Part shown: positions 1-64,000 of the stretch, piece after piece
Numbering within the stretch: the first letter of the stretch is position 1
Layout of the letters: the number at the start of each line of letters is the position of its first letter
Origin: Trichlorobacter thiogenes
GTDB taxonomy: Bacteria; Desulfobacterota; Desulfuromonadia; Geobacterales; Pseudopelobacteraceae
Direction: 5' to 3'
NCBI RefSeq assembly: GCF_900167465.1
Contig: NZ_FUWR01000014.1
Location: 1-64,000 of the forward strand
Length of the DNA: 64,000 nt
The notes under the pieces: model-generated
Told to the model about the DNA's origin: nothing
Database searches by the model: none
What the model saw: only the letters and a program-made list of their open reading frames with translations
Program-made: the position numbers and the translations under genes

Positions 1-1
1 G

Positions 2-190
2 ATGGATGTGGTCAGGCATGGCATGACCCTCGATAAGTTCAACTTCCTTCTGCCGACATAACTGACGGATGATTTTGCCAACTTCTCCTCGAAGCCTGCC
101 GTAAAGAACCTTCTTACGGTATTTCGGCACGATCACAACATGATATTTGCACTCCCATTTTACATGGGCTAAACTTTGCCACTCTCGCAT
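2..190 (-). CDS. tnpA: IS200-type TnpA transposase, N-terminal part
   Basis: Y1 (HUH) single-strand transposase of the IS200/IS605 family. The first 63 residues are visible: an opening of type MREWQSLAHVKWECKYHVVI, the basic segment PKYRKKVLYG, and PDHIH near the window edge, which is the HUH metal-binding motif. The catalytic tyrosine lies outside the window. The ATG at 190-188 is preceded by a strong ribosome binding site (AGGAGG about 8 bases upstream), but that site is buried in an 11-bp perfect stem, as is known for IS200, which limits translation. No stop or frameshift is seen in the visible part, so the gene may be intact. Confidence 0.85.
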   Translation of the reverse strand, partial: MREWQSLAHVKWECKYHVVIVPKYRKKVLYGRLRGEVGKIIRQLCRQKEVELIEGHAMPDHIH

Positions 191-193
191 GGC

Positions 194-239
194 AGTTCCT
201 CCTGTTGATTGCCTTTAGGGGCTTTCCTCAGGAGGAACT
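194..239 (-). promoter_or_regulatory. Ribosome-binding-site sequestering hairpin in the tnpA leader
   Basis: Bases 194-204 and 229-239 are perfect 11-bp inverted repeats around a 24-base loop. On the minus-strand transcript the 3' arm contains the AGGAGG of tnpA, so folding hides the ribosome binding site. IS200 elements are known to keep transposase translation very low by such a structure. The match is seen directly; the function is inferred from the family. Confidence 0.75.
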
Positions 240-290
240 ATCGCTGGAACGGCAGAGCCTTTTCAAGTCTCACCGGCAGAGCCGGTGGTT

Positions 291-528
291 TACTGAAAAC
301 CTTCAATTAACAGACCCTCTGGAACAGCGGACCCGTTTTGAAGAAGCCAATCTGATCAGACAACAACTGGGTAAGACAAAACTACCATTACCAGAACCGT
401 TTTTAACTGAACTTTCAGCCATGCCCTCTTCTGCTGGCATCGCGTTAGGGGTTGATCGTCTGGTGATGCTGACCACAGGTGCAGAGCGAATTGATCAGGT
501 GGTTGCCTTTACACCTGAGTCACTGTAA
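291..528 (+). pseudogene. epmA: EF-P lysine ligase (EpmA/GenX), C-terminal remnant split by the insertion sequence
   Basis: From about 300 the frame encodes the C-terminal quarter of an EpmA/PoxA/GenX protein, the class II lysyl-tRNA-synthetase-like enzyme that attaches beta-lysine or lysine to elongation factor P. Diagnostic pieces are LTDPLEQRTRFEEAN, the spacer LPEPFLTEL and the class II motif 3 region AGIALGVDRLVML. Upstream of about 300 the frame reads into the IS200 end, and any start there is an artefact. The gene overlaps the 3' end of xseA on the other strand by 34 bases. With its catalytic core separated by the insertion it should be non-functional, unless the element is lost. Confidence 0.8.
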
Positions 529-1859
529 GTCTCTTCAACCTGGCAGAGCGCACTTCCCTGCTGCAATCTTAGCCGTACTTCCTGTCCTATCCGTAATTCA
601 GCGGCATTTCTCACAATAGTTCCACCATGGAGCTGTTCAACCACAGAATACCCCCGTGACAACGTATGGAGTGGTGAAAGGGTATCAAGCCGGGCTGTTG
701 CCTCACCATGGCTTCGGCCAAGTGCTTCAAGATGATGACATACCCGCCGCTCAGCCCGTTCAGACAACAGCAGTAGTTCCTGTCTCAGCTTGCTGATTTT
801 TACCGCTGGATGTAATCCGGCCAGGTATTGTTCCATACGGGCGAGCTGTTCACTGCGTCGCCCCAACAAATTCCTCAGAGCCATATCAAGCCGTTCAGAC
901 AGATCATCAACCCGCTGCACCTGATGTCCCAGCATCCGGGAAGGGTCATGCAGGGCACGGCGCAACCCTGTAAGGTTTTGTAAGCGAAGACGCAGCTGAC
1001 CTGAGATGGCTTGCTGCAGCCGGTGTAAAAGTGCATCCAGCTGATGAGACAATTCTTCTTTGGCAGTGCAGACCAGTTCTGCAGCAGCAGAGGGGGTAGG
1101 TGCCCGCAAATCAGCAACAAAATCACAGATAGTCCAATCAATTTCATGGCCAACAGCAGAAATAACAGGGATCTTGGAGCGATAAACCGCTCTGGCGACC
1201 ATCTCTTCGTTAAAGGCCCAGAGATCCTCTAAAGATCCACCGCCACGTCCCACAATCAAAACATCAGCTGCCTGCAGTTGATTCAGATTGTCAATGGCAG
1301 CCGAAATCTCTGCTGCAGCCCCCTCCCCCTGGACCCGGACCGGATAAATTAAAAGATCCAGACCTGCATTACGTCGCCCCAACACATTCAAAATATCGTG
1401 AATTGCTGCACCAGTAGCTGAGGTAACAATGCCGACCCGTTGGGGCATGACAGGCAAAGGCTGTTTGTGAGCATCGCTGAAAAGCCCCTCTCCTGCCAAC
1501 CGCTCTTTTAACTGCATAAAAGCTGCCTGCAAGGCACCAATCCCTTTAGGTTCGGCATATTCAGCGATCAGCTGATAATCACCGCGCTGGTCATAGACAG
1601 ATAGTCTGCCCCGTACAATGACAGACATTCCTTCCTCAAGCTTGAACTTGAGCGCCTTAACACAACTGCGGAACATGACACCGCGCAGCATGGCTCCGCT
1701 GTCTTTAAGGGTAAAATAGGCATGGCCTGAGGCAGGCAAAGCAAGGTTGGAGACCTCGCCTTCAACCCAGACCTGGTTGAAGTTTTCTTCAATCAGGTCC
1801 TTTAAGAGCGAGGTGAGCCGGCTGACCGTCAGGATGGTCTGTTCAGAAAAGAGGTTCAT
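495..1859 (-). CDS. xseA: Exodeoxyribonuclease VII large subunit
   Basis: Large subunit of exonuclease VII, which degrades single-stranded DNA to short oligonucleotides in the cytoplasm and works in mismatch repair and recombination. The 454 residues match the usual family length. An N-terminal OB-fold for ssDNA binding spans about 5-100. The catalytic core includes VGIVTSATGAAIHDIL (142-157) and GRGGGSLEDLWAFN (204-217), the most conserved stretch of the family. A long coiled-coil region follows (about 265-400), then a C-terminal end with LSRGYSVV. No clear ribosome binding site precedes the ATG at 1859. The small subunit xseB is not next to it here. It converges with the broken epmA. Confidence 0.95.
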   Translation of the reverse strand: MNLFSEQTILTVSRLTSLLKDLIEENFNQVWVEGEVSNLALPASGHAYFTLKDSGAMLRGVMFRSCVKALKFKLEEGMSVIVRGRLSVYDQRGDYQLIAEYAEPKGIGALQAAFMQLKERLAGEGLFSDAHKQPLPVMPQRVGIVTSATGAAIHDILNVLGRRNAGLDLLIYPVRVQGEGAAAEISAAIDNLNQLQAADVLIVGRGGGSLEDLWAFNEEMVARAVYRSKIPVISAVGHEIDWTICDFVADLRAPTPSAAAELVCTAKEELSHQLDALLHRLQQAISGQLRLRLQNLTGLRRALHDPSRMLGHQVQRVDDLSERLDMALRNLLGRRSEQLARMEQYLAGLHPAVKISKLRQELLLLSERAERRVCHHLEALGRSHGEATARLDTLSPLHTLSRGYSVVEQLHGGTIVRNAAELRIGQEVRLRLQQGSALCQVEETYSDSGVKATT

Positions 1860-1938
1860 GACCAGAAAGGTAGCACAGTGCCTTCAGATGGTCAAACCAG
1901 GGTTGACCACAGGGCTCTCTTTCCGTATGATGCACCCC

Positions 1939-3330
1939 ATGAATAATTTCCCCTATATCCTGACTATTTCGTCTGAAAAGGGTGGTGTTGGTAAAACCAC
2001 CTTGGCAACCAACCTGGCAATTTTTTTAAAAGCAATGCAAGAAGATCTGCCAGTTACCATCATTTCCTTCGACAATCACTTTACTGTTGACCGGATGTTT
2101 GAATTAAAGGGACAAGAACCCCACGGAACGGTTGAAGACTTTTTAACCGGCACCCGTGGTATAGACTTGCTCCATCAAGGACAGTATGGCGTTAACTACA
2201 TCCCCTCATCAAACAACCTAACTGAACTGTATCAAGGTTTTAAAGGCCCCATGGCTCTTTGTCGCATGGTGGCTGAATCAGGCATTTCAGGCATTATTGT
2301 GCTGGATACCCGGCCTGATCTGAATATTCTGACTCAAAACGCCTTGTATGCTGCTGATCGGGTACTTATTCCGGTCAAGGATATGCCCAGTCTTGAAAAC
2401 TGTAAGCATATCTTTGCCCTGTTTGATCAACGGGGTATTGACAAAAAGTCGCTGGCCCTGATCCCCTGTCTGATTGACAACCGGATCAAATATGACGGTC
2501 TGTTCAAGGATCAGCGTACACTGCTGCGAGCCTTTGCCATTAACCGTGGCTACCGCTGCATGGATACCTACATTTCAAAAAGTCCCAAGGTTGAAAGTCT
2601 TAACACCAACCCTGATGGCAAGATCTATCCGATTCTCAGCCATGCACGGGAGACTGAGGTACATAGCCAGTTTATCGAATTATCCAGAGATATTCTATCC
2701 AGCTACAACCAAACCAAAGAACCACGATCATACCTTTACCATCAATGGCAGACTGAGCAGGAGGGGCGTAAGAAAGAGGCCTTTCTTGCCCGACTTGAAG
2801 GGGTTTTACCCCACTGTGTTATCTGCGGTGGACTGCATGAAGGTGAAGGCTCAAAGGGTTTCTATTTTGAAACAGCTGACCGTACTTCAAGAGGATTTCT
2901 ACATAGTGATTGCTTTACCGGCATGCTTTGTTCAATCCTCTATGATCTACACCCCCGTTCAGACCTGTATCAACTTTCTTTACAGGTTATCCGTGAAAGC
3001 GCTGGTGCCTCAATAGCTGTGTTTCGTCCTCTTCTGGATGAGTCTGGTCAACCTCGGCTATTTTTTCAACAGCTTGATCCAAGTGGAGCACCACTGCTTG
3101 AACGGGAACTTTCCCTGGAGGGTTTCTTTGAAGGGGTGTTTGACGGCATCCGTGATCAACTGTTTCTACTGCTGAACGAATCAATGACCGGTTATGATGG
3201 TAAATTACGTTCAAGCTGGCTGGTGGTCCATCCGGTTGATAAAGAGAAACCGGAACAGGTGCTGCAGGATGTTGCCTATCGCAGAATCCAGGATATGCAC
3301 CGCTTAGTGTCAGAAATGGCTACTAACTAA
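1939..3330 (+). CDS. ParA/MinD-like P-loop ATPase with a long Cys-containing C-terminal extension
   Basis: Deviant Walker A ATPase of the ParA/MinD/Soj class: EKGGVGKTT at residues 13-21 and a Walker-B-like VLDTRPD at 121-127. Start codons at 1927, 1930 and 1939 are in frame; none has a good ribosome binding site, and I take 1939 because the family motif follows at the usual distance (463 residues). The ATPase part ends near residue 255. About 200 further residues include CVIC (293-296) and additional cysteines at 325 and 331, which could bind metal; I do not recognise this domain. No parB or parS-like partner is adjacent; greB follows after 36 bases. The target of this ATPase is unknown. Confidence 0.8.
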   Translation: MNNFPYILTISSEKGGVGKTTLATNLAIFLKAMQEDLPVTIISFDNHFTVDRMFELKGQEPHGTVEDFLTGTRGIDLLHQGQYGVNYIPSSNNLTELYQGFKGPMALCRMVAESGISGIIVLDTRPDLNILTQNALYAADRVLIPVKDMPSLENCKHIFALFDQRGIDKKSLALIPCLIDNRIKYDGLFKDQRTLLRAFAINRGYRCMDTYISKSPKVESLNTNPDGKIYPILSHARETEVHSQFIELSRDILSSYNQTKEPRSYLYHQWQTEQEGRKKEAFLARLEGVLPHCVICGGLHEGEGSKGFYFETADRTSRGFLHSDCFTGMLCSILYDLHPRSDLYQLSLQVIRESAGASIAVFRPLLDESGQPRLFFQQLDPSGAPLLERELSLEGFFEGVFDGIRDQLFLLLNESMTGYDGKLRSSWLVVHPVDKEKPEQVLQDVAYRRIQDMHRLVSEMATN

Positions 3331-3366
3331 TTTTCTGACACTAATAAGAAAGCACACAAAGTACCT

Positions 3367-3840
3367 ATGACAAATCTTATAACGGCTCAAGGCCTCAAAC
3401 GCCTTCAGGATGAGTTTGAATATCTCTGGCGGGTAGAACGACCTAAGGTAGTTCAAGGGGTTTCAGATGCAGCGGCTGAAGGTGATCGTTCTGAAAACGC
3501 AGAATATATCTATGGCAAAAAGCGTTTACGGGAGATTGATCGCAGGCTTAAGCAGCTGGGAGGACGGCTGAAAGTGCTGGAAATAGCACCGGCCCCGCCC
3601 CTTAACCCTACACGGGTAAGTTTTGGATGCTGGGTTTCCTATGAAGATATGGAGGGAAAGCAGTATTGTTATCAGCTGGGTGGGCCGGATGAATTTGATG
3701 TAAAACAGGGAGTCATCAGTATTGACTCTCCGGTTGGCCAAGCCCTTCTTCAAAAACAGATTGATGACGAGGTCACCATCCGGCGTCCCGGTGGTGACCT
3801 CACGGTCTATATAACAGAGATCCGTTCTATTCGCGGTTGA
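3367..3840 (+). CDS. greB: Transcription elongation factor GreB
   Basis: GreA/GreB-type factor that enters the RNA polymerase secondary channel and stimulates cleavage of backtracked RNA. The 157-residue length fits GreB. An N-terminal coiled coil (about 1-75) carries the acidic tip within AAAEGDRSENAEY, whose Asp/Glu pair coordinates the catalytic magnesium. The C-terminal FKBP-like domain covers about 80-157. YIYGKKRLREIDRR is typical of GreB rather than GreA. The 3' end overlaps the convergent IHF-like gene by 14 bases. Confidence 0.93.
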   Translation: MTNLITAQGLKRLQDEFEYLWRVERPKVVQGVSDAAAEGDRSENAEYIYGKKRLREIDRRLKQLGGRLKVLEIAPAPPLNPTRVSFGCWVSYEDMEGKQYCYQLGGPDEFDVKQGVISIDSPVGQALLQKQIDDEVTIRRPGGDLTVYITEIRSIRG

Positions 3841-4105
3841 TTCCCTCTTTAAGGATTGCACTGGGCTTAAACGTCAGAACCCGTCGTGGCTCAATGGTAA
3901 TAGACTCACCGGTCTGCGGGTTGCGACCACGACGGGCATTCTTGTCTCTGACCTCAAAGATGCCAAAACCAGATATCTTGACATTTTCTCCCTTTGCCAA
4001 TGTTTCCTTGATCAGGTCCAACAACGCCTCAACATGATCAGCAGCCTCTTTTTGCTTGATACCCAGTTCTTGATGCAGTTGTTTGGCCAGTTCTATCTTG
4101 GTCAT
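3827..4105 (-). CDS. ihfA: Integration host factor alpha-like DNA-bending protein
   Basis: Small (92 residues) HU/IHF-family protein that binds and sharply bends DNA as a dimer. The dimerisation helices are N-terminal, the beta-arm segment is RGRNPQTGESITI (59-71) with the intercalating proline, and GFGIFEVRD precedes it. MTKIELAKQLHQELG and the EPRRVLTFKPS ending are closer to the IHF alpha subunit than to HU. A ribosome binding site (AAGGAGGAG) lies ahead of the ATG at 4105. A likely beta partner is at 53880-54161 and a plain HU at 10880-11158. The gene follows the yibQ-like gene on the same strand with 52 bases between. Confidence 0.88.
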   Translation of the reverse strand: MTKIELAKQLHQELGIKQKEAADHVEALLDLIKETLAKGENVKISGFGIFEVRDKNARRGRNPQTGESITIEPRRVLTFKPSAILKEGINRE

Positions 4106-4157
4106 GAACTCCTCCTTGAAACAGGTCTGCTGTCAGCAGCCCGAGTTTAGTATTTCT

Positions 4158-5171
4158 TTACGGTGCAATAACCAATCTGGTTATTTTTACCAGCTTCACC
4201 CCTTTTGACTGCAGCTCAGGTAATGCCTTAGCCAATGTGGCAATTGTTGTTGGATGAGGATGGCAAATGGCAATGGCATGTCCGTTTTTACGGGCACGAG
4301 CCACCGCTTGATCAAGTTGTCCTCTGATATAACCTTCATTCTGTTCATTATCCAGAAAAACATCACGTCGGGCTGAAGATAGCTTTAACTCAGCAGCCAC
4401 CTTGAGCCCCATTGTTTTGGGGGTCGTAATGCTGTCTATATAGAACAGACCTTTCTCTTTAAGCAGTTTCAACACAACACGCATCTTATCAGAATGCTCT
4501 GTAAAGCCTGATCCCATATGATTATTGGCACCCACAGCCTGCGGCAGAATCTGCAGGTAGCCAAGCAGCCTGTTGCGAAGCTCTTCATCAGACTGTTCAA
4601 GTAACAGCCCATTGGACTCCAGGCGGCGCTGGGGGTATTCTTTTGGCTGCATCGGCATATGTACCAGAATCTCGATTCCCTGTTCAGCTGCATAGGTAGC
4701 GACTGCGCGGTCGTGCTTCAATCCGGGAATAATTGCAAAATTGATAGGCACCCCAATACCTGCAAGAGAGCGAGCCTCAGCTAAAGAGCTGCCCATGTCA
4801 TCAACAATAATTGCCAGCTCAGCCTTGCCTCCTGCTGGAGGACGGTGAGCAGGCGGCGGAACCAGCTGATTAGGATGAACATCACCGGTATAGTAATCTG
4901 ATTGTGCTGGTTTTGGTTGCTCAACAGGTTTAACTGCTGCTGGTGGAGGCGTTATTGCCGTTGCCGATGAAAGCACTGGTTGCGGAACAGTCTGCTGTGG
5001 AATTGGCGTGGGCTTCTGAACGTGGACTGCCTGTTTCTGCTGGTAGTGATGCAGCCAATACCCGCCAATCATAAGAAGGCAGATAGCAACAAGGAAAACG
5101 GCAAGGACGAAACCGCCCTTGCCGTTCTTTTTAAACCTGTTTGCACGTGGGGATGGTTGCTTCAGGGACAC
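4158..5171 (-). CDS. Divergent polysaccharide deacetylase family protein (YibQ-like)
   Basis: Belongs to the divergent polysaccharide deacetylase family (YibQ, formerly DUF610), an envelope protein often found beside CtpA and EnvC-like genes. A basic N-terminus is followed by one membrane segment (about 20-42, FVLAVFLVAICLLMIGGYWL), then a Pro/Gln/Ala-rich linker to about 110. The catalytic-like domain has LAIIVDDMGSS, INFAIIPGL and EILVHMPMQP, and ends with AIAICHPHP near the C-terminus. This predicts a periplasmic domain anchored in the inner membrane. It starts next to the stop of the ctpA gene, so the two are probably co-transcribed. The enzymatic activity of this family is not settled. 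Confidence 0.88.
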   Translation of the reverse strand: MSLKQPSPRANRFKKNGKGGFVLAVFLVAICLLMIGGYWLHHYQQKQAVHVQKPTPIPQQTVPQPVLSSATAITPPPAAVKPVEQPKPAQSDYYTGDVHPNQLVPPPAHRPPAGGKAELAIIVDDMGSSLAEARSLAGIGVPINFAIIPGLKHDRAVATYAAEQGIEILVHMPMQPKEYPQRRLESNGLLLEQSDEELRNRLLGYLQILPQAVGANNHMGSGFTEHSDKMRVVLKLLKEKGLFYIDSITTPKTMGLKVAAELKLSSARRDVFLDNEQNEGYIRGQLDQAVARARKNGHAIAICHPHPTTIATLAKALPELQSKGVKLVKITRLVIAP

Positions 5172-6536
5172 TTAACGCTTCTCCGGCCCCATTTTCTTTA
5201 AAATATCCCATCCCTTGAGTAGATCAAGGGCACGTACCAATTGGTAATCAACCTTGAGTGGATCTACTGTTTTCTTTGCATCTGCCGGTTCTTTAGCAGC
5301 ATCTTTTGCTTCCTTCTTATCCTCAGGCTTCTTATCTCCATCAGTATTTTCAAAGTGGTTTTCAAGATCTTTTTCGCGAATAAACATCGATTCGCGACGT
5401 GTGGTTTCCTTAGGCATTTCCATCTGTTCTACCACGATGTCAGGAGTGATTCCTTTGGCCTGAATAGAGCGCCCTTTAGGGGTGAAATAACGGGCAGTGG
5501 TCAGACGAAGGCCAGACTCATCTGAAAGAGGAATAATGGTCTGAACCGAGCCTTTGCCAAAGCTTTGCGTGCCCATGATAATGGCTCGTTGATGATCCTG
5601 CAGAGCACCGGCAACGATCTCGGAAGCACTTGCACTGCCGCCATTAATCAGAACCACAATCGGATAACCAGGCTCTTTAGCACGAGAACTGGCAGTAAAC
5701 TGCATCCGCGATTCCTTTTCACGACCTTCTGTATAGACAATCAGCTTACCATTTTCAATAAAGTGATCCGAGATGCGAACAGCCTGATCAAGCAAACCGC
5801 CTGGATCATTGCGAAGGTCAAGCACCAGACCAGAAAGTTGTTTACCCTTATTCTCTTCAACCAGTGCTTTAAGCGCCTTGGCAACATCCTCATCAGAACG
5901 CTCCTGGAACTGTGCTACCCTGACATAGCCATACCCGTTATCAAGCATACGGGATTTAACACTCTTAACCTGGATGATGTCGCGAATCAGGGTAAATTCC
6001 TTGGGACGTTCAAAGCCATCCCGCATGATCGTCAGAATCACCTTGGAACCTTTAGGACCACGCATCCTTTTAACAGAATCCGTAATGGTCATATCCTTGG
6101 TAAAACGCTCATCAATTCTCAGGATCTGGTCACCTGACTTGATACCTGCCCGCTGAGCCGGAGTGTCTTCAATTGGAGAGATTACGGTCAGGACGCCATC
6201 CTTCATACTGATTTCAATCCCCAGACCTCCAAAAGCCCCCTTGGTTTCGACTTTCATCTCCTTGAACGTCTCGGGAGACATGAATGAACTGTGGGGATCC
6301 AGAGCTGAAAGCATGCCATTAATTGCGCCGTAAATCAGTTTCTTGGAGTCTACCTCCTCAACATAACTCTTTTTTACAATGGTCATTACATCGGTAAACA
6401 GACCGATATATTCGTATTCCTTGCCCCCCTGCGCATCACAGCGCCGTTGGGTGCTAATACCGATAAAGGTAACCAGTGCAACGACAACAATCACAAATCC
6501 AAACGCAATTTTTTTTGTTCTGCCGGACTTCAGCAT
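5172..6536 (-). CDS. ctpA: Carboxyl-terminal processing protease, S41 family
   Basis: Periplasmic serine protease of the CtpA/Prc family that trims C-termini of envelope proteins. A signal or anchor segment spans about 9-27. The PDZ domain (about 95-180) contains GGLGIEISMKDGVLTVISPIE. The catalytic S41 domain has GLVLDLRNDPGG, the nucleophile serine in GGSASASEIVAGAL and the general-base lysine in SFGKGSVQT. The 454-residue length is usual. A Lys/Glu/Asp-rich stretch near the C-terminus (about 390-425) is variable in the family. With the downstream yibQ-like gene and upstream envC-like, ftsX and ftsE it forms a minus-strand envelope block. Confidence 0.95.
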   Translation of the reverse strand: MLKSGRTKKIAFGFVIVVVALVTFIGISTQRRCDAQGGKEYEYIGLFTDVMTIVKKSYVEEVDSKKLIYGAINGMLSALDPHSSFMSPETFKEMKVETKGAFGGLGIEISMKDGVLTVISPIEDTPAQRAGIKSGDQILRIDERFTKDMTITDSVKRMRGPKGSKVILTIMRDGFERPKEFTLIRDIIQVKSVKSRMLDNGYGYVRVAQFQERSDEDVAKALKALVEENKGKQLSGLVLDLRNDPGGLLDQAVRISDHFIENGKLIVYTEGREKESRMQFTASSRAKEPGYPIVVLINGGSASASEIVAGALQDHQRAIIMGTQSFGKGSVQTIIPLSDESGLRLTTARYFTPKGRSIQAKGITPDIVVEQMEMPKETTRRESMFIREKDLENHFENTDGDKKPEDKKEAKDAAKEPADAKKTVDPLKVDYQLVRALDLLKGWDILKKMGPEKR

Positions 6537-6628
6537 GGTGATTCATCCTCCAGAGTAGATCAAACAAGATGTTTGTATATACATCGAACCTATCAGAAAA
6601 ACGAGTGTTTTTTATAGTAGCAACAGGA

Positions 6629-7825
6629 TTAACGCACCCATCCTGAGGGGTCCACCGGTTTACCCTGGTGTCTGATTTCAAAATAGAGCGCCGGACCTTT
6701 GGCAGAATCAACATCACCAACAGCTGCCACCACATCTCCCTTGGCTACTTCTGCACCAACCTTGCGGGAAATACGTGAGGTATAGGCATAGAGACTGAAA
6801 TAACCACCACCATGATCAATGATGATCATATTGCCATACCCCTTAAAATAGTCAGCAAAGATAACCGTGCCTTCATAGACGGAGCGGATATCAGAACCCA
6901 CCGGGGCTGCAATCACAATTCCCTTGCTGAAGGTATAGGAATTAAATTCAGGGTGTTTGTGCTTGCCAAAGGTCTCAATTACCTCACCTTTGACCGGCAT
7001 CCGCATACGACCTTTTTGGGAGGCAAAACCACGGTCAGGCACAGGAGGGAGTTCTGGTAACTGTTTGTTTTTTGCTGCTGGATCATGCTTTACTGCGGCC
7101 TTTCGGCGACTTTGGGCTTCAAGCCGGTTAAGCATGGTCTGTAGTTTAGCGGCATTTGCCTGCAGTTCTTTAAGCGAGCTTTCGTATCCCTGACGGTCCT
7201 GACGTACCTTGCTTAAATAGCTTGATTTCTTCTGTTTATCCTGTTCAATCTCGATTTTCTTAGAGGCTATATTTCCCTTGAGGCGTTCCTTACGGGTAGC
7301 ATCTTGTTCAAGACGAAGTTTCAGCTGGCGTAACTCTTCAATTTTTTGATTGTATTCGGCAAAGATCCGCTTATCCTGCGTCAGTACAGAGCGCATGTAA
7401 CGCATGTTTTCAGCCATTTGCGGGAAACTTTCGGCAGAAAAAAACATCCGTATAGCTCCCAGTTCCCCAGCTTTATAAAGTGAAGTCAGGCGCCGTTCAA
7501 TCTGCAACTGCTTTTGTTGTGCCTCAACAGTTACACGTGCTATCTCTGAACCTGTTCTGCCAATACTGCCTTCTACGGTCAGAAGATCACGATCAAGCTG
7601 TTTTAGTTCTGACTCTTTTCTGTCCAACGAACGGATAATCTCCTGCAATTCACTCGAAACAGCAGCTTCAACCTTGCGTGTCTTTTTGATCAGATGTTGC
7701 TTTTCACGAATTTCCTTCTTAACACCACGCAGTTCATCCTGAGGACTGGCACTCACAGTAAAGCTGTTACTCAGAATCAGGGCGAGCGATGCGATGCAAG
7801 CTATTATGAAGGGTGTCAGTCTCAC
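6629..7825 (-). CDS. EnvC-like murein hydrolase activator (M23/LytM domain)
   Basis: Envelope protein resembling EnvC, which is held by FtsX and activates cell-wall amidases at the division site. It has a signal peptide (1-27, cleaving after VSA), two long coiled coils (about 28-110 and 150-240), and a C-terminal LytM domain. The LytM domain looks degenerate: where peptidases have the first metal histidine and aspartate it reads SKGIVIAAP, and the second histidine site reads YAYTSRI; only the final YFEIRH is kept. This fits an activator rather than a peptidase. The start is GTG at 7825. It lies 7 bases after ftsX, matching the functional FtsEX-EnvC link. Confidence 0.87.
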   Translation of the reverse strand: MRLTPFIIACIASLALILSNSFTVSASPQDELRGVKKEIREKQHLIKKTRKVEAAVSSELQEIIRSLDRKESELKQLDRDLLTVEGSIGRTGSEIARVTVEAQQKQLQIERRLTSLYKAGELGAIRMFFSAESFPQMAENMRYMRSVLTQDKRIFAEYNQKIEELRQLKLRLEQDATRKERLKGNIASKKIEIEQDKQKKSSYLSKVRQDRQGYESSLKELQANAAKLQTMLNRLEAQSRRKAAVKHDPAAKNKQLPELPPVPDRGFASQKGRMRMPVKGEVIETFGKHKHPEFNSYTFSKGIVIAAPVGSDIRSVYEGTVIFADYFKGYGNMIIIDHGGGYFSLYAYTSRISRKVGAEVAKGDVVAAVGDVDSAKGPALYFEIRHQGKPVDPSGWVR

Positions 7826-7832
7826 GTTTCAG

Positions 7833-8783
7833 TTAACCGGTTATCTCATTGATAAAACGCCGCAAGGCAGCAAGACTGCCAAGAAAACCAAGCATGGCTC
7901 CGGCTCCCAGTAGTCCAGCACTATACTCAGGCGGCAAAAAGGCAAGTCCGGCAGTAGCAGGATTAAAGGTCAGGAAATTGCCTGCATTATGTAAAAACAG
8001 GAGGTGTACCGCCAGCAAAAGAAGCAGAGCTAAAACGCCTCCTGCCAACCCTTGAAGCAATCCCTCCAGCAGATAGGGCATTTTGATGAACAGCCGCGTG
8101 GCACCAACCAGCGACATGACCTCTAGTTCATCCCGACGGGCGTAAATGGTAAGTTGAATGGTATTTGAAACAATAAAGATTACTGCCAGAACAAGAAAGC
8201 CACCAACCAGGCCACCTACAATCCGCATAAAGGTCAAAAAAGTATTAAAACGACGTACCCATTCTTCACCATACTGAATCTCACCAATACCCTGGATATT
8301 CTTCAGCTTGGCAACATAGGCAGCCACATCTTCTGAACTGCGACTGGCCTTTTTAAGGCTGATTTCAAAGGATGTTGGCAGCACCTCTGGCCTGATCCCC
8401 TCAAGCAGGGTCTCTTGACCTTTTAAGCGTCCTTTAAAGCGCTTTAATGCCTCATCACGACCGACCCAGGTCACTTTTGACGTGGCAGGGAGGGCTTGTA
8501 TTTTGTTTTTAAGATCACTCTGCTCCTGCGGGGTAAGCTCCTTATCAAAATAAACAGTAACCTGTACCTTTTCACTCCAGTTATCCGCCGCATTTTCAAG
8601 GTTTACAAATAACAGTAAAAACAAAGAGACTATCAGCAGTGCCAAGGTGATGGTACCGACCGTCACAACGTTTACAAATACATTCTGACGAATATTGCTT
8701 AAGGCCCGCCCTATAAAATAACGCAGCCGCCCCTGTGCACCCGGTGTAGTCATGGCAGGACGCTTGTTAGTGAATTTCTTCAT
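7833..8783 (-). CDS. ftsX: Cell division protein FtsX
   Basis: Permease-like subunit of the FtsEX complex that couples ATP hydrolysis by FtsE to peptidoglycan hydrolase activation outside the membrane. Four membrane segments are visible: one near the N-terminus (VTVGTITLALLIVSLFLLLF), and three in the C-terminal half with the conserved ARRDELEVMSLVGAT between. The extracytoplasmic loop after the first segment is the expected docking site for the EnvC-like protein. I take the ATG at 8783, preceded by GGGGAGG, over the longer in-frame start at 8852. With it the gene overlaps the end of ftsE by 17 bases, giving 316 residues. Confidence 0.93.
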   Translation of the reverse strand: MKKFTNKRPAMTTPGAQGRLRYFIGRALSNIRQNVFVNVVTVGTITLALLIVSLFLLLFVNLENAADNWSEKVQVTVYFDKELTPQEQSDLKNKIQALPATSKVTWVGRDEALKRFKGRLKGQETLLEGIRPEVLPTSFEISLKKASRSSEDVAAYVAKLKNIQGIGEIQYGEEWVRRFNTFLTFMRIVGGLVGGFLVLAVIFIVSNTIQLTIYARRDELEVMSLVGATRLFIKMPYLLEGLLQGLAGGVLALLLLLAVHLLFLHNAGNFLTFNPATAGLAFLPPEYSAGLLGAGAMLGFLGSLAALRRFINEITG

Positions 8784-9462
8784 TGCGTACCTCCCCGTTA
8801 TCTGCAAGTTCACCATTTTGCAGCCGTATGATCCGGTAATGGGCATGCTCAATCAGGCGTCGATCATGGGTGGCAACAACCACAGTCGTACCTCTGACAT
8901 TAGCCTCTTTAAAGATATTCATAATTTGCATCTTGTTTGCATCATCAAGATTTCCGGTGGGCTCATCAGCCAGCAGGATTTTTGGCTCATTAACAAGGGC
9001 CCTGGCCAGAGCAACCCGTTGCTGTTCGCCACCGGAAAGACGCTGCGGTGTCAGGCTGATTTTGCTTTCCATCCCCATCTGACGCAAAATATGCATGACC
9101 CGCTTGCTGATATCAGCCTTACTTCCCCCACCCTGCACCTCAAGAGTAATGGCTACATTCTCAAAGACCGTCCTGTTTTGAAGCAGCTTAAAATCCTGAA
9201 AAACAACACCGATGCTGCGCCGTAAAAAAGGGAGTTGAGATGATGTTAAGCGGCTGACATTCTGACCATCAATTAACACCTGTCCACGGGATGGGGTCAG
9301 AGCACCATAGATAAGCCTTAAAAGAGAGGTTTTACCTGCACCTGAGGGGCCGGTCAAAAACACAAACTCGCCCTTTGCAACGCTAAAACTGACATTTTGC
9401 AGCGCAGTTGCATCCTTTTGATAGGCCAGAAAAACATTATGGAACTGAATCATCGTTGTCAC
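8767..9462 (-). CDS. ftsE: Cell division ATP-binding protein FtsE
   Basis: ABC-type ATPase that pairs with FtsX at the divisome. All nucleotide-binding motifs are intact: Walker [11 protein letters not shown]-loop VFQDFKLL, signature [15 protein letters not shown], Walker [13 protein letters not shown] and the switch histidine in VVATHD. The 231-residue length is normal. It is translationally coupled to ftsX through a 17-base overlap, and the unit ftsE-ftsX-envC-like-ctpA-yibQ reads in one direction. Confidence 0.96.
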
Positions 9463-9551
9463 CAGTGAGTAAAGGGATGTTCAGATTGTAATACCACAGA
9501 TGGGTGTTAATGGGAAAACTGAAAAAGGCTGGTAAGAAGTAATGATCTGTA

Positions 9552-9737
9552 TCATGCCAGGCGAAGGGCTATCATCCATAAACTTGCACACAAAACAGAT
9601 ACAACGCCCCAGATCAAGGCAGGGCGGGATTGAAAAACTCCAAGTCGTGGAAAGGCCTTAAAGATAAACAGCAGGCTAGAGGCGACCCACCCCCAAAACA
9701 TGATAATAGCAATAACTGACCATGCTTCGGAAGTCAC
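9552..9737 (-). CDS. Small membrane protein of unknown function
   Basis: A 61-residue hydrophobic protein with two predicted membrane segments (about 6-28 and 39-59) separated by a short basic loop with RLGVFQSRP. I do not recognise a family. It begins 3 bases after the stop of the glycosyltransferase gene, so it is probably in the same transcript and may anchor or assist that enzyme; that is inference. The close spacing and clean two-helix pattern argue for a real gene rather than a chance frame. Confidence 0.55.
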   Translation of the reverse strand: MTSEAWSVIAIIMFWGWVASSLLFIFKAFPRLGVFQSRPALIWGVVSVLCASLWMIALRLA

Positions 9738-9740
9738 TGA

Positions 9741-10460
9741 TTACCTCCTGCGCCCAAACAGACTGCCCAGCTTTAACTTCCAAACCATCAGCACCGCTTC
9801 TCGCACAATCCGTTTTGACATCTTTGATTGACCAACACGGCGATCAATAAAAATAATCGGCACTTCAGTTATCCTTGCTCCAAGTTCAGCAGACCTGAAA
9901 TGCATCTCAATCTGAAATGAATAACCATCGGACTTGACGCGATCAAGATCAATCAACTCAATCAGGCTACGACGAAAGCATTTAAAACCACTGGTACAAT
10001 CCATAATAGTCAGACCAGTGACCAGGCGGGTATACCAGTTGGCTCCATAGCTGAGCATCAACCGCCTCAAGGGCCAGTTAACCACACTGATACCATTCAG
10101 GTACCGTGATCCAATGACCAGATCATGGTCTTTAATCTGCTCAAGAAAGATCGGTAAAATTGAGGGATCATGGGAAAAATCAGCATCCATTTCAATCAGC
10201 AGATCCGCCCCCAACTGCATAGCGCGTCGAAACCCGTCCCGGTAGGCAGACCCAAGCCCCAATTTGCCAGGACGATGCAGCACGTTGATACGGTCATTGG
10301 TGCTGGCAAGCTCATCAGCCAACCGCCCTGTACCATCGGGAGAGTTGTCATCAACAACCAGGACCTGCAGGGATGCATCCTGTTGCAATACCTGTTCTAT
10401 CAGGCGCTGCAGGTTATCCTGTTCATTGTAGGTCGGTATGACAACAAAGGCCTTACTCAT
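9741..10460 (-). CDS. Polyprenol monophosphomannose synthase-like glycosyltransferase (GT2)
   Basis: Family 2 glycosyltransferase of the dolichyl/polyprenyl-phosphate mannose synthase type, which transfers a sugar from a nucleotide donor to a polyprenyl phosphate at the inner face of the membrane. Motifs: VVIPTYNEQDNL at the N-terminus, the donor-binding VVDDNSPDGTG, the metal-binding EMDADFSHDP, and YSFQIEMHFR with VPIIFIDRRVGQSKM near the end. There is no C-terminal membrane domain, as in soluble forms; the adjacent two-helix protein could supply one. The start is taken as ATG 10460, giving 239 residues. An upstream GTG at 10484 is possible and would add 8 residues. Confidence 0.85.
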   Translation of the reverse strand: MSKAFVVIPTYNEQDNLQRLIEQVLQQDASLQVLVVDDNSPDGTGRLADELASTNDRINVLHRPGKLGLGSAYRDGFRRAMQLGADLLIEMDADFSHDPSILPIFLEQIKDHDLVIGSRYLNGISVVNWPLRRLMLSYGANWYTRLVTGLTIMDCTSGFKCFRRSLIELIDLDRVKSDGYSFQIEMHFRSAELGARITEVPIIFIDRRVGQSKMSKRIVREAVLMVWKLKLGSLFGRRR

Positions 10461-10484
10461 GCTGGATGATTTACCTCGTATCAC

Positions 10485-10520
10485 TACAAAAAGAAAGAGG
10501 GTGCCTGGAGAGCACCCTCT
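10485..10520 (-). terminator. Intrinsic terminator after the tRNA cluster
   Basis: A perfect 8-bp stem (10497-10504 with 10512-10519) is followed on the minus strand by a T-rich run. It lies 10 bases beyond the encoded CCA of tRNA-Asp, so it should end the tRNA transcript before the glycosyltransferase gene. Confidence 0.75.
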
Positions 10521-10529
10521 AAAAACTAA

Positions 10530-10606
10530 TGGCGGGGTTGACGGGGCTCGAACCCGCGACCTCCGGCGTGACAGGCCGGCACTCTAACCAACTGAGCTAC
10601 AACCCC
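10530..10606 (-). tRNA. tRNA-Asp (anticodon GTC), copy 1
   Basis: 77 bases with an encoded CCA. The acceptor stem GGGGTTG pairs with CAACCCC, the D arm is AGCTCAGTTGGTTAGAG, the anticodon loop is CTGTCAC (GTC) and the T arm contains GGTTCGAGC. Identical to the copy at 10766-10842. Confidence 0.97.
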
Positions 10607-10632
10607 AAAATGTAAAACAACAGACATCAATC

Positions 10633-10665
10633 TGATAAAAAAAGGAAAAGTTGCCTTTTCCTTTT
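10633..10665 (-). terminator. Terminator-like hairpin between tRNA-Val and tRNA-Asp copy 1
   Basis: Perfect 11-bp inverted repeat (10640-10650 with 10655-10665) around a 4-base loop, followed on the minus strand by seven T. It sits downstream of tRNA-Val, within the tRNA cluster. It looks like an intrinsic terminator, though the stem is A/T rich. Confidence 0.6.
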
Positions 10666-10673
10666 AATAGTTA

Positions 10674-10749
10674 TGGTGGGTGAAGAGGGGATCGAACCCC
10701 CGACATCCAGCTTGTAAGGCTGGCGCTCTCCCAGCTGAGCTATTCACCC
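10674..10749 (-). tRNA. tRNA-Val (anticodon TAC)
   Basis: 76 bases with an encoded CCA. The acceptor stem GGGTGAA pairs with TTCACCC, the anticodon loop is CTTACAA (TAC), and the T arm carries GGTTCGATC. Confidence 0.97.
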
Positions 10750-10765
10750 AAATCTACTTTTAAAA

Positions 10766-10842
10766 TGGCGGGGTTGACGGGGCTCGAACCCGCGACCTCC
10801 GGCGTGACAGGCCGGCACTCTAACCAACTGAGCTACAACCCC
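10766..10842 (-). tRNA. tRNA-Asp (anticodon GTC), copy 2
   Basis: 77 bases, identical to the copy at 10530-10606 including the encoded CCA and anticodon loop CTGTCAC. First tRNA of the minus-strand Asp-Val-Asp cluster, starting 37 bases after the HU stop. Confidence 0.97.
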
Positions 10843-10879
10843 AATTGTGTATCAGGTATAACGTGGTGATGCAGACTTC

Positions 10880-11158
10880 TTACTTACCGTTTACAGCTTC
10901 CTTCAAGGTCTTGCCAGGCTTGAACTTAGGCACAGTTGCAGCAGCAATGTTAATCTTCTTGCCGGTCTGTGGGTTCTGACCTTTACGAGCAGCGCGCTTG
11001 CTGGTGCTGAAGGTACCAAAGCCAACCAGGCTGAGCTTATCGCCCTGCTTGAGACAGCCGGTCACAGCGGAGACAAATGCAGCAACAGCTTTTTCAGCCT
11101 CAACTTTTTTCAGACCAGCTTTCTCAGCAACGGCGGTAATCAGTTCAGCTTTTGTCAC
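10880..11158 (-). CDS. hup: DNA-binding protein HU
   Basis: Nucleoid-associated HU-family protein, 92 residues. KAELITAVAEKAGLKKVEAE forms the N-terminal dimerisation helices, GFGTFSTSKR the core strand, and RKGQNPQTGKKINI the DNA-embracing arm with the intercalating proline. The start is GTG at 11158 with GGAGGTG just upstream. A good promoter lies at 11207-11235. The gene stands between clpX and the tRNA cluster, in the place where many bacteria have lon followed by hup. Confidence 0.94.
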   Translation of the reverse strand: MTKAELITAVAEKAGLKKVEAEKAVAAFVSAVTGCLKQGDKLSLVGFGTFSTSKRAARKGQNPQTGKKINIAAATVPKFKPGKTLKEAVNGK

Positions 11159-11206
11159 GTTACACCTCCATAAGAGATTGGTTAGGGAAGAATCAAAGAG
11201 AAGAAG

Positions 11207-11235
11207 TTTTTATCAATGCTATTCAAAACTGTCAA
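11207..11235 (-). promoter_or_regulatory. Sigma70-type promoter for the HU gene
   Basis: On the minus strand TTGACA (11230-11235) is followed after 17 bases by TAAAAA (11207-11212). The -35 hexamer is consensus; the -10 is moderate. It lies 49 bases upstream of the HU start codon. Confidence 0.6.
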
Positions 11236-11251
11236 GCACTTTTTTCAGTAT

Positions 11252-12511
11252 TTATGCGACTGCAGAGCTGGTTGACTGATCATAGACCAGTAAAGGCCGC
11301 TCTTTATGGTAAATTACATCCTCACTGATAACAACTTCACGCACAGTATTTTGTGAAGGAATCTCATACATTACGTCCAGCATGGATCCTTCAAGGATGG
11401 CACGCAGACCACGTGCACCGGTATTACGCTTTAATGCTTCCTTGGCTATGCTTACCAGGGCACCATCAGTGAAACGTAACCGGACACCTTCCATATCAAA
11501 CAGCTTCATATACTGTTTGGTAAGGGCATTTTTAGGTTCAGTCAGAATCTGTACCAGTGCGTCTTCATCCAGTTCAGTCAAACTGGCAAGCATTGGCAAT
11601 CTGCCGATAAATTCAGGAATATACCCGTACTTAAGCAGGTCTTCCGGCGTTACCTGCAGCAACAGTTCACCGGCCTTTTTCTCCAGCTTTTTCTTGACAT
11701 CTGCACCAAAGCCCAGGGTCTTTTTACCAATCCGTTGCTGAATGACGCCATCAAGGCCGGCAAAAGCACCACCGCAGATAAAGAGTATATTACTGGTATC
11801 AACCTTAAGGAATTCCTGTTGGGGATGCTTGCGACCACCCTTGGGAGGAATGCTGGCTACCGTGCCTTCAATAATCTTCAGTAGTGCCTGCTGCACACCT
11901 TCACCAGACACATCACGGGTCAGTGAAGGGGATTCAGCCTTGCGGGCGATCTTGTCGATTTCGTCAATATAGACAATACCTTTTTGAGCACGTTCAACAT
12001 CATAATCTGCAGCCTGCAGCAGACTCAGGATGATATTTTCAACATCCTCACCAACATAGCCAGCTTCAGTCAGGTTGGTTGCATCGGCAATGGCAAACGG
12101 TACCTTCAGCATCCGGGCCAGAGTCTGAGCCAACAGGGTCTTGCCTGAACCGGTGGGACCCAGGATCAGGATGTTGCTCTTCTGCATCTCTACATCGCCC
12201 GGCTTTGCTGGGCGTTCGATCCGCTTGTAATGATTATAAACAGCAACCGACAGGACCTTTTTAGCTGTTTCCTGACCAATCACATACTCGTCAAGAAACT
12301 CCTTGATCTCCCGTGGCTTGGGAAGCTTGGTAACATCTGGGCCCAGGGCATCTTCCATACGGATTTCTTCTGCAATGATGTCATTACACAGCTCAATACA
12401 CTCATCACAGATATAGACTGCCGGGCCGGCAATCAGCTTTTTGACTTCATCTTGACTCTTGCCGCAAAAAGAGCAGGTCAGGTGATGCTGGGATGTGTCT
12501 CTTCGACTCAC
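11252..12511 (-). CDS. clpX: ATP-dependent Clp protease ATP-binding subunit ClpX
   Basis: AAA+ unfoldase that feeds substrates to ClpP. The N-terminal zinc-binding domain has CSFCGKS and CDECIELC. Walker A is GPTGSGKT, Walker [12 protein letters not shown], and the pore loop YVG sits in [10 protein letters not shown]; the IGF loop for ClpP binding is present as [11 protein letters not shown]. The start is taken as GTG 12511 because GGGAGGTG lies 7 bases ahead; the longer frame to 12553 would run into clpP. This gives 419 residues, the normal size, and leaves one base between clpP and clpX. Confidence 0.96.
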
Positions 12512-12512
12512 G

Positions 12513-13106
12513 TTAGTCACCTCCCTCTGGACGACGGGACATGACAGCATCAATCAGGCCATAATTCTGGGCCTCTTCAGCCGACATGAAAAAGTCACGC
12601 TCCGTGTCCCGTTCCAGACGCTCCACCGGTTGCCCTGAAAGGTCAGCCAGTAACTGGTTCAACTCCCGCTTCATACGCAGAATTTCTTCAGCCTGAATCA
12701 TGATATCGGTAGCCTGCCCGCGTGACCCCCCTGAAGGTTGGTGAATCATAATACGGGCATGGGGCAGCGCAAAACGCTTACCCTTCTCTCCCGCAGTCAG
12801 CAGTACCGCCCCCATGGAGGCAGCCTGACCGATGCAGATGGTGGAAACCGGGGCCTTGATATAGTTCATGGTGTCAAGAATAGCCATACCTGCAGTAACC
12901 ACACCACCAGGTGAGTTTATATACAGATGAATATCCTTATCCGGGTCTTCTGCCTCAAGAAACAACAGTTGAGCAATGATCAGATCCGCGACCGGATCAT
13001 TAATTTCACCCCCCAGAAAGACAATCCGTTCTTTCAGAAGCCGTGAATAGATATCATAGGCCCGTTCACCGCGGCCGCTCTGCTCAACCACCATAGGTAC
13101 ATACAT
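12513..13106 (-). CDS. clpP: ATP-dependent Clp protease proteolytic subunit ClpP
   Basis: Self-compartmentalised serine protease, 197 residues. The Ser-His-Asp triad is visible: serine in [11 protein letters not shown], histidine in [10 protein letters not shown], and aspartate in [31 protein letters not shown] is the classic N-terminus. It lies between tig and clpX, the conserved order. Confidence 0.97.
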
Positions 13107-13119
13107 GGAGATAAATCCT

Positions 13120-14442
13120 TTACTCTGCAGCTGCAGGAGCGTTCAACTCTGCGGCATCTACTTCGCTAACCACTGCATTTTCAAGCAGGAAGGCGATGGC
13201 CTTGTCTTCCTTGATTTCTGCCACCATTGAGTTGCGTGCATTTGCCTGGTTGGCATAGAACTCCTTGATCCGGCCGAGCATATCTTCATTACCAGCGGCG
13301 ATCTGCGTGTAACGGGCCTCAAGGTCAGCATCTTCAACAGCAATGTTTTCTTTTTCAACCAGCGCCATAACCAGCAGACCGCCTTTTACCTTCTGCGCGG
13401 CCTCACCCCAGAAACGCTGCCTAAAGCCGTCATCGTTAAGTCCCATTTGCTCTATGGACATGTTCTGACCCTTCAAGCGATTCTTGAGGTTTTCCAGCAT
13501 AAAGTCAGTCTGGCGACGAACCATTGAATCAGGGACTTCAAGGGGGTTTTTCTCAATTAGCGCATCAATAACACGGGTCTTGAGGTCTGTTTTGATCCGC
13601 TCAAGCTCTTGCTGTTCACGCATCTCAGCCAGCTTCACCCGCATATCAGCGATGGTCTCAAAATCACCAAACTGTTGAGCAAACTCATCATCCAGTGCAG
13701 GCAGTTCCTTTTTCTTGATCTCTTTCAGGGTAACGGTAAACACACCAGGCTTGCCGGCAAGTTCTTTGTTTGGATTATCATCCGGCATCGTCACGGTAAT
13801 ATCTTTGGTTTCGCCCAGAGACATACCCAGCAGGCCCTCTTCCAGCCCAGGCAGCAGGCGACCGTTGCCAACTTCAACAGAGGCATCCTTGCCGCTGGTC
13901 TCTTCTTCAGGATAACCAGGTACCGCAAAAGAGAAATCAACCGTCAGAACCATACCTTTTTCAACGGCTCCCTCTTCAATCGGTGCCAGTTGCGCCATGT
14001 TCTCGCGCATCCGCTCGATTTCACCTTCAACCGCTTTTTCATCAGCGATGTAACGCTCTTTTTTGACCTGCAGCCCCTTGTACTCACCAAGCAGAATCTG
14101 CGGCATAATCTCAATCAAGGCAGAATATTTGAAGGGAGTCCCCTCCTCTACCATGGCGATATCATCGATCATTGGAGCATCAACAGGCTCAAGCTTATGC
14201 TCTTCAAGTGCCGGAAAAAGGGTCTGCTCATACAGGCGACGCATAACTTCATCCTGCATGGCATTACGATAAAACTTTTTGACCATCTGCATCGGCGCCT
14301 TGCCCTTACGGAAACCGGAAAGGGTGGCTTTTTTTTGGATACCAGCAAATGACTTTTCAATTTCAGCATTTACCCGCTCAGCAGGAACTTCAACACTTAT
14401 CTTGCGCTTAACCGAGTTGATCTCTTCTATCTGAACCTGCAT
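13120..14442 (-). CDS. tig: Trigger factor
   Basis: Ribosome-associated chaperone and peptidyl-prolyl isomerase, 440 residues. The ribosome-docking signature FRKGKAP (about residues 44-50) is within the N-terminal domain; the PPIase (FKBP-like) domain covers about 160-245, with [12 protein letters not shown]; the remainder is the helical substrate-cradling C-terminal domain. It opens the tig-clpP-clpX unit. Confidence 0.97.
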
Positions 14443-14476
14443 ACCTGTTCCTCGCTTGCGTGGGATGAAATTTAAA

Positions 14477-14561
14477 TGGTGCGAGAGAGGAGACTTGAAC
14501 TCCTATACCTTGCGGTGCCAGATCCTAAGTCTGGTGCGTCTGCCAATTCCGCCACTCTCGC
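14477..14561 (-). tRNA. tRNA-Leu (anticodon TAG)
   Basis: 85 bases with an encoded CCA. The acceptor GCGAGAG pairs with CTCTCGC, the anticodon loop is CTTAGGA (TAG), a long variable arm is present as expected for a class II tRNA, and the T arm has AGTTCAAGT. It lies between tig and the PHP-UvrD gene. Confidence 0.96.
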
Positions 14562-14612
14562 AATTTGAATTGGTTAAATTAGGCGAATTACCTTATTTCG
14601 TCAAGGTAATTT

Positions 14613-17600
14613 CTAAAACAATTCCATCTGAGCCTCTGATTCGGCTGAATTCCTGCGTCTCTGTCTGCCTGCTTCTGGCTTGTCAACCAATTCTGCAGGC
14701 AGCTCAGAAACAAATCGGGACAACTCCCGTAACCCCTGACCGATCCAGCCTCTGTAACCTGAGGCGGTCAGAATGACCCGTTGTTTCGCACGGGTCAGAC
14801 CAACATAAAAGAGACGACGTTCCTCTTCCACATTTGGGGTACCCATCAGGGTGCAGGGGAAAATCCCCTCTTCAAGCCCAGTCATGAAGACGACCGGAAA
14901 TTCCAGACCCTTTGCACTATGGCAAGACATCAGTGCAACAGCTTCTGCCCGCTGATCATAGACCGTTGCAGTGGCATACTGCTGCAGGTGATGACTGAAG
15001 GCGGGCAGATTGGATCCAAATCCCTCTGCCTGGTGTAGCAGCCGATCAACACCAGTATCATCGGATTCCAGGGCAAACACCGGCAAGGCTAGGCGCAGGG
15101 CTGTTGCGACGCCCTGAGCTGCAGCAGCCTGAATAAACCGCTCAAGCGTGGTTGTCAGCAGCTTGAGGGCCTTGCCTGTTGCTGGCGTATGATCATACTC
15201 TGCTGCAAGCTCAAGAAAATTGCCTTTAAGCGGCAGTTTTGATTCAAGCCGGTCAAGTGTGGTTGCGCCAACACCTTTGAGGGCACCAAACAGATCAAGC
15301 CATAGGGCTATTTCATCACTGCCATCTGCTGCCTGCAGTAATTGATACAGAGGCCGTAGCTTTGTCTCCATGTAGAAAGGAGTTGCTCCAACCAGCTGAT
15401 ACGGTATGCCGCGTCTGGCAAGCGCTTCTGCCAGTTCTTCTGCCTGTCGTCCCAACCGGAACAGAATGGCAAAATCAGCAAAGCTCAAGCCATCTGTTGG
15501 GGTAGCGTTACCACTCCGACCAGTGCTGCGGGAAAAGCTGTCCACTCCACCGATCAACTCTTCAATCCGCCTGACAATCAACTCAGCCTCAGAACCTGGA
15601 GAGAGCGTACGGTGAAACTCAATCGCACCTTCAGGACAGTGATCCGCAGCAGAAAGTGGCAGACCGCTGCAGATCAGGTTACGGCAAATCAGACTGCCCG
15701 CTGCCTGCACTATCTTTCTGGGGAGCCGATAGCTAGTCTTTAACGGCAATAAAACCGTACCCGGCACCTCGGCAAAGCGGAAAAAATAGCGAAGATCGCC
15801 TCCCCTGAAGCCATAAATGGCCTGATCAGGGTCACCGATGGCAAAGACCGTTGCCTGCTCTGCCAGTAATTGCACCAGATCATATTGGGATCGGTTCAAG
15901 TCCTGAAATTCATCCACAAACAGGTGCTGAACAGCTTGCTGCACCCGCTGTTTGAATGATTGATCGGCATTCATAAGCTGTACACAGACCGGAATAATAG
16001 CATCCAAGTCAAGGGCGTTCAGGCGCACCAGTTCATCCACGTAGAGCTTGGTTTCTTCTGTCAGCGTCAGCTGGATACCGGAACAGTGGGCAGCAATAGC
16101 ATTGGTGATTCTGCTGCGCTCAGCAACGCCACGATCAGCATACAGTCTCTTTAATAGACGTTGACGACTTTCAGGTCCAACCACGGTCAGCCCAGGATTA
16201 TCCTGACGTAACTGTTCCAGGCAGAAGCGATGAAAGGTGCCGATAAACAGGTTTTCTGCCAGCAGACCGCAGCTTTTTTTCAGGCGTTCCTGCATCTCTT
16301 CAGCAGTGCGGGTCGTAAAGGTAATAGCAACCATACGGGTGGGATCAGCGCCCTGATCAAGCAAGCGCTGCAGGCGAGACACCAGGGTAAAGGTCTTGCC
16401 GGTACCTGGTCCGGCAGCCACCAACACGCGCCGACCATCAGCCTGAATGGCTGTCTGCTGCTCAGGATTAGGTCCGGTTGTCTTGAGAGCAACAGGTTCC
16501 GTTATTTTACGGGGTGGATCATTCTGCTTTAGTAATGGTTCTGATGCTGTTTTCTTGCGGCTTTTGGGGGCACGCTGCTCACCGAACAGCCCCCCCTGCC
16601 CTGCCAGTTGAACCAGTTCACCTTCTTCAAACAGACGGATCACACCAAATTCACCGTCATAGCCTGGCTGCCGGATTACGGTGCCTGCTCGCATCCGCTT
16701 AACCGCTTCAGCCAAGAGCGGTTCATGATCGTTGATCTGCTCCAGATCCGCATGTAACAGCAGGTTGAATTCTGATCCAAACTGAGTCAGCGCCCGGCCA
16801 TACTGATGGATGACCTGTTTGGATGATGGACCAACCTGCAGCAGCTCACCAAGAATTTCCGTCAGCGGAATCAAGGAGTAAAACCCAGGTGCATCATCGT
16901 GATACTGTGGTGTTGCACGATCTGCCAACTCAAGTACCCGATGGTGAACCCCCACGGTAACCGGCTTTCCGCAGGCTGGACAAAGATTGTTCAAGCGACG
17001 GGTTTCATGGGGGTCAAGGCAGACCTTGCAGTCACGGTGACCGTCAAAATGGTATTTTCCCTCTTCAGGAAAAAACTCAATTGTGCCGCAAAAGGTATCG
17101 CGCCTGTTCTGCTTCAGGGCCTCACGCAAAGAAAAGAAATCGAACCCGGTATTGAACAGGTTGGCCTCACGCCCCAGCTTTGATGGCGAATGGCAGTCAG
17201 AGTTGGAGATCAGGGCACAATGATCCAGTCCTGAGATCAGGCGGTTCATTTCAGGATCAGAGGAAAGTCCGGTTTCAAGGGCAAAGATATGGCTGGTCAG
17301 GTCACCAAAACATTCTTCAATACTGTCAAAACCTGATTTGGAGCCAAACAGGGAAAACCAGGGGGTCCAGATATGGGCCGGCACCATAAAGGCATCGCTT
17401 GAACATTCCAGCAAGATCTCCAGCAGGTTACGGCTATCTAGCCCCAGAATTGGCCGGCCATCTGAGACAATATTGCCGATACCGGACAGTCGGGCATTCA
17501 GACGCTCAACCGAGGCGAAATCTGGCAGATACAGCAGATTATGCACCTTGCGGGTTGCTCCGCCCCGCTTGTAAATAGAACTGATCTCGGCAGATAACAG

Positions 17601-17864
17601 AAAGCGTACCGGAGTGTCAGGTTGTATCACCCCAGGCAGGATGGCAGGAATGGCCTTTTCATCTTTCAGGCGGTAAAAACCAGGCTCTGCAGGCTCCAAC
17701 TGTTCTTTCAACAGCTTGAACCAACCGGGGTGAGTACAGTCACCGGTGCCGATGACCTGAATCCCTTTCAGCCGTGCCCAGGCAGCCAGACCTGCCGGGC
17801 TGCTGTCCGGGCTGGTGGCCCGTGAAAAGGGAGAATGGATATGCAGATCCGCACAATAGTTCAT
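14613..17864 (-). CDS. EndoQ-like PHP nuclease domain fused to a UvrD/PcrA-family superfamily 1 helicase
   Basis: Two-part protein of 1083 residues. Residues 1-400 resemble the PHP-family endonuclease Q, which cuts 5' of deaminated bases: metal-binding HIH at 8-10, NSDCH at 221-225 and a zinc ribbon with cysteines at 279, 282, 295 and 298. Residues about 462-1060 are a 3'-5' DNA helicase of the UvrD/Rep/PcrA type: Walker A AGPGTGKT (484-491), DEFQD (651-655), GDPDQAIYGFRG, CHSAKGLEFPVVF and the motif VI segment VGLTRAK. A hydrophilic linker joins them. The combination suggests cleavage at damaged bases followed by strand unwinding; that role is inferred. The start overlaps the stop of the MutT gene by 4 bases. 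Confidence 0.9.
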   Translation of the reverse strand: MNYCADLHIHSPFSRATSPDSSPAGLAAWARLKGIQVIGTGDCTHPGWFKLLKEQLEPAEPGFYRLKDEKAIPAILPGVIQPDTPVRFLLSAEISSIYKRGGATRKVHNLLYLPDFASVERLNARLSGIGNIVSDGRPILGLDSRNLLEILLECSSDAFMVPAHIWTPWFSLFGSKSGFDSIEECFGDLTSHIFALETGLSSDPEMNRLISGLDHCALISNSDCHSPSKLGREANLFNTGFDFFSLREALKQNRRDTFCGTIEFFPEEGKYHFDGHRDCKVCLDPHETRRLNNLCPACGKPVTVGVHHRVLELADRATPQYHDDAPGFYSLIPLTEILGELLQVGPSSKQVIHQYGRALTQFGSEFNLLLHADLEQINDHEPLLAEAVKRMRAGTVIRQPGYDGEFGVIRLFEEGELVQLAGQGGLFGEQRAPKSRKKTASEPLLKQNDPPRKITEPVALKTTGPNPEQQTAIQADGRRVLVAAGPGTGKTFTLVSRLQRLLDQGADPTRMVAITFTTRTAEEMQERLKKSCGLLAENLFIGTFHRFCLEQLRQDNPGLTVVGPESRQRLLKRLYADRGVAERSRITNAIAAHCSGIQLTLTEETKLYVDELVRLNALDLDAIIPVCVQLMNADQSFKQRVQQAVQHLFVDEFQDLNRSQYDLVQLLAEQATVFAIGDPDQAIYGFRGGDLRYFFRFAEVPGTVLLPLKTSYRLPRKIVQAAGSLICRNLICSGLPLSAADHCPEGAIEFHRTLSPGSEAELIVRRIEELIGGVDSFSRSTGRSGNATPTDGLSFADFAILFRLGRQAEELAEALARRGIPYQLVGATPFYMETKLRPLYQLLQAADGSDEIALWLDLFGALKGVGATTLDRLESKLPLKGNFLELAAEYDHTPATGKALKLLTTTLERFIQAAAAQGVATALRLALPVFALESDDTGVDRLLHQAEGFGSNLPAFSHHLQQYATATVYDQRAEAVALMSCHSAKGLEFPVVFMTGLEEGIFPCTLMGTPNVEEERRLFYVGLTRAKQRVILTASGYRGWIGQGLRELSRFVSELPAELVDKPEAGRQRRRNSAESEAQMELF

Positions 17865-18262
17865 AGGTGGTGTGCCAATTGCGAAATGATCGGCCAGTCA
17901 GCCTCAGCCCAATCAAGGGTTGGTAGTTCATTTGGGGTAAGCCAGCAGGCTGCACTGTGCTCATGCAGGATCATGGTGCCTTCAAGAGAGTCACAGAAAA
18001 AGGGATAAAGCGTAACTTTAAAAGCTGGATAACTGTGGGTGACCGGTGGCAACCCCTGCCCTACCCTGACCGTAATCGCCAGTTCTTCCTGTAGCTCCCG
18101 CTGCAGACACTGTTCCGGTGTCTCGCCAGCTTCCAGCTTGCCACCGGGGAATTCCCATTTAAGCGGCAAAGACATGGTTGCAGAACGTTGGGTGGCCAGT
18201 ATCAGGCCATCCATTTGGATGATGGCACAGGCTACATGAATATGTGGAATCTTGTCAGGCAT
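17861..18262 (-). CDS. MutT-type Nudix hydrolase ((deoxy)nucleoside triphosphate pyrophosphohydrolase)
   Basis: Nudix protein resembling MutT, which removes oxidised dGTP from the nucleotide pool. The Nudix box is complete: GGKLEAGETPEQCLQRELQEE. HVACAIIQMDG begins the fold. I use the ATG at 18262 (133 residues), which starts where MutT proteins usually start; in-frame starts at 18286 and 18298 exist and none has a convincing ribosome binding site. It is translationally coupled to the PHP-UvrD gene, so a nucleotide-pool cleaner and a DNA repair helicase share a transcript. Confidence 0.88.
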   Translation of the reverse strand: MPDKIPHIHVACAIIQMDGLILATQRSATMSLPLKWEFPGGKLEAGETPEQCLQRELQEELAITVRVGQGLPPVTHSYPAFKVTLYPFFCDSLEGTMILHEHSAACWLTPNELPTLDWAEADWPIISQLAHHL

Positions 18263-18304
18263 GGCACTATCTGTATCATACTGCATCAAGAGGAACAATC
18301 AGGG

Positions 18305-18342
18305 AAAAGCAAAAGCCCGGCAACAAGGGTCGCCAGGCTTTT
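18305..18342 (-). terminator. Intrinsic terminator of glyA
   Basis: An 11-bp stem with one G-T wobble (18311-18321 with 18332-18342) is followed on the minus strand by a T-rich tract. It lies 22 bases beyond the glyA stop and before the mutT-like gene. Confidence 0.75.
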
Positions 18343-18363
18343 ATTGAGCTTGCAAATTTCAGA

Positions 18364-19611
18364 CTATTTCAGGCGGTTTGCATACAGCGGAAACTTCTTC
18401 ATCATCTCATTTACCCGCTTCTGAATACCGGCCAGGGCCTCGTCATTGCCGATATTGGCAACAGCGTCGGCAATAAATCCGGCAACCTGCTCCATGTCGT
18501 TCTCTTTCAGGCCATGGGAGGTACAGGCTGGCGTACCAACCCGGATACCGGAGGTAACAAAAGGAGAACGGGTCTCAAACGGTACGGTGTTCTTGTTTAC
18601 GGTAATGCCTGCCTTGTCCAGAGCCTCTTCAGCAGCCTTGCCGGTAATCTCGGTGCCGGTGAAGTTGATCAGCATCAGGTGGTTATCAGTACCGCCGGAA
18701 GTCAACTTAAACCCTTTTGCCATCAGGCATTCTGCCAGCTTGGCAGCGTTCTTGACGATCTGCTGCTGATAGGTCTTGAACTCAGGCTGCAGCGCCTCTT
18801 TAAAGGCAACTGCCTTGGCAGCAATCACATGCATCAACGGTCCACCCTGAATACCAGGGAAGATCTGGGAATTAATGGTTTTGGCAAACTCTTCACGACA
18901 GAGAATCATACCGCCACGGGGGCCACGCAGGGTCTTGTGGGTGGTGGTGGTAACAAACTCGGCATAGGGAACCGGGTTGGGGTGTACACCGGCAGCAACC
19001 AGACCGGCAATGTGGGCCATATCCACCATCACCTTGGCGCCAACCTTGTCAGCAATGGTACGGAAGGCCGGGAAGTCAATGATGCGGGGATAGGCGCTGG
19101 CGCCAACCACGATCATCTTTGGCTTATGCTCCAATGCCAGACGTTCGACTTCATTATAATCAATGGTTTCCGTGTCAGGAGAAACGCCGTAAGGCACCAC
19201 TTTATAGAAGCGGCCCGAGAAGTTAACCGGGCTGCCGTGGGTCAGGTGACCACCATGGGAGAGATTCATCCCCAGGATGGTATCGCCTGGTTGGCAAACC
19301 GCATTGTAGACCGCCATATTGGCCTGTGAACCGGCATGGGGCTGCACATTGGCATGATCTGCACCAAACAGCTCCTTGGCACGCTCAATGGCCAGATTTT
19401 CAACCACATCCACATGGTGACAGCCGCCATAGTAGCGCTTGCCTGGGTAACCTTCAGCATACTTGTTGGTCATTACGCTGCCCTGAGCTTCCAGGACTGC
19501 TTCAGAGACAAAGTTTTCAGAGGCGATCAGCTCCAGGTTGTATTCCTGACGCTCGGTCTCATGCTGAATCGCTTCAGCAACTGCTGGGTCAAACTGGGAG
19601 AGAATTGACAT
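18364..19611 (-). CDS. glyA: Serine hydroxymethyltransferase
   Basis: PLP enzyme that interconverts serine and glycine with transfer of a one-carbon unit to tetrahydrofolate. The 415-residue length is standard. The PLP lysine is in [22 protein letters not shown] is the family N-terminal signature, and [13 protein letters not shown] is the substrate-binding stretch. It lies 92 bases after rpiB, with a terminator-like hairpin between, so it may be read partly from its own promoter. Confidence 0.97.
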
Positions 19612-19643
19612 CGTTCAAGCTCCTTATCTGGTGTATACGGTTA

Positions 19644-19677
19644 GTACAAAAAGGAAACGGGACTTTTGCAAGTCCCG
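19644..19677 (-). terminator. Terminator-like hairpin between rpiB and glyA
   Basis: Perfect 8-bp stem (19658-19665 with 19670-19677) and 4-base loop, followed on the minus strand by TTTCCTTTTT. It lies 26 bases after the rpiB stop and 32 bases ahead of the glyA start, and may end or attenuate the fab-rpiB transcript. Confidence 0.6.
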
Positions 19678-19703
19678 CTTGATGATATAGTTGCTAACAG
19701 ACG

Positions 19704-20153
19704 CTACTGACAACTCTTTTTCTCAATGTCAGTAATCTTGTCAAGACGACGTTGGTGACGGTCGCCTTCATAGGATGCATCCAACCAAGCTGCCACACAA
19801 GCCTCTGCTGTTTCTACCGACAGAATGCGGCCACCCAGAGCAAGGATGTTGGCATTGTTGTGCTGCTTGGCTAACTCTGCCATCTGAGGTGTGGTTACCA
19901 GGGCTGCCCTGATTCCTGGCACCTTGTTGGCGGCAATGGAAATACCGATGCCGGTGCCGCAGATGACAATACCGGCGTCAGCCTCACCATGCACCACCAG
20001 CAGGGCCACTGCTTCGGCAAACTCAGGATAATCAACCGAATCAGTTGTATAGGTGCCAGCATCAGCCACTTCAATGTCTCTACCCTGCAGAAACGGGATC
20101 AGGGCCTGTTTTAATTCAAATCCGCCGTGGTCAGAACCGATGGCAATCTTCAT
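19704..20153 (-). CDS. rpiB: Ribose-5-phosphate isomerase B
   Basis: Interconverts ribose-5-phosphate and ribulose-5-phosphate in the pentose phosphate pathway. The 149 residues match RpiB. GSDHGGFELK binds the phosphate, CGTGIGISIAANK holds the catalytic cysteine region, and AKQHNNANILALGGR is conserved. It sits two bases after fabF, an arrangement common in delta-proteobacteria. Confidence 0.95.
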   Translation of the reverse strand: MKIAIGSDHGGFELKQALIPFLQGRDIEVADAGTYTTDSVDYPEFAEAVALLVVHGEADAGIVICGTGIGISIAANKVPGIRAALVTTPQMAELAKQHNNANILALGGRILSVETAEACVAAWLDASYEGDRHQRRLDKITDIEKKSCQ

Positions 20154-20155
20154 TG

Positions 20156-21388
20156 CTAGACCCTCTTGAACAGCAATGTGGCGTTGGTGCCACCGAAGCC
20201 CAGTGAGTTACTCATGACATAATCCACTTTAGTTTCACGAGCTGTGTTGGGCACATAATCAAGATCACATTCTGGATCAGGCTCTTCGTAGTTAATGGTT
20301 GGCGGAATAACATTCTTATCCAGCACCATACAGCTGATAACTGCCTCAAGCCCCCCAGCTGCACCCAGCAGGTGGCCGGTCATGGACTTGGTGGAGGAAA
20401 CCATCAGTTTGTAGGCATGATCACCAAAAACCGATTTAATGGCCAGGGTTTCGTTCAGGTCATTAAAGTAGGTTGAAGTACCGTGGGCATTGATATAGCC
20501 GACCTGCTCAGGATTCACGCCGGCATTCCTGAGCGCCATCTTCATACAACGTGCTGCACCTTCGCCACCTTCTGCAGGGGTTGTCATATGGTAGGCATCA
20601 CCGGTCAGACCATAGCCAACCACTTCGGCATAAATCTTTGCACCACGTTTTTTGGCGGCTTCATACTCTTCCAGCACAACGATACCTGCACCTTCACCAA
20701 GGATAAAACCATTACGTCCCTTGTCAAAAGGTCGGGAAGCACGCTGTGGCTCATCATTGCGATCTGATAATGCCTTCATTACGGCAAAGCCACCAATTCC
20801 CAGCGGCGTAACTGTTGACTCAGTGCCTCCGGCAATCATGGCATCGGCATCACCACGGGCAATCATGTGATAGGCATCACCAATGGAGTGGGTACCGGTT
20901 GCACATGCTGACACAGAAGACAGATTCGGGCCTTTAGCGCCGTATTTGATAGAGATATGACCAGGTGCCAGGTTAATAATCAGCATTGGGATAAAGAAGG
21001 GGGAAATTTTCTTGTAACCACCCTCTTGCAACGCAATATGGTACTTTTCAATGGCTGGCAAGCCACCCAAACCGGCTCCAACCAGTACGCCGACCTGCTC
21101 GGCATTCTCTTCGGTGATCTGCAGACCGGAATCTTCCATGGCAAACTGGGCAGCGGCCATGGCGTATTGAATAAAGAGATCCATTTTTTTGATCTCTTTT
21201 TTATCAATATACTGCTCCGCATCAAAATCCTTTACCTCACCGGCAATTCTTACCGGTAGAGAGCTGGCATCAAAGCGGGTGATATGGTCAATGCCGGAGC
21301 GACCACTCATCAGGCCATCCCAGTTTTTCTGATTGCCGGTTCCTAACGGGGAAACGGCACCCACACCGGTAACGACGACTCTTCTCAT
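20156..21388 (-). CDS. fabF: 3-oxoacyl-ACP synthase II (KAS II)
   Basis: Condensing enzyme that elongates acyl-ACP with malonyl-ACP. The Cys-His-His triad is visible: [22 protein letters not shown] and [12 protein letters not shown] take the ATG at 21388, preceded by GGGAG at 7 bases, over an in-frame ATG at 21406; the result is 410 residues and the usual [16 protein letters not shown] opening. It lies downstream of acpP, with a hairpin between. Confidence 0.96.
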
Positions 21389-21418
21389 CTGTAAACTCCC
21401 ATTCATAGTGGGTCTGGT

Positions 21419-21453
21419 AAAAAAGGAAAAGAGGGGACCAGTCCCCCCTTTTC
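21419..21453 (-). terminator. Terminator or attenuator between acpP and fabF
   Basis: The minus strand reads a G/C-rich stem with one mismatch around 21427-21452, followed by CCTTTTTT. It lies 26 bases after the acpP stop. It could produce the acpP excess usual in fab operons by partial termination; the structure is seen and the role is inferred. Confidence 0.55.
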
Positions 21454-21478
21454 AATCCTGCCGGTCTTCAGTCAGATC

Positions 21479-21712
21479 CTAGGTGTGCTCAACGATGTAA
21501 TCAATGGCATCCTGAACGGTCTGGATTTTCTCAGCATCTTCATCAGGGATTTCGATGTCGAATTCCTCTTCAAGAGCCATAACCAGCTCAACGGTGTCAA
21601 GGGAGTCTGCACCCAGGTCATCCATGAAGGATGCCTCGGAAACAGCCTGTGCCTCGTCAACTCCCAGCTGCTCGGCAACAATTTCTTTTACTCTTTTCGC
21701 TACATCAGACAT
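21479..21712 (-). CDS. acpP: Acyl carrier protein
   Basis: 77-residue acidic carrier of fatty-acid intermediates. The phosphopantetheine serine lies in [21 protein letters not shown] strong ribosome binding site (GGAGGTG) precedes the ATG at 21712. Standard position between fabG and fabF. Confidence 0.98.
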
Positions 21713-21847
21713 CTTACACCTCCGTGTGATATAAACCGTTGCTGGTTTTGTTTTTGAAAACGTCTCTGCTTCTTAGCAAACAGAAACGACAAATGTCAAA
21801 GCAATTTTTCAGGAGATTGGATCAATATCCAACCACCTGAAATCATA

Positions 21848-22585
21848 CTACATATACATACCGCCATTAACCGCCAGCACATGGCCAGTGATGTAGGCAG
21901 AGGCCTCTGAGGCCAAAAAGACGACAGCATTGGCAATATCATCGGCTGAACCAAGCCGCTCCAGAGGAATCTGGGCTGCCAGTTCTCCACGTACTTTATC
22001 GGACAAGGCGTCGGTCATGGCAGTGGCAATAAAGCCGGGAGCAACGGCATTAACCGTCACATTCCGCTTGGCCATTTCACGGGCATTGGACTTGGTCAGA
22101 CCGATCAGACCTGCCTTGCTGGCGCAGTAGTTGGCCTGTCCGGCATTGCCCATCTGCCCTACAATTGAGGCGATATTGATAATCCGACCATAGCGTTGCT
22201 TGCTCATCACCTTGAAGGCGGTACGGGTACAGACAAAGGCGCCTTTCAGGTTGACGCTCAGAACGGCATCCCAGTCTTCGTCCTTCATCCGCATGATCAG
22301 GCCGTCACGGGTGATGCCTGCGTTATTAACCAGGATATCCACCCGGCCAAAGGCCTCAACAGCTGCATCAATCATCCGCTCAACATCATCGGTAACAGTT
22401 ACGTTACCAACCACGGCCAGTGCCTTGGCACCAGTTGCCTGCAGTTCTGCAACGGTTGCATCAGTGCTAGCCTGATCCATATCCATGGCTACAATGGTGG
22501 CACCCTGCGCTGCCAGCGCAAAGGCAATACTTTTCCCAATTCCTCGTGATGCACCGGTAATAACGGCTACTTTCCCTTTTGGCAT
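21848..22585 (-). CDS. fabG: 3-oxoacyl-ACP reductase
   Basis: NADPH-dependent short-chain reductase of fatty-acid synthesis. The cofactor motif is TGASRGIGKSIA, the catalytic Tyr-Lys pair is YCASKAG, and NNAGITRDGLIMRM is typical of FabG. 245 residues. The 135-base gap to acpP holds no recognisable gene. Confidence 0.97.
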   Translation of the reverse strand: MPKGKVAVITGASRGIGKSIAFALAAQGATIVAMDMDQASTDATVAELQATGAKALAVVGNVTVTDDVERMIDAAVEAFGRVDILVNNAGITRDGLIMRMKDEDWDAVLSVNLKGAFVCTRTAFKVMSKQRYGRIINIASIVGQMGNAGQANYCASKAGLIGLTKSNAREMAKRNVTVNAVAPGFIATAMTDALSDKVRGELAAQIPLERLGSADDIANAVVFLASEASAYITGHVLAVNGGMYM

Positions 22586-22609
22586 AGTCTGTCTCCTCGT
22601 AAATAACTA

Positions 22610-23047
22610 TCAGGATTGCTTATCTGCAAAGGTTGCCTTTAAATCTGCCTCGGTTACGACCTTGCCATCCACCAACGCCTTGGCGCTAAAGAACCAGATC
22701 CCACGTTTGCATGCCGTTGCTTCGACTTCAAAACGCAGCTGATCCCCAGGCATGACCGGTTTACGGAACTTGGCATTATCAATGCCGGTGAAATAGGTCA
22801 CCTTGTCACGAATAGATTCATCGGACTGATAGGCCAAAATGCCGGCAACCTGCGCCATTGCTTCGATAATAAGAACCCCGGGCATAACCGGATGTCCAGG
22901 AAAATGGCCAGGGAAAAACGGTTCATTAATAGTGACATTCTTAAGACCGACAATCTTCTTTCCAACCTCAATCTCAAGAATGCGGTCAACCATCAAAAAC
23001 GGATGGCGATGGGGCAGTATCTTCATAATCTGATTGATATCAAGCAT
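22610..23047 (-). CDS. fabZ: 3-hydroxyacyl-ACP dehydratase
   Basis: Hot-dog-fold dehydratase of fatty-acid elongation. [14 protein letters not shown] and the catalytic [20 protein letters not shown] are diagnostic. The ATG at 23047 follows AAAGGAGGG at a good distance and gives 145 residues; the longer frame uses a GTG inside that site. It lies between fabD and fabG, whereas many bacteria keep fabZ in the lpx cluster. Confidence 0.95.
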
Positions 23048-23074
23048 AGGGAACACCCTCCTTTAAAACAGGAA

Positions 23075-23998
23075 TCAGGCAGCTGCTTTTACACCGGCAG
23101 TGTCTTCAATGTTAACCAGGGTCATCTCTTTGTTGATCCGCTTTACCAGTCCGGTCAACACCTTACCCGGTCCGATCTCAACAAAGCGGGTTACCTCTTG
23201 ATTGATCATGGCATGTACTGACTGTTCCCAACGTACCGGCGCACAGACCTGAGCCACCAGCAGTTCACGCACCCGCGCCGCATCCTGGTTCGCCACAGCT
23301 TCAACGTTGGTAATAACTGGCAGGGAAAGTGGGTGTACCAGCACGCAGTCGAGTACCTCTTTCAGGCGGTCGGCAGCAGGCTGCATTAAGGCGCAATGGA
23401 ATGGGGCGCTTACCGGAAGCAACATGGCCTTGCGGAACCCTTTGGCCTTGGCCAGCTCAATAGTGCGGTTCACTGCAGTTGCGTGTCCGGCAATCACGAT
23501 CTGTCCAGGGGAGTTAAAGTTTGCCGGAGCAACCACTTCGCCCTGCGCAGCCTCTTCGCAGATGGCTGCCAATACATCAGCTTCAATCGAAAGCATGGCC
23601 GCCATGGCCCCGACACCAACCGGCACCGCCTCCTGCATAAAGGTACCGCGGGAGCGCACGGTCTTGGCTGCATCAGCAAGAGACAGGGCACCGCTGCAAA
23701 CCAGGGCGGAATACTCACCCAATGAGTGACCGGCAACACAATCAGCCTTTAGGCCGGTCTCCTGCTGCACCACCCGCAGGGCTGCAATACTTGCTGTTAA
23801 GATAGCAGGCTGGGTATTAAAGGTCAGCTTGAGATCCTCTTCAGGACCTTCAAAACAGAGCTTTGAAAGTTTAAATCCAAGCGCTTCGTCTGCCTCTTCA
23901 AAGGTCTGACGTGCTATGGAGAAATTTTCTGCCAGATCCTTGCCCATACCGGCATACTGGGAACCTTGTCCAGGAAACAGGAAAGCTGTTTTACTCAT
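23075..23998 (-). CDS. fabD: Malonyl-CoA:ACP transacylase
   Basis: Loads malonyl groups onto ACP. LFPGQGSQYAGMGKDL is the N-terminal signature, the active serine is in GHSLGEYSALV, and the catalytic histidine is in VSAPFHCALM. 307 residues, standard. It follows fabH by 31 bases. Confidence 0.97.
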   Translation of the reverse strand: MSKTAFLFPGQGSQYAGMGKDLAENFSIARQTFEEADEALGFKLSKLCFEGPEEDLKLTFNTQPAILTASIAALRVVQQETGLKADCVAGHSLGEYSALVCSGALSLADAAKTVRSRGTFMQEAVPVGVGAMAAMLSIEADVLAAICEEAAQGEVVAPANFNSPGQIVIAGHATAVNRTIELAKAKGFRKAMLLPVSAPFHCALMQPAADRLKEVLDCVLVHPLSLPVITNVEAVANQDAARVRELLVAQVCAPVRWEQSVHAMINQEVTRFVEIGPGKVLTGLVKRINKEMTLVNIEDTAGVKAAA

Positions 23999-24029
23999 AA
24001 TTATAACCCTTTATTGTAACGTTATACTG

Positions 24030-25013
24030 CTACCACTTTAACAATACTGAACCATAGGTAAAACCACCACCAAAGGCATCCAGCAGCACCAGATCGCCGG
24101 ATTTCAGGCGACCTTCACGGTTGGCCTCATCCAGAGCCAAGGGGATGGAGGCAGAAGAGGTGTTGCCATATTTATGAAGATTAACAAAGATCCGTTCTTC
24201 AGGAATACCAACCCGCTTGCCGGTTGCCTCAATAATGCGGCGATTGGCTTGATGGGGAATCAACAGCGCGACATCATCAGCTGTGACTGCATTATGTTCA
24301 AGGGCTGCAACAGCAGCATCACCCATGGCGCGTACCGCATGCTTGAAGACTTCATTGCCTTCCATTCTCAGGTAATGCAGCTTGTCGGTAAAGGTGTTTG
24401 GTGCCGTAGCAGGATTTCTGCCGCCGCAACCAGGCTGGTACAACAGACCCCAGTGGGTGCCATTGGTAAAGATATGGCTTGAAAGTATCCCCTGTTCACC
24501 ACCATCAGCTTCCACCACAACCGCACCAGCCCCATCACCAAACAGGATACAGGTGTTACGGTCGGCGAAATCCACAATACGGGTGAGCACCTCTGCCCCC
24601 ATGACCAGCACCTTGCGCGCCATACCACTCTTGATATACGCCTCAGCCATATTCAGGCCATAAATAAAACCTGAACAGGCAGCTGAAAGATCAAATGCAG
24701 CGGCATTATGAGCACCCAGTTCTTTTTGGATGATACAGGATGTAGCAGGAAACGGGAAATCAGGAGTGACGGTACCCAGGATAATCAGGTCAAGCTCTTC
24801 TGGCGAGACATTGGCCATTTCAAGAGCCCGGCGTGCTGCCAGTGTGGCAAAGGTGGAAGTGTATTCGTTCTCAGCAGCAATCCGACGTTGTTTAATACCG
24901 GTTCTGGTGGTGATCCACTCATCATTGGTATCAACCAGTTTTTCAAGGTCGTGATTAGTAAGAACCTTATCGGGAACAGCAGAACCGGTTCCCGTGATGC
25001 GGGCGCGCAGCAT
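24030..25013 (-). CDS. fabH: 3-oxoacyl-ACP synthase III
   Basis: Initiates fatty-acid synthesis by condensing an acyl-CoA with malonyl-ACP. The catalytic cysteine is in DLSAACSGFIYGL, the histidine in LIPHQANRRI and the asparagine in KYGNTSSASIP. The ATG at 25013 gives MLRARITGTGSAVPD, the normal start, and 327 residues; the longer frame to 25157 would overlap plsX and has no homologous look. GGGGG lies just upstream. Confidence 0.96.
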   Translation of the reverse strand: MLRARITGTGSAVPDKVLTNHDLEKLVDTNDEWITTRTGIKQRRIAAENEYTSTFATLAARRALEMANVSPEELDLIILGTVTPDFPFPATSCIIQKELGAHNAAAFDLSAACSGFIYGLNMAEAYIKSGMARKVLVMGAEVLTRIVDFADRNTCILFGDGAGAVVVEADGGEQGILSSHIFTNGTHWGLLYQPGCGGRNPATAPNTFTDKLHYLRMEGNEVFKHAVRAMGDAAVAALEHNAVTADDVALLIPHQANRRIIEATGKRVGIPEERIFVNLHKYGNTSSASIPLALDEANREGRLKSGDLVLLDAFGGGFTYGSVLLKW

Positions 25014-25083
25014 GTGACCCCCAACCGGAACTGAGGGAGATCTGGTTCCGGCACGTAAATAACAGATGGAAGGAAACCTACGG

Positions 25084-26127
25084 TCAGGAAACTGGCGGTA
25101 CAGATTGATTGCTGCGTGGAAACAGTGCCCCGTAATTTTCAGACAGTTTCTCGGCAATACGTTCTGTTACGCCACTGGTTGCATAATCATGGGCAAAGCG
25201 GATGGCATTCTTGATCGCCTTGGCATTGGAACCGCCATGGCAGATCATGCCAACGCCGTTAATACCGATCAGAGGTGCGCCGCCATACTCAGCATAGTCA
25301 ACAGTCTTTTTAAAGCGTTTAAAGGCGCCGCGCATGAACAGATAGCCCATCTTGGCTATCATATCGCCCATAATCTCACGCTTTAACATGGTACCGGTCG
25401 CCTCAGCCAGCCCTTCAGACAGCTTAAGCACCACGTTTCCCACAAAACCGTCGCAGACCACTACCTCAACCGTGCCTTTGAAGATATCACGGCCTTCCAC
25501 ATAACCGGCATAGTTCAGTGATGTTTGGCGCAGAATAGCATTGGTTTCGCGGGTCAGTTCATTGCCCTTGGAATCTTCTTCACCATTGGAAAGCAGACCG
25601 ATGCGAGGATTAGGAATGCCCAGCGCATGCTTGGCATAGACCTGTCCCATAATGGCAAACTGCACCAGATGGGAGGCCTTGCAATCAACATTGCCCCCCA
25701 CATCCAGCACCAGCGTCTTGCCTTCAAGGGTCGGAAAAACCTGGGCTATGGCTGGCCGTTCAATTCCGCTGATCCGCTTCAGGACGAACATACCGGCAGC
25801 CATGGTGGCACCGGAATTACCGGCACTGACCGCAGCACAGGCCTGACCATCCTTGACCAGTTCAAAGGCTAGACGAACCGATGAATTACGCTTTTTACGT
25901 ACCGCATCAGAGGCAGAATCATGCATTCCCACCACCTCACTGGCATGGTGAATGGTGATATCAAGCCCTGACGCAGCATGACGATCTAGTTCCTGACGGA
26001 GACGATCCTCATCTCCGACCAGAACAATCGGAATACCGAACTGACGGGATGCAGCAACAGCACCCTCAACCTCAATGGCTGGGGCGTTGTCGCCTCCCAT
26101 GGCATCAACAGCAACTCTCATGGACAT
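25084..26127 (-). CDS. plsX: Phosphate acyltransferase PlsX
   Basis: Converts acyl-ACP to acyl-phosphate for phospholipid synthesis. Family features: [20 protein letters not shown] at the start, [13 protein letters not shown], and [24 protein letters not shown] near the C-terminus. 347 residues, normal. Conserved rpmF-plsX-fabH order. Confidence 0.97.
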
Positions 26128-26142
26128 GCAAGTCAGGCCCGA

Positions 26143-26328
26143 TTAGGCCTGCTTCGCAGCCCCGACTACTTCCTTGCCTTTGTAAATTCCGCAGGAAGGG
26201 CAGGCGCGGTGCGGCATTTTAGGGGATTTGCACTCTGGGCAGACCGACAGGCTGGGGGCGGTCAGAAAATCGTGGGCCCGACGCATATTCTTACGTGATT
26301 TGGATGTTTTCTTCTTGGGTACTGCCAT
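26143..26328 (-). CDS. rpmF: 50S ribosomal protein L32
   Basis: 61 residues, basic, with [20 protein letters not shown] at the start and a zinc ribbon formed by CPEC and CPSC. Lies between yceD and plsX as in most bacteria. Confidence 0.97.
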
Positions 26329-26366
26329 GGCTGATACTCCTTTGTTGGTGGCCTTGAGACCACTGT

Positions 26367-26909
26367 TTATGGGCGGACTTTGAAGTCCTTTAAAGCAGCA
26401 AACTTGGATTGCTTCTGTTCAATAATACAACTACAGGAACCGGAATTCAGGTCAATGCCACAGACCGGACATAACCCTTTGCAGTTCTCTGAACAAAGTG
26501 GTTTAAGCGGGATCTCCAGGGCAACCTGCTCGGCGATCTCAGGCAGCAGATCAATTTCATCACCACTGAAGCAGGTGGAAATCAGATCATGTTCGCCAAG
26601 TTCAACTTCGTCTTCTTCTTCGTGATTTGCTGCACTGTCTTCACGGAAGAAGATCGTAAACTCTGAATGCACGGTTCGGTCAAAACTGCAGAGACAGCGG
26701 GAACAGTCCAGCTGAACCGGTACTGTTACGGTTCCTTCAACGCGATAGTGGTCAAGCTCCCGTCCAGCTGTTAACGCAACCTGCACAGAACCGGTAAATC
26801 GACACTCACCAGCAGCCACCATCTCGGCAAGAACCGGAAATGATTCTGCCGGTTCATTGAAGGAATACTCCCGAACGGCTTCCTTGATATGTTCGGTTCT
26901 GACCTTCAT
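26367..26909 (-). CDS. yceD: YceD/DUF177 family protein
   Basis: DUF177/YceD protein, encoded next to rpmF in nearly all bacteria and linked to 23S rRNA maturation. Residues: [16 protein letters not shown] in the centre, an acidic stretch (about 95-108), and the Cys-rich C-terminal [17 protein letters not shown] that may bind zinc. 180 residues. First gene of the yceD-rpmF-plsX-fab transcript, with a near-consensus promoter at 26948-26975. Confidence 0.92.
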
Positions 26910-26947
26910 GCACGTACCTCTGGCTGTGGAGGGTTAAGAAATGAGGT

Positions 26948-26975
26948 AATATAGTGAAAGCTGATAGTTTGTCAA
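26948..26975 (-). promoter_or_regulatory. Sigma70-type promoter for the yceD-rpmF-plsX-fab operon
   Basis: The minus strand has TTGACA (26970-26975), a 16-base spacer and TATATT (26948-26953), close to consensus, placed 39 bases upstream of the yceD start codon and after the stop of the M42 peptidase gene. Confidence 0.75.
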
Positions 26976-26995
26976 GAATAAAGAGCTTTTTTACT

Positions 26996-28066
26996 TTATT
27001 GTGGCACAAACGCCCCACGGTCAGTAATCCGCTTGAGGGTTGCCACAATCAGCTTGGCTGACTGCTCCAGGTCCCCCAGCGACACCACCTCTACCGGCGT
27101 ATGCATGTAACGCAACGGTAACTTTACCAGGGCAGTGGCCACGCCGCCCCGGGAAATCTGCATCACATTTGCATCAGTTCCGGTTGCGCGGGGATTAGCG
27201 GTCAATTGCACGGCAATCTTATCCTTCTGGGCTGTAGCGTACAGCAGCTCAAACAGGGCATGGTTGATATTGGCGCCACGGGTTAGAATCGGCCCCTTAC
27301 CCAGGGCAACCTCACCATTATGCTTCCGCTCAACATCCGGCTGGTCAGTGGCAAAATCCACCTCAACACAGATACCGATATCTGGATTAACCGTGTAGCA
27401 GCTGGTGGTGCCACCGCGCAGACCGATCTCCTCCTGTACTGATGAGACACCATACAGATCAACCGGAAGTTTTTTCTTTTCTGCTGCCACCAGACGCAGC
27501 ACCTCTGCCACCACAAAGGAGCCAGCCTTGTCATCAAAGCCACGGGATGCGACCCGGTCACCCTGCAGACGGGTAAACTCGCTAGCAAAGGTGATACAAT
27601 CCCCTACCCGCACCAGCTTCTGGGCCTCTTTTTTATCCTTGGCGCCAATATCAATATACTGGGCCTCCAGCTTGACCACGGTTTCGCGGTCCTTGGCATC
27701 CATCAGATGGATCGGTCGCTTGCCCACCACCCCTGACAGTGGCCCATCAGCCGTATGGATATGCACCACCTTACCCGGCGTCAGATGGGCATCCACCCCA
27801 CCAATGGCGGCAAAATAGAGAAATCCTTTATCATCAATATACTTAACCTGCAGACCGATCTCGTCAGAATGTCCAACCAGCATTACCTTGGGACGATCCT
27901 TGCCTTGCCCAGGAATAAAACCATAGACATTTCCCATTACATCACTACTGACCTGGCAGTAGGGAGCAACATAGTCACGAAACAGTCGCTGGGCAGGTTG
28001 CTCATAGCCAGAGGGACTGGGGGCTGCCAACAGTTTTTCAAGAAACGCCAGTGATTCTTTACGCAT
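26996..28066 (-). CDS. M42 family metallo-aminopeptidase
   Basis: Tetrahedral aminopeptidase family (M42, glutamyl aminopeptidase/FrvX type) that trims peptides in the cytoplasm using two metal ions. Metal ligands: GHSDEIGLQV, DDKAGSF, QEEIGLRGG (catalytic Glu and ligand Glu), CVEVDFATD and the late histidine in LRYMHTPVEVV. 356 residues, usual length. It overlaps the radical SAM gene upstream by 8 bases, so the two are coupled. Confidence 0.92.
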   Translation of the reverse strand: MRKESLAFLEKLLAAPSPSGYEQPAQRLFRDYVAPYCQVSSDVMGNVYGFIPGQGKDRPKVMLVGHSDEIGLQVKYIDDKGFLYFAAIGGVDAHLTPGKVVHIHTADGPLSGVVGKRPIHLMDAKDRETVVKLEAQYIDIGAKDKKEAQKLVRVGDCITFASEFTRLQGDRVASRGFDDKAGSFVVAEVLRLVAAEKKKLPVDLYGVSSVQEEIGLRGGTTSCYTVNPDIGICVEVDFATDQPDVERKHNGEVALGKGPILTRGANINHALFELLYATAQKDKIAVQLTANPRATGTDANVMQISRGGVATALVKLPLRYMHTPVEVVSLGDLEQSAKLIVATLKRITDRGAFVPQ

Positions 28067-29126
28067 CAGATCTCTCCTTATAAATACATGTGGTTATGAT
28101 AGAACCTCTACACTTTTGCTGTATGTTTGAAAGAAGCACTTGATCATATTGCAGGTTGGCATCGGTCTGAACTTTTTTGATCACGATACCGGACTGCTGC
28201 CAATGAATCAGGTTGTCCCGTGCATGGCCCTGCACTTCTGATAGTCGGTCAGGATGACAGACAAGCTGTAACCCTTCAGTTGACAGGAACTGCCCTGCAA
28301 GCATTTCAACCAGATCATAATACAGTTGAGCCTTAACCAGCTGCCCCAAGGCAGGGTGCCAGCAACCAGCCAGAATAGCACCGTCCACAGACAGTCCTTC
28401 TTCGGCCTGCAGGCCGATCCGAATAACCGGTATACCTGCCTGCAGACAGAGATGCAACATTCGCGCACAGTTTTTTACACCCTGTTCAAGACCGGGCGGT
28501 TGATACTGGCCAGCGTTAAACTGATCTGCCAGTGCAGTGCCTGAGAGTACCACTGCCGGATAGATCCGAACAAACTCTGCTCCTGCGGCAATAACCCCCT
28601 TAACGCTGGCCAGAGCCTTTACCTGGGTATCTCCAGGCAGGCCGGGTAACAGTTGAGCACCAACCTGAAACCCTGCAGCCTTGACGCGCTGAATAGCAGC
28701 TAGACTCTCAGCTGCAGTATGACCTCGCCTGCTCTGTTGCAGCACCTGATCATCAAGTGATTGCACCCCAACCTCAATGGTGGTTACCTTGTGGTTTGCA
28801 AGAAATGCCAGTACTGCTTCATCAAGTGCATCAGGTCTGGTTGAAATTCTTACACTTTTAATTTTTTGTTGCTCTATCAGTGATTGAACAGCACCAAGCA
28901 ACTGCTCCTGTTGCTTTCTGGGCAACAAGGTAAAACTGCCACCATAAAAGGCAACTTCAGCAACCCTATCAGGAGAACGGGCCAGCCACTGCTGCACGGT
29001 TTCTTGTATCAGCTCTGCTGATGGCAGATCTTGTTTAACACCGGAAATCAGATGCTGGTTACAGAAGAGACAGGTATGTGGACAGCCTGCATGGGGGATA
29101 AAAAACGGGATAATCAAAGGACGCAT
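28059..29126 (-). CDS. Radical SAM protein (Elp3/HemN-like fold)
   Basis: Radical SAM enzyme with the cluster motif CPHTCLFC (Cys-X3-Cys-X2-Cys) near the N-terminus, followed by VAFYGGSFTLL (the GGE-like SAM motif) and STRPDALDE. ValGVQSLDDQVL-type residues in EVGVQSLDDQVLQQSRRGHT resemble the Elp3 and coproporphyrinogen-dehydrogenase-like groups. No acetyltransferase or HemN C-terminal domain is evident. 355 residues. Substrate unknown. It lies 10 bases after rnc and overlaps the M42 peptidase. Confidence 0.8.
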   Translation of the reverse strand: MRPLIIPFFIPHAGCPHTCLFCNQHLISGVKQDLPSAELIQETVQQWLARSPDRVAEVAFYGGSFTLLPRKQQEQLLGAVQSLIEQQKIKSVRISTRPDALDEAVLAFLANHKVTTIEVGVQSLDDQVLQQSRRGHTAAESLAAIQRVKAAGFQVGAQLLPGLPGDTQVKALASVKGVIAAGAEFVRIYPAVVLSGTALADQFNAGQYQPPGLEQGVKNCARMLHLCLQAGIPVIRIGLQAEEGLSVDGAILAGCWHPALGQLVKAQLYYDLVEMLAGQFLSTEGLQLVCHPDRLSEVQGHARDNLIHWQQSGIVIKKVQTDANLQYDQVLLSNIQQKCRGSIITTCIYKERSDA

Positions 29127-29136
29127 GATGCCTGGA

Positions 29137-29823
29137 TTAACTCCTCAAGCGGGCTAAAGCTGCCTCTGCTGCTGACTGCTGGGCTGCTTTTTTACTGCGG
29201 CCCTGCCCTTGCCCCAGCACGGTGCCATCGACAACCACCGCTACACTGAAGAGGCGGTCATGGTCAGGCCCCTGCTGATCAACCAGATTATAAACCGGAG
29301 TTGGTTGCTTTCTGGCTGCCAGCAGCTCCTGCAGTTCACTCTTGGCATCATGTTGTGCTGAAGCACCTGACCCAATGGCAGCAACCAACGGTGTATAGAT
29401 CTGCTTAATCACCTTTTGTACTGCCACAAATCCGGCATCACAGTAGATGGCGCCGATCAACGCCTCAAACACATCAGCCAGAATAGAGGGGTTGGTGCGT
29501 CCCCCTTCCCGCTCCGCTCCTTTGCCCATCAGAATCAGTGAGGCGATCCCTGCATCAACAGCCAGCCCGGCCAGGCGGGGCTGATCAACCAGAGAAGATC
29601 GCAAACGGGACAGGTCTCCCTCAGGAAGTCCGGGAAACTGCTGATAAAGCAGGTCTGCCAGTAACAGTCCCAGCACCGCATCTCCCAGAAATTCAAGCCG
29701 CTGGTAGTCAGTAGCCCCTTCCTGGCGTGCCTCATTCAGATAGGAAGGATGGGTCAGAGCCTGCTGTAGCAGGGTTTGGTTGACAAAACGGTGGTTAAGT
29801 ATCGATTCTGGAAAGAGTGACAT
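29137..29823 (-). CDS. rnc: Ribonuclease III
   Basis: Double-strand-specific endoribonuclease that processes rRNA and other structured RNAs. The catalytic signature is RLEFLGDAVLGLLLA, with the second acidic site in ADVFEALIGAIY. The C-terminal double-stranded-RNA-binding domain begins near DAKSELQELL and ends with KKAAQQSAAEAAL. I take the ATG at 29823 (228 residues, the family length); the longer frame begins with TTG at 29889 and would reach into the tmk leader. Confidence 0.95.
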   Translation of the reverse strand: MSLFPESILNHRFVNQTLLQQALTHPSYLNEARQEGATDYQRLEFLGDAVLGLLLADLLYQQFPGLPEGDLSRLRSSLVDQPRLAGLAVDAGIASLILMGKGAEREGGRTNPSILADVFEALIGAIYCDAGFVAVQKVIKQIYTPLVAAIGSGASAQHDAKSELQELLAARKQPTPVYNLVDQQGPDHDRLFSVAVVVDGTVLGQGQGRSKKAAQQSAAEAALARLRS

Positions 29824-29933
29824 GGGCAGGAGTATACGGGATGCACCGGTTGGCTGCAAGTAGCTTTGATTGTTGATTTGCGTTGCCAAGTATAGCCTGG
29901 ATGCCTATAATGATCCACTTTCATGGAGACCGT

Positions 29934-30572
29934 ATGTTTATTACCTTTGAAGGCATAGAAGGCTGTGGCAAAAGCACCCAGATTACGCTGCTTGCGGATG
30001 CCCTGCAACAGGCTGGTCAACGGGTGCTGCTCACCCGTGAACCGGGCGGTTGCCCCATAGCCAACCAGATCCGCAGCGTTTTGCTGGATGCTGCCAACAC
30101 AGCTCTGGTACCAATGGCTGAACTGATGCTGTACGCTGCTGCCCGGGCTCAACATCTGGCAGAGGTGATCCGCCCGACCCTTTCAGACGGCGCCATTGTA
30201 CTCTGCGACCGGTTCAGCGATGCCACCCGTGCTTACCAGTCCTTTGGCCGTGGCCTGGATCGCCAGACCATCGAAACCCTGAATGACCTGGCCTGCAATG
30301 GCATCAGCCCTGATCTGACCCTACTGCTTGACTGTCCGGTTGAGGTTGGTCTGGGACGTGCCAGGCAGAGGATAGAAAGCACCAGCGGCCCTCGGGAAGA
30401 GCGGTTTGAACTTGAATCGCTTGCCTTCCATCAACGGGTACGGGATGGCTATCTGCAGCTTGCAGCAGAAGAACCGGACCGTTTTGTGACTGTAGATGCG
30501 ACCGGTCAACCGGATCAGGTAGCGCGTGCTATTTCAGACGCACTGTTGCCGCGCCTTGTGGTACCTGCCTAG
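29934..30572 (+). CDS. tmk: Thymidylate kinase
   Basis: Phosphorylates dTMP to dTDP. P-loop FEGIEGCGKST, the LTREPGG motif, the DRFSDAT catalytic segment, and a LID region near RIESTSGPREERFE. The ATG at 29934 follows GGAG at 5 bases and yields 212 residues. The stop is immediately followed by the holB start. Together with holB, the PSP1 gene and metG it forms a plus-strand unit. Confidence 0.96.
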   Translation: MFITFEGIEGCGKSTQITLLADALQQAGQRVLLTREPGGCPIANQIRSVLLDAANTALVPMAELMLYAAARAQHLAEVIRPTLSDGAIVLCDRFSDATRAYQSFGRGLDRQTIETLNDLACNGISPDLTLLLDCPVEVGLGRARQRIESTSGPREERFELESLAFHQRVRDGYLQLAAEEPDRFVTVDATGQPDQVARAISDALLPRLVVPA

Positions 30573-31565
30573 ATGCCACTCAGTGCAATAAAAGGCCAAA
30601 ATCGCGTCATAGATGCCTTGAAACGCTCCATCACTGCCAATCGGGTGGCCCATGCCTACCTGTTTGAAGGACCAGATGGCTGTGGGCGACGCACCACCGC
30701 TTTGGCCCTGATGCAGGCGCTTTTTTGTAAGGAACCGATTGATGGCGATGCCTGTGGCAGCTGTTCGTCCTGTCGTAAACTGGCTTCCGGCAACCATCCT
30801 GACCTGCATCTTCTGTCACCATTGCCGGATAAACGGGATATCAGCATTGAGCAAATCAGGGAGCTACAGCAACAGCTTTCTCTGCGTCCCTTTGAGGCTA
30901 AGCGCAAGGCCTGCCTGATTGAACCAGCAGAACGGATGAATGAAAAATCAGCCAATGCGCTGTTAAAGACCCTTGAAGAACCACCGGGACATGCGATCAT
31001 TATCCTGCTGACAACCCAGGCGGATCTGCTGCTATCAACCATCCGCTCCCGTTGTCAGCACCTGCGCTTCAGCCCACTGGATGACAGCTCTGTGGTAGAG
31101 TTGCTGGTGCAACAGGGAATGGCGTCTTCAAAGGCGCTGGAACTGGCTCCGCTGGCAGAAGGAAGCATGGAACGGGCCACTGCGCTGGAAGAAGAATCAG
31201 ATGCAGTGCGACGCCAGGAGTTGTTGGCACTGTTGTCAAAGGTATCATCAAAACATATTGCCACTGTTTTTGATGTTGCCGAGTCAGTGGCCGGTGGACG
31301 GGAAGAAACCGTTCTGACCTTCAATCTGCTGATATCATTATTGCGTGACCTGCTACTGATCCGTTCCTGCGGACAGGTTGGCATAGCAAATCGTTTTTTA
31401 CATACTGAACTTACTGCTGAAGCCGCCCGTTTTACCCCGACTGGCAGTATGGAAATCCTTGAGCGTGCCCTTGAAATCAGACGGGCGGTTCAGGGTAATG
31501 CCAACCCAAAGCTGGCAATGGAGCGCTTCCTGCTGACCTATGATCGTTTACGAAAAGGAGTCTGA
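30573..31565 (+). CDS. holB: DNA polymerase III delta-prime subunit
   Basis: Clamp-loader subunit that helps place the sliding clamp. AAA+ fold with GPDGCGRRTTA in place of a functional Walker A (the usual lysine is Arg), as expected for the non-hydrolysing delta-prime. The zinc module is present as CGSCSSCRKLASGNHPDL, and the sensor region is NALLKTLEEPPGHAII. 330 residues. The start codon directly follows the tmk stop, a conserved pairing. Confidence 0.93.
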   Translation: MPLSAIKGQNRVIDALKRSITANRVAHAYLFEGPDGCGRRTTALALMQALFCKEPIDGDACGSCSSCRKLASGNHPDLHLLSPLPDKRDISIEQIRELQQQLSLRPFEAKRKACLIEPAERMNEKSANALLKTLEEPPGHAIIILLTTQADLLLSTIRSRCQHLRFSPLDDSSVVELLVQQGMASSKALELAPLAEGSMERATALEEESDAVRRQELLALLSKVSSKHIATVFDVAESVAGGREETVLTFNLLISLLRDLLLIRSCGQVGIANRFLHTELTAEAARFTPTGSMEILERALEIRRAVQGNANPKLAMERFLLTYDRLRKGV

Positions 31566-31568
31566 TAC

Positions 31569-32678
31569 GTGATACGTGTTGTTTCCATACAGTTTAATCC
31601 GGCAGGCAAGATGTATGATTTTAATGCCGGCGACCTTGATTTAAAGCCAGGAGATCGGGTGGTGGTTGAAACCGAGCGGGGCATCAGCCTGGGGTCTGTA
31701 GTAACCGGCCCGGAAGAAAAAGATGAAACCAGCTTCAGTCATCCCCTGGCACCGGTTCAACGCCTGCTGGGGCCAGAGGATGAAAAGACCCTGGCCCATC
31801 ACAACCGTCGGGAAAAAGAGGCCTATGACTTCTGCCTGCGCCGGATCAAAGAGCGCAACATGGATATGAAACTGGTCCGGGTTGAGCATCTCTTTGATGG
31901 TAGCAAGGCGATCTTTTATTTTACCGCTGATGGCAGGGTTGATTTTCGTGAGCTGGTCAAGGATCTGGCCCACACCTTCCACACCCGGATCGAGATGCGC
32001 CAGATCGGGGTGCGGGATGAAGCCAAGATGGTTGGCGGCCTGGGGATCTGCGGACGTGAACTGTGCTGCGCCTCGTTTCTGCGGGACTTTCAACCGGTAT
32101 CGGTCAAGATGGCCAAGGAGCAGAACCTTGCTCTGAACCCATCCAAGATCTCAGGACAGTGCGGCAGACTGCTCTGCTGCCTTGATTATGAATATGAGAC
32201 CTACTGTGACCTGCGGAAAAACTTCCCCAAGTGTGGCAAGCGGGTTCGCACGGTCCAGTACAGCGGTACCGTAGAAAAGATGAACCTCTTGACTGGCGAA
32301 CTGATCCTGCGCCAGGAAGATGGCAAACAGATCTCTGTAAAGGTCAAAGAACTGCTTGATGAAAACAGCCCGCTTGCTGCCCAGCCAGAACCGGCAAAAG
32401 AACAGGAACAGGTCCAGCACCAGCAGGCCCCGCGCCGACCACGTGAACAACAGCCCCAACAGAGACGTCAACGCCCTGCACCTTCAGCGGCAGCAGCAAC
32501 AGCTCCTGCTCCAGAAGCTGTTGCTCATATAGCAACAAAAGCTCCAGTAGCTGAAAAAGCCGAGGCTGCCACCCAGCAGCCCAAGGCTGATGACAAGCAG
32601 AAGCGTAAAAAGCGTAACCGGCGTCATGGACATCGTAAGCCATCTGATCAGAAAACAGAAAGACCACCCCAGGAGTAA
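31569..32678 (+). CDS. PSP1-domain protein (YaaT/RicT-like) with a low-complexity basic tail
   Basis: PSP1 family protein like Bacillus YaaT/RicT, which acts with the Y-complex and RNase Y on RNA processing; in Bacillus it is also next to holB. The PSP1 core (about 1-260) contains GLGICGRELCCASFL, KISGQCGRLLCCLDYE and cysteines that fit iron-sulphur or zinc binding. From about residue 275 the protein is Pro/Gln/Ala-rich and ends in a strongly basic run (KRKKRNRRHGHRK), suggesting RNA binding. The start is GTG at 31569, two bases after the holB stop. 369 residues; the tail is longer than in Bacillus. Confidence 0.88.
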   Translation: MIRVVSIQFNPAGKMYDFNAGDLDLKPGDRVVVETERGISLGSVVTGPEEKDETSFSHPLAPVQRLLGPEDEKTLAHHNRREKEAYDFCLRRIKERNMDMKLVRVEHLFDGSKAIFYFTADGRVDFRELVKDLAHTFHTRIEMRQIGVRDEAKMVGGLGICGRELCCASFLRDFQPVSVKMAKEQNLALNPSKISGQCGRLLCCLDYEYETYCDLRKNFPKCGKRVRTVQYSGTVEKMNLLTGELILRQEDGKQISVKVKELLDENSPLAAQPEPAKEQEQVQHQQAPRRPREQQPQQRRQRPAPSAAAATAPAPEAVAHIATKAPVAEKAEAATQQPKADDKQKRKKRNRRHGHRKPSDQKTERPPQE

Positions 32679-32684
32679 TCAGCA

Positions 32685-34211
32685 ATGAAACCAACTTTTT
32701 ACGTTACCACACCGATCTACTACGTTAACGACGTGCCCCATATCGGCCATGCCTATACCACTGTTGCGGCCGATGTTCTGGCCCGTTACAAGCGGATGAA
32801 GGGGTTTGATGTCTTTTTTCTGACCGGCAGTGATGAACATGGTCAGAAGGTTGAAAAGGCTGCCCAGACTAACGGCGAAACTCCGCTTGAACTTGCAGAC
32901 CGTGTGGTAAAGCGCTTTCAGGCACTGTGGGAAAAGCTGGGCATCTCCCACAACGACTTTATCCGCACGACCCAGGAACGCCACAAGCAGGGTGTCACCC
33001 ATATCTTTAAACAGTTGATGGAACAGGGTGATATCTATCTGGGCGAGTACGAGGACTGGTACTGCACCCCTTGCGAGACTTTCTGGACCGAGACCCAGGT
33101 AGAAGATGGCAAATGCCCGGATTGTAACCGTCCGGTTGAAAAACTGAAGGAAGAGTCCTACTTCTTCAAGATGAGCGCCTATGGTGAAAAACTGCTGGCC
33201 CATATTGAGGCAAATCCTGAATTTATCCAGCCCAAGACCAGACGTAATGAGATCATCTCCTTTGTTAAAGAAGGGTTACGTGACCTGTCCGTATCCCGCA
33301 CCTCTTTTTCCTGGGGTATTCCGGTGCCTGGTAATGAGCGCCATGTCATCTATGTCTGGTTTGACGCCCTGACCAACTACATCAGTGCACTTGGCTATCC
33401 AAATTCTGATGGCAACTATGGTCGTTACTGGCCTGCCGATGCCCACCTGATCGGCAAGGATATCCTGCGTTTCCATACGGTCTACTGGCCAACCTTCCTG
33501 ATGGCAGCTGGTCTGCCGATCCCCCAGAAGGTCTTTGCCCATGGCTGGTGGACAGTGGAAGGCCAGAAGATGTCAAAGTCTCTGCAGAACGTTGTTGAAC
33601 CAAACATGCTGATCGACAAGTATGGCGTGGATGTGGTGCGCTACTTCCTGATGCGTGAGGTACCCTTTGGTCTGGATGGTGATTTCTCCCACGGATCATT
33701 GATCAACCGGATCAATTCTGACCTGGCCAACGACCTGGGCAACCTGCTGTCCCGTTCAACCGCCATGCTGGTCAAATATTTTGATGGCATCCTGCCTGCG
33801 CCAGGTCCTTTTTCAGAGCTTGATGGCACTCTGAAGGCCAAGGCTGAAGGGATGATTACTGCGGTTGATAACTGCATGGATGAGCTGGCCTTCAGTAAGG
33901 CCCTGCAGGCAATCTGGGATGTTATTTCAGCCGGCAATAAATACATTGATGAAACCGCACCCTGGGGCCTTGCCAAAGATCCTGCCAAGCGTGAGCAACT
34001 TGCAACCGTCATGTATTGTCTGCTTGAGGCCCAGCGATTGGTACATTCTCTGGTAGCGCCATTTATGCCTGACACCGCACGCAAGGCGCTTGCCTGTCTT
34101 GGCTGGCAGAAGGAAGCAGCTGAAGAGGATCTGGTCTGGGGCAAACTTGCCCCAGGTACTGCAATTGAAAAGGCGGCAGCGTTGTTCCCGCGGATTGAAA
34201 CAAAAGAATAG
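32685..34211 (+). CDS. metG: Methionyl-tRNA synthetase
   Basis: Class I aminoacyl-tRNA synthetase that charges tRNA-Met. HIGH-type signature PHIGHAYTT near the N-terminus and KMSKS in GQKMSKSLQNV. A connective zinc knuckle is seen as CTPCETFW and CPDCNRP. 508 residues without the C-terminal EMAP/tRNA-binding domain that longer MetG proteins carry. A strong terminator follows at 34221-34254. Confidence 0.97.
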   Translation: MKPTFYVTTPIYYVNDVPHIGHAYTTVAADVLARYKRMKGFDVFFLTGSDEHGQKVEKAAQTNGETPLELADRVVKRFQALWEKLGISHNDFIRTTQERHKQGVTHIFKQLMEQGDIYLGEYEDWYCTPCETFWTETQVEDGKCPDCNRPVEKLKEESYFFKMSAYGEKLLAHIEANPEFIQPKTRRNEIISFVKEGLRDLSVSRTSFSWGIPVPGNERHVIYVWFDALTNYISALGYPNSDGNYGRYWPADAHLIGKDILRFHTVYWPTFLMAAGLPIPQKVFAHGWWTVEGQKMSKSLQNVVEPNMLIDKYGVDVVRYFLMREVPFGLDGDFSHGSLINRINSDLANDLGNLLSRSTAMLVKYFDGILPAPGPFSELDGTLKAKAEGMITAVDNCMDELAFSKALQAIWDVISAGNKYIDETAPWGLAKDPAKREQLATVMYCLLEAQRLVHSLVAPFMPDTARKALACLGWQKEAAEEDLVWGKLAPGTAIEKAAALFPRIETKE

Positions 34212-34220
34212 TTCCAATAG

Positions 34221-34254
34221 AAATGGGGAGGCCGATTCGGCCTCCCCATTTTTC
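34221..34254 (+). terminator. Terminator after metG, possibly bidirectional
   Basis: A long perfect inverted repeat (ATGGGGAGGCCGA and its complement, 34223-34249) followed by TTTTTCTTC on the plus strand and by a shorter T run on the minus strand. It may also end the minus-strand ppnP-HesB transcript, whose stop is at 34281. Confidence 0.85.
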
Positions 34255-34280
34255 TTCATCATCTCGTATCAAAATTGTCT

Positions 34281-34568
34281 CTATGAGCAGGAAGAACCAA
34301 ACTCCGGAGAAATCACAAAACCTTCCCGCATACCAGAATTAACAAAGTCAATCACCTGACCATCCAGAAAAGAGTTCAGACTTTTTTCTGCAAGCAATTC
34401 AATCCCGTTCAATGTCAGCTTGTTATCATTTTCACCCGGCTCATCCAGAGCCAGCCCCAGACGGGGTCCGCCTCAACCAAAACCTTCAAACACCACCCGC
34501 AGCAGTTTGCCGGGGTTCTGGGCCAGAATCGGCTCCAGAGCTGTCTTTGCTGCATCCGTAATTTTCAT
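34281..34568 (-). CDS. HesB/IscA-like selenoprotein (in-frame UGA read as selenocysteine)
   Basis: A-type iron-sulphur carrier-like protein of 95 residues, readable only if the TGA at 34475-34473 (codon 32) is selenocysteine. Before the TGA the frame reads KITDAAKTALEPIL and LLRVVFEGFG; after it GGPRLGLALDEPGEND and NGIELLAEKSLN, ending GFVISPEFGSSCS and TAG. The TGA falls exactly where HesB/IscA-like proteins have their first cluster-binding cysteine (the G-C-G-G motif). HesB-like selenoproteins are known from Geobacter. An AAAGGAG ribosome binding site precedes the ATG. G/C-rich hairpins directly follow the UGA. Gene callers would split or miss this gene. A mutant pseudogene is possible, but the position argues against it. 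Confidence 0.85.
34431..34475 (-). promoter_or_regulatory. Candidate bacterial SECIS region after the UGA codon
   Basis: On the minus-strand mRNA, bases immediately after the UGA form CCCC-GUCU-GGGG (34466-34455, loop 11-14 bases after the UGA) and then GGCUC-UGGAU-GAGCC (loop 26-30 bases after). Bacterial SECIS elements need a stem-loop with a GU-containing apical loop soon after the UGA, and the first hairpin has one, although it is close to the UGA. Which of these SelB would bind is not settled from sequence alone. Confidence 0.45.
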
Positions 34569-34647
34569 AACGATGCTCCTTTAGAAGTATTCATATATCT
34601 GAATATATCAAGTGAGACTAACAAAAGCCAGAAAATTTTAAAAATTA

Positions 34648-34962
34648 CTAAGCCAGAAATGAGCAGCAGTAGTCAGCTACGGTCTGAACCTTCATGGTGA
34701 AGGAAGAGTTTGCTGCAACCTCAAACGACTGCCCGCCGCCAATCCGCCGCCAGCCGGTCTCACCAGCCAGTTGCAGGTCCAGTTCGCCGGTCAGTATCTC
34801 CATCAATTCAGCAGCACCGGTGTTAAAGGTATATTCACCCGGTTGCATGATCCCCAATGTCTTCTTGGAACCATCAGGAAACAACACAGTGTGGCTGGCA
34901 ACAGCACCATTAAAATAGATATTTGCTTCACGAACAACGGTTACACCTGCAAACTCTGACAT
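34648..34962 (-). CDS. ppnP: Pyrimidine/purine nucleoside phosphorylase PpnP
   Basis: Small cupin-fold enzyme (YaiE/PpnP, formerly DUF1255) that cleaves nucleosides with phosphate to a free base and ribose-1-phosphate. Family markers: GVTVVREANIYFNGAVASHTV, KKTLGIMQPGEYTF, and GGGQSFEVAANSSFTMKV. 104 residues, the usual length is about 94-105. AGGAG lies ahead of the ATG at 34962. The selenoprotein gene follows on the same strand after 79 bases. Confidence 0.92.
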   Translation of the reverse strand: MSEFAGVTVVREANIYFNGAVASHTVLFPDGSKKTLGIMQPGEYTFNTGAAELMEILTGELDLQLAGETGWRRIGGGQSFEVAANSSFTMKVQTVADYCCSFLA

Positions 34963-35141
34963 ACGCCTACTCCTTTGATCATTAGATATGTCTTAAAAAA
35001 GGTAAAACTCACCTTTAAACAGCTATGGCAAAACAACGAAAACCTTATCAACAAAATTAAATTCATGAATTTCAAGCAATTGCAAAACATGGCACGCCTG
35101 ATGCTCTTTGATGAGTAACACATCTCACAAGGAGGAGTACC

Positions 35142-35435
35142 ATGAAACGGCTTATTTTCGCAATTACCGCATCACTGATTACCCTGGCAACAGCATCATT
35201 TGCAGAAGAGGTTAAAATAGTCGGCCCTGTTATCAAGGTTCAGGCCGAAGCTGGCAAGGCATCAGTCGTGATCAAGGACAACACCAGTGGCAAGGATATT
35301 ACCGTTACTGTAACTGATCAACTAACGGTGGATAAACTTACTGATAAACGAATCACCACCGGCGATGAAGTTCGGGTAAAATACGACACTAAAGACAATA
35401 TTTCCAAGCTTTTCAGAAAAACAGCCGGTTGTTAA
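35142..35435 (+). CDS. Small secreted protein of unknown function
   Basis: 97 residues with a clear Sec signal peptide (about 1-20, cleavage after SFA). The mature part is mostly predicted beta strand with alternating Val/Lys/Thr and contains ITTGDEVRVKYDTKDN. I do not recognise a family; the pattern resembles small OB-like periplasmic proteins. AAGGAGGAG precedes the ATG and a terminator follows, so it is a single-gene unit. The single cysteine is the last residue. Confidence 0.75.
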   Translation: MKRLIFAITASLITLATASFAEEVKIVGPVIKVQAEAGKASVVIKDNTSGKDITVTVTDQLTVDKLTDKRITTGDEVRVKYDTKDNISKLFRKTAGC

Positions 35436-35444
35436 ATGTTTACA

Positions 35445-35474
35445 GGGTCAGACCACACGGTCTGGCCCTTTTTT
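35445..35474 (+). terminator. Terminator after the small secreted protein gene
   Basis: A 10-bp stem with one wobble (35445-35454 with 35459-35468), loop ACAC, followed by six T. Confidence 0.85.
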
Positions 35475-35480
35475 AATGCT

Positions 35481-35948
35481 TTAATTCGGCGGTGGTGCCT
35501 GCGAACCCGGCCCAATCCGTAAATTCGCCGTGGCAATATAGATTTCCCTCAAAAACCAGACCAATCCAAGTACCATGGAGAGCATGGCACAGATAAACAG
35601 GATCGCCACCGGAATGGAAGGATCAATCCCAAGAAAGGCGCCGATAAACATCAGTGCGATAACGGTACAGACCAGGAAAGCAGTGGTTGTACAGAGGTTA
35701 ATGGCCCTACCGATCAGCTTGGCCCGTATGGCCAGTGTGTTAAGGTCACTACGAATCAGTTCCTTATGCTCATCAAGCGTAGCGATTTCAAAACGTGATT
35801 CAAGCAGGCGGGCACGGTCAATCACCCGTCCCAGCCGGTTGGTTAACACCGAAAGAATAGCACCGATACCGGTCAGCAGAAAAACCGGTGCCACTGAAAG
35901 CTGGATGGCATGGGAAACCGTATTAACGTCTGACAAGGTACGCTGCAT
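35481..35948 (-). CDS. DUF2721 family membrane protein
   Basis: 155-residue inner-membrane protein. VAPVFLLTGIGAILSVLTNRLGRVIDRAR at the N-terminus is typical of DUF2721. Three membrane segments are visible: about 17-35, 82-102 and 112-133. No enzymatic motif. It follows a small exported protein by 17 bases on the same strand. Confidence 0.82.
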   Translation of the reverse strand: MQRTLSDVNTVSHAIQLSVAPVFLLTGIGAILSVLTNRLGRVIDRARLLESRFEIATLDEHKELIRSDLNTLAIRAKLIGRAINLCTTTAFLVCTVIALMFIGAFLGIDPSIPVAILFICAMLSMVLGLVWFLREIYIATANLRIGPGSQAPPPN

Positions 35949-35965
35949 TGTTCAACACTCCTGAC

Positions 35966-36382
35966 CTAGCGTCGTCCATTCCAGTCAAACTTTTCTGGAT
36001 GACCATCGGTCTGCCAGGAACCGTAGAATAATTTAAAACCTTCTTCAAACTGGATATCCAATCTGCCGGTACCATACTTGTCTGTCCAGACACAACTGAC
36101 ACGGGGAGGCGTTGATTTGGCTGTACAGGGAAACAGAATCCCTTCAACCAAGGTATCTTTCTCTTCAAAGGTATAGTTGCCAGCCAGATCCCCCTGCTGA
36201 TTAATCTCAAAGGTCGTGTTTCCCTTCAATAATTCACCAGCGCTGTGAATATCACTTTGGTAGCTGCCTATGGCCCAGTGAAACCACTCAAGCGGTTCAC
36301 CCGGTCCAGCCTGTGCAACAACAGCAATAGCGACAATCAACAAAGAGAAGATAAACGTTCTTTGCAGTATCCTGATAATCAT
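35966..36382 (-). CDS. Exported protein of unknown function
   Basis: 138 residues when started at ATG 36382, which has GGGAGGAA just upstream; a longer frame starts at 36409 inside recG. Signal peptide about 1-25 (cleavage after AQA). The mature part has WFHWAIGSYQSDIHSAGE, two cysteines (in FPCTAKS and VSCVWTD) that could form a disulphide, and GRLDIQFEEGFKLFYGSWQ, suggesting a beta-barrel or lipocalin-like fold. Family not recognised. It lies between recG and a DUF2721 gene. Confidence 0.75.
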   Translation of the reverse strand: MIIRILQRTFIFSLLIVAIAVVAQAGPGEPLEWFHWAIGSYQSDIHSAGELLKGNTTFEINQQGDLAGNYTFEEKDTLVEGILFPCTAKSTPPRVSCVWTDKYGTGRLDIQFEEGFKLFYGSWQTDGHPEKFDWNGRR

Positions 36383-36401
36383 ACGGTTCCTCCCTTGCAA
36401 G

Positions 36402-38699
36402 TTATGCAATAGCGGCCAACTCCAAACGGGTTCCCCAACGGCGCAACAGCTCTTCTTTTATCCTTTGTCCATCCGGCATTGTCAACCCAGGATCATGCTC
36501 CAGCAATTCCAGGGCTACTGTGCGAGCCTGCTCCAATATAACGCCATCCCGCAGAATACTTGCCACCCTGAAATCAGGCATGCCGGATTGCCGCGTACCC
36601 AGAAAATCGCCTGGACCGCGGATTTCAAGATCAGCCTCGGCAATCCTGAAACCATCGGTGGTGGCCTCCATCACCCTGAGCCGTTTCTCACCATCTTCAG
36701 ACAGTTTGCCCGCTGTTAACAGTATACAGTGTGACTGATGACTGCCACGCCCTACCCTGCCCCGTAACTGGTGTAGTTGGGACAGACCAAAACGCTCGGC
36801 ATGCTCAATTACCATCAGGGTGGCATTGGGCACATCAATCCCCACCTCAATCACGGTGGTGGCCACCAGGATGTCCAGTTCATGGTTTTTAAATGAGGCC
36901 ATCACCGCCTCTTTTTCCTCCGGCTTCATCCGGCCATGCAACAGCCCCAGCTTAAGTCCAGGGAAAATATCAGCCTGCAGATGTTCAGCCATCTGGGTTG
37001 CGGCCTTGAGATCAGACTTCTCAGACTCTTCAACCAGAGGATAGATAACGTATGCCTGACGTCCCAGACCAACCTCTTTATGAATCATTTCGTACACCTG
37101 TTTACGGCGTGATTCAAAATATATCTTGGTATTGATGGGAGTTCTACCTGGTGGCAGCTCATCAATCACTGACAGGGAAAGATCACCAAACAGGGTCATG
37201 GCCAGGGTACGGGGGATCGGGGTGGCGGTCATGACCAGAATGTCAGGATTAGCCCCTTTTTTCTTAAGGATACTACGCTGCAGAACACCAAAGCGGTGTT
37301 GCTCATCCACAATACCTAATCCCAGACGACTGAACTCAACCTTATCCTGAATCACCGCGTGGGTACCGATCACAATGGCTGCCCGGCCATCAACCACCTG
37401 CTGCATCGCCTCTTGCTTGGCCTTACCCCGCATACCAGAGGTAAGTAGGACAACAGTGATACCCAGCTGGTCGCACCAATGGTGAATATTGTGCCAATGC
37501 TGTTCAGCCAGGATCTCGGTAGGTGCCATGATTGCCACCTGGTACTCATTTTCAACCGCCACCAGTGCAGCCATCAGCGCCACCAAGGTCTTGCCGCTAC
37601 CAACATCCCCCTGCACCAAGCGATGCATCGGGTGGGGAGCCATCATATCAGCCTTGATCTCAGACAGTACCCGTCGCTGGGCACCAGTCATCTGAAACGG
37701 CAACAGCTTGACCAGCTCTTTGGTATAACGATGGGTAACCTGAAACGAGATTCCTGTCTCAAGGGCCACACCGCGCTTTTTCAGGGCCAAACCCAGTTCC
37801 CAGAAAAAGAACTCATCAAAGGCCAAAGAACGGTGGGCCAGAGTACGGCCTTCATTGAGATCATTCAGGGGCGCTTCTGAAGGTGGCAGATGCACCAGAC
37901 CAAGCGCTTCCTGTAGCGGAAGATACTGATAGCGACCCAACAGGGACTGAGGCAGGATGTTTTCAAGGTTAGGGAGAAAGCTATCAACCACCTGACGCAT
38001 CACCCGCCGCATCCCCTTTTGATGCAAACCTTCCGTCAAGGGATAGACCGGCACGATCCGCCCAAAATTGACCGGATCAGCAGCCATCACAGCGTTCACA
38101 TCGGCACCATTTTCTAACCATTCAACATCTGGATGATGCACCTCAGGTTTCCATCCAAAACTGGTCACCTCACCGGTAAAAACCCCCTGTTTACCTATCT
38201 GCCAAGTCCGTTTCATCCAGACACCATTGGCATGAAACCACTTCAGTACGATACTGCCACTCTCATCCTGCACCACCGCCTCAAAGACCTTGCGCCCCCC
38301 TTTGGTGGTGGCACTTTCAGCAGAAACAATTGTGCCTTGAAAGACCTGTGTCAGCCCGGGTTTTAACTGTCTGATGGGAATGAGTTGACGGCGGTCTTCA
38401 TAGCGGTGGGGCAGACAAAACAAGGCATCTTCAACCGTATGAATACTGCGCTTGGCAAGCAGTTCAGCCAGCTTGGGGCCAACTCCTTTAAGAAACTGGA
38501 TACCGGTCTGAAGGTTTTTGCGGGCAATCGCCTGTTGTACTGAAACCACAGGCGGCACTACTGTAACCAGTTTACGCAGCAGCAAGCCTGTATCATTGGC
38601 TTCAATACCCACACAGTCGCCCGGCTGAAGACCAAGCTGTAGCAGCTCCTCTGCGGGGATTAACAGTGAACCGGTATGATCAACCTGAAGTTTTGTCAT
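36402..38699 (-). CDS. recG: ATP-dependent DNA helicase RecG with an AbrB-like N-terminal segment
   Basis: Branch-migration helicase that rescues stalled replication forks. Wedge/OB domain about 60-250; helicase motifs QGDVGSGKT (Walker A), VDEQHRFGV (DEQH box), MTATPIPRT, and QLRGRVGRG with the C-terminal TRD. I start at ATG 38699 (MTKLQVDHTGSLLIPAEEL); the frame extends to a TTG at 38720. Residues 1-45 have the look of a SpoVT/AbrB swapped-hairpin domain (LQVDHTGSLLIPAEELLQLGLQPGDCVGIE), not part of ordinary RecG. That reading is mine. 765 residues, a little long for the family. Confidence 0.95.
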   Translation of the reverse strand: MTKLQVDHTGSLLIPAEELLQLGLQPGDCVGIEANDTGLLLRKLVTVVPPVVSVQQAIARKNLQTGIQFLKGVGPKLAELLAKRSIHTVEDALFCLPHRYEDRRQLIPIRQLKPGLTQVFQGTIVSAESATTKGGRKVFEAVVQDESGSIVLKWFHANGVWMKRTWQIGKQGVFTGEVTSFGWKPEVHHPDVEWLENGADVNAVMAADPVNFGRIVPVYPLTEGLHQKGMRRVMRQVVDSFLPNLENILPQSLLGRYQYLPLQEALGLVHLPPSEAPLNDLNEGRTLAHRSLAFDEFFFWELGLALKKRGVALETGISFQVTHRYTKELVKLLPFQMTGAQRRVLSEIKADMMAPHPMHRLVQGDVGSGKTLVALMAALVAVENEYQVAIMAPTEILAEQHWHNIHHWCDQLGITVVLLTSGMRGKAKQEAMQQVVDGRAAIVIGTHAVIQDKVEFSRLGLGIVDEQHRFGVLQRSILKKKGANPDILVMTATPIPRTLAMTLFGDLSLSVIDELPPGRTPINTKIYFESRRKQVYEMIHKEVGLGRQAYVIYPLVEESEKSDLKAATQMAEHLQADIFPGLKLGLLHGRMKPEEKEAVMASFKNHELDILVATTVIEVGIDVPNATLMVIEHAERFGLSQLHQLRGRVGRGSHQSHCILLTAGKLSEDGEKRLRVMEATTDGFRIAEADLEIRGPGDFLGTRQSGMPDFRVASILRDGVILEQARTVALELLEHDPGLTMPDGQRIKEELLRRWGTRLELAAIA

Positions 38700-38830
38700 G
38701 GCAGTAGGGTCAGTGGCCAATCATGAGGTAAATCTCAAGTTACTTTATGAAAAATCACTCCCGAAGCGGCGTGGGAAGCTAATCAGGAAAACGAATGATT
38801 TTGAGTTGTTTTTAAAGGGCTGTTAAAACG

Positions 38831-39574
38831 TTACCGCTCCCATATCTCTTTTTTGTCTTTGCCCAGATAAGCCCGCTTAACCTCGGCATTTTCCAGTAGT
38901 TCGTCTGCAGCACCTTCCAGAATCACCTTGCCGGTTTCCAGCACATAGCCTCGATCAGCCAGTTTGAGGGCTGCTTTGGCGTTCTGTTCCACCAGCAGGA
39001 TCGTGACACCCCGTTCATCCCGTAGACGCTGCAATACCCGAAAGATTTCCTGCACCACCAACGGTGCCAGACCCATGGATGGTTCATCCAGCAGCAACAG
39101 TTTAGGACGGGCCATCAAGGCACGACCAATGGCCAGCATCTGCTGTTCACCACCGGACATGGTACCGGCTGCCTGTTTGCGGCGTTCTTCCAGACGGGGA
39201 AAGAGCTGAAAAATCTCTTCCTTGTCTTTCAGGATCTCTGCCTTGGGATCACGCGCACGGTAGCGCAGGTAGGCCCCCAGCTCAAGGTTTTCATCTACGG
39301 TCATCGGTTTAAAGACCTGGCGGCCTTCAGGTACCTGAGATATGCCCAGCTTGACGATCCGATCCGGGGCCAGGGCCTTAATCTCCTCTTTCTGGAAGAG
39401 CAGATCACCGCCATTGGCAGGTGTTACACCAGAGATGGTGTTCAGGATGGTGGTCTTGCCGGCACCATTGGCACCGATCAGGGTGACGATCTCCCCTTCT
39501 GCCAGATGCAGGGAGACATTCTTAAGGGCATGGACCTTACCGTAGTAGGTATTGATATTTTTAAGTCTTAACAT
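38831..39574 (-). CDS. livF: Branched-chain amino acid ABC transporter ATP-binding protein LivF
   Basis: One of two ATPases of a Liv-type uptake system. Walker A GANGAGKTT, signature MSGGEQQMLAIGRAL, Walker B LLLDEPSMGLAP and switch VEQNA. The EQN switch and GISQVPEGRQVF are LivF-specific. 247 residues. Last gene of the liv set; its stop is followed by 110 bases without a clear terminator before recG. Confidence 0.95.
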   Translation of the reverse strand: MLRLKNINTYYGKVHALKNVSLHLAEGEIVTLIGANGAGKTTILNTISGVTPANGGDLLFQKEEIKALAPDRIVKLGISQVPEGRQVFKPMTVDENLELGAYLRYRARDPKAEILKDKEEIFQLFPRLEERRKQAAGTMSGGEQQMLAIGRALMARPKLLLLDEPSMGLAPLVVQEIFRVLQRLRDERGVTILLVEQNAKAALKLADRGYVLETGKVILEGAADELLENAEVKRAYLGKDKKEIWER

Positions 39575-40329
39575 TATTCGTCGTCACCTAAATAGGCTGC
39601 AATAACTTCCGGGTTATCCTGAATTTCCCGCGGTGTTCCTTCGGCCAGTTTCTGGCCCAGGTTCAGCACCACGATCCGGTCACAAATATCCATGACCAGC
39701 TCCATGTCGTGCTCCACCAACACCACCGTTACTCCCAGATCACGGATCTTACGGATTAGCTCAGCAAGGCCAACAGTTTCCTGGGAGTTTAGGCCGGCAG
39801 CAGGTTCATCCATCAGGATCAAGCGTGGTTTGCAGGCCATGGCCCGGGCGATCTCCAGCATTCTGCCCTTACCAAAGGGCAGGTTTGATGCCTGGACATC
39901 AGCCAGTTGTTCGATACCAACAAAGCGCAGCCACTCATGGGCCTCTTCGCGGATGCGGCGTTCTTCCGTTATCGCCCAAGGGGCCTTGAAAGAACAGGCA
40001 AACAGTCCGCTTTTACTCTTGCTGTGCAGACCAACCATGACGTTTTCAAGTACAGTCATCTGACCAAAAAGCTCGATATTCTGGAAGGTACGTACCATCC
40101 CTTTGGCAGCCAGACGCTCCACCGGAATGCCGCTGATGTCGCTACCTTCAAAGATCACCTGACCTCTGGTCTGTTGATAGATACCGGTCACAATATTAAA
40201 CAGGGTGGTCTTGCCAGCACCATTGGGGCCGATCACACCGGTAATCTGATCAGCATGGATAGAAAAGGATACGTCGTTTAAGGCAGTAACCCCGCCAAAG
40301 ATCTGGGTGATGCCTTGTAGTTCAAGCAT
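39574..40329 (-). CDS. livG: Branched-chain amino acid ABC transporter ATP-binding protein LivG
   Basis: Second ATPase of the transporter. Walker A GPNGAGKTT, signature-region LPFGKGRMLEIARAM (in the LivG style), Walker B LILMDEPAAGLN and VEHDM. The ATG at 40329 follows GGGGGG at 5 bases; an in-frame GTG at 40335 would add two residues. 251 residues. Overlaps livM by 8 bases and abuts livF. Confidence 0.95.
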   Translation of the reverse strand: MLELQGITQIFGGVTALNDVSFSIHADQITGVIGPNGAGKTTLFNIVTGIYQQTRGQVIFEGSDISGIPVERLAAKGMVRTFQNIELFGQMTVLENVMVGLHSKSKSGLFACSFKAPWAITEERRIREEAHEWLRFVGIEQLADVQASNLPFGKGRMLEIARAMACKPRLILMDEPAAGLNSQETVGLAELIRKIRDLGVTVVLVEHDMELVMDICDRIVVLNLGQKLAEGTPREIQDNPEVIAAYLGDDE

Positions 40330-41287
40330 GGGCACCCCCCTTTTTGTTCTTCAGGCCGGTAATCTTGCGAAACAGGTCAGGTATACCACGCACAAGTCCA
40401 CCAGGCATGAAAATGGTCATGACCATCAGCAATCCGCCATAAAAGACAATGTCATAGTCATGCATAAAACGCAGGAATTCAGGAAGCAGTGTCAACAGCA
40501 ACGCCCCCAGGAAGGAACCATAGATACTGCCCAGACCACCGATCACCACCATGGTCAGCAGCTCTACCGAAATATTGAAACCAAAGGAGGGAGGTGCCAC
40601 AAAGGTCATGACATGGGCATACAGGGAACCGGCAATGGCGCAGATCATGGCAGACAGGGCAAATACCTGCACCTTAAGCAGACGTGCATTCACCCCCATT
40701 ACGCGTGCTGCCACCTCAGCATCATGGATCGCCCGAAAGGCCCTGCCAATACGTGAGTTTGCCAGGTTGACCGACAACAGTACACAGCCCAGCACAAAGC
40801 TCCAGACCAGATAGTAGTTCTTAAGGTCGCTATCAAAGACAAGTGGCCCCAATTCCAGGTTGGGAATACCGGAAAAGCCCGATGGCCCGCCAGTGATGGC
40901 AACCCATTCGTTAAAGACAATATAGACGATGATCCCCATCCCCAGGGTTGCCATGGCCAGATAATGACCTTTCAGCTTCAGGATCGGGAAACCGATGGCA
41001 AAGGCCAGCCCCCCCACCACGAGCGCAACCACGGTCATGGCAAGCCACGGATTCCAGTTATAGGTTGTGGATAGAATACCGGAACCATAGGCACCCAGCC
41101 CAAAGAAGGCAGCATGTCCCAACGAGATCTGGCCAGCATAGCCCAACAGCAGGTTAAGCGCCACCGCCAGCATGGTGTGAATCCCCACAAAGACCAGTAC
41201 ATTCATCAGGTAATTGCCGGAAAAGACCAGGGGAGCAAGCAGGATACAGAGGGCAAAAACAGCGTATTTGATCAGTTCCTTCTTCAC
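40322..41287 (-). CDS. livM: Branched-chain amino acid ABC transporter permease LivM
   Basis: Inner-membrane permease with about 8-10 hydrophobic segments. LLLGYAGQISLGHAAFFGLGAYGSG near the N-terminus and GGLGSIYGSFLGALLL near the C-terminus are LivM hallmarks. 321 residues. Confidence 0.95.
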   Translation of the reverse strand: MKKELIKYAVFALCILLAPLVFSGNYLMNVLVFVGIHTMLAVALNLLLGYAGQISLGHAAFFGLGAYGSGILSTTYNWNPWLAMTVVALVVGGLAFAIGFPILKLKGHYLAMATLGMGIIVYIVFNEWVAITGGPSGFSGIPNLELGPLVFDSDLKNYYLVWSFVLGCVLLSVNLANSRIGRAFRAIHDAEVAARVMGVNARLLKVQVFALSAMICAIAGSLYAHVMTFVAPPSFGFNISVELLTMVVIGGLGSIYGSFLGALLLTLLPEFLRFMHDYDIVFYGGLLMVMTIFMPGGLVRGIPDLFRKITGLKNKKGGAHA

Positions 41288-41289
41288 TG

Positions 41290-42174
41290 TTACACCCGTT
41301 CACTTTCCGGCTTGCCGAACAGGCCCTGGGGACGGATGAACAGAATCAACAGCAGAATCACAAAAGCAATGGCATCTTTGTAGCCAGAGGAGATCAGGCC
41401 AGCCCCCAGTGACTCCAGCACCCCCAGGATCAGCCCGCCAATCACGGTGGGAATGCCACTGGACATCCCGCCAATAATGGCAGCACAGAACCCTTTCAGG
41501 CCCAGCATAACGCCAACGTCATAGGAGGTCATGGTTAACGGCGCCACAATAATACCGGCCAGAGAGCCCATGGCAGCGCTGATCACAAAAGAGAGTAACA
41601 CCATCCGGCGCACGTCAATCCCTACCAGGCCTGCTGCACGGGGATTATAGGAACAGGCCCGCATCGCCTTGCCGCTGATGGTATGGCTGAAGAACCACTT
41701 ATTCAGGCCGATCAGCACCACCGTGATACCCAGAATCCAGAAATGTTGTGGCAACACAGTGGCACCGGCAATCATAATCGGCTCTTCGCTGGAAAATGGC
41801 GGCAGGGCATGGGTATCCTTATCCCAGATCAGCATGGATAGACCACGGATCAGGATTGAACCGCCAATGGTAATGATCACCAGACTAATGGGTGAAGCCT
41901 TGCGTAAAGGACGGATAGCCAGCCGTTCAAAGAGCAGACCAACCAGGGTGGCCAGCAGAACAGCCAGTGGAATAGCTGCCCAGAGGGGAAGCTTCAGAGT
42001 TTCCATTAGAAACAGGGTCAGCATCCCGCCCAGCATGACAAACTCGCCCTGGGCAAAGTTGATGATGCCGGTGGCATTGTAGATAATGGAAAAGCCGATC
42101 CCGATCAGGGCGTAGATAGCCCCGGTGGAAAGCCCTGACAGCAGATATTGCAGTAATTGGTTACCTAATTCCAT
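41290..42174 (-). CDS. livH: Branched-chain amino acid ABC transporter permease LivH
   Basis: Partner permease of LivM. GLSTGAIYALIGIGFSIIYNATGIINFAQGEFVMLG is characteristic, as is GVMLGLKGFCAAIIGGMSSG. 294 residues, about 8 membrane segments. Two bases separate it from livM; a perfect 14-bp hairpin lies between it and livK1. Confidence 0.95.
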   Translation of the reverse strand: MELGNQLLQYLLSGLSTGAIYALIGIGFSIIYNATGIINFAQGEFVMLGGMLTLFLMETLKLPLWAAIPLAVLLATLVGLLFERLAIRPLRKASPISLVIITIGGSILIRGLSMLIWDKDTHALPPFSSEEPIMIAGATVLPQHFWILGITVVLIGLNKWFFSHTISGKAMRACSYNPRAAGLVGIDVRRMVLLSFVISAAMGSLAGIIVAPLTMTSYDVGVMLGLKGFCAAIIGGMSSGIPTVIGGLILGVLESLGAGLISSGYKDAIAFVILLLILFIRPQGLFGKPESERV

Positions 42175-42201
42175 GGATGCTGTTTACCAACCCTTTACAG
42201 A

Positions 42202-42237
42202 CGTAAAGACAGGCGCACTAAAACGCCTGTCTTTACG
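42202..42237 (-). promoter_or_regulatory. Intercistronic hairpin between livK1 and livH
   Basis: Perfect 14-bp inverted repeat (42202-42215 with 42224-42237) around an 8-base loop, with no T run after it on the minus strand. It follows the livK1 stop by 40 bases. Such hairpins after binding-protein genes are known to protect the upstream mRNA, raising binding-protein yield over permease; applied here by inference. Confidence 0.65.
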
Positions 42238-42277
42238 GTAGTGTGTCTATACCTCATACCGACAGAAAAGACTGTTT

Positions 42278-43417
42278 CTATTTTGCAATCACCCAGTCTT
42301 TGTTCTTGATCTCAACCATCACAAAGGCATCTTTGTTCAGGCCGGCATGATCTCCAGCTGAAAAGTTAAAGGTACCACCAATGCCGTGAAAATCCTTGAG
42401 CCCTTCCAGGCCGGCACGGATTCCTTCAGTGGTTGCCCCACCCTTTTCAATGGCAGCCTTGACCAGCATCACACCATCCCAGGCATGGCCACCAAAGTGG
42501 TCACCTTCAGCCTTGAAATGCTTTTGATAATCCTTGACATAGGCCAGAAGCGAACCTTTTTGAGGATCATTCTTGGGCAGTACATCTGAAACAATCACCT
42601 TGCCGGATGGCAGTTTGACACCTTCTGCTGCATCACCAGCCAGGGCAATAAACTTCTTGGAGGAGACGCCATGGCTCATGTAGAGCGGCAGCTTAAGTCC
42701 AAGCTGTTTGGCGTTCTTGGCAATCACTGCCGGACCAGGATTGGTACCCCAGACAATCAGTACCTGGGCCTGTGAGCCGCGAATCTTGGTCAGCTGCGAG
42801 GTCATGTCAGTATCTTTGGGGCCATAGGTGTCATCAACCACAACCTGCATGCCAAACTTGCCTGCCAGAGACTTGAGCTGCTCCCGACCAGAAGCGCCAA
42901 AACCATCAGAGACGGTCAGGATAGCAACCTTGTTCTGCTTATGTTTTTGCAGGTATTCATAGATCTTTGCCACTGCCAGACCGTCATTCTGGGCAGTCTT
43001 GAAGACATAACGTTTAACCGGGTCGGTTATCTTGCTGCCTGCTGCACAGGAGATCAACGGCACCTTCTCCCGTTCAGCAACCGGAATCACCGCCATGCTC
43101 TCACCCGTGGTGCTGGGCCCGATAATGGCAATCACCTTGTCATCCTTGATCAGTTTGGTGGCCATCTGCACAGCCTTGGTGGCATCACCGGCAGTGTCAT
43201 ACACCACCAGTTCAAGTTTTTGCCCTTTAATGCCGCCTGCCTTGTTGATGCTGTCCACCACCATTTTAGCGGTATTGCGTTCTGGCTCTCCCAGAAAGGC
43301 GGGAGGACCGGTCACTGAAAAGAGGCCACCGATCTTGATGGTACCGGCAGCAAAGGAAAGAGATGCAGTAAGAAGCAGCAGTGCTGCAGTTGTCAGAGTT
43401 GTAAATCGGAAACGCAT
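42278..43417 (-). CDS. livK: Branched-chain amino acid ABC transporter substrate-binding protein, copy 1
   Basis: Periplasmic ligand-binding protein (Peripla_BP_6 type). Signal peptide about 1-23 (LTASLSFAAG). The conserved IKIGGLFSVTGPPAFLGEPE opens the mature part, and IIGPSTTGESMAVIPVAEREKVPLISCAAG is the ligand cleft region. 379 residues. Tandem paralogue of the gene at 43431-44579, clearly similar over the full length, with 13 bases between. Confidence 0.93.
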   Translation of the reverse strand: MRFRFTTLTTAALLLLTASLSFAAGTIKIGGLFSVTGPPAFLGEPERNTAKMVVDSINKAGGIKGQKLELVVYDTAGDATKAVQMATKLIKDDKVIAIIGPSTTGESMAVIPVAEREKVPLISCAAGSKITDPVKRYVFKTAQNDGLAVAKIYEYLQKHKQNKVAILTVSDGFGASGREQLKSLAGKFGMQVVVDDTYGPKDTDMTSQLTKIRGSQAQVLIVWGTNPGPAVIAKNAKQLGLKLPLYMSHGVSSKKFIALAGDAAEGVKLPSGKVIVSDVLPKNDPQKGSLLAYVKDYQKHFKAEGDHFGGHAWDGVMLVKAAIEKGGATTEGIRAGLEGLKDFHGIGGTFNFSAGDHAGLNKDAFVMVEIKNKDWVIAK

Positions 43418-43430
43418 GCTGGTATCTCCT

Positions 43431-44579
43431 TTATTTCAGTATGGACCAATCGCCCTTGTGAATCTTCACCATTTCAAAGGCTGACAGATCCAGGCCGTTG
43501 TGATCGGTAGCCGCCATGTTAAACACACCGGAGACACTGACCAGCTTTTTGGTCTGCTCCAGGCCGTCACGAATCTGGGCAGGAGTTACACCCTTGGTCT
43601 TGATGGCATTGGTTACCAGCAGGAACGCATCGTAGGCATAGCCGCCAAAGGTAGACGCCTCAACGCCGTGAGCCTTTTTGTAGGCAGCATCATATTCGCG
43701 TAACAGCTTCTGTTGCGGATCATTTTTAGGCAGCGCATCATACACAGCAAGCTTTCCTGCAGGCAGCATGATCCCTTCCGCTGCTGCCGGGCTGGCCAGT
43801 TCAATGTACTTTTTGGAGGCAACACCATGGCTCATATAGACCGGTGTCTTAATCCCCAGCTGCTTGATATTTTTGGTGATAATGGCAGGACCGGGGTTAG
43901 TACCCCAGCAGATGATCGCATCAGCCTTGCTGGAGCGGATCTTGGTCAGTTGCGGGGTCATATCGGTGTCTTTGGGGCCATAGGTTTCATCAGCGACAAT
44001 CTTGAAACCCTTTTGAGCAGCAGAGACCTTCAGCTGCTCACGACCTGATGCGCCAAACCCGTCAGTTACCGTAAGAATAGCCAGATTCTTCTGCTTAACC
44101 TTGGCAGCATACTGCAGGATCTTTTCCACTGCCACATGGTCATTGGCCGGGGTCTTAAAGGTAAACTTGCGATCCTTGGCAGGCTCGGTGATCTTGATGC
44201 CGGCTGCGCAGGAGATCAGCGGAATCTTCTCTTTCTCGGTCAGGGCCAGCACAGCCATGGATTCACCAGTGGTGCTGGGGCCGATGATGGCAACCACCTT
44301 GTCATTCTTGATCAGCTTGGTGGCCAGTTGCACCGCCTTGGTGGCGTCACCGGCAGTATCATAGATTACTGCCTCAAGTTTCTGGCCATTGATGCCACCC
44401 TTGGCATTCAGATCAGCCACCAGCATCTCCAGAGTCTTCTTTTCTGGCTCACCCAGGAATGATGCCGGACCGGTCACGCTGAACAGACCACCGATCTTGA
44501 TCGTACCGGCTGCCAGAGCCATTGTTGCACTGCAAAGCAGCACTGCTGCCATACTGCAGACCATCACCAGTTTTTTCAT
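43431..44579 (-). CDS. livK: Branched-chain amino acid ABC transporter substrate-binding protein, copy 2
   Basis: Second periplasmic binding protein, 382 residues, signal peptide about 1-23 (CSATMALAAG). It shares GTIKIGGLFSVTGPASFLGEPE, the GDATKAVQLATKLIK stretch, IGPSTTGESMAVLAL, and VTDGFGASGREQLK with copy 1. Differences concentrate in the ligand-facing loops (for example KITEPAKDRKFTFKTPAND against KITDPVKRYVFKTAQND), which suggests the two bind different amino acids through one transporter. Upstream gene is the ACT protein, 17 bases away. Confidence 0.93.
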   Translation of the reverse strand: MKKLVMVCSMAAVLLCSATMALAAGTIKIGGLFSVTGPASFLGEPEKKTLEMLVADLNAKGGINGQKLEAVIYDTAGDATKAVQLATKLIKNDKVVAIIGPSTTGESMAVLALTEKEKIPLISCAAGIKITEPAKDRKFTFKTPANDHVAVEKILQYAAKVKQKNLAILTVTDGFGASGREQLKVSAAQKGFKIVADETYGPKDTDMTPQLTKIRSSKADAIICWGTNPGPAIITKNIKQLGIKTPVYMSHGVASKKYIELASPAAAEGIMLPAGKLAVYDALPKNDPQQKLLREYDAAYKKAHGVEASTFGGYAYDAFLLVTNAIKTKGVTPAQIRDGLEQTKKLVSVSGVFNMAATDHNGLDLSAFEMVKIHKGDWSILK

Positions 44580-44596
44580 GCTCTCCCCCTGTTTAA

Positions 44597-45028
44597 CTAC
44601 ATTGAATAGAGTCGCTCACCTGCAAGGATATTAAAATTGTTGGCCGTTAGTGTGGCAATCGCCTTGTCGGTCTCATCAAAGCGGAAGATGATTACCGCAT
44701 TGCCACCACAACGTTCCACAAAGGCATACATATATTCAACATTGGTGTTATCCCGATCAAGAGCCTGCAGAATGGTGGACAGGCCACCGGGTTGATCCGG
44801 CACCTCAACCGCCACCACTTCAGTTTTAGAGACCGTAAAACCTTTATCCTTCAACACTGCCTTGGCCTTTTCAACCTCATTCACGATCAGGCGCAGGATC
44901 CCGAAATCAGAGGTATCAGCCAGAGACAGGGCACGAATGTTGATGCCTGCCTCGCCCAGAATACGGGTGATCTCGGCCAGACGGCCGGACTTGTTTTCTA
45001 TGAAGATGGAGATCTGTTCAACTTTCAT
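44597..45028 (-). CDS. ACT-domain protein (amino-acid binding regulator)
   Basis: 143 residues formed by two ACT domains. The first is about 1-68 ([34 protein letters not shown]), the second about 70-143 ([32 protein letters not shown]). ACT domains bind amino acids and control enzymes allosterically. There is no catalytic domain. Genes of this type often follow paaK and probably sense aromatic or branched amino acids for the cluster. Confidence 0.9.
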
Positions 45029-45179
45029 CTGTAGTCCTCCTTGTTAGCTTGAAATAAGAAACGAGGATTTTTTTTGTTCTGGTACAGTCGGCAAAAAAAT
45101 GGCGCGGAGGCGTACACGAGAGGTACGCCGCACAAGGCATTTTGATAGACGGCTGTGCCAGGGCAGAAAAAGACCGTTT

Positions 45180-46487
45180 CTACAGCTTCCGATTATCGCG
45201 CACACGCTGCGCCTTGCCTTCACTACGCTGAATAGTCTTGGGCTCCACCAGCTTAACCGTGCAGGTAACCCCCAGCATATCCTTGATCTCTTTCTCGATC
45301 TGGCGTGACAGGGTCTGCAACACCTTGATTTCGTCAGAGAAGATCCGCTCATCCACCTCCACCTGCACCTCAAGGGTATCCAGGTTATCCTTGCGATCAA
45401 CAATCAACAGGTAGTGGGGCTCAACCCCCTCAATCCGTACCAGAATTGATTCAATCTGGGACGGGAAGACGTTCACACCACGGATGATCAGCATATCATC
45501 GGAACGTCCGCTCATCCGGGCGATCCGGCCATGGGTCCGTCCACAGGCACAGGGAGCATAGCTGATACTGGTGATATCACGGGTACGATAACGGATCAGC
45601 GGTATGCCCTGCTTGGTGATGGTGGTGATGACCAGCTCACCCTTTTCCCCTTCAGCAACCGGCTGGCCGGTCTCAGGATTGATAATCTCCGGTATGAAAT
45701 GATCTTCCCAGATATGCAGACCATGCTTTTCTTCGATGCACTCAATCGCTACACCAGGTCCCATGATCTCTGACAGACCATAAATATCAATGGCATCCAG
45801 ACCAAGATTGGCCTCAATCTCGCCCCGCATCGCCTCAGACCAGGGCTCGGCGCCAAAGATGCCGACCCGTAGCTTGGAGGATTTGATATCCACCCCTTCT
45901 GCAGCAGCCTCTTCAGCCAGATACAGGGAATAGGACGGGGTACAGGTCAGCACGGTGGAGCCAAAATCCTGCATGATCATGATCTGACGCTTGGTATTGC
46001 CGCCAGAGATCGGGATAACTGATGCCCCCAGTTTTTCAGCACCGTAGTGGGCACCCAGGCCACCGGTAAACAGGCCATAGCCATAGGCGTTGTGGATGAT
46101 ATCACCCTTATGGGCACCGGCAGCCATAAAGGAACGGGCCATCAGTTCAGACCAGGTCTCGATATCCTTCTGGGTATAGCCAACGACGGTCGGCTTGCCG
46201 GTGGTGCCGGACGAGGCATGAATCCTGACGATCTCCTCCATGGGGGCTGCAAACAGACCATAGGGATAGGAGTCACGCATATTCTGCTTGGTGGTAAAGG
46301 GCAGACGCTGCAGGTCAGCTAAGCTCTTGATATCTTCAGGCTTGATACCGGCAGCATCAAAGGATTGCTTGTAAAACGGCACGTTAGCATAGACCCGTGC
46401 AACAGTTGCCTGCAGACGCTTCAGTTGGAGCGCCTCCAGAGCTGCACGTGGCAGGGTCTCAAACTCTTCATTGAAATAGTTGGCCAT
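45180..46487 (-). CDS. paaK: Phenylacetate-CoA ligase family enzyme
   Basis: Adenylate-forming ligase that activates phenylacetate or related aryl acetates with CoA. The ATP-binding P-loop-like motif is [16 protein letters not shown], followed by [32 protein letters not shown], and RYRTRDIT. The ATG at 46487 has GGAG at 7 bases and gives 435 residues, the usual length. It lies in the iorAB-liv cluster, where it would activate the aryl acids made from aromatic amino acids. Confidence 0.93.
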
Positions 46488-46517
46488 AGAAAAACTCCAA
46501 AACAAAAACTAAAATTA

Positions 46518-46631
46518 TTAACGCAGAGACGCAGAGACGCAGAGACTCAAAGAAAACAAGGAAAATAAAGGAGGTAAAAAACTATTGATTTTCTCTGCGT
46601 CTTTGCACCTCTATTTTAACCTCTGCGTTAA
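46518..46631 (-). repeat. Dispersed repeat with TTAACGCAGAG terminal inverted repeats, copy A
   Basis: 114 bases bounded by TTAACGCAGAG (46518-46528) and its exact complement (46621-46631). The left side has the ACGCAGAG unit three times in tandem. It sits between paaK and iorB. A second, longer copy is at 60602-60759. No coding frame inside. It resembles small palindromic elements seen in Geobacter and other environmental genomes. Strand is arbitrary because the ends are symmetric. Confidence 0.75.
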
Positions 46632-46639
46632 AATGCCTT

Positions 46640-47218
46640 TTACAACCCACGACCAAATTCAAAAGCCTTCAGGTTGATCTCCAATGCCTTCTTGGGCACC
46701 ATCTTTTCCAAAGCCTGCTGCCAGACCCCGTCAGCAATCTGCAGACGCTTGGAAACCGCACCCAGCATCACCGTATTGGCAGCCCGCACATCACCGGCCT
46801 TCAACGCCAGTCCCTGACCATCAACCAGCAGAAAATCAGGGAATTTGGCCTTTATTTTTTCAGGTAATGCTTGAGGATAGACAGCCTGCCCCAGCAGTAT
46901 TGAAGGAGGGGCGATCTTGTAATCATTGGCCACCACGGTAGCACCTGGCTTGAGCAGCGACAGGTAACGATAGGTCTCCAGCAGCTCAAAGCCGAACAGG
47001 ATATCCCCCTGCCCTTCTGGCACCACCGGAGAAAAGACCTCTTTACCAAAACGGACATGGGAGACCACGCTGCCGCCCCGCTGGGACATGCCGTGAATCT
47101 CGCTCTTCTTGACATCAAAACCTGCCAGCATAAACGCCTCTGACAGAATCTCCGAAGCCAGCAGAATCCCCTGCCCACCTACTCCCACCAGGAGGATGTT
47201 TGTGATTGTGGTATCCAT
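46640..47218 (-). CDS. iorB: Indolepyruvate ferredoxin oxidoreductase, beta subunit
   Basis: Small subunit of the oxygen-sensitive enzyme that oxidatively decarboxylates aryl pyruvates to aryl acetyl-CoA with ferredoxin. Gamma-type domain of 2-oxoacid oxidoreductases: NILLVGVGGQGILLASEIL and SEIHGMSQRGGSVVSHVRFG. 192 residues. Overlaps the iorA stop by one base. Confidence 0.95.
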   Translation of the reverse strand: MDTTITNILLVGVGGQGILLASEILSEAFMLAGFDVKKSEIHGMSQRGGSVVSHVRFGKEVFSPVVPEGQGDILFGFELLETYRYLSLLKPGATVVANDYKIAPPSILLGQAVYPQALPEKIKAKFPDFLLVDGQGLALKAGDVRAANTVMLGAVSKRLQIADGVWQQALEKMVPKKALEINLKAFEFGRGL

Positions 47219-48993
47219 TACTTTCTCCCCCCGATGGCGTTGAATTTACAGAGCTGCTGACAGACCGTACAACCGGTGCAGAGCTGCGGGTCAATAAAGG
47301 CCTTGCCTTTGTTGCCATCCGGGTTTGGTTTCCACTCAATGGCAGGACAGCCGATCCGCAGACAAGCCTTGCAGCCGGTACACTTGCCCTGATCCACCTC
47401 CAGGATCTTTCCTTTTTCAAAACGTCCAGCCCCCTTGATCAGGCAGCAGGGACGATTGGTGATGATCACCGATGGCTCTGGGCGGTTCATCTCTTCTTCA
47501 ATGGCCAGTCTGGTGGCATCCAGATCATAGGGATCAACCACACGGACATGCTTGATGCCCAGCACCCGGCACAGTTCCGGGATATTCACCTCAGATGTTT
47601 CTTCACCGGCAAGGGTAAAACCAGAGGCCGGGTTTTCCTGACGGCCGGTCATGGCCGTAATCCGGTTATCCAGAATAATTACCGTGGCCGGCGCCTTGTT
47701 CCAGGCCATCTCCATCAAACTGTTGATGCCGGTATGCAGGAAGGTGGAATCACCGATCACCGCCACTACCCGCTTCTGCTCTTCCGGGGGCAGCGCCCGC
47801 ACCATACCGGAGCCCATGCTGATGGAGGCCCCCATGCAGACACAGGTATCCATGGCATTCAGAGGAGGCATAAAGCCCAGGGTATAGCAGCCGATATCAC
47901 CGGTAACATAGGCGTTGGCACGGTTCAACTGATAGAAAACACCACGGTGGGGACAGCCGGGGCACATGTTGGGCGGACGGGGCGGTACCGGTTCAGCAGC
48001 AATGACTTCTGATGCAGCAACCTTGATGATACCGGCCTTGGCAAAGGCAGCCTGAATCCGGCCAGGTGACAGCTCACCACACAGTGTGGTCAACTCCTTG
48101 CCCTGGCAGGCAATTCCCATCGCCTTGACCTGATCTTCAATAAACGGATCAAGCTCCTCAACCACAAACAGCTGCTTGACCTTGGCAGCAAACTCACGAA
48201 TCAGGGCATGCGGCAACGGCCAGACCATGCCCAGCTTCAGCACACTGGCATCAGGCAGCGCTTCACGAACATACTGATAGGTCACGCCGGCGCAGATTAC
48301 ACCGATCTCGCTGGAATGGAGCTCCATCCGGTTAATAGCAGCAGAGCTGCCGTAGTCCGATAACTTGAGCGTGCGTTCTTCAACCAGGGGATGGCGAACC
48401 CGGGCATTACCGGGCAGCATTACCAGCTTGGGTGCGTCTTTCACCAACTTGGGAGTTGGCAGGCCAGTAACCCGCTCACCCAACTCCACCACTGACTTGC
48501 CGTGGGAGATGCGGGTGCAACTGCGCAGCATCACCGGGGTATCAAACTGCTCAGACAGCTCAAAGGCCAGTTTGGTAAACTCTTTGCACTCAGCTGAATC
48601 AGCCGGTTCCAGCATCGGAACCTTGGCAAATTTGGCATAATTACGGCTATCCTGCTCATTCTGAGAGGAGTGCATCTCCGGATCATCAGCAGCAATCAGC
48701 ACCAACCCGCCCTTGACACCGGTATAGGAGGCGGTAAACAGCGGGTCAGCAGCTACGTTCACACCGACATGCTTCATGCAGGACAGAGCGCGTGCCCCAC
48801 CAAATGAAGCGCCAATCGCAACCTCAAGGGCAACTTTCTCATTGGGGGCCCAGGAGGCGTTGATCTCTTTGTAATTGATGACATTCTCAAGGATTTCAGT
48901 GGAAGGGGTACCGGGATAGGCACTGGCCACCAGGCAACCAGCCTCATAGGCGCCCCGTGCAATGGCCTCGTTGCCGGACAGAATTTCTTTCAT
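47218..48993 (-). CDS. iorA: Indolepyruvate ferredoxin oxidoreductase, alpha subunit
   Basis: Large subunit with the thiamine diphosphate site and two 4Fe-4S clusters. N-terminal pyrimidine-binding domain: SGNEAIARGAYEAGC and AYPGTPSTEILE. TPP domain: CPGCPHRGVFYQL and GDSTFLHTGINSLMEMAWNK. The C-terminal ferredoxin domain has CTGCKACLRIGCP and CTGCTVCQQLC. The start is taken at ATG 48993 (591 residues); the frame runs to 49008. First gene of the iorA-iorB-paaK-ACT-liv cluster. The promoter must lie in 48994-49200. Confidence 0.95.
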   Translation of the reverse strand: MKEILSGNEAIARGAYEAGCLVASAYPGTPSTEILENVINYKEINASWAPNEKVALEVAIGASFGGARALSCMKHVGVNVAADPLFTASYTGVKGGLVLIAADDPEMHSSQNEQDSRNYAKFAKVPMLEPADSAECKEFTKLAFELSEQFDTPVMLRSCTRISHGKSVVELGERVTGLPTPKLVKDAPKLVMLPGNARVRHPLVEERTLKLSDYGSSAAINRMELHSSEIGVICAGVTYQYVREALPDASVLKLGMVWPLPHALIREFAAKVKQLFVVEELDPFIEDQVKAMGIACQGKELTTLCGELSPGRIQAAFAKAGIIKVAASEVIAAEPVPPRPPNMCPGCPHRGVFYQLNRANAYVTGDIGCYTLGFMPPLNAMDTCVCMGASISMGSGMVRALPPEEQKRVVAVIGDSTFLHTGINSLMEMAWNKAPATVIILDNRITAMTGRQENPASGFTLAGEETSEVNIPELCRVLGIKHVRVVDPYDLDATRLAIEEEMNRPEPSVIITNRPCCLIKGAGRFEKGKILEVDQGKCTGCKACLRIGCPAIEWKPNPDGNKGKAFIDPQLCTGCTVCQQLCKFNAIGGRK

Positions 48994-49187
48994 AGGGACA
49001 CATCTCACTTTACGACATAAAAATAGACTTAAAGGCGTAATTTATACACGTTGATACACTGTATTGTCAATTCGTTTACTCTTGTTTCATATCCTCAAAT
49101 GGGCGAATCTTCACGCTTTGTGAAGCGGCCCAGTTTGTGGTATGTAGACTGACACGTAGCAGATTATGCCACCGGTCTACCGGTTAC

Positions 49188-49205
49188 AAAACAGGAGCCT
49201 GTTTT
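49188..49205. promoter_or_regulatory. Palindrome overlapping the ribosome binding site of the mlaF-like gene
   Basis: AAAACAGG and CCTGTTTT are perfect 8-bp inverted repeats two bases apart, ending five bases before the ATG at 49210 and covering the GGAG. It could be an operator or an RNA hairpin limiting translation. Elsewhere in the 49009-49209 gap are CTTCAC/GTGAAG and ACCGGT repeats; I see no convincing promoter. Confidence 0.4.
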
Positions 49206-49209
49206 TGCC

Positions 49210-49881
49210 ATGCCTTCGCTGCTTGAACTGAGAGATCTTACTATCCCTGGCATTGTCAGCAACCTGGACCTGAGTCTATCCCAGGGACAGATTGCCCTGT
49301 GCAGAACAAGCGGGGAGCAGGAGACCAAACAGTTTCTCAGGACCGTTATTGGCGAATCCGCACCAGAATCAGGATCGGTACTGTTTGATGATCAACCGCT
49401 CTATGAGCTTGATCAAGACCAGCTGTTCAGAATCAGAAAAAACGTGGCTACGGTCACTGCACAGGCAGGGTTAATCTCGAACCTGAAGGTCTGGGAAAAT
49501 ATCACCCTACCCCTGTTGTACCACCATGGCATTGTGTCTGATCAAGCAGCAGAAAAAGCCATGCAGCTACTTGAAAAACTTGGCTACAAAGGTAACATCT
49601 GGGCACTTCCTGGGCATTTGAGCTATGCAGAGCGAATAATGGCCGCCTTTGTCCGGGCAGCTATTTCTTCACCACGTCTGATGGTGTATGCTGAATGCCT
49701 TGACGACCTGCCCAGGCAGCACCGGGAAAATCTGCTGACACAGGCCATCGCCCTGCAAGACCAGGCTGATGCACCTGCAGCACTGTTCATTATTACAGGC
49801 GATATCCAGCTGCCGCTACTGGTTCCTGATATTACCTGTGACCTGCGCTATAATCCGCCACAGATCACGAGGCATACATGA
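49210..49881 (+). CDS. Degenerate MlaF-like ABC ATPase
   Basis: ABC ATPase fold of 223 residues that matches MlaF-type subunits of MCE lipid transporters by position and overall pattern, but its catalytic motifs are broken. The Walker A region is CRTSGEQETKQFL (31-43), without the GxGKS/T lysine. The signature is LSYAERI (137-143) instead of LSGGQ. Walker B is LMVYAE (157-162), without the aspartate. The switch reads IITGDI without histidine. Q85 is retained. It probably cannot hydrolyse ATP and may be a structural subunit. It overlaps the MCE gene by 4 bases, and no permease (MlaE) is adjacent. Confidence 0.75.
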   Translation: MPSLLELRDLTIPGIVSNLDLSLSQGQIALCRTSGEQETKQFLRTVIGESAPESGSVLFDDQPLYELDQDQLFRIRKNVATVTAQAGLISNLKVWENITLPLLYHHGIVSDQAAEKAMQLLEKLGYKGNIWALPGHLSYAERIMAAFVRAAISSPRLMVYAECLDDLPRQHRENLLTQAIALQDQADAPAALFIITGDIQLPLLVPDITCDLRYNPPQITRHT

Positions 49882-50834
49882 TCACGCAACAAGACCCCAG
49901 ATTCAAAAACCTTGAACGAAAAATCGGCCTGTTTACCCTGTTGGCACTGGCTGGTGTGGCACTGGTAGTGCTGCTGGTGGGTGTCCAGAAAGACCTTTTC
50001 AGCCCCAAATACAGCCTGAACGTGACCGTTGACCGTGGTACCGGCTTTACCAAAGGGATGCCGGTCAAGCTATCCGGTTTCAGGGTGGGACGAATTACTG
50101 ATATGGCCTTGAATGAGCAGGCCATGGTTGAAATCACCATTGAAATTGCAAAGAAATACAGCAAATGGATCCGCAGCGACTCAACCGTCAAGCTGGTTAA
50201 AGAAGGACTGGTGGGTGACAGTATTGTTGAAGTTGCCGTAGGTTCTCTGGATAAGCCGGAGCTGAAACCGGGTGAATCCATCACCTACCTGAAGACCAAA
50301 GGGCTGGATGAACTGGCAGATGAGATCGCTGAAAAGGTTAAACCGGTGCTGATTGAGGTGCGGGATATTATCGGCTACGTCAATGACCCCAATGGTGACC
50401 TGAAAAAGACTATCCGTAATCTTGAGGTACTGACCCGGCATCTTGAGGCGACCCGTAGCAATGCCGATACCCTGCTGATAAGCACTACCCGCAACCTTGA
50501 GGCGATCAGTAACCGGACCACAACCTTGCTGGATACCACCACCCGCAAGATTGACAGCCTGGATGTGGCCAAACTGAATACAACCCTTGATAAATTTCCG
50601 CCGCTACTGGAAAAGACCGACGCTGCCATGGCCAATGTAACCGCCATTTCAGCAGAAACAAAAAAGCTGTCGCAACAGGCATTCCCTCTGATCCCAGGGG
50701 TACTCTCACGCACTGAAGAGCTTTTGTTCAGTACTGACCGGCTGATGAACACCCTGAACAGTTCATGGCTGCTGGGAGGTGGTTCAGCCCCTGCCCCGGT
50801 CCGTTCCTTCAAGGCAGGTGACAGCCATGACTAA
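49878..50834 (+). CDS. MCE-family protein (MlaD-like)
   Basis: Membrane-anchored lipid-binding protein of the MCE family. One N-terminal transmembrane segment (about 15-35, IGLFTLLALAGVALVVLLVGV), then the MCE domain (about 40-125) with KGMPVKLSGFRVGRIT. The rest (about 150-300) is helical with heptad-like repeats (NLEAISNRTTTLLDTTTRKIDS), as expected for a periplasmic tunnel or shaft. 318 residues. Partner genes are the degenerate ATPase before it and a lipoprotein after it (8-base overlap). Confidence 0.9.
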   Translation: MITQQDPRFKNLERKIGLFTLLALAGVALVVLLVGVQKDLFSPKYSLNVTVDRGTGFTKGMPVKLSGFRVGRITDMALNEQAMVEITIEIAKKYSKWIRSDSTVKLVKEGLVGDSIVEVAVGSLDKPELKPGESITYLKTKGLDELADEIAEKVKPVLIEVRDIIGYVNDPNGDLKKTIRNLEVLTRHLEATRSNADTLLISTTRNLEAISNRTTTLLDTTTRKIDSLDVAKLNTTLDKFPPLLEKTDAAMANVTAISAETKKLSQQAFPLIPGVLSRTEELLFSTDRLMNTLNSSWLLGGGSAPAPVRSFKAGDSHD

Positions 50835-51633
50835 TACATTTTTGAAGTTGGCACTCTGTGTGGCGGTCTGTGGCCTGTTAAACGGGTGTGCCGCTAACAA
50901 GGCAACCCAACTGAGCGAACATGAACGCAGGGTTACTAATCTTAATGAGCGGGCTCTGGATAGCGCTGCAAAAGGATATGACACTGATGCCCAGAAACTG
51001 CTGCAGGAGGCGTTACAACGTTCCTTGGCACAGGATGACCGTAGTGGTGTCACTGTAACCTTGTTGAACCAGAGCAGGCTTGCCCGTCATGGCGGTAACC
51101 TGCAGTTGGCTGCGCAGCTGGTGGAACAGGCCCTTGTCAGTGCAACCGGCACCACACAGTATGCCGATGTTGCCCAGGAAAAGGCCTTACAGGAGCTGGC
51201 GGATAATCGCCTTGCAGAAGCTGGTCGCTGGGCTGAGATCGCCCGAACATCAGAAAAGGGCAACCTGCTGGGCCGTCGCCTGAATCTGCTGGCGCGGATC
51301 GCCTTGTTAAAAAAGGAAAGCAACGCAGCAACCCTCCTGGCTGAACAGGCCTTGGCAGCCAACAAGGGTGATGGTATGGAGCTGGAGCGGGCAAACTCGC
51401 TGCGGATGTTGGGATTAATCAGGGCGCAGGAGAGACAGTTTGATAAGGCAGAAGAGTTTCTGCAGGAGGCGCTGAGCCTTGACAAGCAACAGGCTGCATC
51501 CGCAAAGATTGCAGCAGATCTGGAAGCATTGTCAGAACTGGCTGGATTAAAGGGTGACAAGAACCTGCAGCAGGGCTATTCGCAGCGGGCTAAGACGGTA
51601 CGGGAAAACAACAGGGTAGTATCAAAACAGTAA
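50827..51633 (+). CDS. TPR-like lipoprotein
   Basis: 268 residues with a lipoprotein signal peptide; the lipobox is LLNGC, with cysteine at about residue 20. The mature part is all-helical with repeated A-x-x-L patterns (for example AEEFLQEALSLDKQQAASAK), consistent with tetratricopeptide repeats. Start ATG 50827 with AGGTG upstream, overlapping the MCE gene by 8 bases; a longer frame to 50779 is unlikely. It probably is the outer-membrane-anchored partner of the MCE protein; that is inference. Confidence 0.85.
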   Translation: MTNTFLKLALCVAVCGLLNGCAANKATQLSEHERRVTNLNERALDSAAKGYDTDAQKLLQEALQRSLAQDDRSGVTVTLLNQSRLARHGGNLQLAAQLVEQALVSATGTTQYADVAQEKALQELADNRLAEAGRWAEIARTSEKGNLLGRRLNLLARIALLKKESNAATLLAEQALAANKGDGMELERANSLRMLGLIRAQERQFDKAEEFLQEALSLDKQQAASAKIAADLEALSELAGLKGDKNLQQGYSQRAKTVRENNRVVSKQ

Positions 51634-51641
51634 ACAGCAGA

Positions 51642-52880
51642 TCAGATCAGACTGTTTCGCCAGCTATAGGCCTTTTTCTGACAGGCAAGGACCAGGTCAG
51701 GACACACTCCCAGCCGTCCAAGACATTGCTCTGCCTCTTCAAACTCAAGCTGCTCAATCATCTCTGCCAGACAAAGCATGGTGCCCAGATCGCCCTCATG
51801 GGCTATCATGGCGCCAACAAGATCATCCGACAAATTCAGACTTTTACGCATCTCATCTGCGCCGATCTCAAAGACATCCTTGAGGACAGACAAGGTTCCC
51901 AGCATAAAACACTCATCCGGCTGGGCATAACGTAGCAAACGTGTCTTTTTCAACTCAAGTCGGGCCATTTCCTCCATAAAGGCTGCCCGCACCGCTGCCA
52001 TATCCAGAAGCGGATTATTCATCCCCAGGCCACCATCATCAGCAAAAATAGCCAGTTGCACCCAGCGCTTCAGGTGCTGCATCCCCACCAGCGTAATGGC
52101 ATGACGCACGGTACGGATCTTTTCACGGGTAGCAAACGAGACCGAATTGACCAACAGCAGCAGTTTGTAGGTCAGGGCCGGACTTTGCTTAAAGGTATGC
52201 TCAATCTCATCAATATCAGCATTGCGGGAGAGTTGCTGCATCAACTGAAAAAAGGTACTGGCAGAATTGGTTAAACGAGTCTTCTTGATCAGCGAGGGGC
52301 GGGCAAAAAAGTAGCCTTGAAACAGCTCAAATCCCATCTTGCGGCAGCGCAGATACATATGTCGGCTGTCAACTTTTTCAGCCAGCAACGTAACCGGATA
52401 ACGGTTAAACAGTTCAATCTCCCGATACTGATCTTCAAGGGGAGTGGTGATCATATCCACTTTAATTATGTCAACCAGACCATCATACAGCGCTTCATAC
52501 TGAGGTTCATAGCGATGATCATCAAGAACCAGTTGATAGCCTTGCGCCTTCAGATTTCGGCAACGTTCAATAATTTCAGGGGTAATAGCAACATCTTCAA
52601 GCAGCTCAAGACCGATTGACGAGCCGGGAAGCAATTCTATTGCATCGCTTAACAGCATCTCTGCATCCACATTGATATAGCCGGGCAGATCGCCCAACAT
52701 TTCATGGACACCGAAACTGGAGAGTACATCTAACATCACACGGGAGGTTGCCTGAACCGGACACTGAATGTTTGCAGATGCGATGGATTTTGGAGAACGG
52801 AACAGCAATTCATAGCCGACAACCTCTTCAAGGCCGTTCAGGATCGGCTGCCTACCCATCAGATAACTGTTACTCTCCAC
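51642..52880 (-). CDS. EAL/HDOD domain signalling protein (YuxH-like)
   Basis: Two-domain protein: an EAL-like domain (about 1-205) and an HDOD domain (about 205-395). The EAL motif is altered to YELLF, though VDIIKVD, LVLDDHRY and LLAEKVD remain, so cyclic-di-GMP hydrolysis is doubtful. HDOD: LLLVNSVSFATREKIRTVRHAITLVGMQHLKRWVQ. I take the GTG at 52880, preceded by GGGAG at 5 bases (412 residues); an ATG at 52901 lacks a ribosome binding site. Such proteins relay signals in motility or biofilm control. It stands alone, converging with the MCE operon. Confidence 0.88.
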   Translation of the reverse strand: MESNSYLMGRQPILNGLEEVVGYELLFRSPKSIASANIQCPVQATSRVMLDVLSSFGVHEMLGDLPGYINVDAEMLLSDAIELLPGSSIGLELLEDVAITPEIIERCRNLKAQGYQLVLDDHRYEPQYEALYDGLVDIIKVDMITTPLEDQYREIELFNRYPVTLLAEKVDSRHMYLRCRKMGFELFQGYFFARPSLIKKTRLTNSASTFFQLMQQLSRNADIDEIEHTFKQSPALTYKLLLLVNSVSFATREKIRTVRHAITLVGMQHLKRWVQLAIFADDGGLGMNNPLLDMAAVRAAFMEEMARLELKKTRLLRYAQPDECFMLGTLSVLKDVFEIGADEMRKSLNLSDDLVGAMIAHEGDLGTMLCLAEMIEQLEFEEAEQCLGRLGVCPDLVLACQKKAYSWRNSLI

Positions 52881-52962
52881 AAAAACTCCCTGGCTGATCA
52901 TCTGTATAGTGCATTGATACTATACCATCTGTTTGAAATTTGTCATGTCAGTTTCTGTTTAA

Positions 52963-53877
52963 TCAAATCAAGTCTGACAGCACCAAACCTTCAAGCAGAC
53001 CATAATCACTGACTTTCATTGAGCTGAAACCAAAACGTTGGAGGGTAAGCAGGGTAATCAGGCTGCCAGCGATAATCAGGTCTTCACGACCTTTTTCCAG
53101 ACCGGCAATTGAGAGACGTTCTTGAGGGGAAAGGGGCAACAGCAGGTTGTAGATACGTTGTATTTCCTGCTGTTCCAGCAGACAGTTGTTGACCTTGCGA
53201 TAGTCATATTCTGTCATTTCCTGGGAGATGGCAGCCAGGGTAGTAGCTGTACCGGCAGTACCCACCAGCAGGGTGTTGGGGGAAAGTGCAATCTGTGCCT
53301 GTGCCATCTGCTGCTGCAGGCTGTCCAGTTCACGTCCAATCTTATCCGCCATGGCTGCAGGATCAGGTTTACCTTCGGTCAGCCGCACCACCCCCAGCGG
53401 CAGGCTATGCACAAAAAGGGGGCAAGTGCCCCGAGCAACAGTATACTCGGTACTCCCCCCCCCTACATCAAACATCAGTATCTGTTCCGGCTCTTGATCC
53501 AGACCAGCCAGTACCCCGGCCAGGGTCACGCGGCCTTCAGTTAGACCGTCGATAACCCCAAGCCTGATACCGGTTTCCTGGGCCATCTGATCCACAAAGG
53601 CCGGGCCATTGACTGCATCACGAACTGCGCTGGTTGCCACAGCACGCACCGTATCTACCCCATGCCTGCGAATGGTCTCAGCAAACTGGTGCAGGCAAGT
53701 TCTGGCACGCTGCATGGCATCTGCAGCCAGACCGGTTTCACGGCTGAAACCGCCCCCCAGACGAACAATGGTCCGGTTAAGGGCCACCTGCTCAAACTGC
53801 CTATCATCAAACAGATCAGCAATCAGGAGCCGTGCGGTGTTGGTTCCAAAATCAATGGCTGCAATACGACGAGACAT
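52963..53877 (-). CDS. Ppx/GppA family phosphatase
   Basis: Exopolyphosphatase/pppGpp phosphohydrolase family, actin-like ATPase fold. IDFGTNTARLLIADL at the N-terminus, RAVATSAVRDAVNG, and FDVGGGSTEYTVARG are the phosphate-binding loops. 304 residues, the short form without the C-terminal HD-like domain. Substrate (polyphosphate or pppGpp) cannot be decided. Two bases separate it from the IHF-like gene. Confidence 0.9.
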   Translation of the reverse strand: MSRRIAAIDFGTNTARLLIADLFDDRQFEQVALNRTIVRLGGGFSRETGLAADAMQRARTCLHQFAETIRRHGVDTVRAVATSAVRDAVNGPAFVDQMAQETGIRLGVIDGLTEGRVTLAGVLAGLDQEPEQILMFDVGGGSTEYTVARGTCPLFVHSLPLGVVRLTEGKPDPAAMADKIGRELDSLQQQMAQAQIALSPNTLLVGTAGTATTLAAISQEMTEYDYRKVNNCLLEQQEIQRIYNLLLPLSPQERLSIAGLEKGREDLIIAGSLITLLTLQRFGFSSMKVSDYGLLEGLVLSDLI

Positions 53878-53879
53878 GC

Positions 53880-54161
53880 TTACTCGCCGTCCAGGATACG
53901 CTCCTTCAGCTCTTTACCAACCTTAAAGAACGGCAGTTTCTTCGGCTTAACTTCAATCGGCTCACCGGTTTTGGGATTACGACCAGTATAGGCACCATAC
54001 TCCTTAACCACAAAGCTCCCCAGGCCACGAATTTCGATCCGCTCACCAGCGGTCATCGCCTCGCTCATGGAGTTAAAAATCATGTTGACCACCTCTTCAG
54101 CCCGCTTGTGAGAGATCTCGCGTTGGAGTGCAAAGGTTTCGATCAGTTCAGACTTGTTCAT
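53880..54161 (-). CDS. ihfB: Integration host factor beta-like DNA-bending protein
   Basis: HU/IHF family, 93 residues. MNKSELIETFALQREISHKRAEEVVNMIF and the arm region TGRNPKTGEPIEVKPKK fit IHF beta; GLGSFVVKEYGAYTGRNP is typical of that subunit. AAGGAGCG precedes the ATG. Third HU/IHF gene in the window. Confidence 0.9.
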   Translation of the reverse strand: MNKSELIETFALQREISHKRAEEVVNMIFNSMSEAMTAGERIEIRGLGSFVVKEYGAYTGRNPKTGEPIEVKPKKLPFFKVGKELKERILDGE

Positions 54162-54206
54162 GGTACGCTCCTTGTTGTGCAGATTCGCTATAAAAAAACA
54201 GCTTAT

Positions 54207-55520
54207 TCAGGTTTTAGTCAGTAGGGCCACTGTTTCCAGGTGGCCGGTCTGGGGAAACATGTCCAGTGGTGTTGCTTCAATCAGCCGGTAACCAGCAGCT
54301 CCGCACAGGTGGCCCAGGTCACGGGCCAGGGTAGCAGGATCACAGGAAACATAGACAATCCGCTGCGCCCCAAGTTGGCCTAGTTCGCGGGCCACATCAG
54401 CTGCTCCAGCCCTTGGCGGGTCCAGCAGCACCAGATCAAACTGGGCATGTTGCGCTATCAAGTGACGCAACTCTTTTGAGGCGTCGTTACATCTGAAAGT
54501 GCTATTGTTTACACGAAGTTGTCGGGCATTGTCAACTGCCGATGCAATCGAGGGAGCAAACCCTTCAATCCCCAGCAGTTCCTGCACCGCACAGGACAAC
54601 GGCAGCGAGAGGTTACCGTTGCCACAGAACAGATCCAGCATACGCTGGTTTGCAGCCGGTTGGGCATAGTCGCAGACCAGTTTAACCATGCTCTGGTTTT
54701 GCAGACGATTGACCTGTGAAAACCCGCCAATTTCATAGCCAAGGGTCATGATGGTAGCAGCTGGATCGCAGCACGGCACCTGATAGGTCAGATGACCAGA
54801 GCCAAAGACCGGCTGCAGCGCCTCTTTCCTGCCGATCTGCAAAAAAAGCCCGCTCAGGCCCAACTGGTCCTGATGCTGCAAGAACAGGTGCTTCAAACGC
54901 TGCAGGTCGCCACCAGTATACTGCACAACAGCCACGACCCCTGCCAGCCCCTCTTCCAGGCTGATCTGAGGCAGACGGTTGATATCCGGCAGCGACTGCA
55001 TAACCTGACGCAGCTTCAGCATGGCAGCATTAATGGGTGAGGTACAGATTGGGCAGCCCTGGGGCAGATCAATCACAACATGCGACCCACGCCGAAAAAA
55101 GCCAACCGCAAGACCAGCCGGAGTTGCATGCAGCTTGAACTTGGCCCGGGCCCGATAGCCATAATCCAACTTGGATGATACCGTTGCAGCGACCTGCGGG
55201 GTATCAAGCCGGGCCACCCGTTGCAGTGTCTGAGTCAGGATCTGTTGTTTGGCATGGGCTTGCGCCTGGTAGCTGATATGTTGCCAATCACAGCCACCGC
55301 ACTGCTCAAAGACGGGACAGCGTGGTTCAACCCGTTGCGGTGATGCTTCAAGCAGATCAACCAGTTCAGCCTCGCAGTAAGAGCGATGTTCCCGTGTCAC
55401 CCGCACCTTCAGCCGGTCTCCTGGTGCAGAAAACGGCACAAAGCAGACCTTGCCGTCAATTCTACCTACACCACTGCCCCCCAGGGCCAGCCGTTCAATC
55501 AGACATTCATGCACATTCAT
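54207..55520 (-). CDS. RumA/RlmD-type 23S rRNA (uracil-5-)-methyltransferase
   Basis: SAM-dependent RNA m5U methyltransferase. N-terminal TRAM domain (about 1-58), 4Fe-4S cluster cysteines in CPVFEQCGGCDWQH plus CPIC, SAM motif LDLFCGNGNLSLPL, LLDPPRAGA, and the nucleophile cysteine in VYVSCDPATLARDL. 437 residues. Whether the target is U1939, U747 or a tRNA cannot be read from sequence. The start overlaps the next gene by 4 bases. Confidence 0.92.
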   Translation of the reverse strand: MNVHECLIERLALGGSGVGRIDGKVCFVPFSAPGDRLKVRVTREHRSYCEAELVDLLEASPQRVEPRCPVFEQCGGCDWQHISYQAQAHAKQQILTQTLQRVARLDTPQVAATVSSKLDYGYRARAKFKLHATPAGLAVGFFRRGSHVVIDLPQGCPICTSPINAAMLKLRQVMQSLPDINRLPQISLEEGLAGVVAVVQYTGGDLQRLKHLFLQHQDQLGLSGLFLQIGRKEALQPVFGSGHLTYQVPCCDPAATIMTLGYEIGGFSQVNRLQNQSMVKLVCDYAQPAANQRMLDLFCGNGNLSLPLSCAVQELLGIEGFAPSIASAVDNARQLRVNNSTFRCNDASKELRHLIAQHAQFDLVLLDPPRAGAADVARELGQLGAQRIVYVSCDPATLARDLGHLCGAAGYRLIEATPLDMFPQTGHLETVALLTKT

Positions 55521-55909
55521 AGCAGACAGGGGATCCCACGGTTACTCTTCTTGCAGCGTTTTTGAAATTCAGCTTGAATAAAGCGGGATGGAAACTGCTG
55601 ATTGCCAAGAAACGGCAACAGGTGGCGATCAAACCGCTCCAGCAGTTCCTGACGCACTGCTGCCAGTTCATCACCATGCACCGCCATTTTTTCCAGATGG
55701 CGTACAAAGGGAACAGCTGTCCCCAAAAGCCGTCGGGCATCCGCTTCAACTGACGGATCAGAAAACTGCCCCATTTCAAGGGGAACCAGACAGCTGACCT
55801 CAAGGCAAACCTGCCAATAGCCACCATAGTAATGACGTGAGACATCGGACACAGTAACCTTCAGGCCGTTAGGGAGGGCACTTTCACGCAGGAACGACTG
55901 TTCAGACAT
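55517..55909 (-). CDS. Protein of unknown function
   Basis: 130 residues when started at ATG 55909 (MSEQSFLRESALPNG). No family recognised. It has a strand-rich N-terminal half (GLKVTVSDVSRHYYGGYWQVCLEVSC) and a helical second half (ELAAVRQELLERFDRHLLPFL), ending in a basic Cys-containing tail. It overlaps the creatininase-family gene by 8 bases upstream and the RumA-like gene by 4 bases downstream, so it is tightly coupled to both and real. Confidence 0.75.
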   Translation of the reverse strand: MSEQSFLRESALPNGLKVTVSDVSRHYYGGYWQVCLEVSCLVPLEMGQFSDPSVEADARRLLGTAVPFVRHLEKMAVHGDELAAVRQELLERFDRHLLPFLGNQQFPSRFIQAEFQKRCKKSNRGIPCLL

Positions 55910-56627
55910 AGCGTCCCTCTTCCAGGGCCTTAACCAGTTCCACCACCTTACGGGCAACCAGCTCTTCTATCCTGGCACCTTTATCCACAGTTGCCTTGGA
56001 TGGATCGCCCCAGACCCCGCCAGGCCAGTAGCGGCGCTTATCCCGCACCAGAATACCGGTGGGAAAGGTTGGATATTCTTCCGGCGCTGTACCCTGCACC
56101 AGGTGGGGATGGCTGTGCATGATCCGTGAGGTTTCGATCTCACCGGCATGGGCATCACCAGGGGTTTCAATGATCCCCCTGCCCTCATCCTTGGCCAGTT
56201 CATATTCAGTAACTACCGCTATCCGCAATTCCGGCAGTTCATCCAGCAGTTCTTCACCGGCATCCTGCAAGGCCAGGCGATGGGCGCCGCCGGCATGACC
56301 GGTCAGCACCACCACATTGCACATGCCTTGACGATAGAAAGAACGTACCAGGTCTTTTAACAGACTCCGCAGGGTAGCCGTGGAGATGGAGACCGTACCG
56401 GGATGGCAGTTAGTTGAGCGGCAGTTACCGTAAGGGATTGGGGGTGCAACAAAGAGCGGGATCAGCTCAGCTGCCCGCTTGCCTACCTGATAGGCTTGGA
56501 TGGTATCAGTGGCCAGCGGCAGGTGAGGACCATGCTCTTCAAGCGCGCCAAAGGGGATATAGACGGTTCTACAGCCAGCAGCCAGAGCAGCCTCCACCTG
56601 GGGCAGGGTCATCTCTTCCAGCAGCAT
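55902..56627 (-). CDS. Creatininase family protein
   Basis: Metal-dependent amidohydrolase family (creatininase/MftE type), 241 residues. Metal-binding residues lie in GALEEHGPHLPLATDT (Glu, His, Asp), the later VVVLTGHAGGAHRLA, and GDAHAGEIETSRIMH. Members cleave creatinine, riboflavin intermediates or peptide ends; the substrate here is unknown. One-base junction with queE (56627). Confidence 0.88.
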   Translation of the reverse strand: MLLEEMTLPQVEAALAAGCRTVYIPFGALEEHGPHLPLATDTIQAYQVGKRAAELIPLFVAPPIPYGNCRSTNCHPGTVSISTATLRSLLKDLVRSFYRQGMCNVVVLTGHAGGAHRLALQDAGEELLDELPELRIAVVTEYELAKDEGRGIIETPGDAHAGEIETSRIMHSHPHLVQGTAPEEYPTFPTGILVRDKRRYWPGGVWGDPSKATVDKGARIEELVARKVVELVKALEEGRYV

Positions 56628-57373
56628 CAGGCCACCTCAAGAAAACGGTGCATCTGGGGCAGGACCCGCACATCACACAGTTTTTTTGCTGCAACAGCCT
56701 GAAACTTCATCAGCCGCTCCGGGGCTACGGCCACCCGACCGTCCCGACCGGTAACCGGCTGAATAATAAACGAAATTTCATCATCAACCTCTGCAACCAG
56801 TTTACAGGCCTGCAGCAGCTCTTGTTCAGTAGTCAACTCGCCCACAATCACCTTGACAGAAACGTCCCGTTCCAGGGCGATCTCAAGAAACCGCTTGTGT
56901 TCCTGCCACAGCGCCGGGGTTGCAGCAGACGTTGGCAGCTTGATATCCATGCTGATAAAATCAAGATGCTCAATCAACTGTGGCAATGCTTCCGGCAAAG
57001 TGCCATTGGTTTCCAAGTGAATCGGCAGCAGAATGTTCAGTTCAGGCAGCCAGCGGGCCAGCAGATCAGCATGCAGCATCGGTTCACCGCCGGTGATGCT
57101 GATGGAGTGGTGAGCACCCGGCAACTGTTTACACCAGCGGGTAATAATCCCGATCAGGGTTTCAAGGCTAACCGGTTGGGCAAGCTCCTGAAACTGTCCG
57201 CTACCCGGTGCGGATTCCACGCTGCAGACCGCAGGGGCTTCAATTTTGGTGTCACAAAAGGCGCAATCAAGATTGCAGCCGGGAAAACGGACAAAGATCT
57301 GGCGATAGCCAGCCAGCTCTCCCTCCCCTTGCAGGGATGAAAATATCTCTATCAGCGGAACCGCGCTATTCAT
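56627..57373 (-). CDS. queE: 7-carboxy-7-deazaguanine synthase
   Basis: Radical SAM enzyme of queuosine synthesis that makes CDG from carboxytetrahydropterin. The cluster motif is CNLDCAFC (Cys-X3-Cys-X2-Cys), preceded by IFSSLQGEGELAGYRQIFVRF. ITGGEPMLHADLL binds SAM. ATG 57373 gives 248 residues and overlaps queD by 8 bases; a longer frame to 57439 runs into queD. Confidence 0.93.
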   Translation of the reverse strand: MNSAVPLIEIFSSLQGEGELAGYRQIFVRFPGCNLDCAFCDTKIEAPAVCSVESAPGSGQFQELAQPVSLETLIGIITRWCKQLPGAHHSISITGGEPMLHADLLARWLPELNILLPIHLETNGTLPEALPQLIEHLDFISMDIKLPTSAATPALWQEHKRFLEIALERDVSVKVIVGELTTEQELLQACKLVAEVDDEISFIIQPVTGRDGRVAVAPERLMKFQAVAAKKLCDVRVLPQMHRFLEVA

Positions 57374-57734
57374 AATATTCAGCACAGGCGTTGTCAGATT
57401 CCCAAACCCCGATCCGTTCCACTTTGATATTATTGTCATTCAAACGCTTGGACAGCTCATGAAACAGGTAGCGGGAGATGTTTTCTGAAGAAGGCGATAT
57501 ATCCTGAAAAAAATGATGTTGATTAACGTATTTATGATCCAGTTCATCAAGCAGGGCATTGGTTTCACGCTTCAGCACCTTGAAGTCAATGGCCAGACCA
57601 GCCTGGTCAAGCTCCCTGGCAGTCACGGTTACTTCCACCTTCCAGTTATGACCATGCAGATTTTCACAATCTCCCTGATAGTTGATCAGGTTATGGGCAG
57701 CGGCAAAGCCGGTTTTAATCGTCAAACGATACAT
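57366..57734 (-). CDS. queD: 6-carboxy-5,6,7,8-tetrahydropterin synthase
   Basis: Converts dihydroneopterin triphosphate to carboxytetrahydropterin, the step before QueE. Zinc-binding histidines: FAAAHNL and LHGHNWKVEV; catalytic Cys in GDCENLHGH. 122 residues. The queD-queE pair is conserved. It follows the diguanylate cyclase by 23 bases. Confidence 0.95.
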   Translation of the reverse strand: MYRLTIKTGFAAAHNLINYQGDCENLHGHNWKVEVTVTARELDQAGLAIDFKVLKRETNALLDELDHKYVNQHHFFQDISPSSENISRYLFHELSKRLNDNNIKVERIGVWESDNACAEYYE

Positions 57735-57757
57735 ATAATTCCTTTCAATATAAGAGG

Positions 57758-58843
57758 TTAAGCCATAATTCGGGTATCATTACCTGAAAAATATTCAACC
57801 CTGTCCCGACCAGCTTCCTTGGCTTCATACATGGCTGAATCTGCAGCACGGATCAAACTGGTACGGTCATGGGCATCATCAGGAAAAGTTGCAGCACCAA
57901 AGCTTGCGGTAATTTCGACACGCTCATTACTATCCGTTAAAAACGGGTGGGCACGAAAACGTTCCAGCAGGTTATTGGCAACTGCCAAGGCACCCTGCTT
58001 GCCGGTATTTGGTAGCACAATCACATACTCATCGCCACCATAGCGGGCTGCCCGGTCAGAAGAACGGATATGACGTTTCACCAACTGCCCCACCTCTGCA
58101 ATCATCCGACTGCCCACCAGATGTCCATAGCGATCATTCACCCCTTTAAAGTGATCCAGATCAAAGAACAATAGTGATACCTGGCTCTTGTAACGACGGC
58201 TGCGATCAAGCTCATGTTCCAGCAGTTCATGGAAGTGGCGGGCATTATGCAGCCCGGTCAGATCATCGGTTACCACCAATTCGCTGACCCGTTTGTAGTT
58301 ACGGGCATTATCAATCGCAATGGCAGCAAAGTCAGCCACCGCACCTAACAGCGGCAGGTCATCATCATCAAAGGTCCGTTCACCAACCGTGTTGATCAGC
58401 TCAATTACCCCCAGTACCCTGTCACGAATCTTTAATGGAGTACAGAGGATGGAGCTGACCGGATACTCAACCTCTTCAGCAACATGGCTGGCAAAACGTG
58501 CATCTTTACTGACATCAGGAATCAGGAGCGGCTGTCCAGACTGGGCAACCCAGCCGGCAATTCCCTCCCCCATCTTCAAGCGAATCCCCTTTAGCTCCTG
58601 GGCAACCGGCGAAACCGCTATCTCAAAACAGAGATCGCCGGTCTCTTCATCCACCAGCAACAAAGACCAGGTCTTGGGCTGCAGCAGCCGTTCAACCTGT
58701 GACATGATTGACTGTAGAACCTCACGCAACTCAAGTGACGAAATAAGGGTCTTACCGATTTCAAGTAGAGAAGCCAGCTCAGCATTTCTGCGGGCCAGCA
58801 GCTCTACCACCTGCTCACTATCACTCATCTGATTGTTAGTCAT
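57758..58843 (-). CDS. GAF-GGDEF diguanylate cyclase
   Basis: 361 residues: coiled-coil start (about 8-35), GAF sensor domain (about 35-180, with MGEGIAGWVAQSGQPLLIPDVSKDARF), then a GGDEF domain (about 190-355). The active-site loop is YGGDEYVIVLP, with Tyr in the last position, which is tolerated in known cyclases. An inhibitory I-site RSSD lies five residues before it. The enzyme would make cyclic-di-GMP in response to a ligand bound by GAF. No membrane segment, so cytoplasmic. Confidence 0.93.
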   Translation of the reverse strand: MTNNQMSDSEQVVELLARRNAELASLLEIGKTLISSLELREVLQSIMSQVERLLQPKTWSLLLVDEETGDLCFEIAVSPVAQELKGIRLKMGEGIAGWVAQSGQPLLIPDVSKDARFASHVAEEVEYPVSSILCTPLKIRDRVLGVIELINTVGERTFDDDDLPLLGAVADFAAIAIDNARNYKRVSELVVTDDLTGLHNARHFHELLEHELDRSRRYKSQVSLLFFDLDHFKGVNDRYGHLVGSRMIAEVGQLVKRHIRSSDRAARYGGDEYVIVLPNTGKQGALAVANNLLERFRAHPFLTDSNERVEITASFGAATFPDDAHDRTSLIRAADSAMYEAKEAGRDRVEYFSGNDTRIMA

Positions 58844-58863
58844 GCGTGGCCCCCGTACAGCAC

Positions 58864-59475
58864 CTATCCCGCCAACCAGGAAAGATCACCCGCCCCTTCC
58901 CGCAGCAGTTCAGGCTGATTTCCCACTAAACTGATTACAGAACTGACATCAGTGGCCAACAGACCTCCATCAACCACCAGATCAAGGGCATGGCCAAACA
59001 GTCGATTGATCTCCAGTGGATCCCCCACCGGATCTTCACCAGAAAGGTTGGCGCTGGTGGTCACAATCGGCACCCCCAGCCCCTGCACAATCGACAGACA
59101 GATCACATTATCCGGCATCCTGATCCCCACCGTCTTCTGCTTGGTTATCAGCAGATCCGGCACCTCACGGCTGGCCTCAAGTACAAAGGTGTACGGGCCG
59201 GGCAGATAGCGCTTCATGATCTTAAAGGCAGGATTGGTCAGACGGGCATACCGCGAGACCTCGGCCAGGTCAGAACAGATAAATGAAAACGGTTTACGCT
59301 TATCCCGCTGTTTCACCTGATAAATCCGCTCAAGCCCTTTTTTATTAAAGATAGAGCAGCCGATACCATAGGTTGTATCGGTTGGATACGCAACAATGCC
59401 GCCATTTTTCAGACAATCCACAACCTGGGCAATCTGGCGCGGCTGTGGGCGTTCAGGATCAATCTCCAGCAACAT
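58864..59475 (-). CDS. L-threonylcarbamoyladenylate synthase (TsaC/Sua5/YrdC family)
   Basis: Makes the threonylcarbamoyl-AMP used for t6A modification of ANN-decoding tRNAs. GGIVAYPTDTTYGIGCSIFN is the N-terminal signature, followed by KQRDKRKPFSFIC, and the IVTTSANLSGEDP loop. 203 residues, the TsaC length without the Sua5 extension. Two bases downstream of the M29 peptidase. Confidence 0.92.
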   Translation of the reverse strand: MLLEIDPERPQPRQIAQVVDCLKNGGIVAYPTDTTYGIGCSIFNKKGLERIYQVKQRDKRKPFSFICSDLAEVSRYARLTNPAFKIMKRYLPGPYTFVLEASREVPDLLITKQKTVGIRMPDNVICLSIVQGLGVPIVTTSANLSGEDPVGDPLEINRLFGHALDLVVDGGLLATDVSSVISLVGNQPELLREGAGDLSWLAG

Positions 59476-59477
59476 AC

Positions 59478-60578
59478 CTACTTCTCCGGGTTTAAAACTT
59501 CCAGTTCAGGCAACACAAACAGCCCCTGTTTCTGGATCAGACGATCATCAAACCAGATCTCGCCATCTTTCATCAGACGCACCATGTCCCAATGTACCGC
59601 AGAGCGATTGCCGTTATCAGCTTCATCATAGGCCTGACCAGGGGTAAAGTGAATTGAACCGGAGATCTTCTCATCAAACAGGATATTGCGCATCGGGGTG
59701 CGGATGTTTGGGTTAACACCCACGGCAAACTCACCAACATAGCGGGCACCTTCATCAGTATCCAGAATCTCGTTCAACGCCTTGGTCATCTCACCGGCTG
59801 TTGCCTTGATAATCTTGCCATCTTTGAATTCCAACCGGATGTTGTTGAACTCCTTACCCTGATAAATAGTCGGGCAGTTATAGGTGATAAAGCCTTGTAC
59901 CGAATCCCGCACCGGTGCGGTAAAAACCTCACCATCCGGGATGTTGTAACGGCCATCACACTTGATTCCCTGTATCCCCTTGATGCTGAAGGTAAGGTCC
60001 GTATCCGGCCCCTTCAGGCGCACCTTGTCGGTCTTGTCCATCAGCTTCTTCAACTTTTCCATCTTTTTTGATTCAACTGACCAGTCAATATTGCAGGCAG
60101 CAAACAGGTAATCTTCATACTCTTCCAGGCTCATGCGGGCTTCCTGGGCTGATCCCTGGGTCGGGTAGCGGGTGACCACCCACTTGGTATGCTTAACCCG
60201 CTGATCCACCAGCGGGCGGGTCAATTTTGAATAGGCCACCATCGCCTTCTGATTGCTGGTGGCATTGACCATTGAATTCTCACCGGCAGAGATACCGATA
60301 TAGGCGGTCAAGGTCTTGTAAAAATCAAGCTTGTGCTGGGGAAAGACCTCAAGCTGTTTTTTTGAGGCTAGGTTATAGAGCTGACGGTCAATCTCAGGCA
60401 CAGAAAAGGTGTATTCAACATACTCAGCACCACGCTGCAGACAAAGCGCATACAGCTCCTTTACCAGCGGGGCAGCCTCAAATCCTGCTGCAGATATCAG
60501 TACCCGATCACCTTTTTTGATCCGGGTGGAATAATCAACCAGTACCTTGGCCATCTCGGCCACACGGGGATCACGCAT
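59478..60578 (-). CDS. M29-family aminopeptidase (thermophilic aminopeptidase type)
   Basis: Metallopeptidase of family M29 (AmpS/AmpT), 366 residues. TRIKKGDRVLISAAGFEAAPLVKEL is the family N-terminus. Metal ligands: the glutamates in GEMTKALNEIL and ARYVGEFAVG, His in SIHFTPGQAYDE, and the C-terminal HWDMV and IWFDDRLI. A repeat with TTAACGCAGAG ends lies just upstream of the start. Confidence 0.9.
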   Translation of the reverse strand: MRDPRVAEMAKVLVDYSTRIKKGDRVLISAAGFEAAPLVKELYALCLQRGAEYVEYTFSVPEIDRQLYNLASKKQLEVFPQHKLDFYKTLTAYIGISAGENSMVNATSNQKAMVAYSKLTRPLVDQRVKHTKWVVTRYPTQGSAQEARMSLEEYEDYLFAACNIDWSVESKKMEKLKKLMDKTDKVRLKGPDTDLTFSIKGIQGIKCDGRYNIPDGEVFTAPVRDSVQGFITYNCPTIYQGKEFNNIRLEFKDGKIIKATAGEMTKALNEILDTDEGARYVGEFAVGVNPNIRTPMRNILFDEKISGSIHFTPGQAYDEADNGNRSAVHWDMVRLMKDGEIWFDDRLIQKQGLFVLPELEVLNPEK

Positions 60579-60601
60579 AATGTGAAAACCTCCAATAGAT
60601 T

Positions 60602-60759
60602 TTAACGCAGAGTTACAGAGTATGGCACCGAGACACAGAGAAAATCGATTTTTGCCTCAGACACAAAACAGATCTTGTTTTTAAACGTCACGACGTCGCG
60701 TGAAACTTCATTTTACTGATTTTATGTTTTTACTTTGCGTCTCTGCGTCTCTGCGTTAA
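60602..60759 (+). repeat. Dispersed repeat with TTAACGCAGAG terminal inverted repeats, copy B
   Basis: 158 bases bounded by TTAACGCAGAG (60602-60612) and its exact complement (60749-60759), with further GCGTCTCTG units inside the right end. It fills the divergent gap between the M29 peptidase and dut. A short internal palindrome (TCACG/CGTGA) lies near 60690-60705. Longer than copy A (46518-46631), with the same ends and a different centre. Confidence 0.75.
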
Positions 60760-60794
60760 AAGATTTAGAATCATTTCAGAAGGGATTTTTTTAC

Positions 60795-61259
60795 ATGAAA
60801 CACCGCGAGATTGAAACCAAAATTGTCAGCCCGCTGATCGGCAGCAGCATCCCCCTGCCCCAGTATGCCACCGATGGTTCTGCAGCTTTAGATCTACGGG
60901 CCTGCCTGGATCAAGCAGTAAACGTTGTGCCCGGTGAAACCGTCACCATCCCCAGCGGCATTGCCATCAGCATCCATGACCCTAATCTGGTGGCTATCGT
61001 GGCGCCGCGTTCCGGTCTGGGAATCAAGCATGGGATTGTACTGGCCAACACCATCGGGGTGATTGACAGTGACTATCAGGGAGAGATCAAGATCGGCATC
61101 CGCAATCAGGGCAGTGAACCATACTGCATCCAGCCGGGCGAACGGATCTGCCAGATGCTGTTCATGCCGGTGGTGCAGGCCAGCCTGCGGGTGGTTGAAG
61201 AGTTCAGTCAGGAAAGCCAGCGGGGTGAAGGCGGGTTTGGTCATACCGGCAAGCTGTAA
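60795..61259 (+). CDS. dut: Deoxyuridine 5'-triphosphate nucleotidohydrolase (dUTPase)
   Basis: Hydrolyses dUTP to dUMP and keeps uracil out of DNA. Trimeric dUTPase motifs: ATDGSAALDLRA, APRSGLGIKHGI, NTIGVIDSDYQGEIKIG, QPGERICQMLF and the C-terminal RGEGGFGHTGKL. ATG 60795 with AGAAGGG ahead, 154 residues. Confidence 0.96.
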   Translation: MKHREIETKIVSPLIGSSIPLPQYATDGSAALDLRACLDQAVNVVPGETVTIPSGIAISIHDPNLVAIVAPRSGLGIKHGIVLANTIGVIDSDYQGEIKIGIRNQGSEPYCIQPGERICQMLFMPVVQASLRVVEEFSQESQRGEGGFGHTGKL

Positions 61260-61280
61260 CCGCTAAATACAGTAAGCTTA

Positions 61281-63206
61281 TTATTTTACTACTCGCGCCA
61301 TGGCAGCAATCAGTTCACATAGTTGCACCGGTTTTTTCAGGTGCAGATCCATTCCTGCCTGGTAGCAGTTTTCTGCATCCTCAGGACTGTCCTGGCCGGT
61401 CATGGCGATAATCGGGATATGCCCACCCTGCCCGGCCTCCAGTGAGCGGATTATCCGGGTGGCCTCAAGGCCATCCATTTCCGGCATCTGGATATCCATT
61501 AAAATTAGGGTGTAGGTGCCGCTTTTCCACTGTTCAATAGCTGCCTTACCATCAGGAACAGCATCAACCGAATGACCTGATTTTTCCAGCAATTTTGTCA
61601 GCATCAAACGATTGATCTCATTATCCTCTGCCAGCAACACCCGCTGGGCGACAACATCCTGCATCTCTGCACAACCTGTTTGTTCTTGATGATCCGGGAT
61701 AGCAACAGGCACCGTGACATAAAATGAGGTCCCTTCACCTGGTTTACTTTCCACCGTAATCATCCCCTGCATGGCTTCAAGCAACTGTTTAACGATTGAA
61801 AGCCCCAGACCGGTGCCGCCAAATTCACGGGTTGTTGAAGCAGCTGCCTGGGTGTATGGTGCAAAAATCTGATCAATCTTTTCCTGTGGGATGCCGATCC
61901 CGGTATCCCTGACCATGATATGCAGTTTACAGTGCCCACCAACGTGCTCATCTTTATCAACGGTTACCTCAATACGCCCCTGTCTGGTAAACTTGACTGC
62001 ATTGCCCACCAGATTCACCAGGACCTGACGCAACCTAGTGGGATCAGCAACAACCAGTGCAGGCAGATCATCAGCCAGAACTGTTTCAAAACTGATCCCC
62101 TTAGAACGCATTCGTACTGAAAACGGCAGCAGGGTTGCAGTGATTGTCTGGCGTACATCAAACGCTATCTGTTCCAGCTCAACGGTTCCAGCCTCCAGCT
62201 TTGAAAAGTCAAGCACCTGGTTCACCAGGCTCAGCAGGTGGCTTGCTGCGTGGCTGATACCCTCCAACAGCTCCCGTTGCTGCGGAGAATGGACCTGGTC
62301 AAGGGCCAGTTCAGTCAACCCGTTGATTGCATTCATCGGAGTTCGGATCTCATGGCTCATCTGGGCAAGAAACCTGCCCTTGGCGGCACTGGCTGCTTCA
62401 GCCTGTTCTTTTGATGCTTTTAAGCTAGTTACCAGGTTTACCATGCCCCGTAGCAACCGGTTGGATTCATCAAGCACAACGGCGCCTTGAACAGGCCGGT
62501 ACTGTTCCGGTATATCCTGAAGTAACGCCAGCGCCTGTTGCAGCGGTTTCTTAATCCTGATGGCAACAACCAAAGAAAATCCGGTGATCAACATCAGCAC
62601 AAGACCAACAATCAGATAGACCTTATGCCTGAGCGAGGCAACCTCGTTTGAGATATCATCCAGATACATCCCGCTGCCGATCACCCATCCCCAAGGTGCA
62701 AAGAGCTTTACATGGGATACCTTTGCAACCGGCCTGACCTGTCCTGGCTTGGGCCATAAATATTCCAGATACCCTGCACCAGATCCTGCCACCAACCGAT
62801 TCATCTCCACAAACAGCTTTTTGCCGTTGGGATCTGCGTAGTTAGCAAGATTCTGGTTATCAAGGTTGGTTTCATAGGGATGCATAACCATCTTAAGCTG
62901 CATGTCATGTATCCAGAAATAGCCGTGATCTCTGGACATGACCTTGAGTGTAGCCAGTGCGGATTGCTGGGCCTCAGCCGTTGTCAATTGCCCATTTTGC
63001 TCTTGTCTATGGCAGTTTTCGACCACACCAACAGCCATATCAACCAGCTCGGCAATGTACTGCTTACGCTGCAGCTGCAGCTTGTCTTCATAGAGGGGAA
63101 GGACATAGAACATCAGGGCGAGAAACGCGACAGACAGGACCACCAGATTGACAGCAACAATCTTGGTCAACAGGTTCCAACTATGGGGCCAATATCTGCT
63201 TGCCAT
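61281..63206 (-). CDS. Hybrid sensor histidine kinase with sCache domain and receiver
   Basis: 641 residues when started at ATG 63206 with GGGAG upstream. Order: membrane segment about 12-35; periplasmic single-Cache domain about 40-190 (GYFWIHDMQLKMVMHPYETNLDN type, a small-molecule sensor); second membrane segment about 195-215; HisKA with the phosphorylated histidine in MSHEIRTPMNAINGL; HATPase with VGNAVKFT, DTGIGIP and GGTGLGLSIVKQL; receiver domain at the C-terminus with the acceptor aspartate in LILMDIQMPEMDG. No separate response regulator gene is adjacent. Confidence 0.95.
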   Translation of the reverse strand: MASRYWPHSWNLLTKIVAVNLVVLSVAFLALMFYVLPLYEDKLQLQRKQYIAELVDMAVGVVENCHRQEQNGQLTTAEAQQSALATLKVMSRDHGYFWIHDMQLKMVMHPYETNLDNQNLANYADPNGKKLFVEMNRLVAGSGAGYLEYLWPKPGQVRPVAKVSHVKLFAPWGWVIGSGMYLDDISNEVASLRHKVYLIVGLVLMLITGFSLVVAIRIKKPLQQALALLQDIPEQYRPVQGAVVLDESNRLLRGMVNLVTSLKASKEQAEAASAAKGRFLAQMSHEIRTPMNAINGLTELALDQVHSPQQRELLEGISHAASHLLSLVNQVLDFSKLEAGTVELEQIAFDVRQTITATLLPFSVRMRSKGISFETVLADDLPALVVADPTRLRQVLVNLVGNAVKFTRQGRIEVTVDKDEHVGGHCKLHIMVRDTGIGIPQEKIDQIFAPYTQAAASTTREFGGTGLGLSIVKQLLEAMQGMITVESKPGEGTSFYVTVPVAIPDHQEQTGCAEMQDVVAQRVLLAEDNEINRLMLTKLLEKSGHSVDAVPDGKAAIEQWKSGTYTLILMDIQMPEMDGLEATRIIRSLEAGQGGHIPIIAMTGQDSPEDAENCYQAGMDLHLKKPVQLCELIAAMARVVK

Positions 63207-63256
63207 AACAGACACTCCCTGAGGGCACCCTGCAGATAAACGGATCACACTTCGAT

Positions 63257-64000
63257 TTACAACGCTATAAATTCAGATTTTTCGGCAAAGCAAAGTGGAT
63301 CTACCTTCCCCATAATCTGAATATTCAGGGTCTCATCCCGAAACAGGCGGGTTGCCAGCTGCCCCAGATCGGCAGCGGTGACGGCATCAAAACCGGCCAT
63401 AACTTCATCCAGCGGCTGATAGCGACCAAAATTAAGATAACTGCGTGCCAGACGTGACATATAGCTGTCACTTGATTCCAGCGACATCAGTATCTTACCC
63501 TTAATCTGTTCACGTGCTGCTTCAAGTTCATCCCGGGGTACCAGCTCATCACGCAGACGGGCCATCTCTTCCAGAATAATCTTGACCGCCTCACAGCTGC
63601 GCTCCCGCTCTGAACCGGCATAGATTGCCATAGACCCGGCATCGGCAAAGGAAGAGACATAGGAATAGACCGAATAGGCCAGCCCACGCTTTTCGCGGAT
63701 CTCCTCAAACAGGCGCGAACTCATCCCGCCACCCAAAATGGCATTCAAAATCATCAGACTATAGCGATCAGGCGAGTTGGTAGGCAGGCCTTCGGTGCCA
63801 AGACAGATCAGGGTCTGTTCCAGATCCCGCTCGCACAGTTCCAGCACCCGGCCTGATGCCAGGCGGGCCTGAGGCTTGACCACCCGACGTGGTTCACCCG
63901 GTTCCAGACAGGAAAAGGATTCATGCAGCAACGCCACCAAGGCCTGATGTTCAACACCACCGGCTGCAGCGATAATGATCTCACTGGGGCGGTACCAGTG
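63257..64000 (-). CDS. M16 family zinc peptidase, C-terminal part (cut by window edge)
   Basis: The frame is open to the right edge and reads HWYRPSEIIIAAAGGVEHQAL at the cut, which is the end of an N-terminal M16 domain. The visible part covers the second (non-catalytic) domain: NAILGGGMSSRLFEEIREKRGLAYSVYSY, and GKILMSLESSDSYMSRLARS. The HxxEH zinc motif lies outside the window. Processing-peptidase-like proteins of this kind are usually near pnp and dut; dut is indeed close. Confidence 0.9.
   Translation of the reverse strand, partial: HWYRPSEIIIAAAGGVEHQALVALLHESFSCLEPGEPRRVVKPQARLASGRVLELCERDLEQTLICLGTEGLPTNSPDRYSLMILNAILGGGMSSRLFEEIREKRGLAYSVYSYVSSFADAGSMAIYAGSERERSCEAVKIILEEMARLRDELVPRDELEAAREQIKGKILMSLESSDSYMSRLARSYLNFGRYQPLDEVMAGFDAVTAADLGQLATRLFRDETLNIQIMGKVDPLCFAEKSEFIAL

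Follow-up and report, generated by a model that had tools for sequence, protein, structure and literature searches.

Codon 32 of a 95-codon gene on the minus strand of the window (the whole 64,000-nucleotide stretch of DNA that was analysed) is a UGA that very probably encodes selenocysteine (Sec), and the gene would accordingly specify a HesB-like selenoprotein. Both the identity and the decoding were assigned by sequence comparison. The TGA is kept across many families and is followed by a covarying SECIS hairpin, which argues for a Sec codon rather than a recent nonsense mutation. The data support an easily missed Sec gene and place it in a large, class-wide HesB-like subgroup that scores under the curated naming models.

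The gene and its surroundings

The reading frame starts at the ATG at 34568-34566 and runs through 95 codons to the UAG at 34283-34281 (Table 1). The initial annotation had placed the gene correctly at 34281-34568 without stating the strand; the ribosome binding site that it described, the interruption of the frame by one TGA only and the residues that it quoted on either side of this codon (FEGFG and GGPRLGLALDEP) were all recovered. A plus-strand reading of the same interval was tried and gave no protein. In most relatives, an AAGGAG-type Shine-Dalgarno sequence is likewise found shortly upstream of the start. The gene is flanked by the convergent metG on one side and by a same-strand upstream gene on the other, which we take to resemble ppnP, and both neighbours are retained at the locus in several relatives of the genus.

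Table 1. Positions of the gene and of the signals in and around it
Feature	Position	Strand	Remarks
Predicted HesB-like selenoprotein gene	34281..34568	-	95 aa with Sec32, UAG stop; assigned from the frame with TGA read as Sec, PF01521 above the gathering score and a 32-sequence alignment
In-frame UGA, codon 32	34473..34475	-	Single one in the frame; position of the conserved IscA cysteine
Putative bacterial SECIS hairpin CUGGCUC-UGGAU-GAGCCGG	34436..34454	-	7 bp, 5-nt GG-containing loop; conservation and compensatory changes
Shine-Dalgarno AAAGGAG	34576..34582	-	7 nt 5' of the ATG
Cys94 codon	34287..34289	-	Sole conserved cysteine remaining of the C-terminal C-G-C motif (GSSCS)
Perfect inverted repeat TATTCA-N6-TGAATA	34588..34605	.	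Upstream of the gene; possible operator

The upstream inverted repeat is retained in close relatives only, and its sequence is not stable across the genus and family. The genome contains five perfect copies, and 18 places matched with one mismatch or fewer, compared to 4 for the reversed control pattern. These copies give a hint of a regulon. Of the other four perfect copies, one adjoins a thioredoxin gene (L034) and another adjoins L037, a rhodanese-like gene.

Decoding of the UGA codon

The selenocysteine machinery that the initial annotation had proposed to look for is present in the same genome, including tRNA-Sec (76.2 bits, gathering score 47), selB (331.5 bits), selA (609.5 bits) and an intact selD (C20:22388-23311), which itself has an in-frame TGA. 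A second selD-like gene of this genome, outside the window (G000:C37:64619-65453), also has an in-frame TGA and is split over two frames (open frames of 186 and 166 aa), suggesting a frameshift or a sequencing error.

Of 57 near genomes, 12 carried a copy with TGA at the position of codon 32, namely this genome and 11 others of the genus and family. When loci of genome_contigs were collected by peptide patterns that leave out the TGA codon, TGA stood at the Sec codon in 33/33, and the UxGP motif took the form FGUGGP in the window protein and in these 33 loci. Across the class, 71 of 277 genomes had copies with TGA (counted from the class search table), spread over many families; the wider phylum sample gave a match in 197 of 395 genomes, mostly with one TGA. 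Subgroup homologues that cover codon 32 all have TGA, except for six copies that belong to a single family (f15): the site reads GLGC(N/S)GP in three of them and ECSGP in a fourth, and the remaining two lack both Cys and Sec. The sequence conservation clusters around Sec32 (LRVVFEGFGUGGP). A tRNA-Sec over the cut-off was also detected in 62 of the 71 TGA-bearing class genomes and was not found in the other nine, most of which are incomplete MAGs; this co-occurrence has little power because tRNA-Sec is present in 221 of the 277 class genomes.

Two kinds of additional copies were also observed. In extra A-type paralogues of family f15 (L112 and L123), the key position holds a residue other than Cys or Sec (GGLMGP and KGIGMP) and the C-terminus carries cysteine clusters, and the related genomes G164 and G165 have a tandem pair of Sec-type HesB-like genes (L114 and L115) with TGA at the Sec site in both copies.

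The RNA directly 3' of the TGA can pair as CCC-GGG and then form a 7-bp hairpin with the loop UGGAU, starting 18 nt 3' of the UGA. Over 32 distinct sequences, 96.9% of the hairpin cells were paired, and compensatory changes occurred in 4 of the 7 pairs, for example from GC to AU at columns 25-37 and from CG to UA at columns 26-36. Cells changed on both sides numbered 17, compared to 4.9 in shuffles (0/500 shuffles reached 17), and slid controls were far lower. Synonymous codons were conserved as well: the mean major-codon frequency was 0.84 over codons 39-44 and 0.61 in the remainder of the gene; Leu41 was CTG in 32/32 and Ala40 was GCT in 23/23. Minimum free energy folding of the window sequence alone gave a z of -1.7, which by itself is not decisive, unlike the covariation. 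Phylum members that are more distantly related and pass the model NF038090 carry the same GGCTCTGGATGAGCC-type element. These comparative data strongly support a mechanism in which the SelB/tRNA-Sec system would read codon 32 as Sec, directed by the hairpin.

Two other readings of the codon were weighed against these data. That a small gene contains an in-frame stop and is absent from several relatives, including G002 (a genus member in a single contig, rated 99% complete), would fit a pseudogene in which the TGA ends translation and the remainder is a relic; yet the same TGA recurs in 71 genomes of the class across many families, the codons are intact and the protein is conserved 3' of it, the hairpin covaries, and the genome has the Sec machinery. 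The initial annotation had named two outcomes that would overturn its own proposal, a genome without the Sec machinery and a recent nonsense mutation, and neither was borne out; the nonsense mutation was already refuted by the conservation of the TGA, and we give the pseudogene a negligible probability. The frame is also open if TGA is translated as tryptophan, so general suppression or a changed code could be considered, but such decoding is very improbable in a genome with tRNA-Sec, SelA and SelB and with a covarying SECIS hairpin downstream of the codon. In addition, IscA has Cys at this position, and so do homologues of the Cys form within the class and phylum; an exchange of Cys and Sec is the usual pattern.

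Family, fold and candidate ligands

The evidence supports membership of the gene in a selenoprotein family known since 2006, within a divergent subgroup. Zhang et al. (2006; PMC1794560) listed HesB-like selenoproteins, with Geobacter sulfurreducens and Desulfuromonas acetoxidans among the species that have them, in agreement with the earlier statement that they are known in Geobacter, and a 2026 review lists the family under TIGR01911 with the motif UxGP (PMC13188914). The description of the gene as an unannotated type therefore held for the subgroup, which lies under the curated cut-offs, and failed for the family, which has long been known.

The window protein scored 64.7 bits with NF038090 (IscA_HesB_Se; 7.6e-18), under the cut-off of 85, and 37.3 bits with TIGR01911, under the cut-off of 66.35. 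The equivalog models for IscA (28.0 vs. a cut-off of 150.6), SufA (30.3 vs. 136.2) and ErpA (27.6 vs. 117) were not reached either. The NF038090 cut-off was passed by 0 of 277 Desulfuromonadia genomes but, at 115-150 bits, by four members of the phylum that share the Sec site; these NCBIfam cut-offs are annotation thresholds and not defining traits in the literature. In the tree, the Desulfuromonadia sequences and three Cys forms of family f15 grouped together on a long branch with good support (100/99), close to the NF038090-passing phylum members, with weakly supported deep forks, so that the subgroup may tentatively be placed as a divergent clade beside those members. Since the subgroup falls under the curated models, automatic annotation may miss such genes, truncate them or label them pseudogenes.

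With Sec treated as Cys, the domain search matched PF01521 at 8.5e-7 (29.6 bits, gathering score 26.3). The AlphaFold model had an A-type fold with a mean pLDDT of 81, and its nearest structures were those of E. coli IscA (1r94 and 1s98, TM 0.78-0.79). Sec32 aligned with the cysteine of the GC(S)G motif of IscA; the alignment and the fold thus support the claim that a cysteine normally stands at the TGA position. The 95-aa product is predicted from both to fold like IscA and to present Sec32 at the position of the conserved cluster-ligand cysteine.

At the C-terminus, GSSCS takes the place of Cys-Gly-Cys, and the only residues of ligand type are Sec32 and Cys94. The closeness of these two residues is putative in the model because residues 92-95 have a pLDDT below 50. 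Members of the Geobacterales branch end in SSC(S/A/C), SAC or ASC with one Cys; Desulfuromusa-type members carry SSCASGCSGC, and two or three cysteines are retained at this end in other class members. A Cys-Cys or a Cys right before a TGA at the C-terminus was seen in L065, L071, L073 and others. A second Sec at this end was considered and rejected for several relatives with CC-TGA ahead of a later stop (e.g., L063-L065, L114 and L115); the downstream sequence differs between the close genomes G164 and G165, the one pair compared, and the C-terminal TGA was therefore taken as an ordinary stop.

A profile search found no other A-type domain in this genome. Among the other order members sampled, it found none besides the HesB-like selenoprotein gene, with a model that is weak for this group and missed several copies detected by the search of the near genomes.

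Putative function and known systems

A possible role of Sec32 and Cys94, perhaps acting between the subunits of a dimer, is the binding of iron, of a [2Fe-2S] cluster or of a different soft metal, and we consider the chances of metal or Fe-S binding through this pair to be about even; the missing C-terminal Cys-Gly-Cys weakens the Fe-S part. Such binding would serve an accessory role under anaerobic conditions. The product probably does not act as the housekeeping Fe-S carrier, given that most of the relatives sampled in the order have neither the gene nor another A-type domain, and the patchy distribution also argues against an essential carrier. The HesB-like selenoprotein of Methanococcus maripaludis has been identified by 75Se labelling and mutagenesis (as cited in PMC11097638), and a disruption mutant still fixes nitrogen (PMC11097638). 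The proposal that a selenol ligand would alter Fe-S or redox chemistry relative to ordinary A-type carriers is plausible for this putative ligand.

The protein may instead be a redox enzyme, with selenenylsulphide cycling between Sec32 and Cys94 together with thioredoxin or a small thiol, and with the A-type fold as a scaffold only. The Geobacterales branch keeps Sec and one C-terminal Cys in place of the canonical three-ligand set, most uncharacterised selenoproteins probably have redox functions (PMC13188914), and the perfect repeat copies beside thioredoxin and rhodanese-like genes are suggestive at most. However, the protein has no CxxU, UxxC or TxxU motif, its conservation is focused on Sec32 as in A-type proteins, and other class members retain two or three C-terminal cysteines; we regard the redox enzyme as possible but somewhat doubtful. 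Unlikely, in our estimate, is a broader proposal that the Geobacterales branch is a distinct functional type, which would have lost the Fe-S carrier ligands and kept one Sec-Cys pair; selenium would then be indispensable for a new chemistry, either redox or the binding of soft metals, in organisms with no other A-type protein.

The family has been known for 20 years, and metal or Fe-S binding and redox chemistry are candidate functions for an A-type Sec protein. A near-invariant Sec at a Cys-ligand position, with no other A-type protein found, offers a clean test case for the contribution of selenium to the A-type fold.

Compared to known systems, the window protein shares with the HesB-like selenoprotein family a small A-type domain, Sec at UxGP, a bacterial SECIS directly downstream and an origin in anaerobic Thermodesulfobacteriota. 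It differs in that the Desulfuromonadia subgroup lies under the NF038090 cut-off, the window protein itself lies under those of both NF038090 and TIGR01911, and the C-terminus holds one Cys, rather than two or three, in the Geobacterales branch. The M. maripaludis protein (MMJJ_08070, PMC11097638), likened here by its description, is also HesB-like and contains Sec, but is archaeal. With the IscA/SufA/ErpA carriers, represented by E. coli IscA (1r94 and 1s98), the protein shares the fold, the placement of Sec32 at the conserved ligand-cysteine position and 29% identity over the structural alignment, whereas it has Sec for Cys, does not carry the C-terminal Cys-Gly-Cys, is encoded outside an isc or suf operon and scores far under the equivalog cut-offs.
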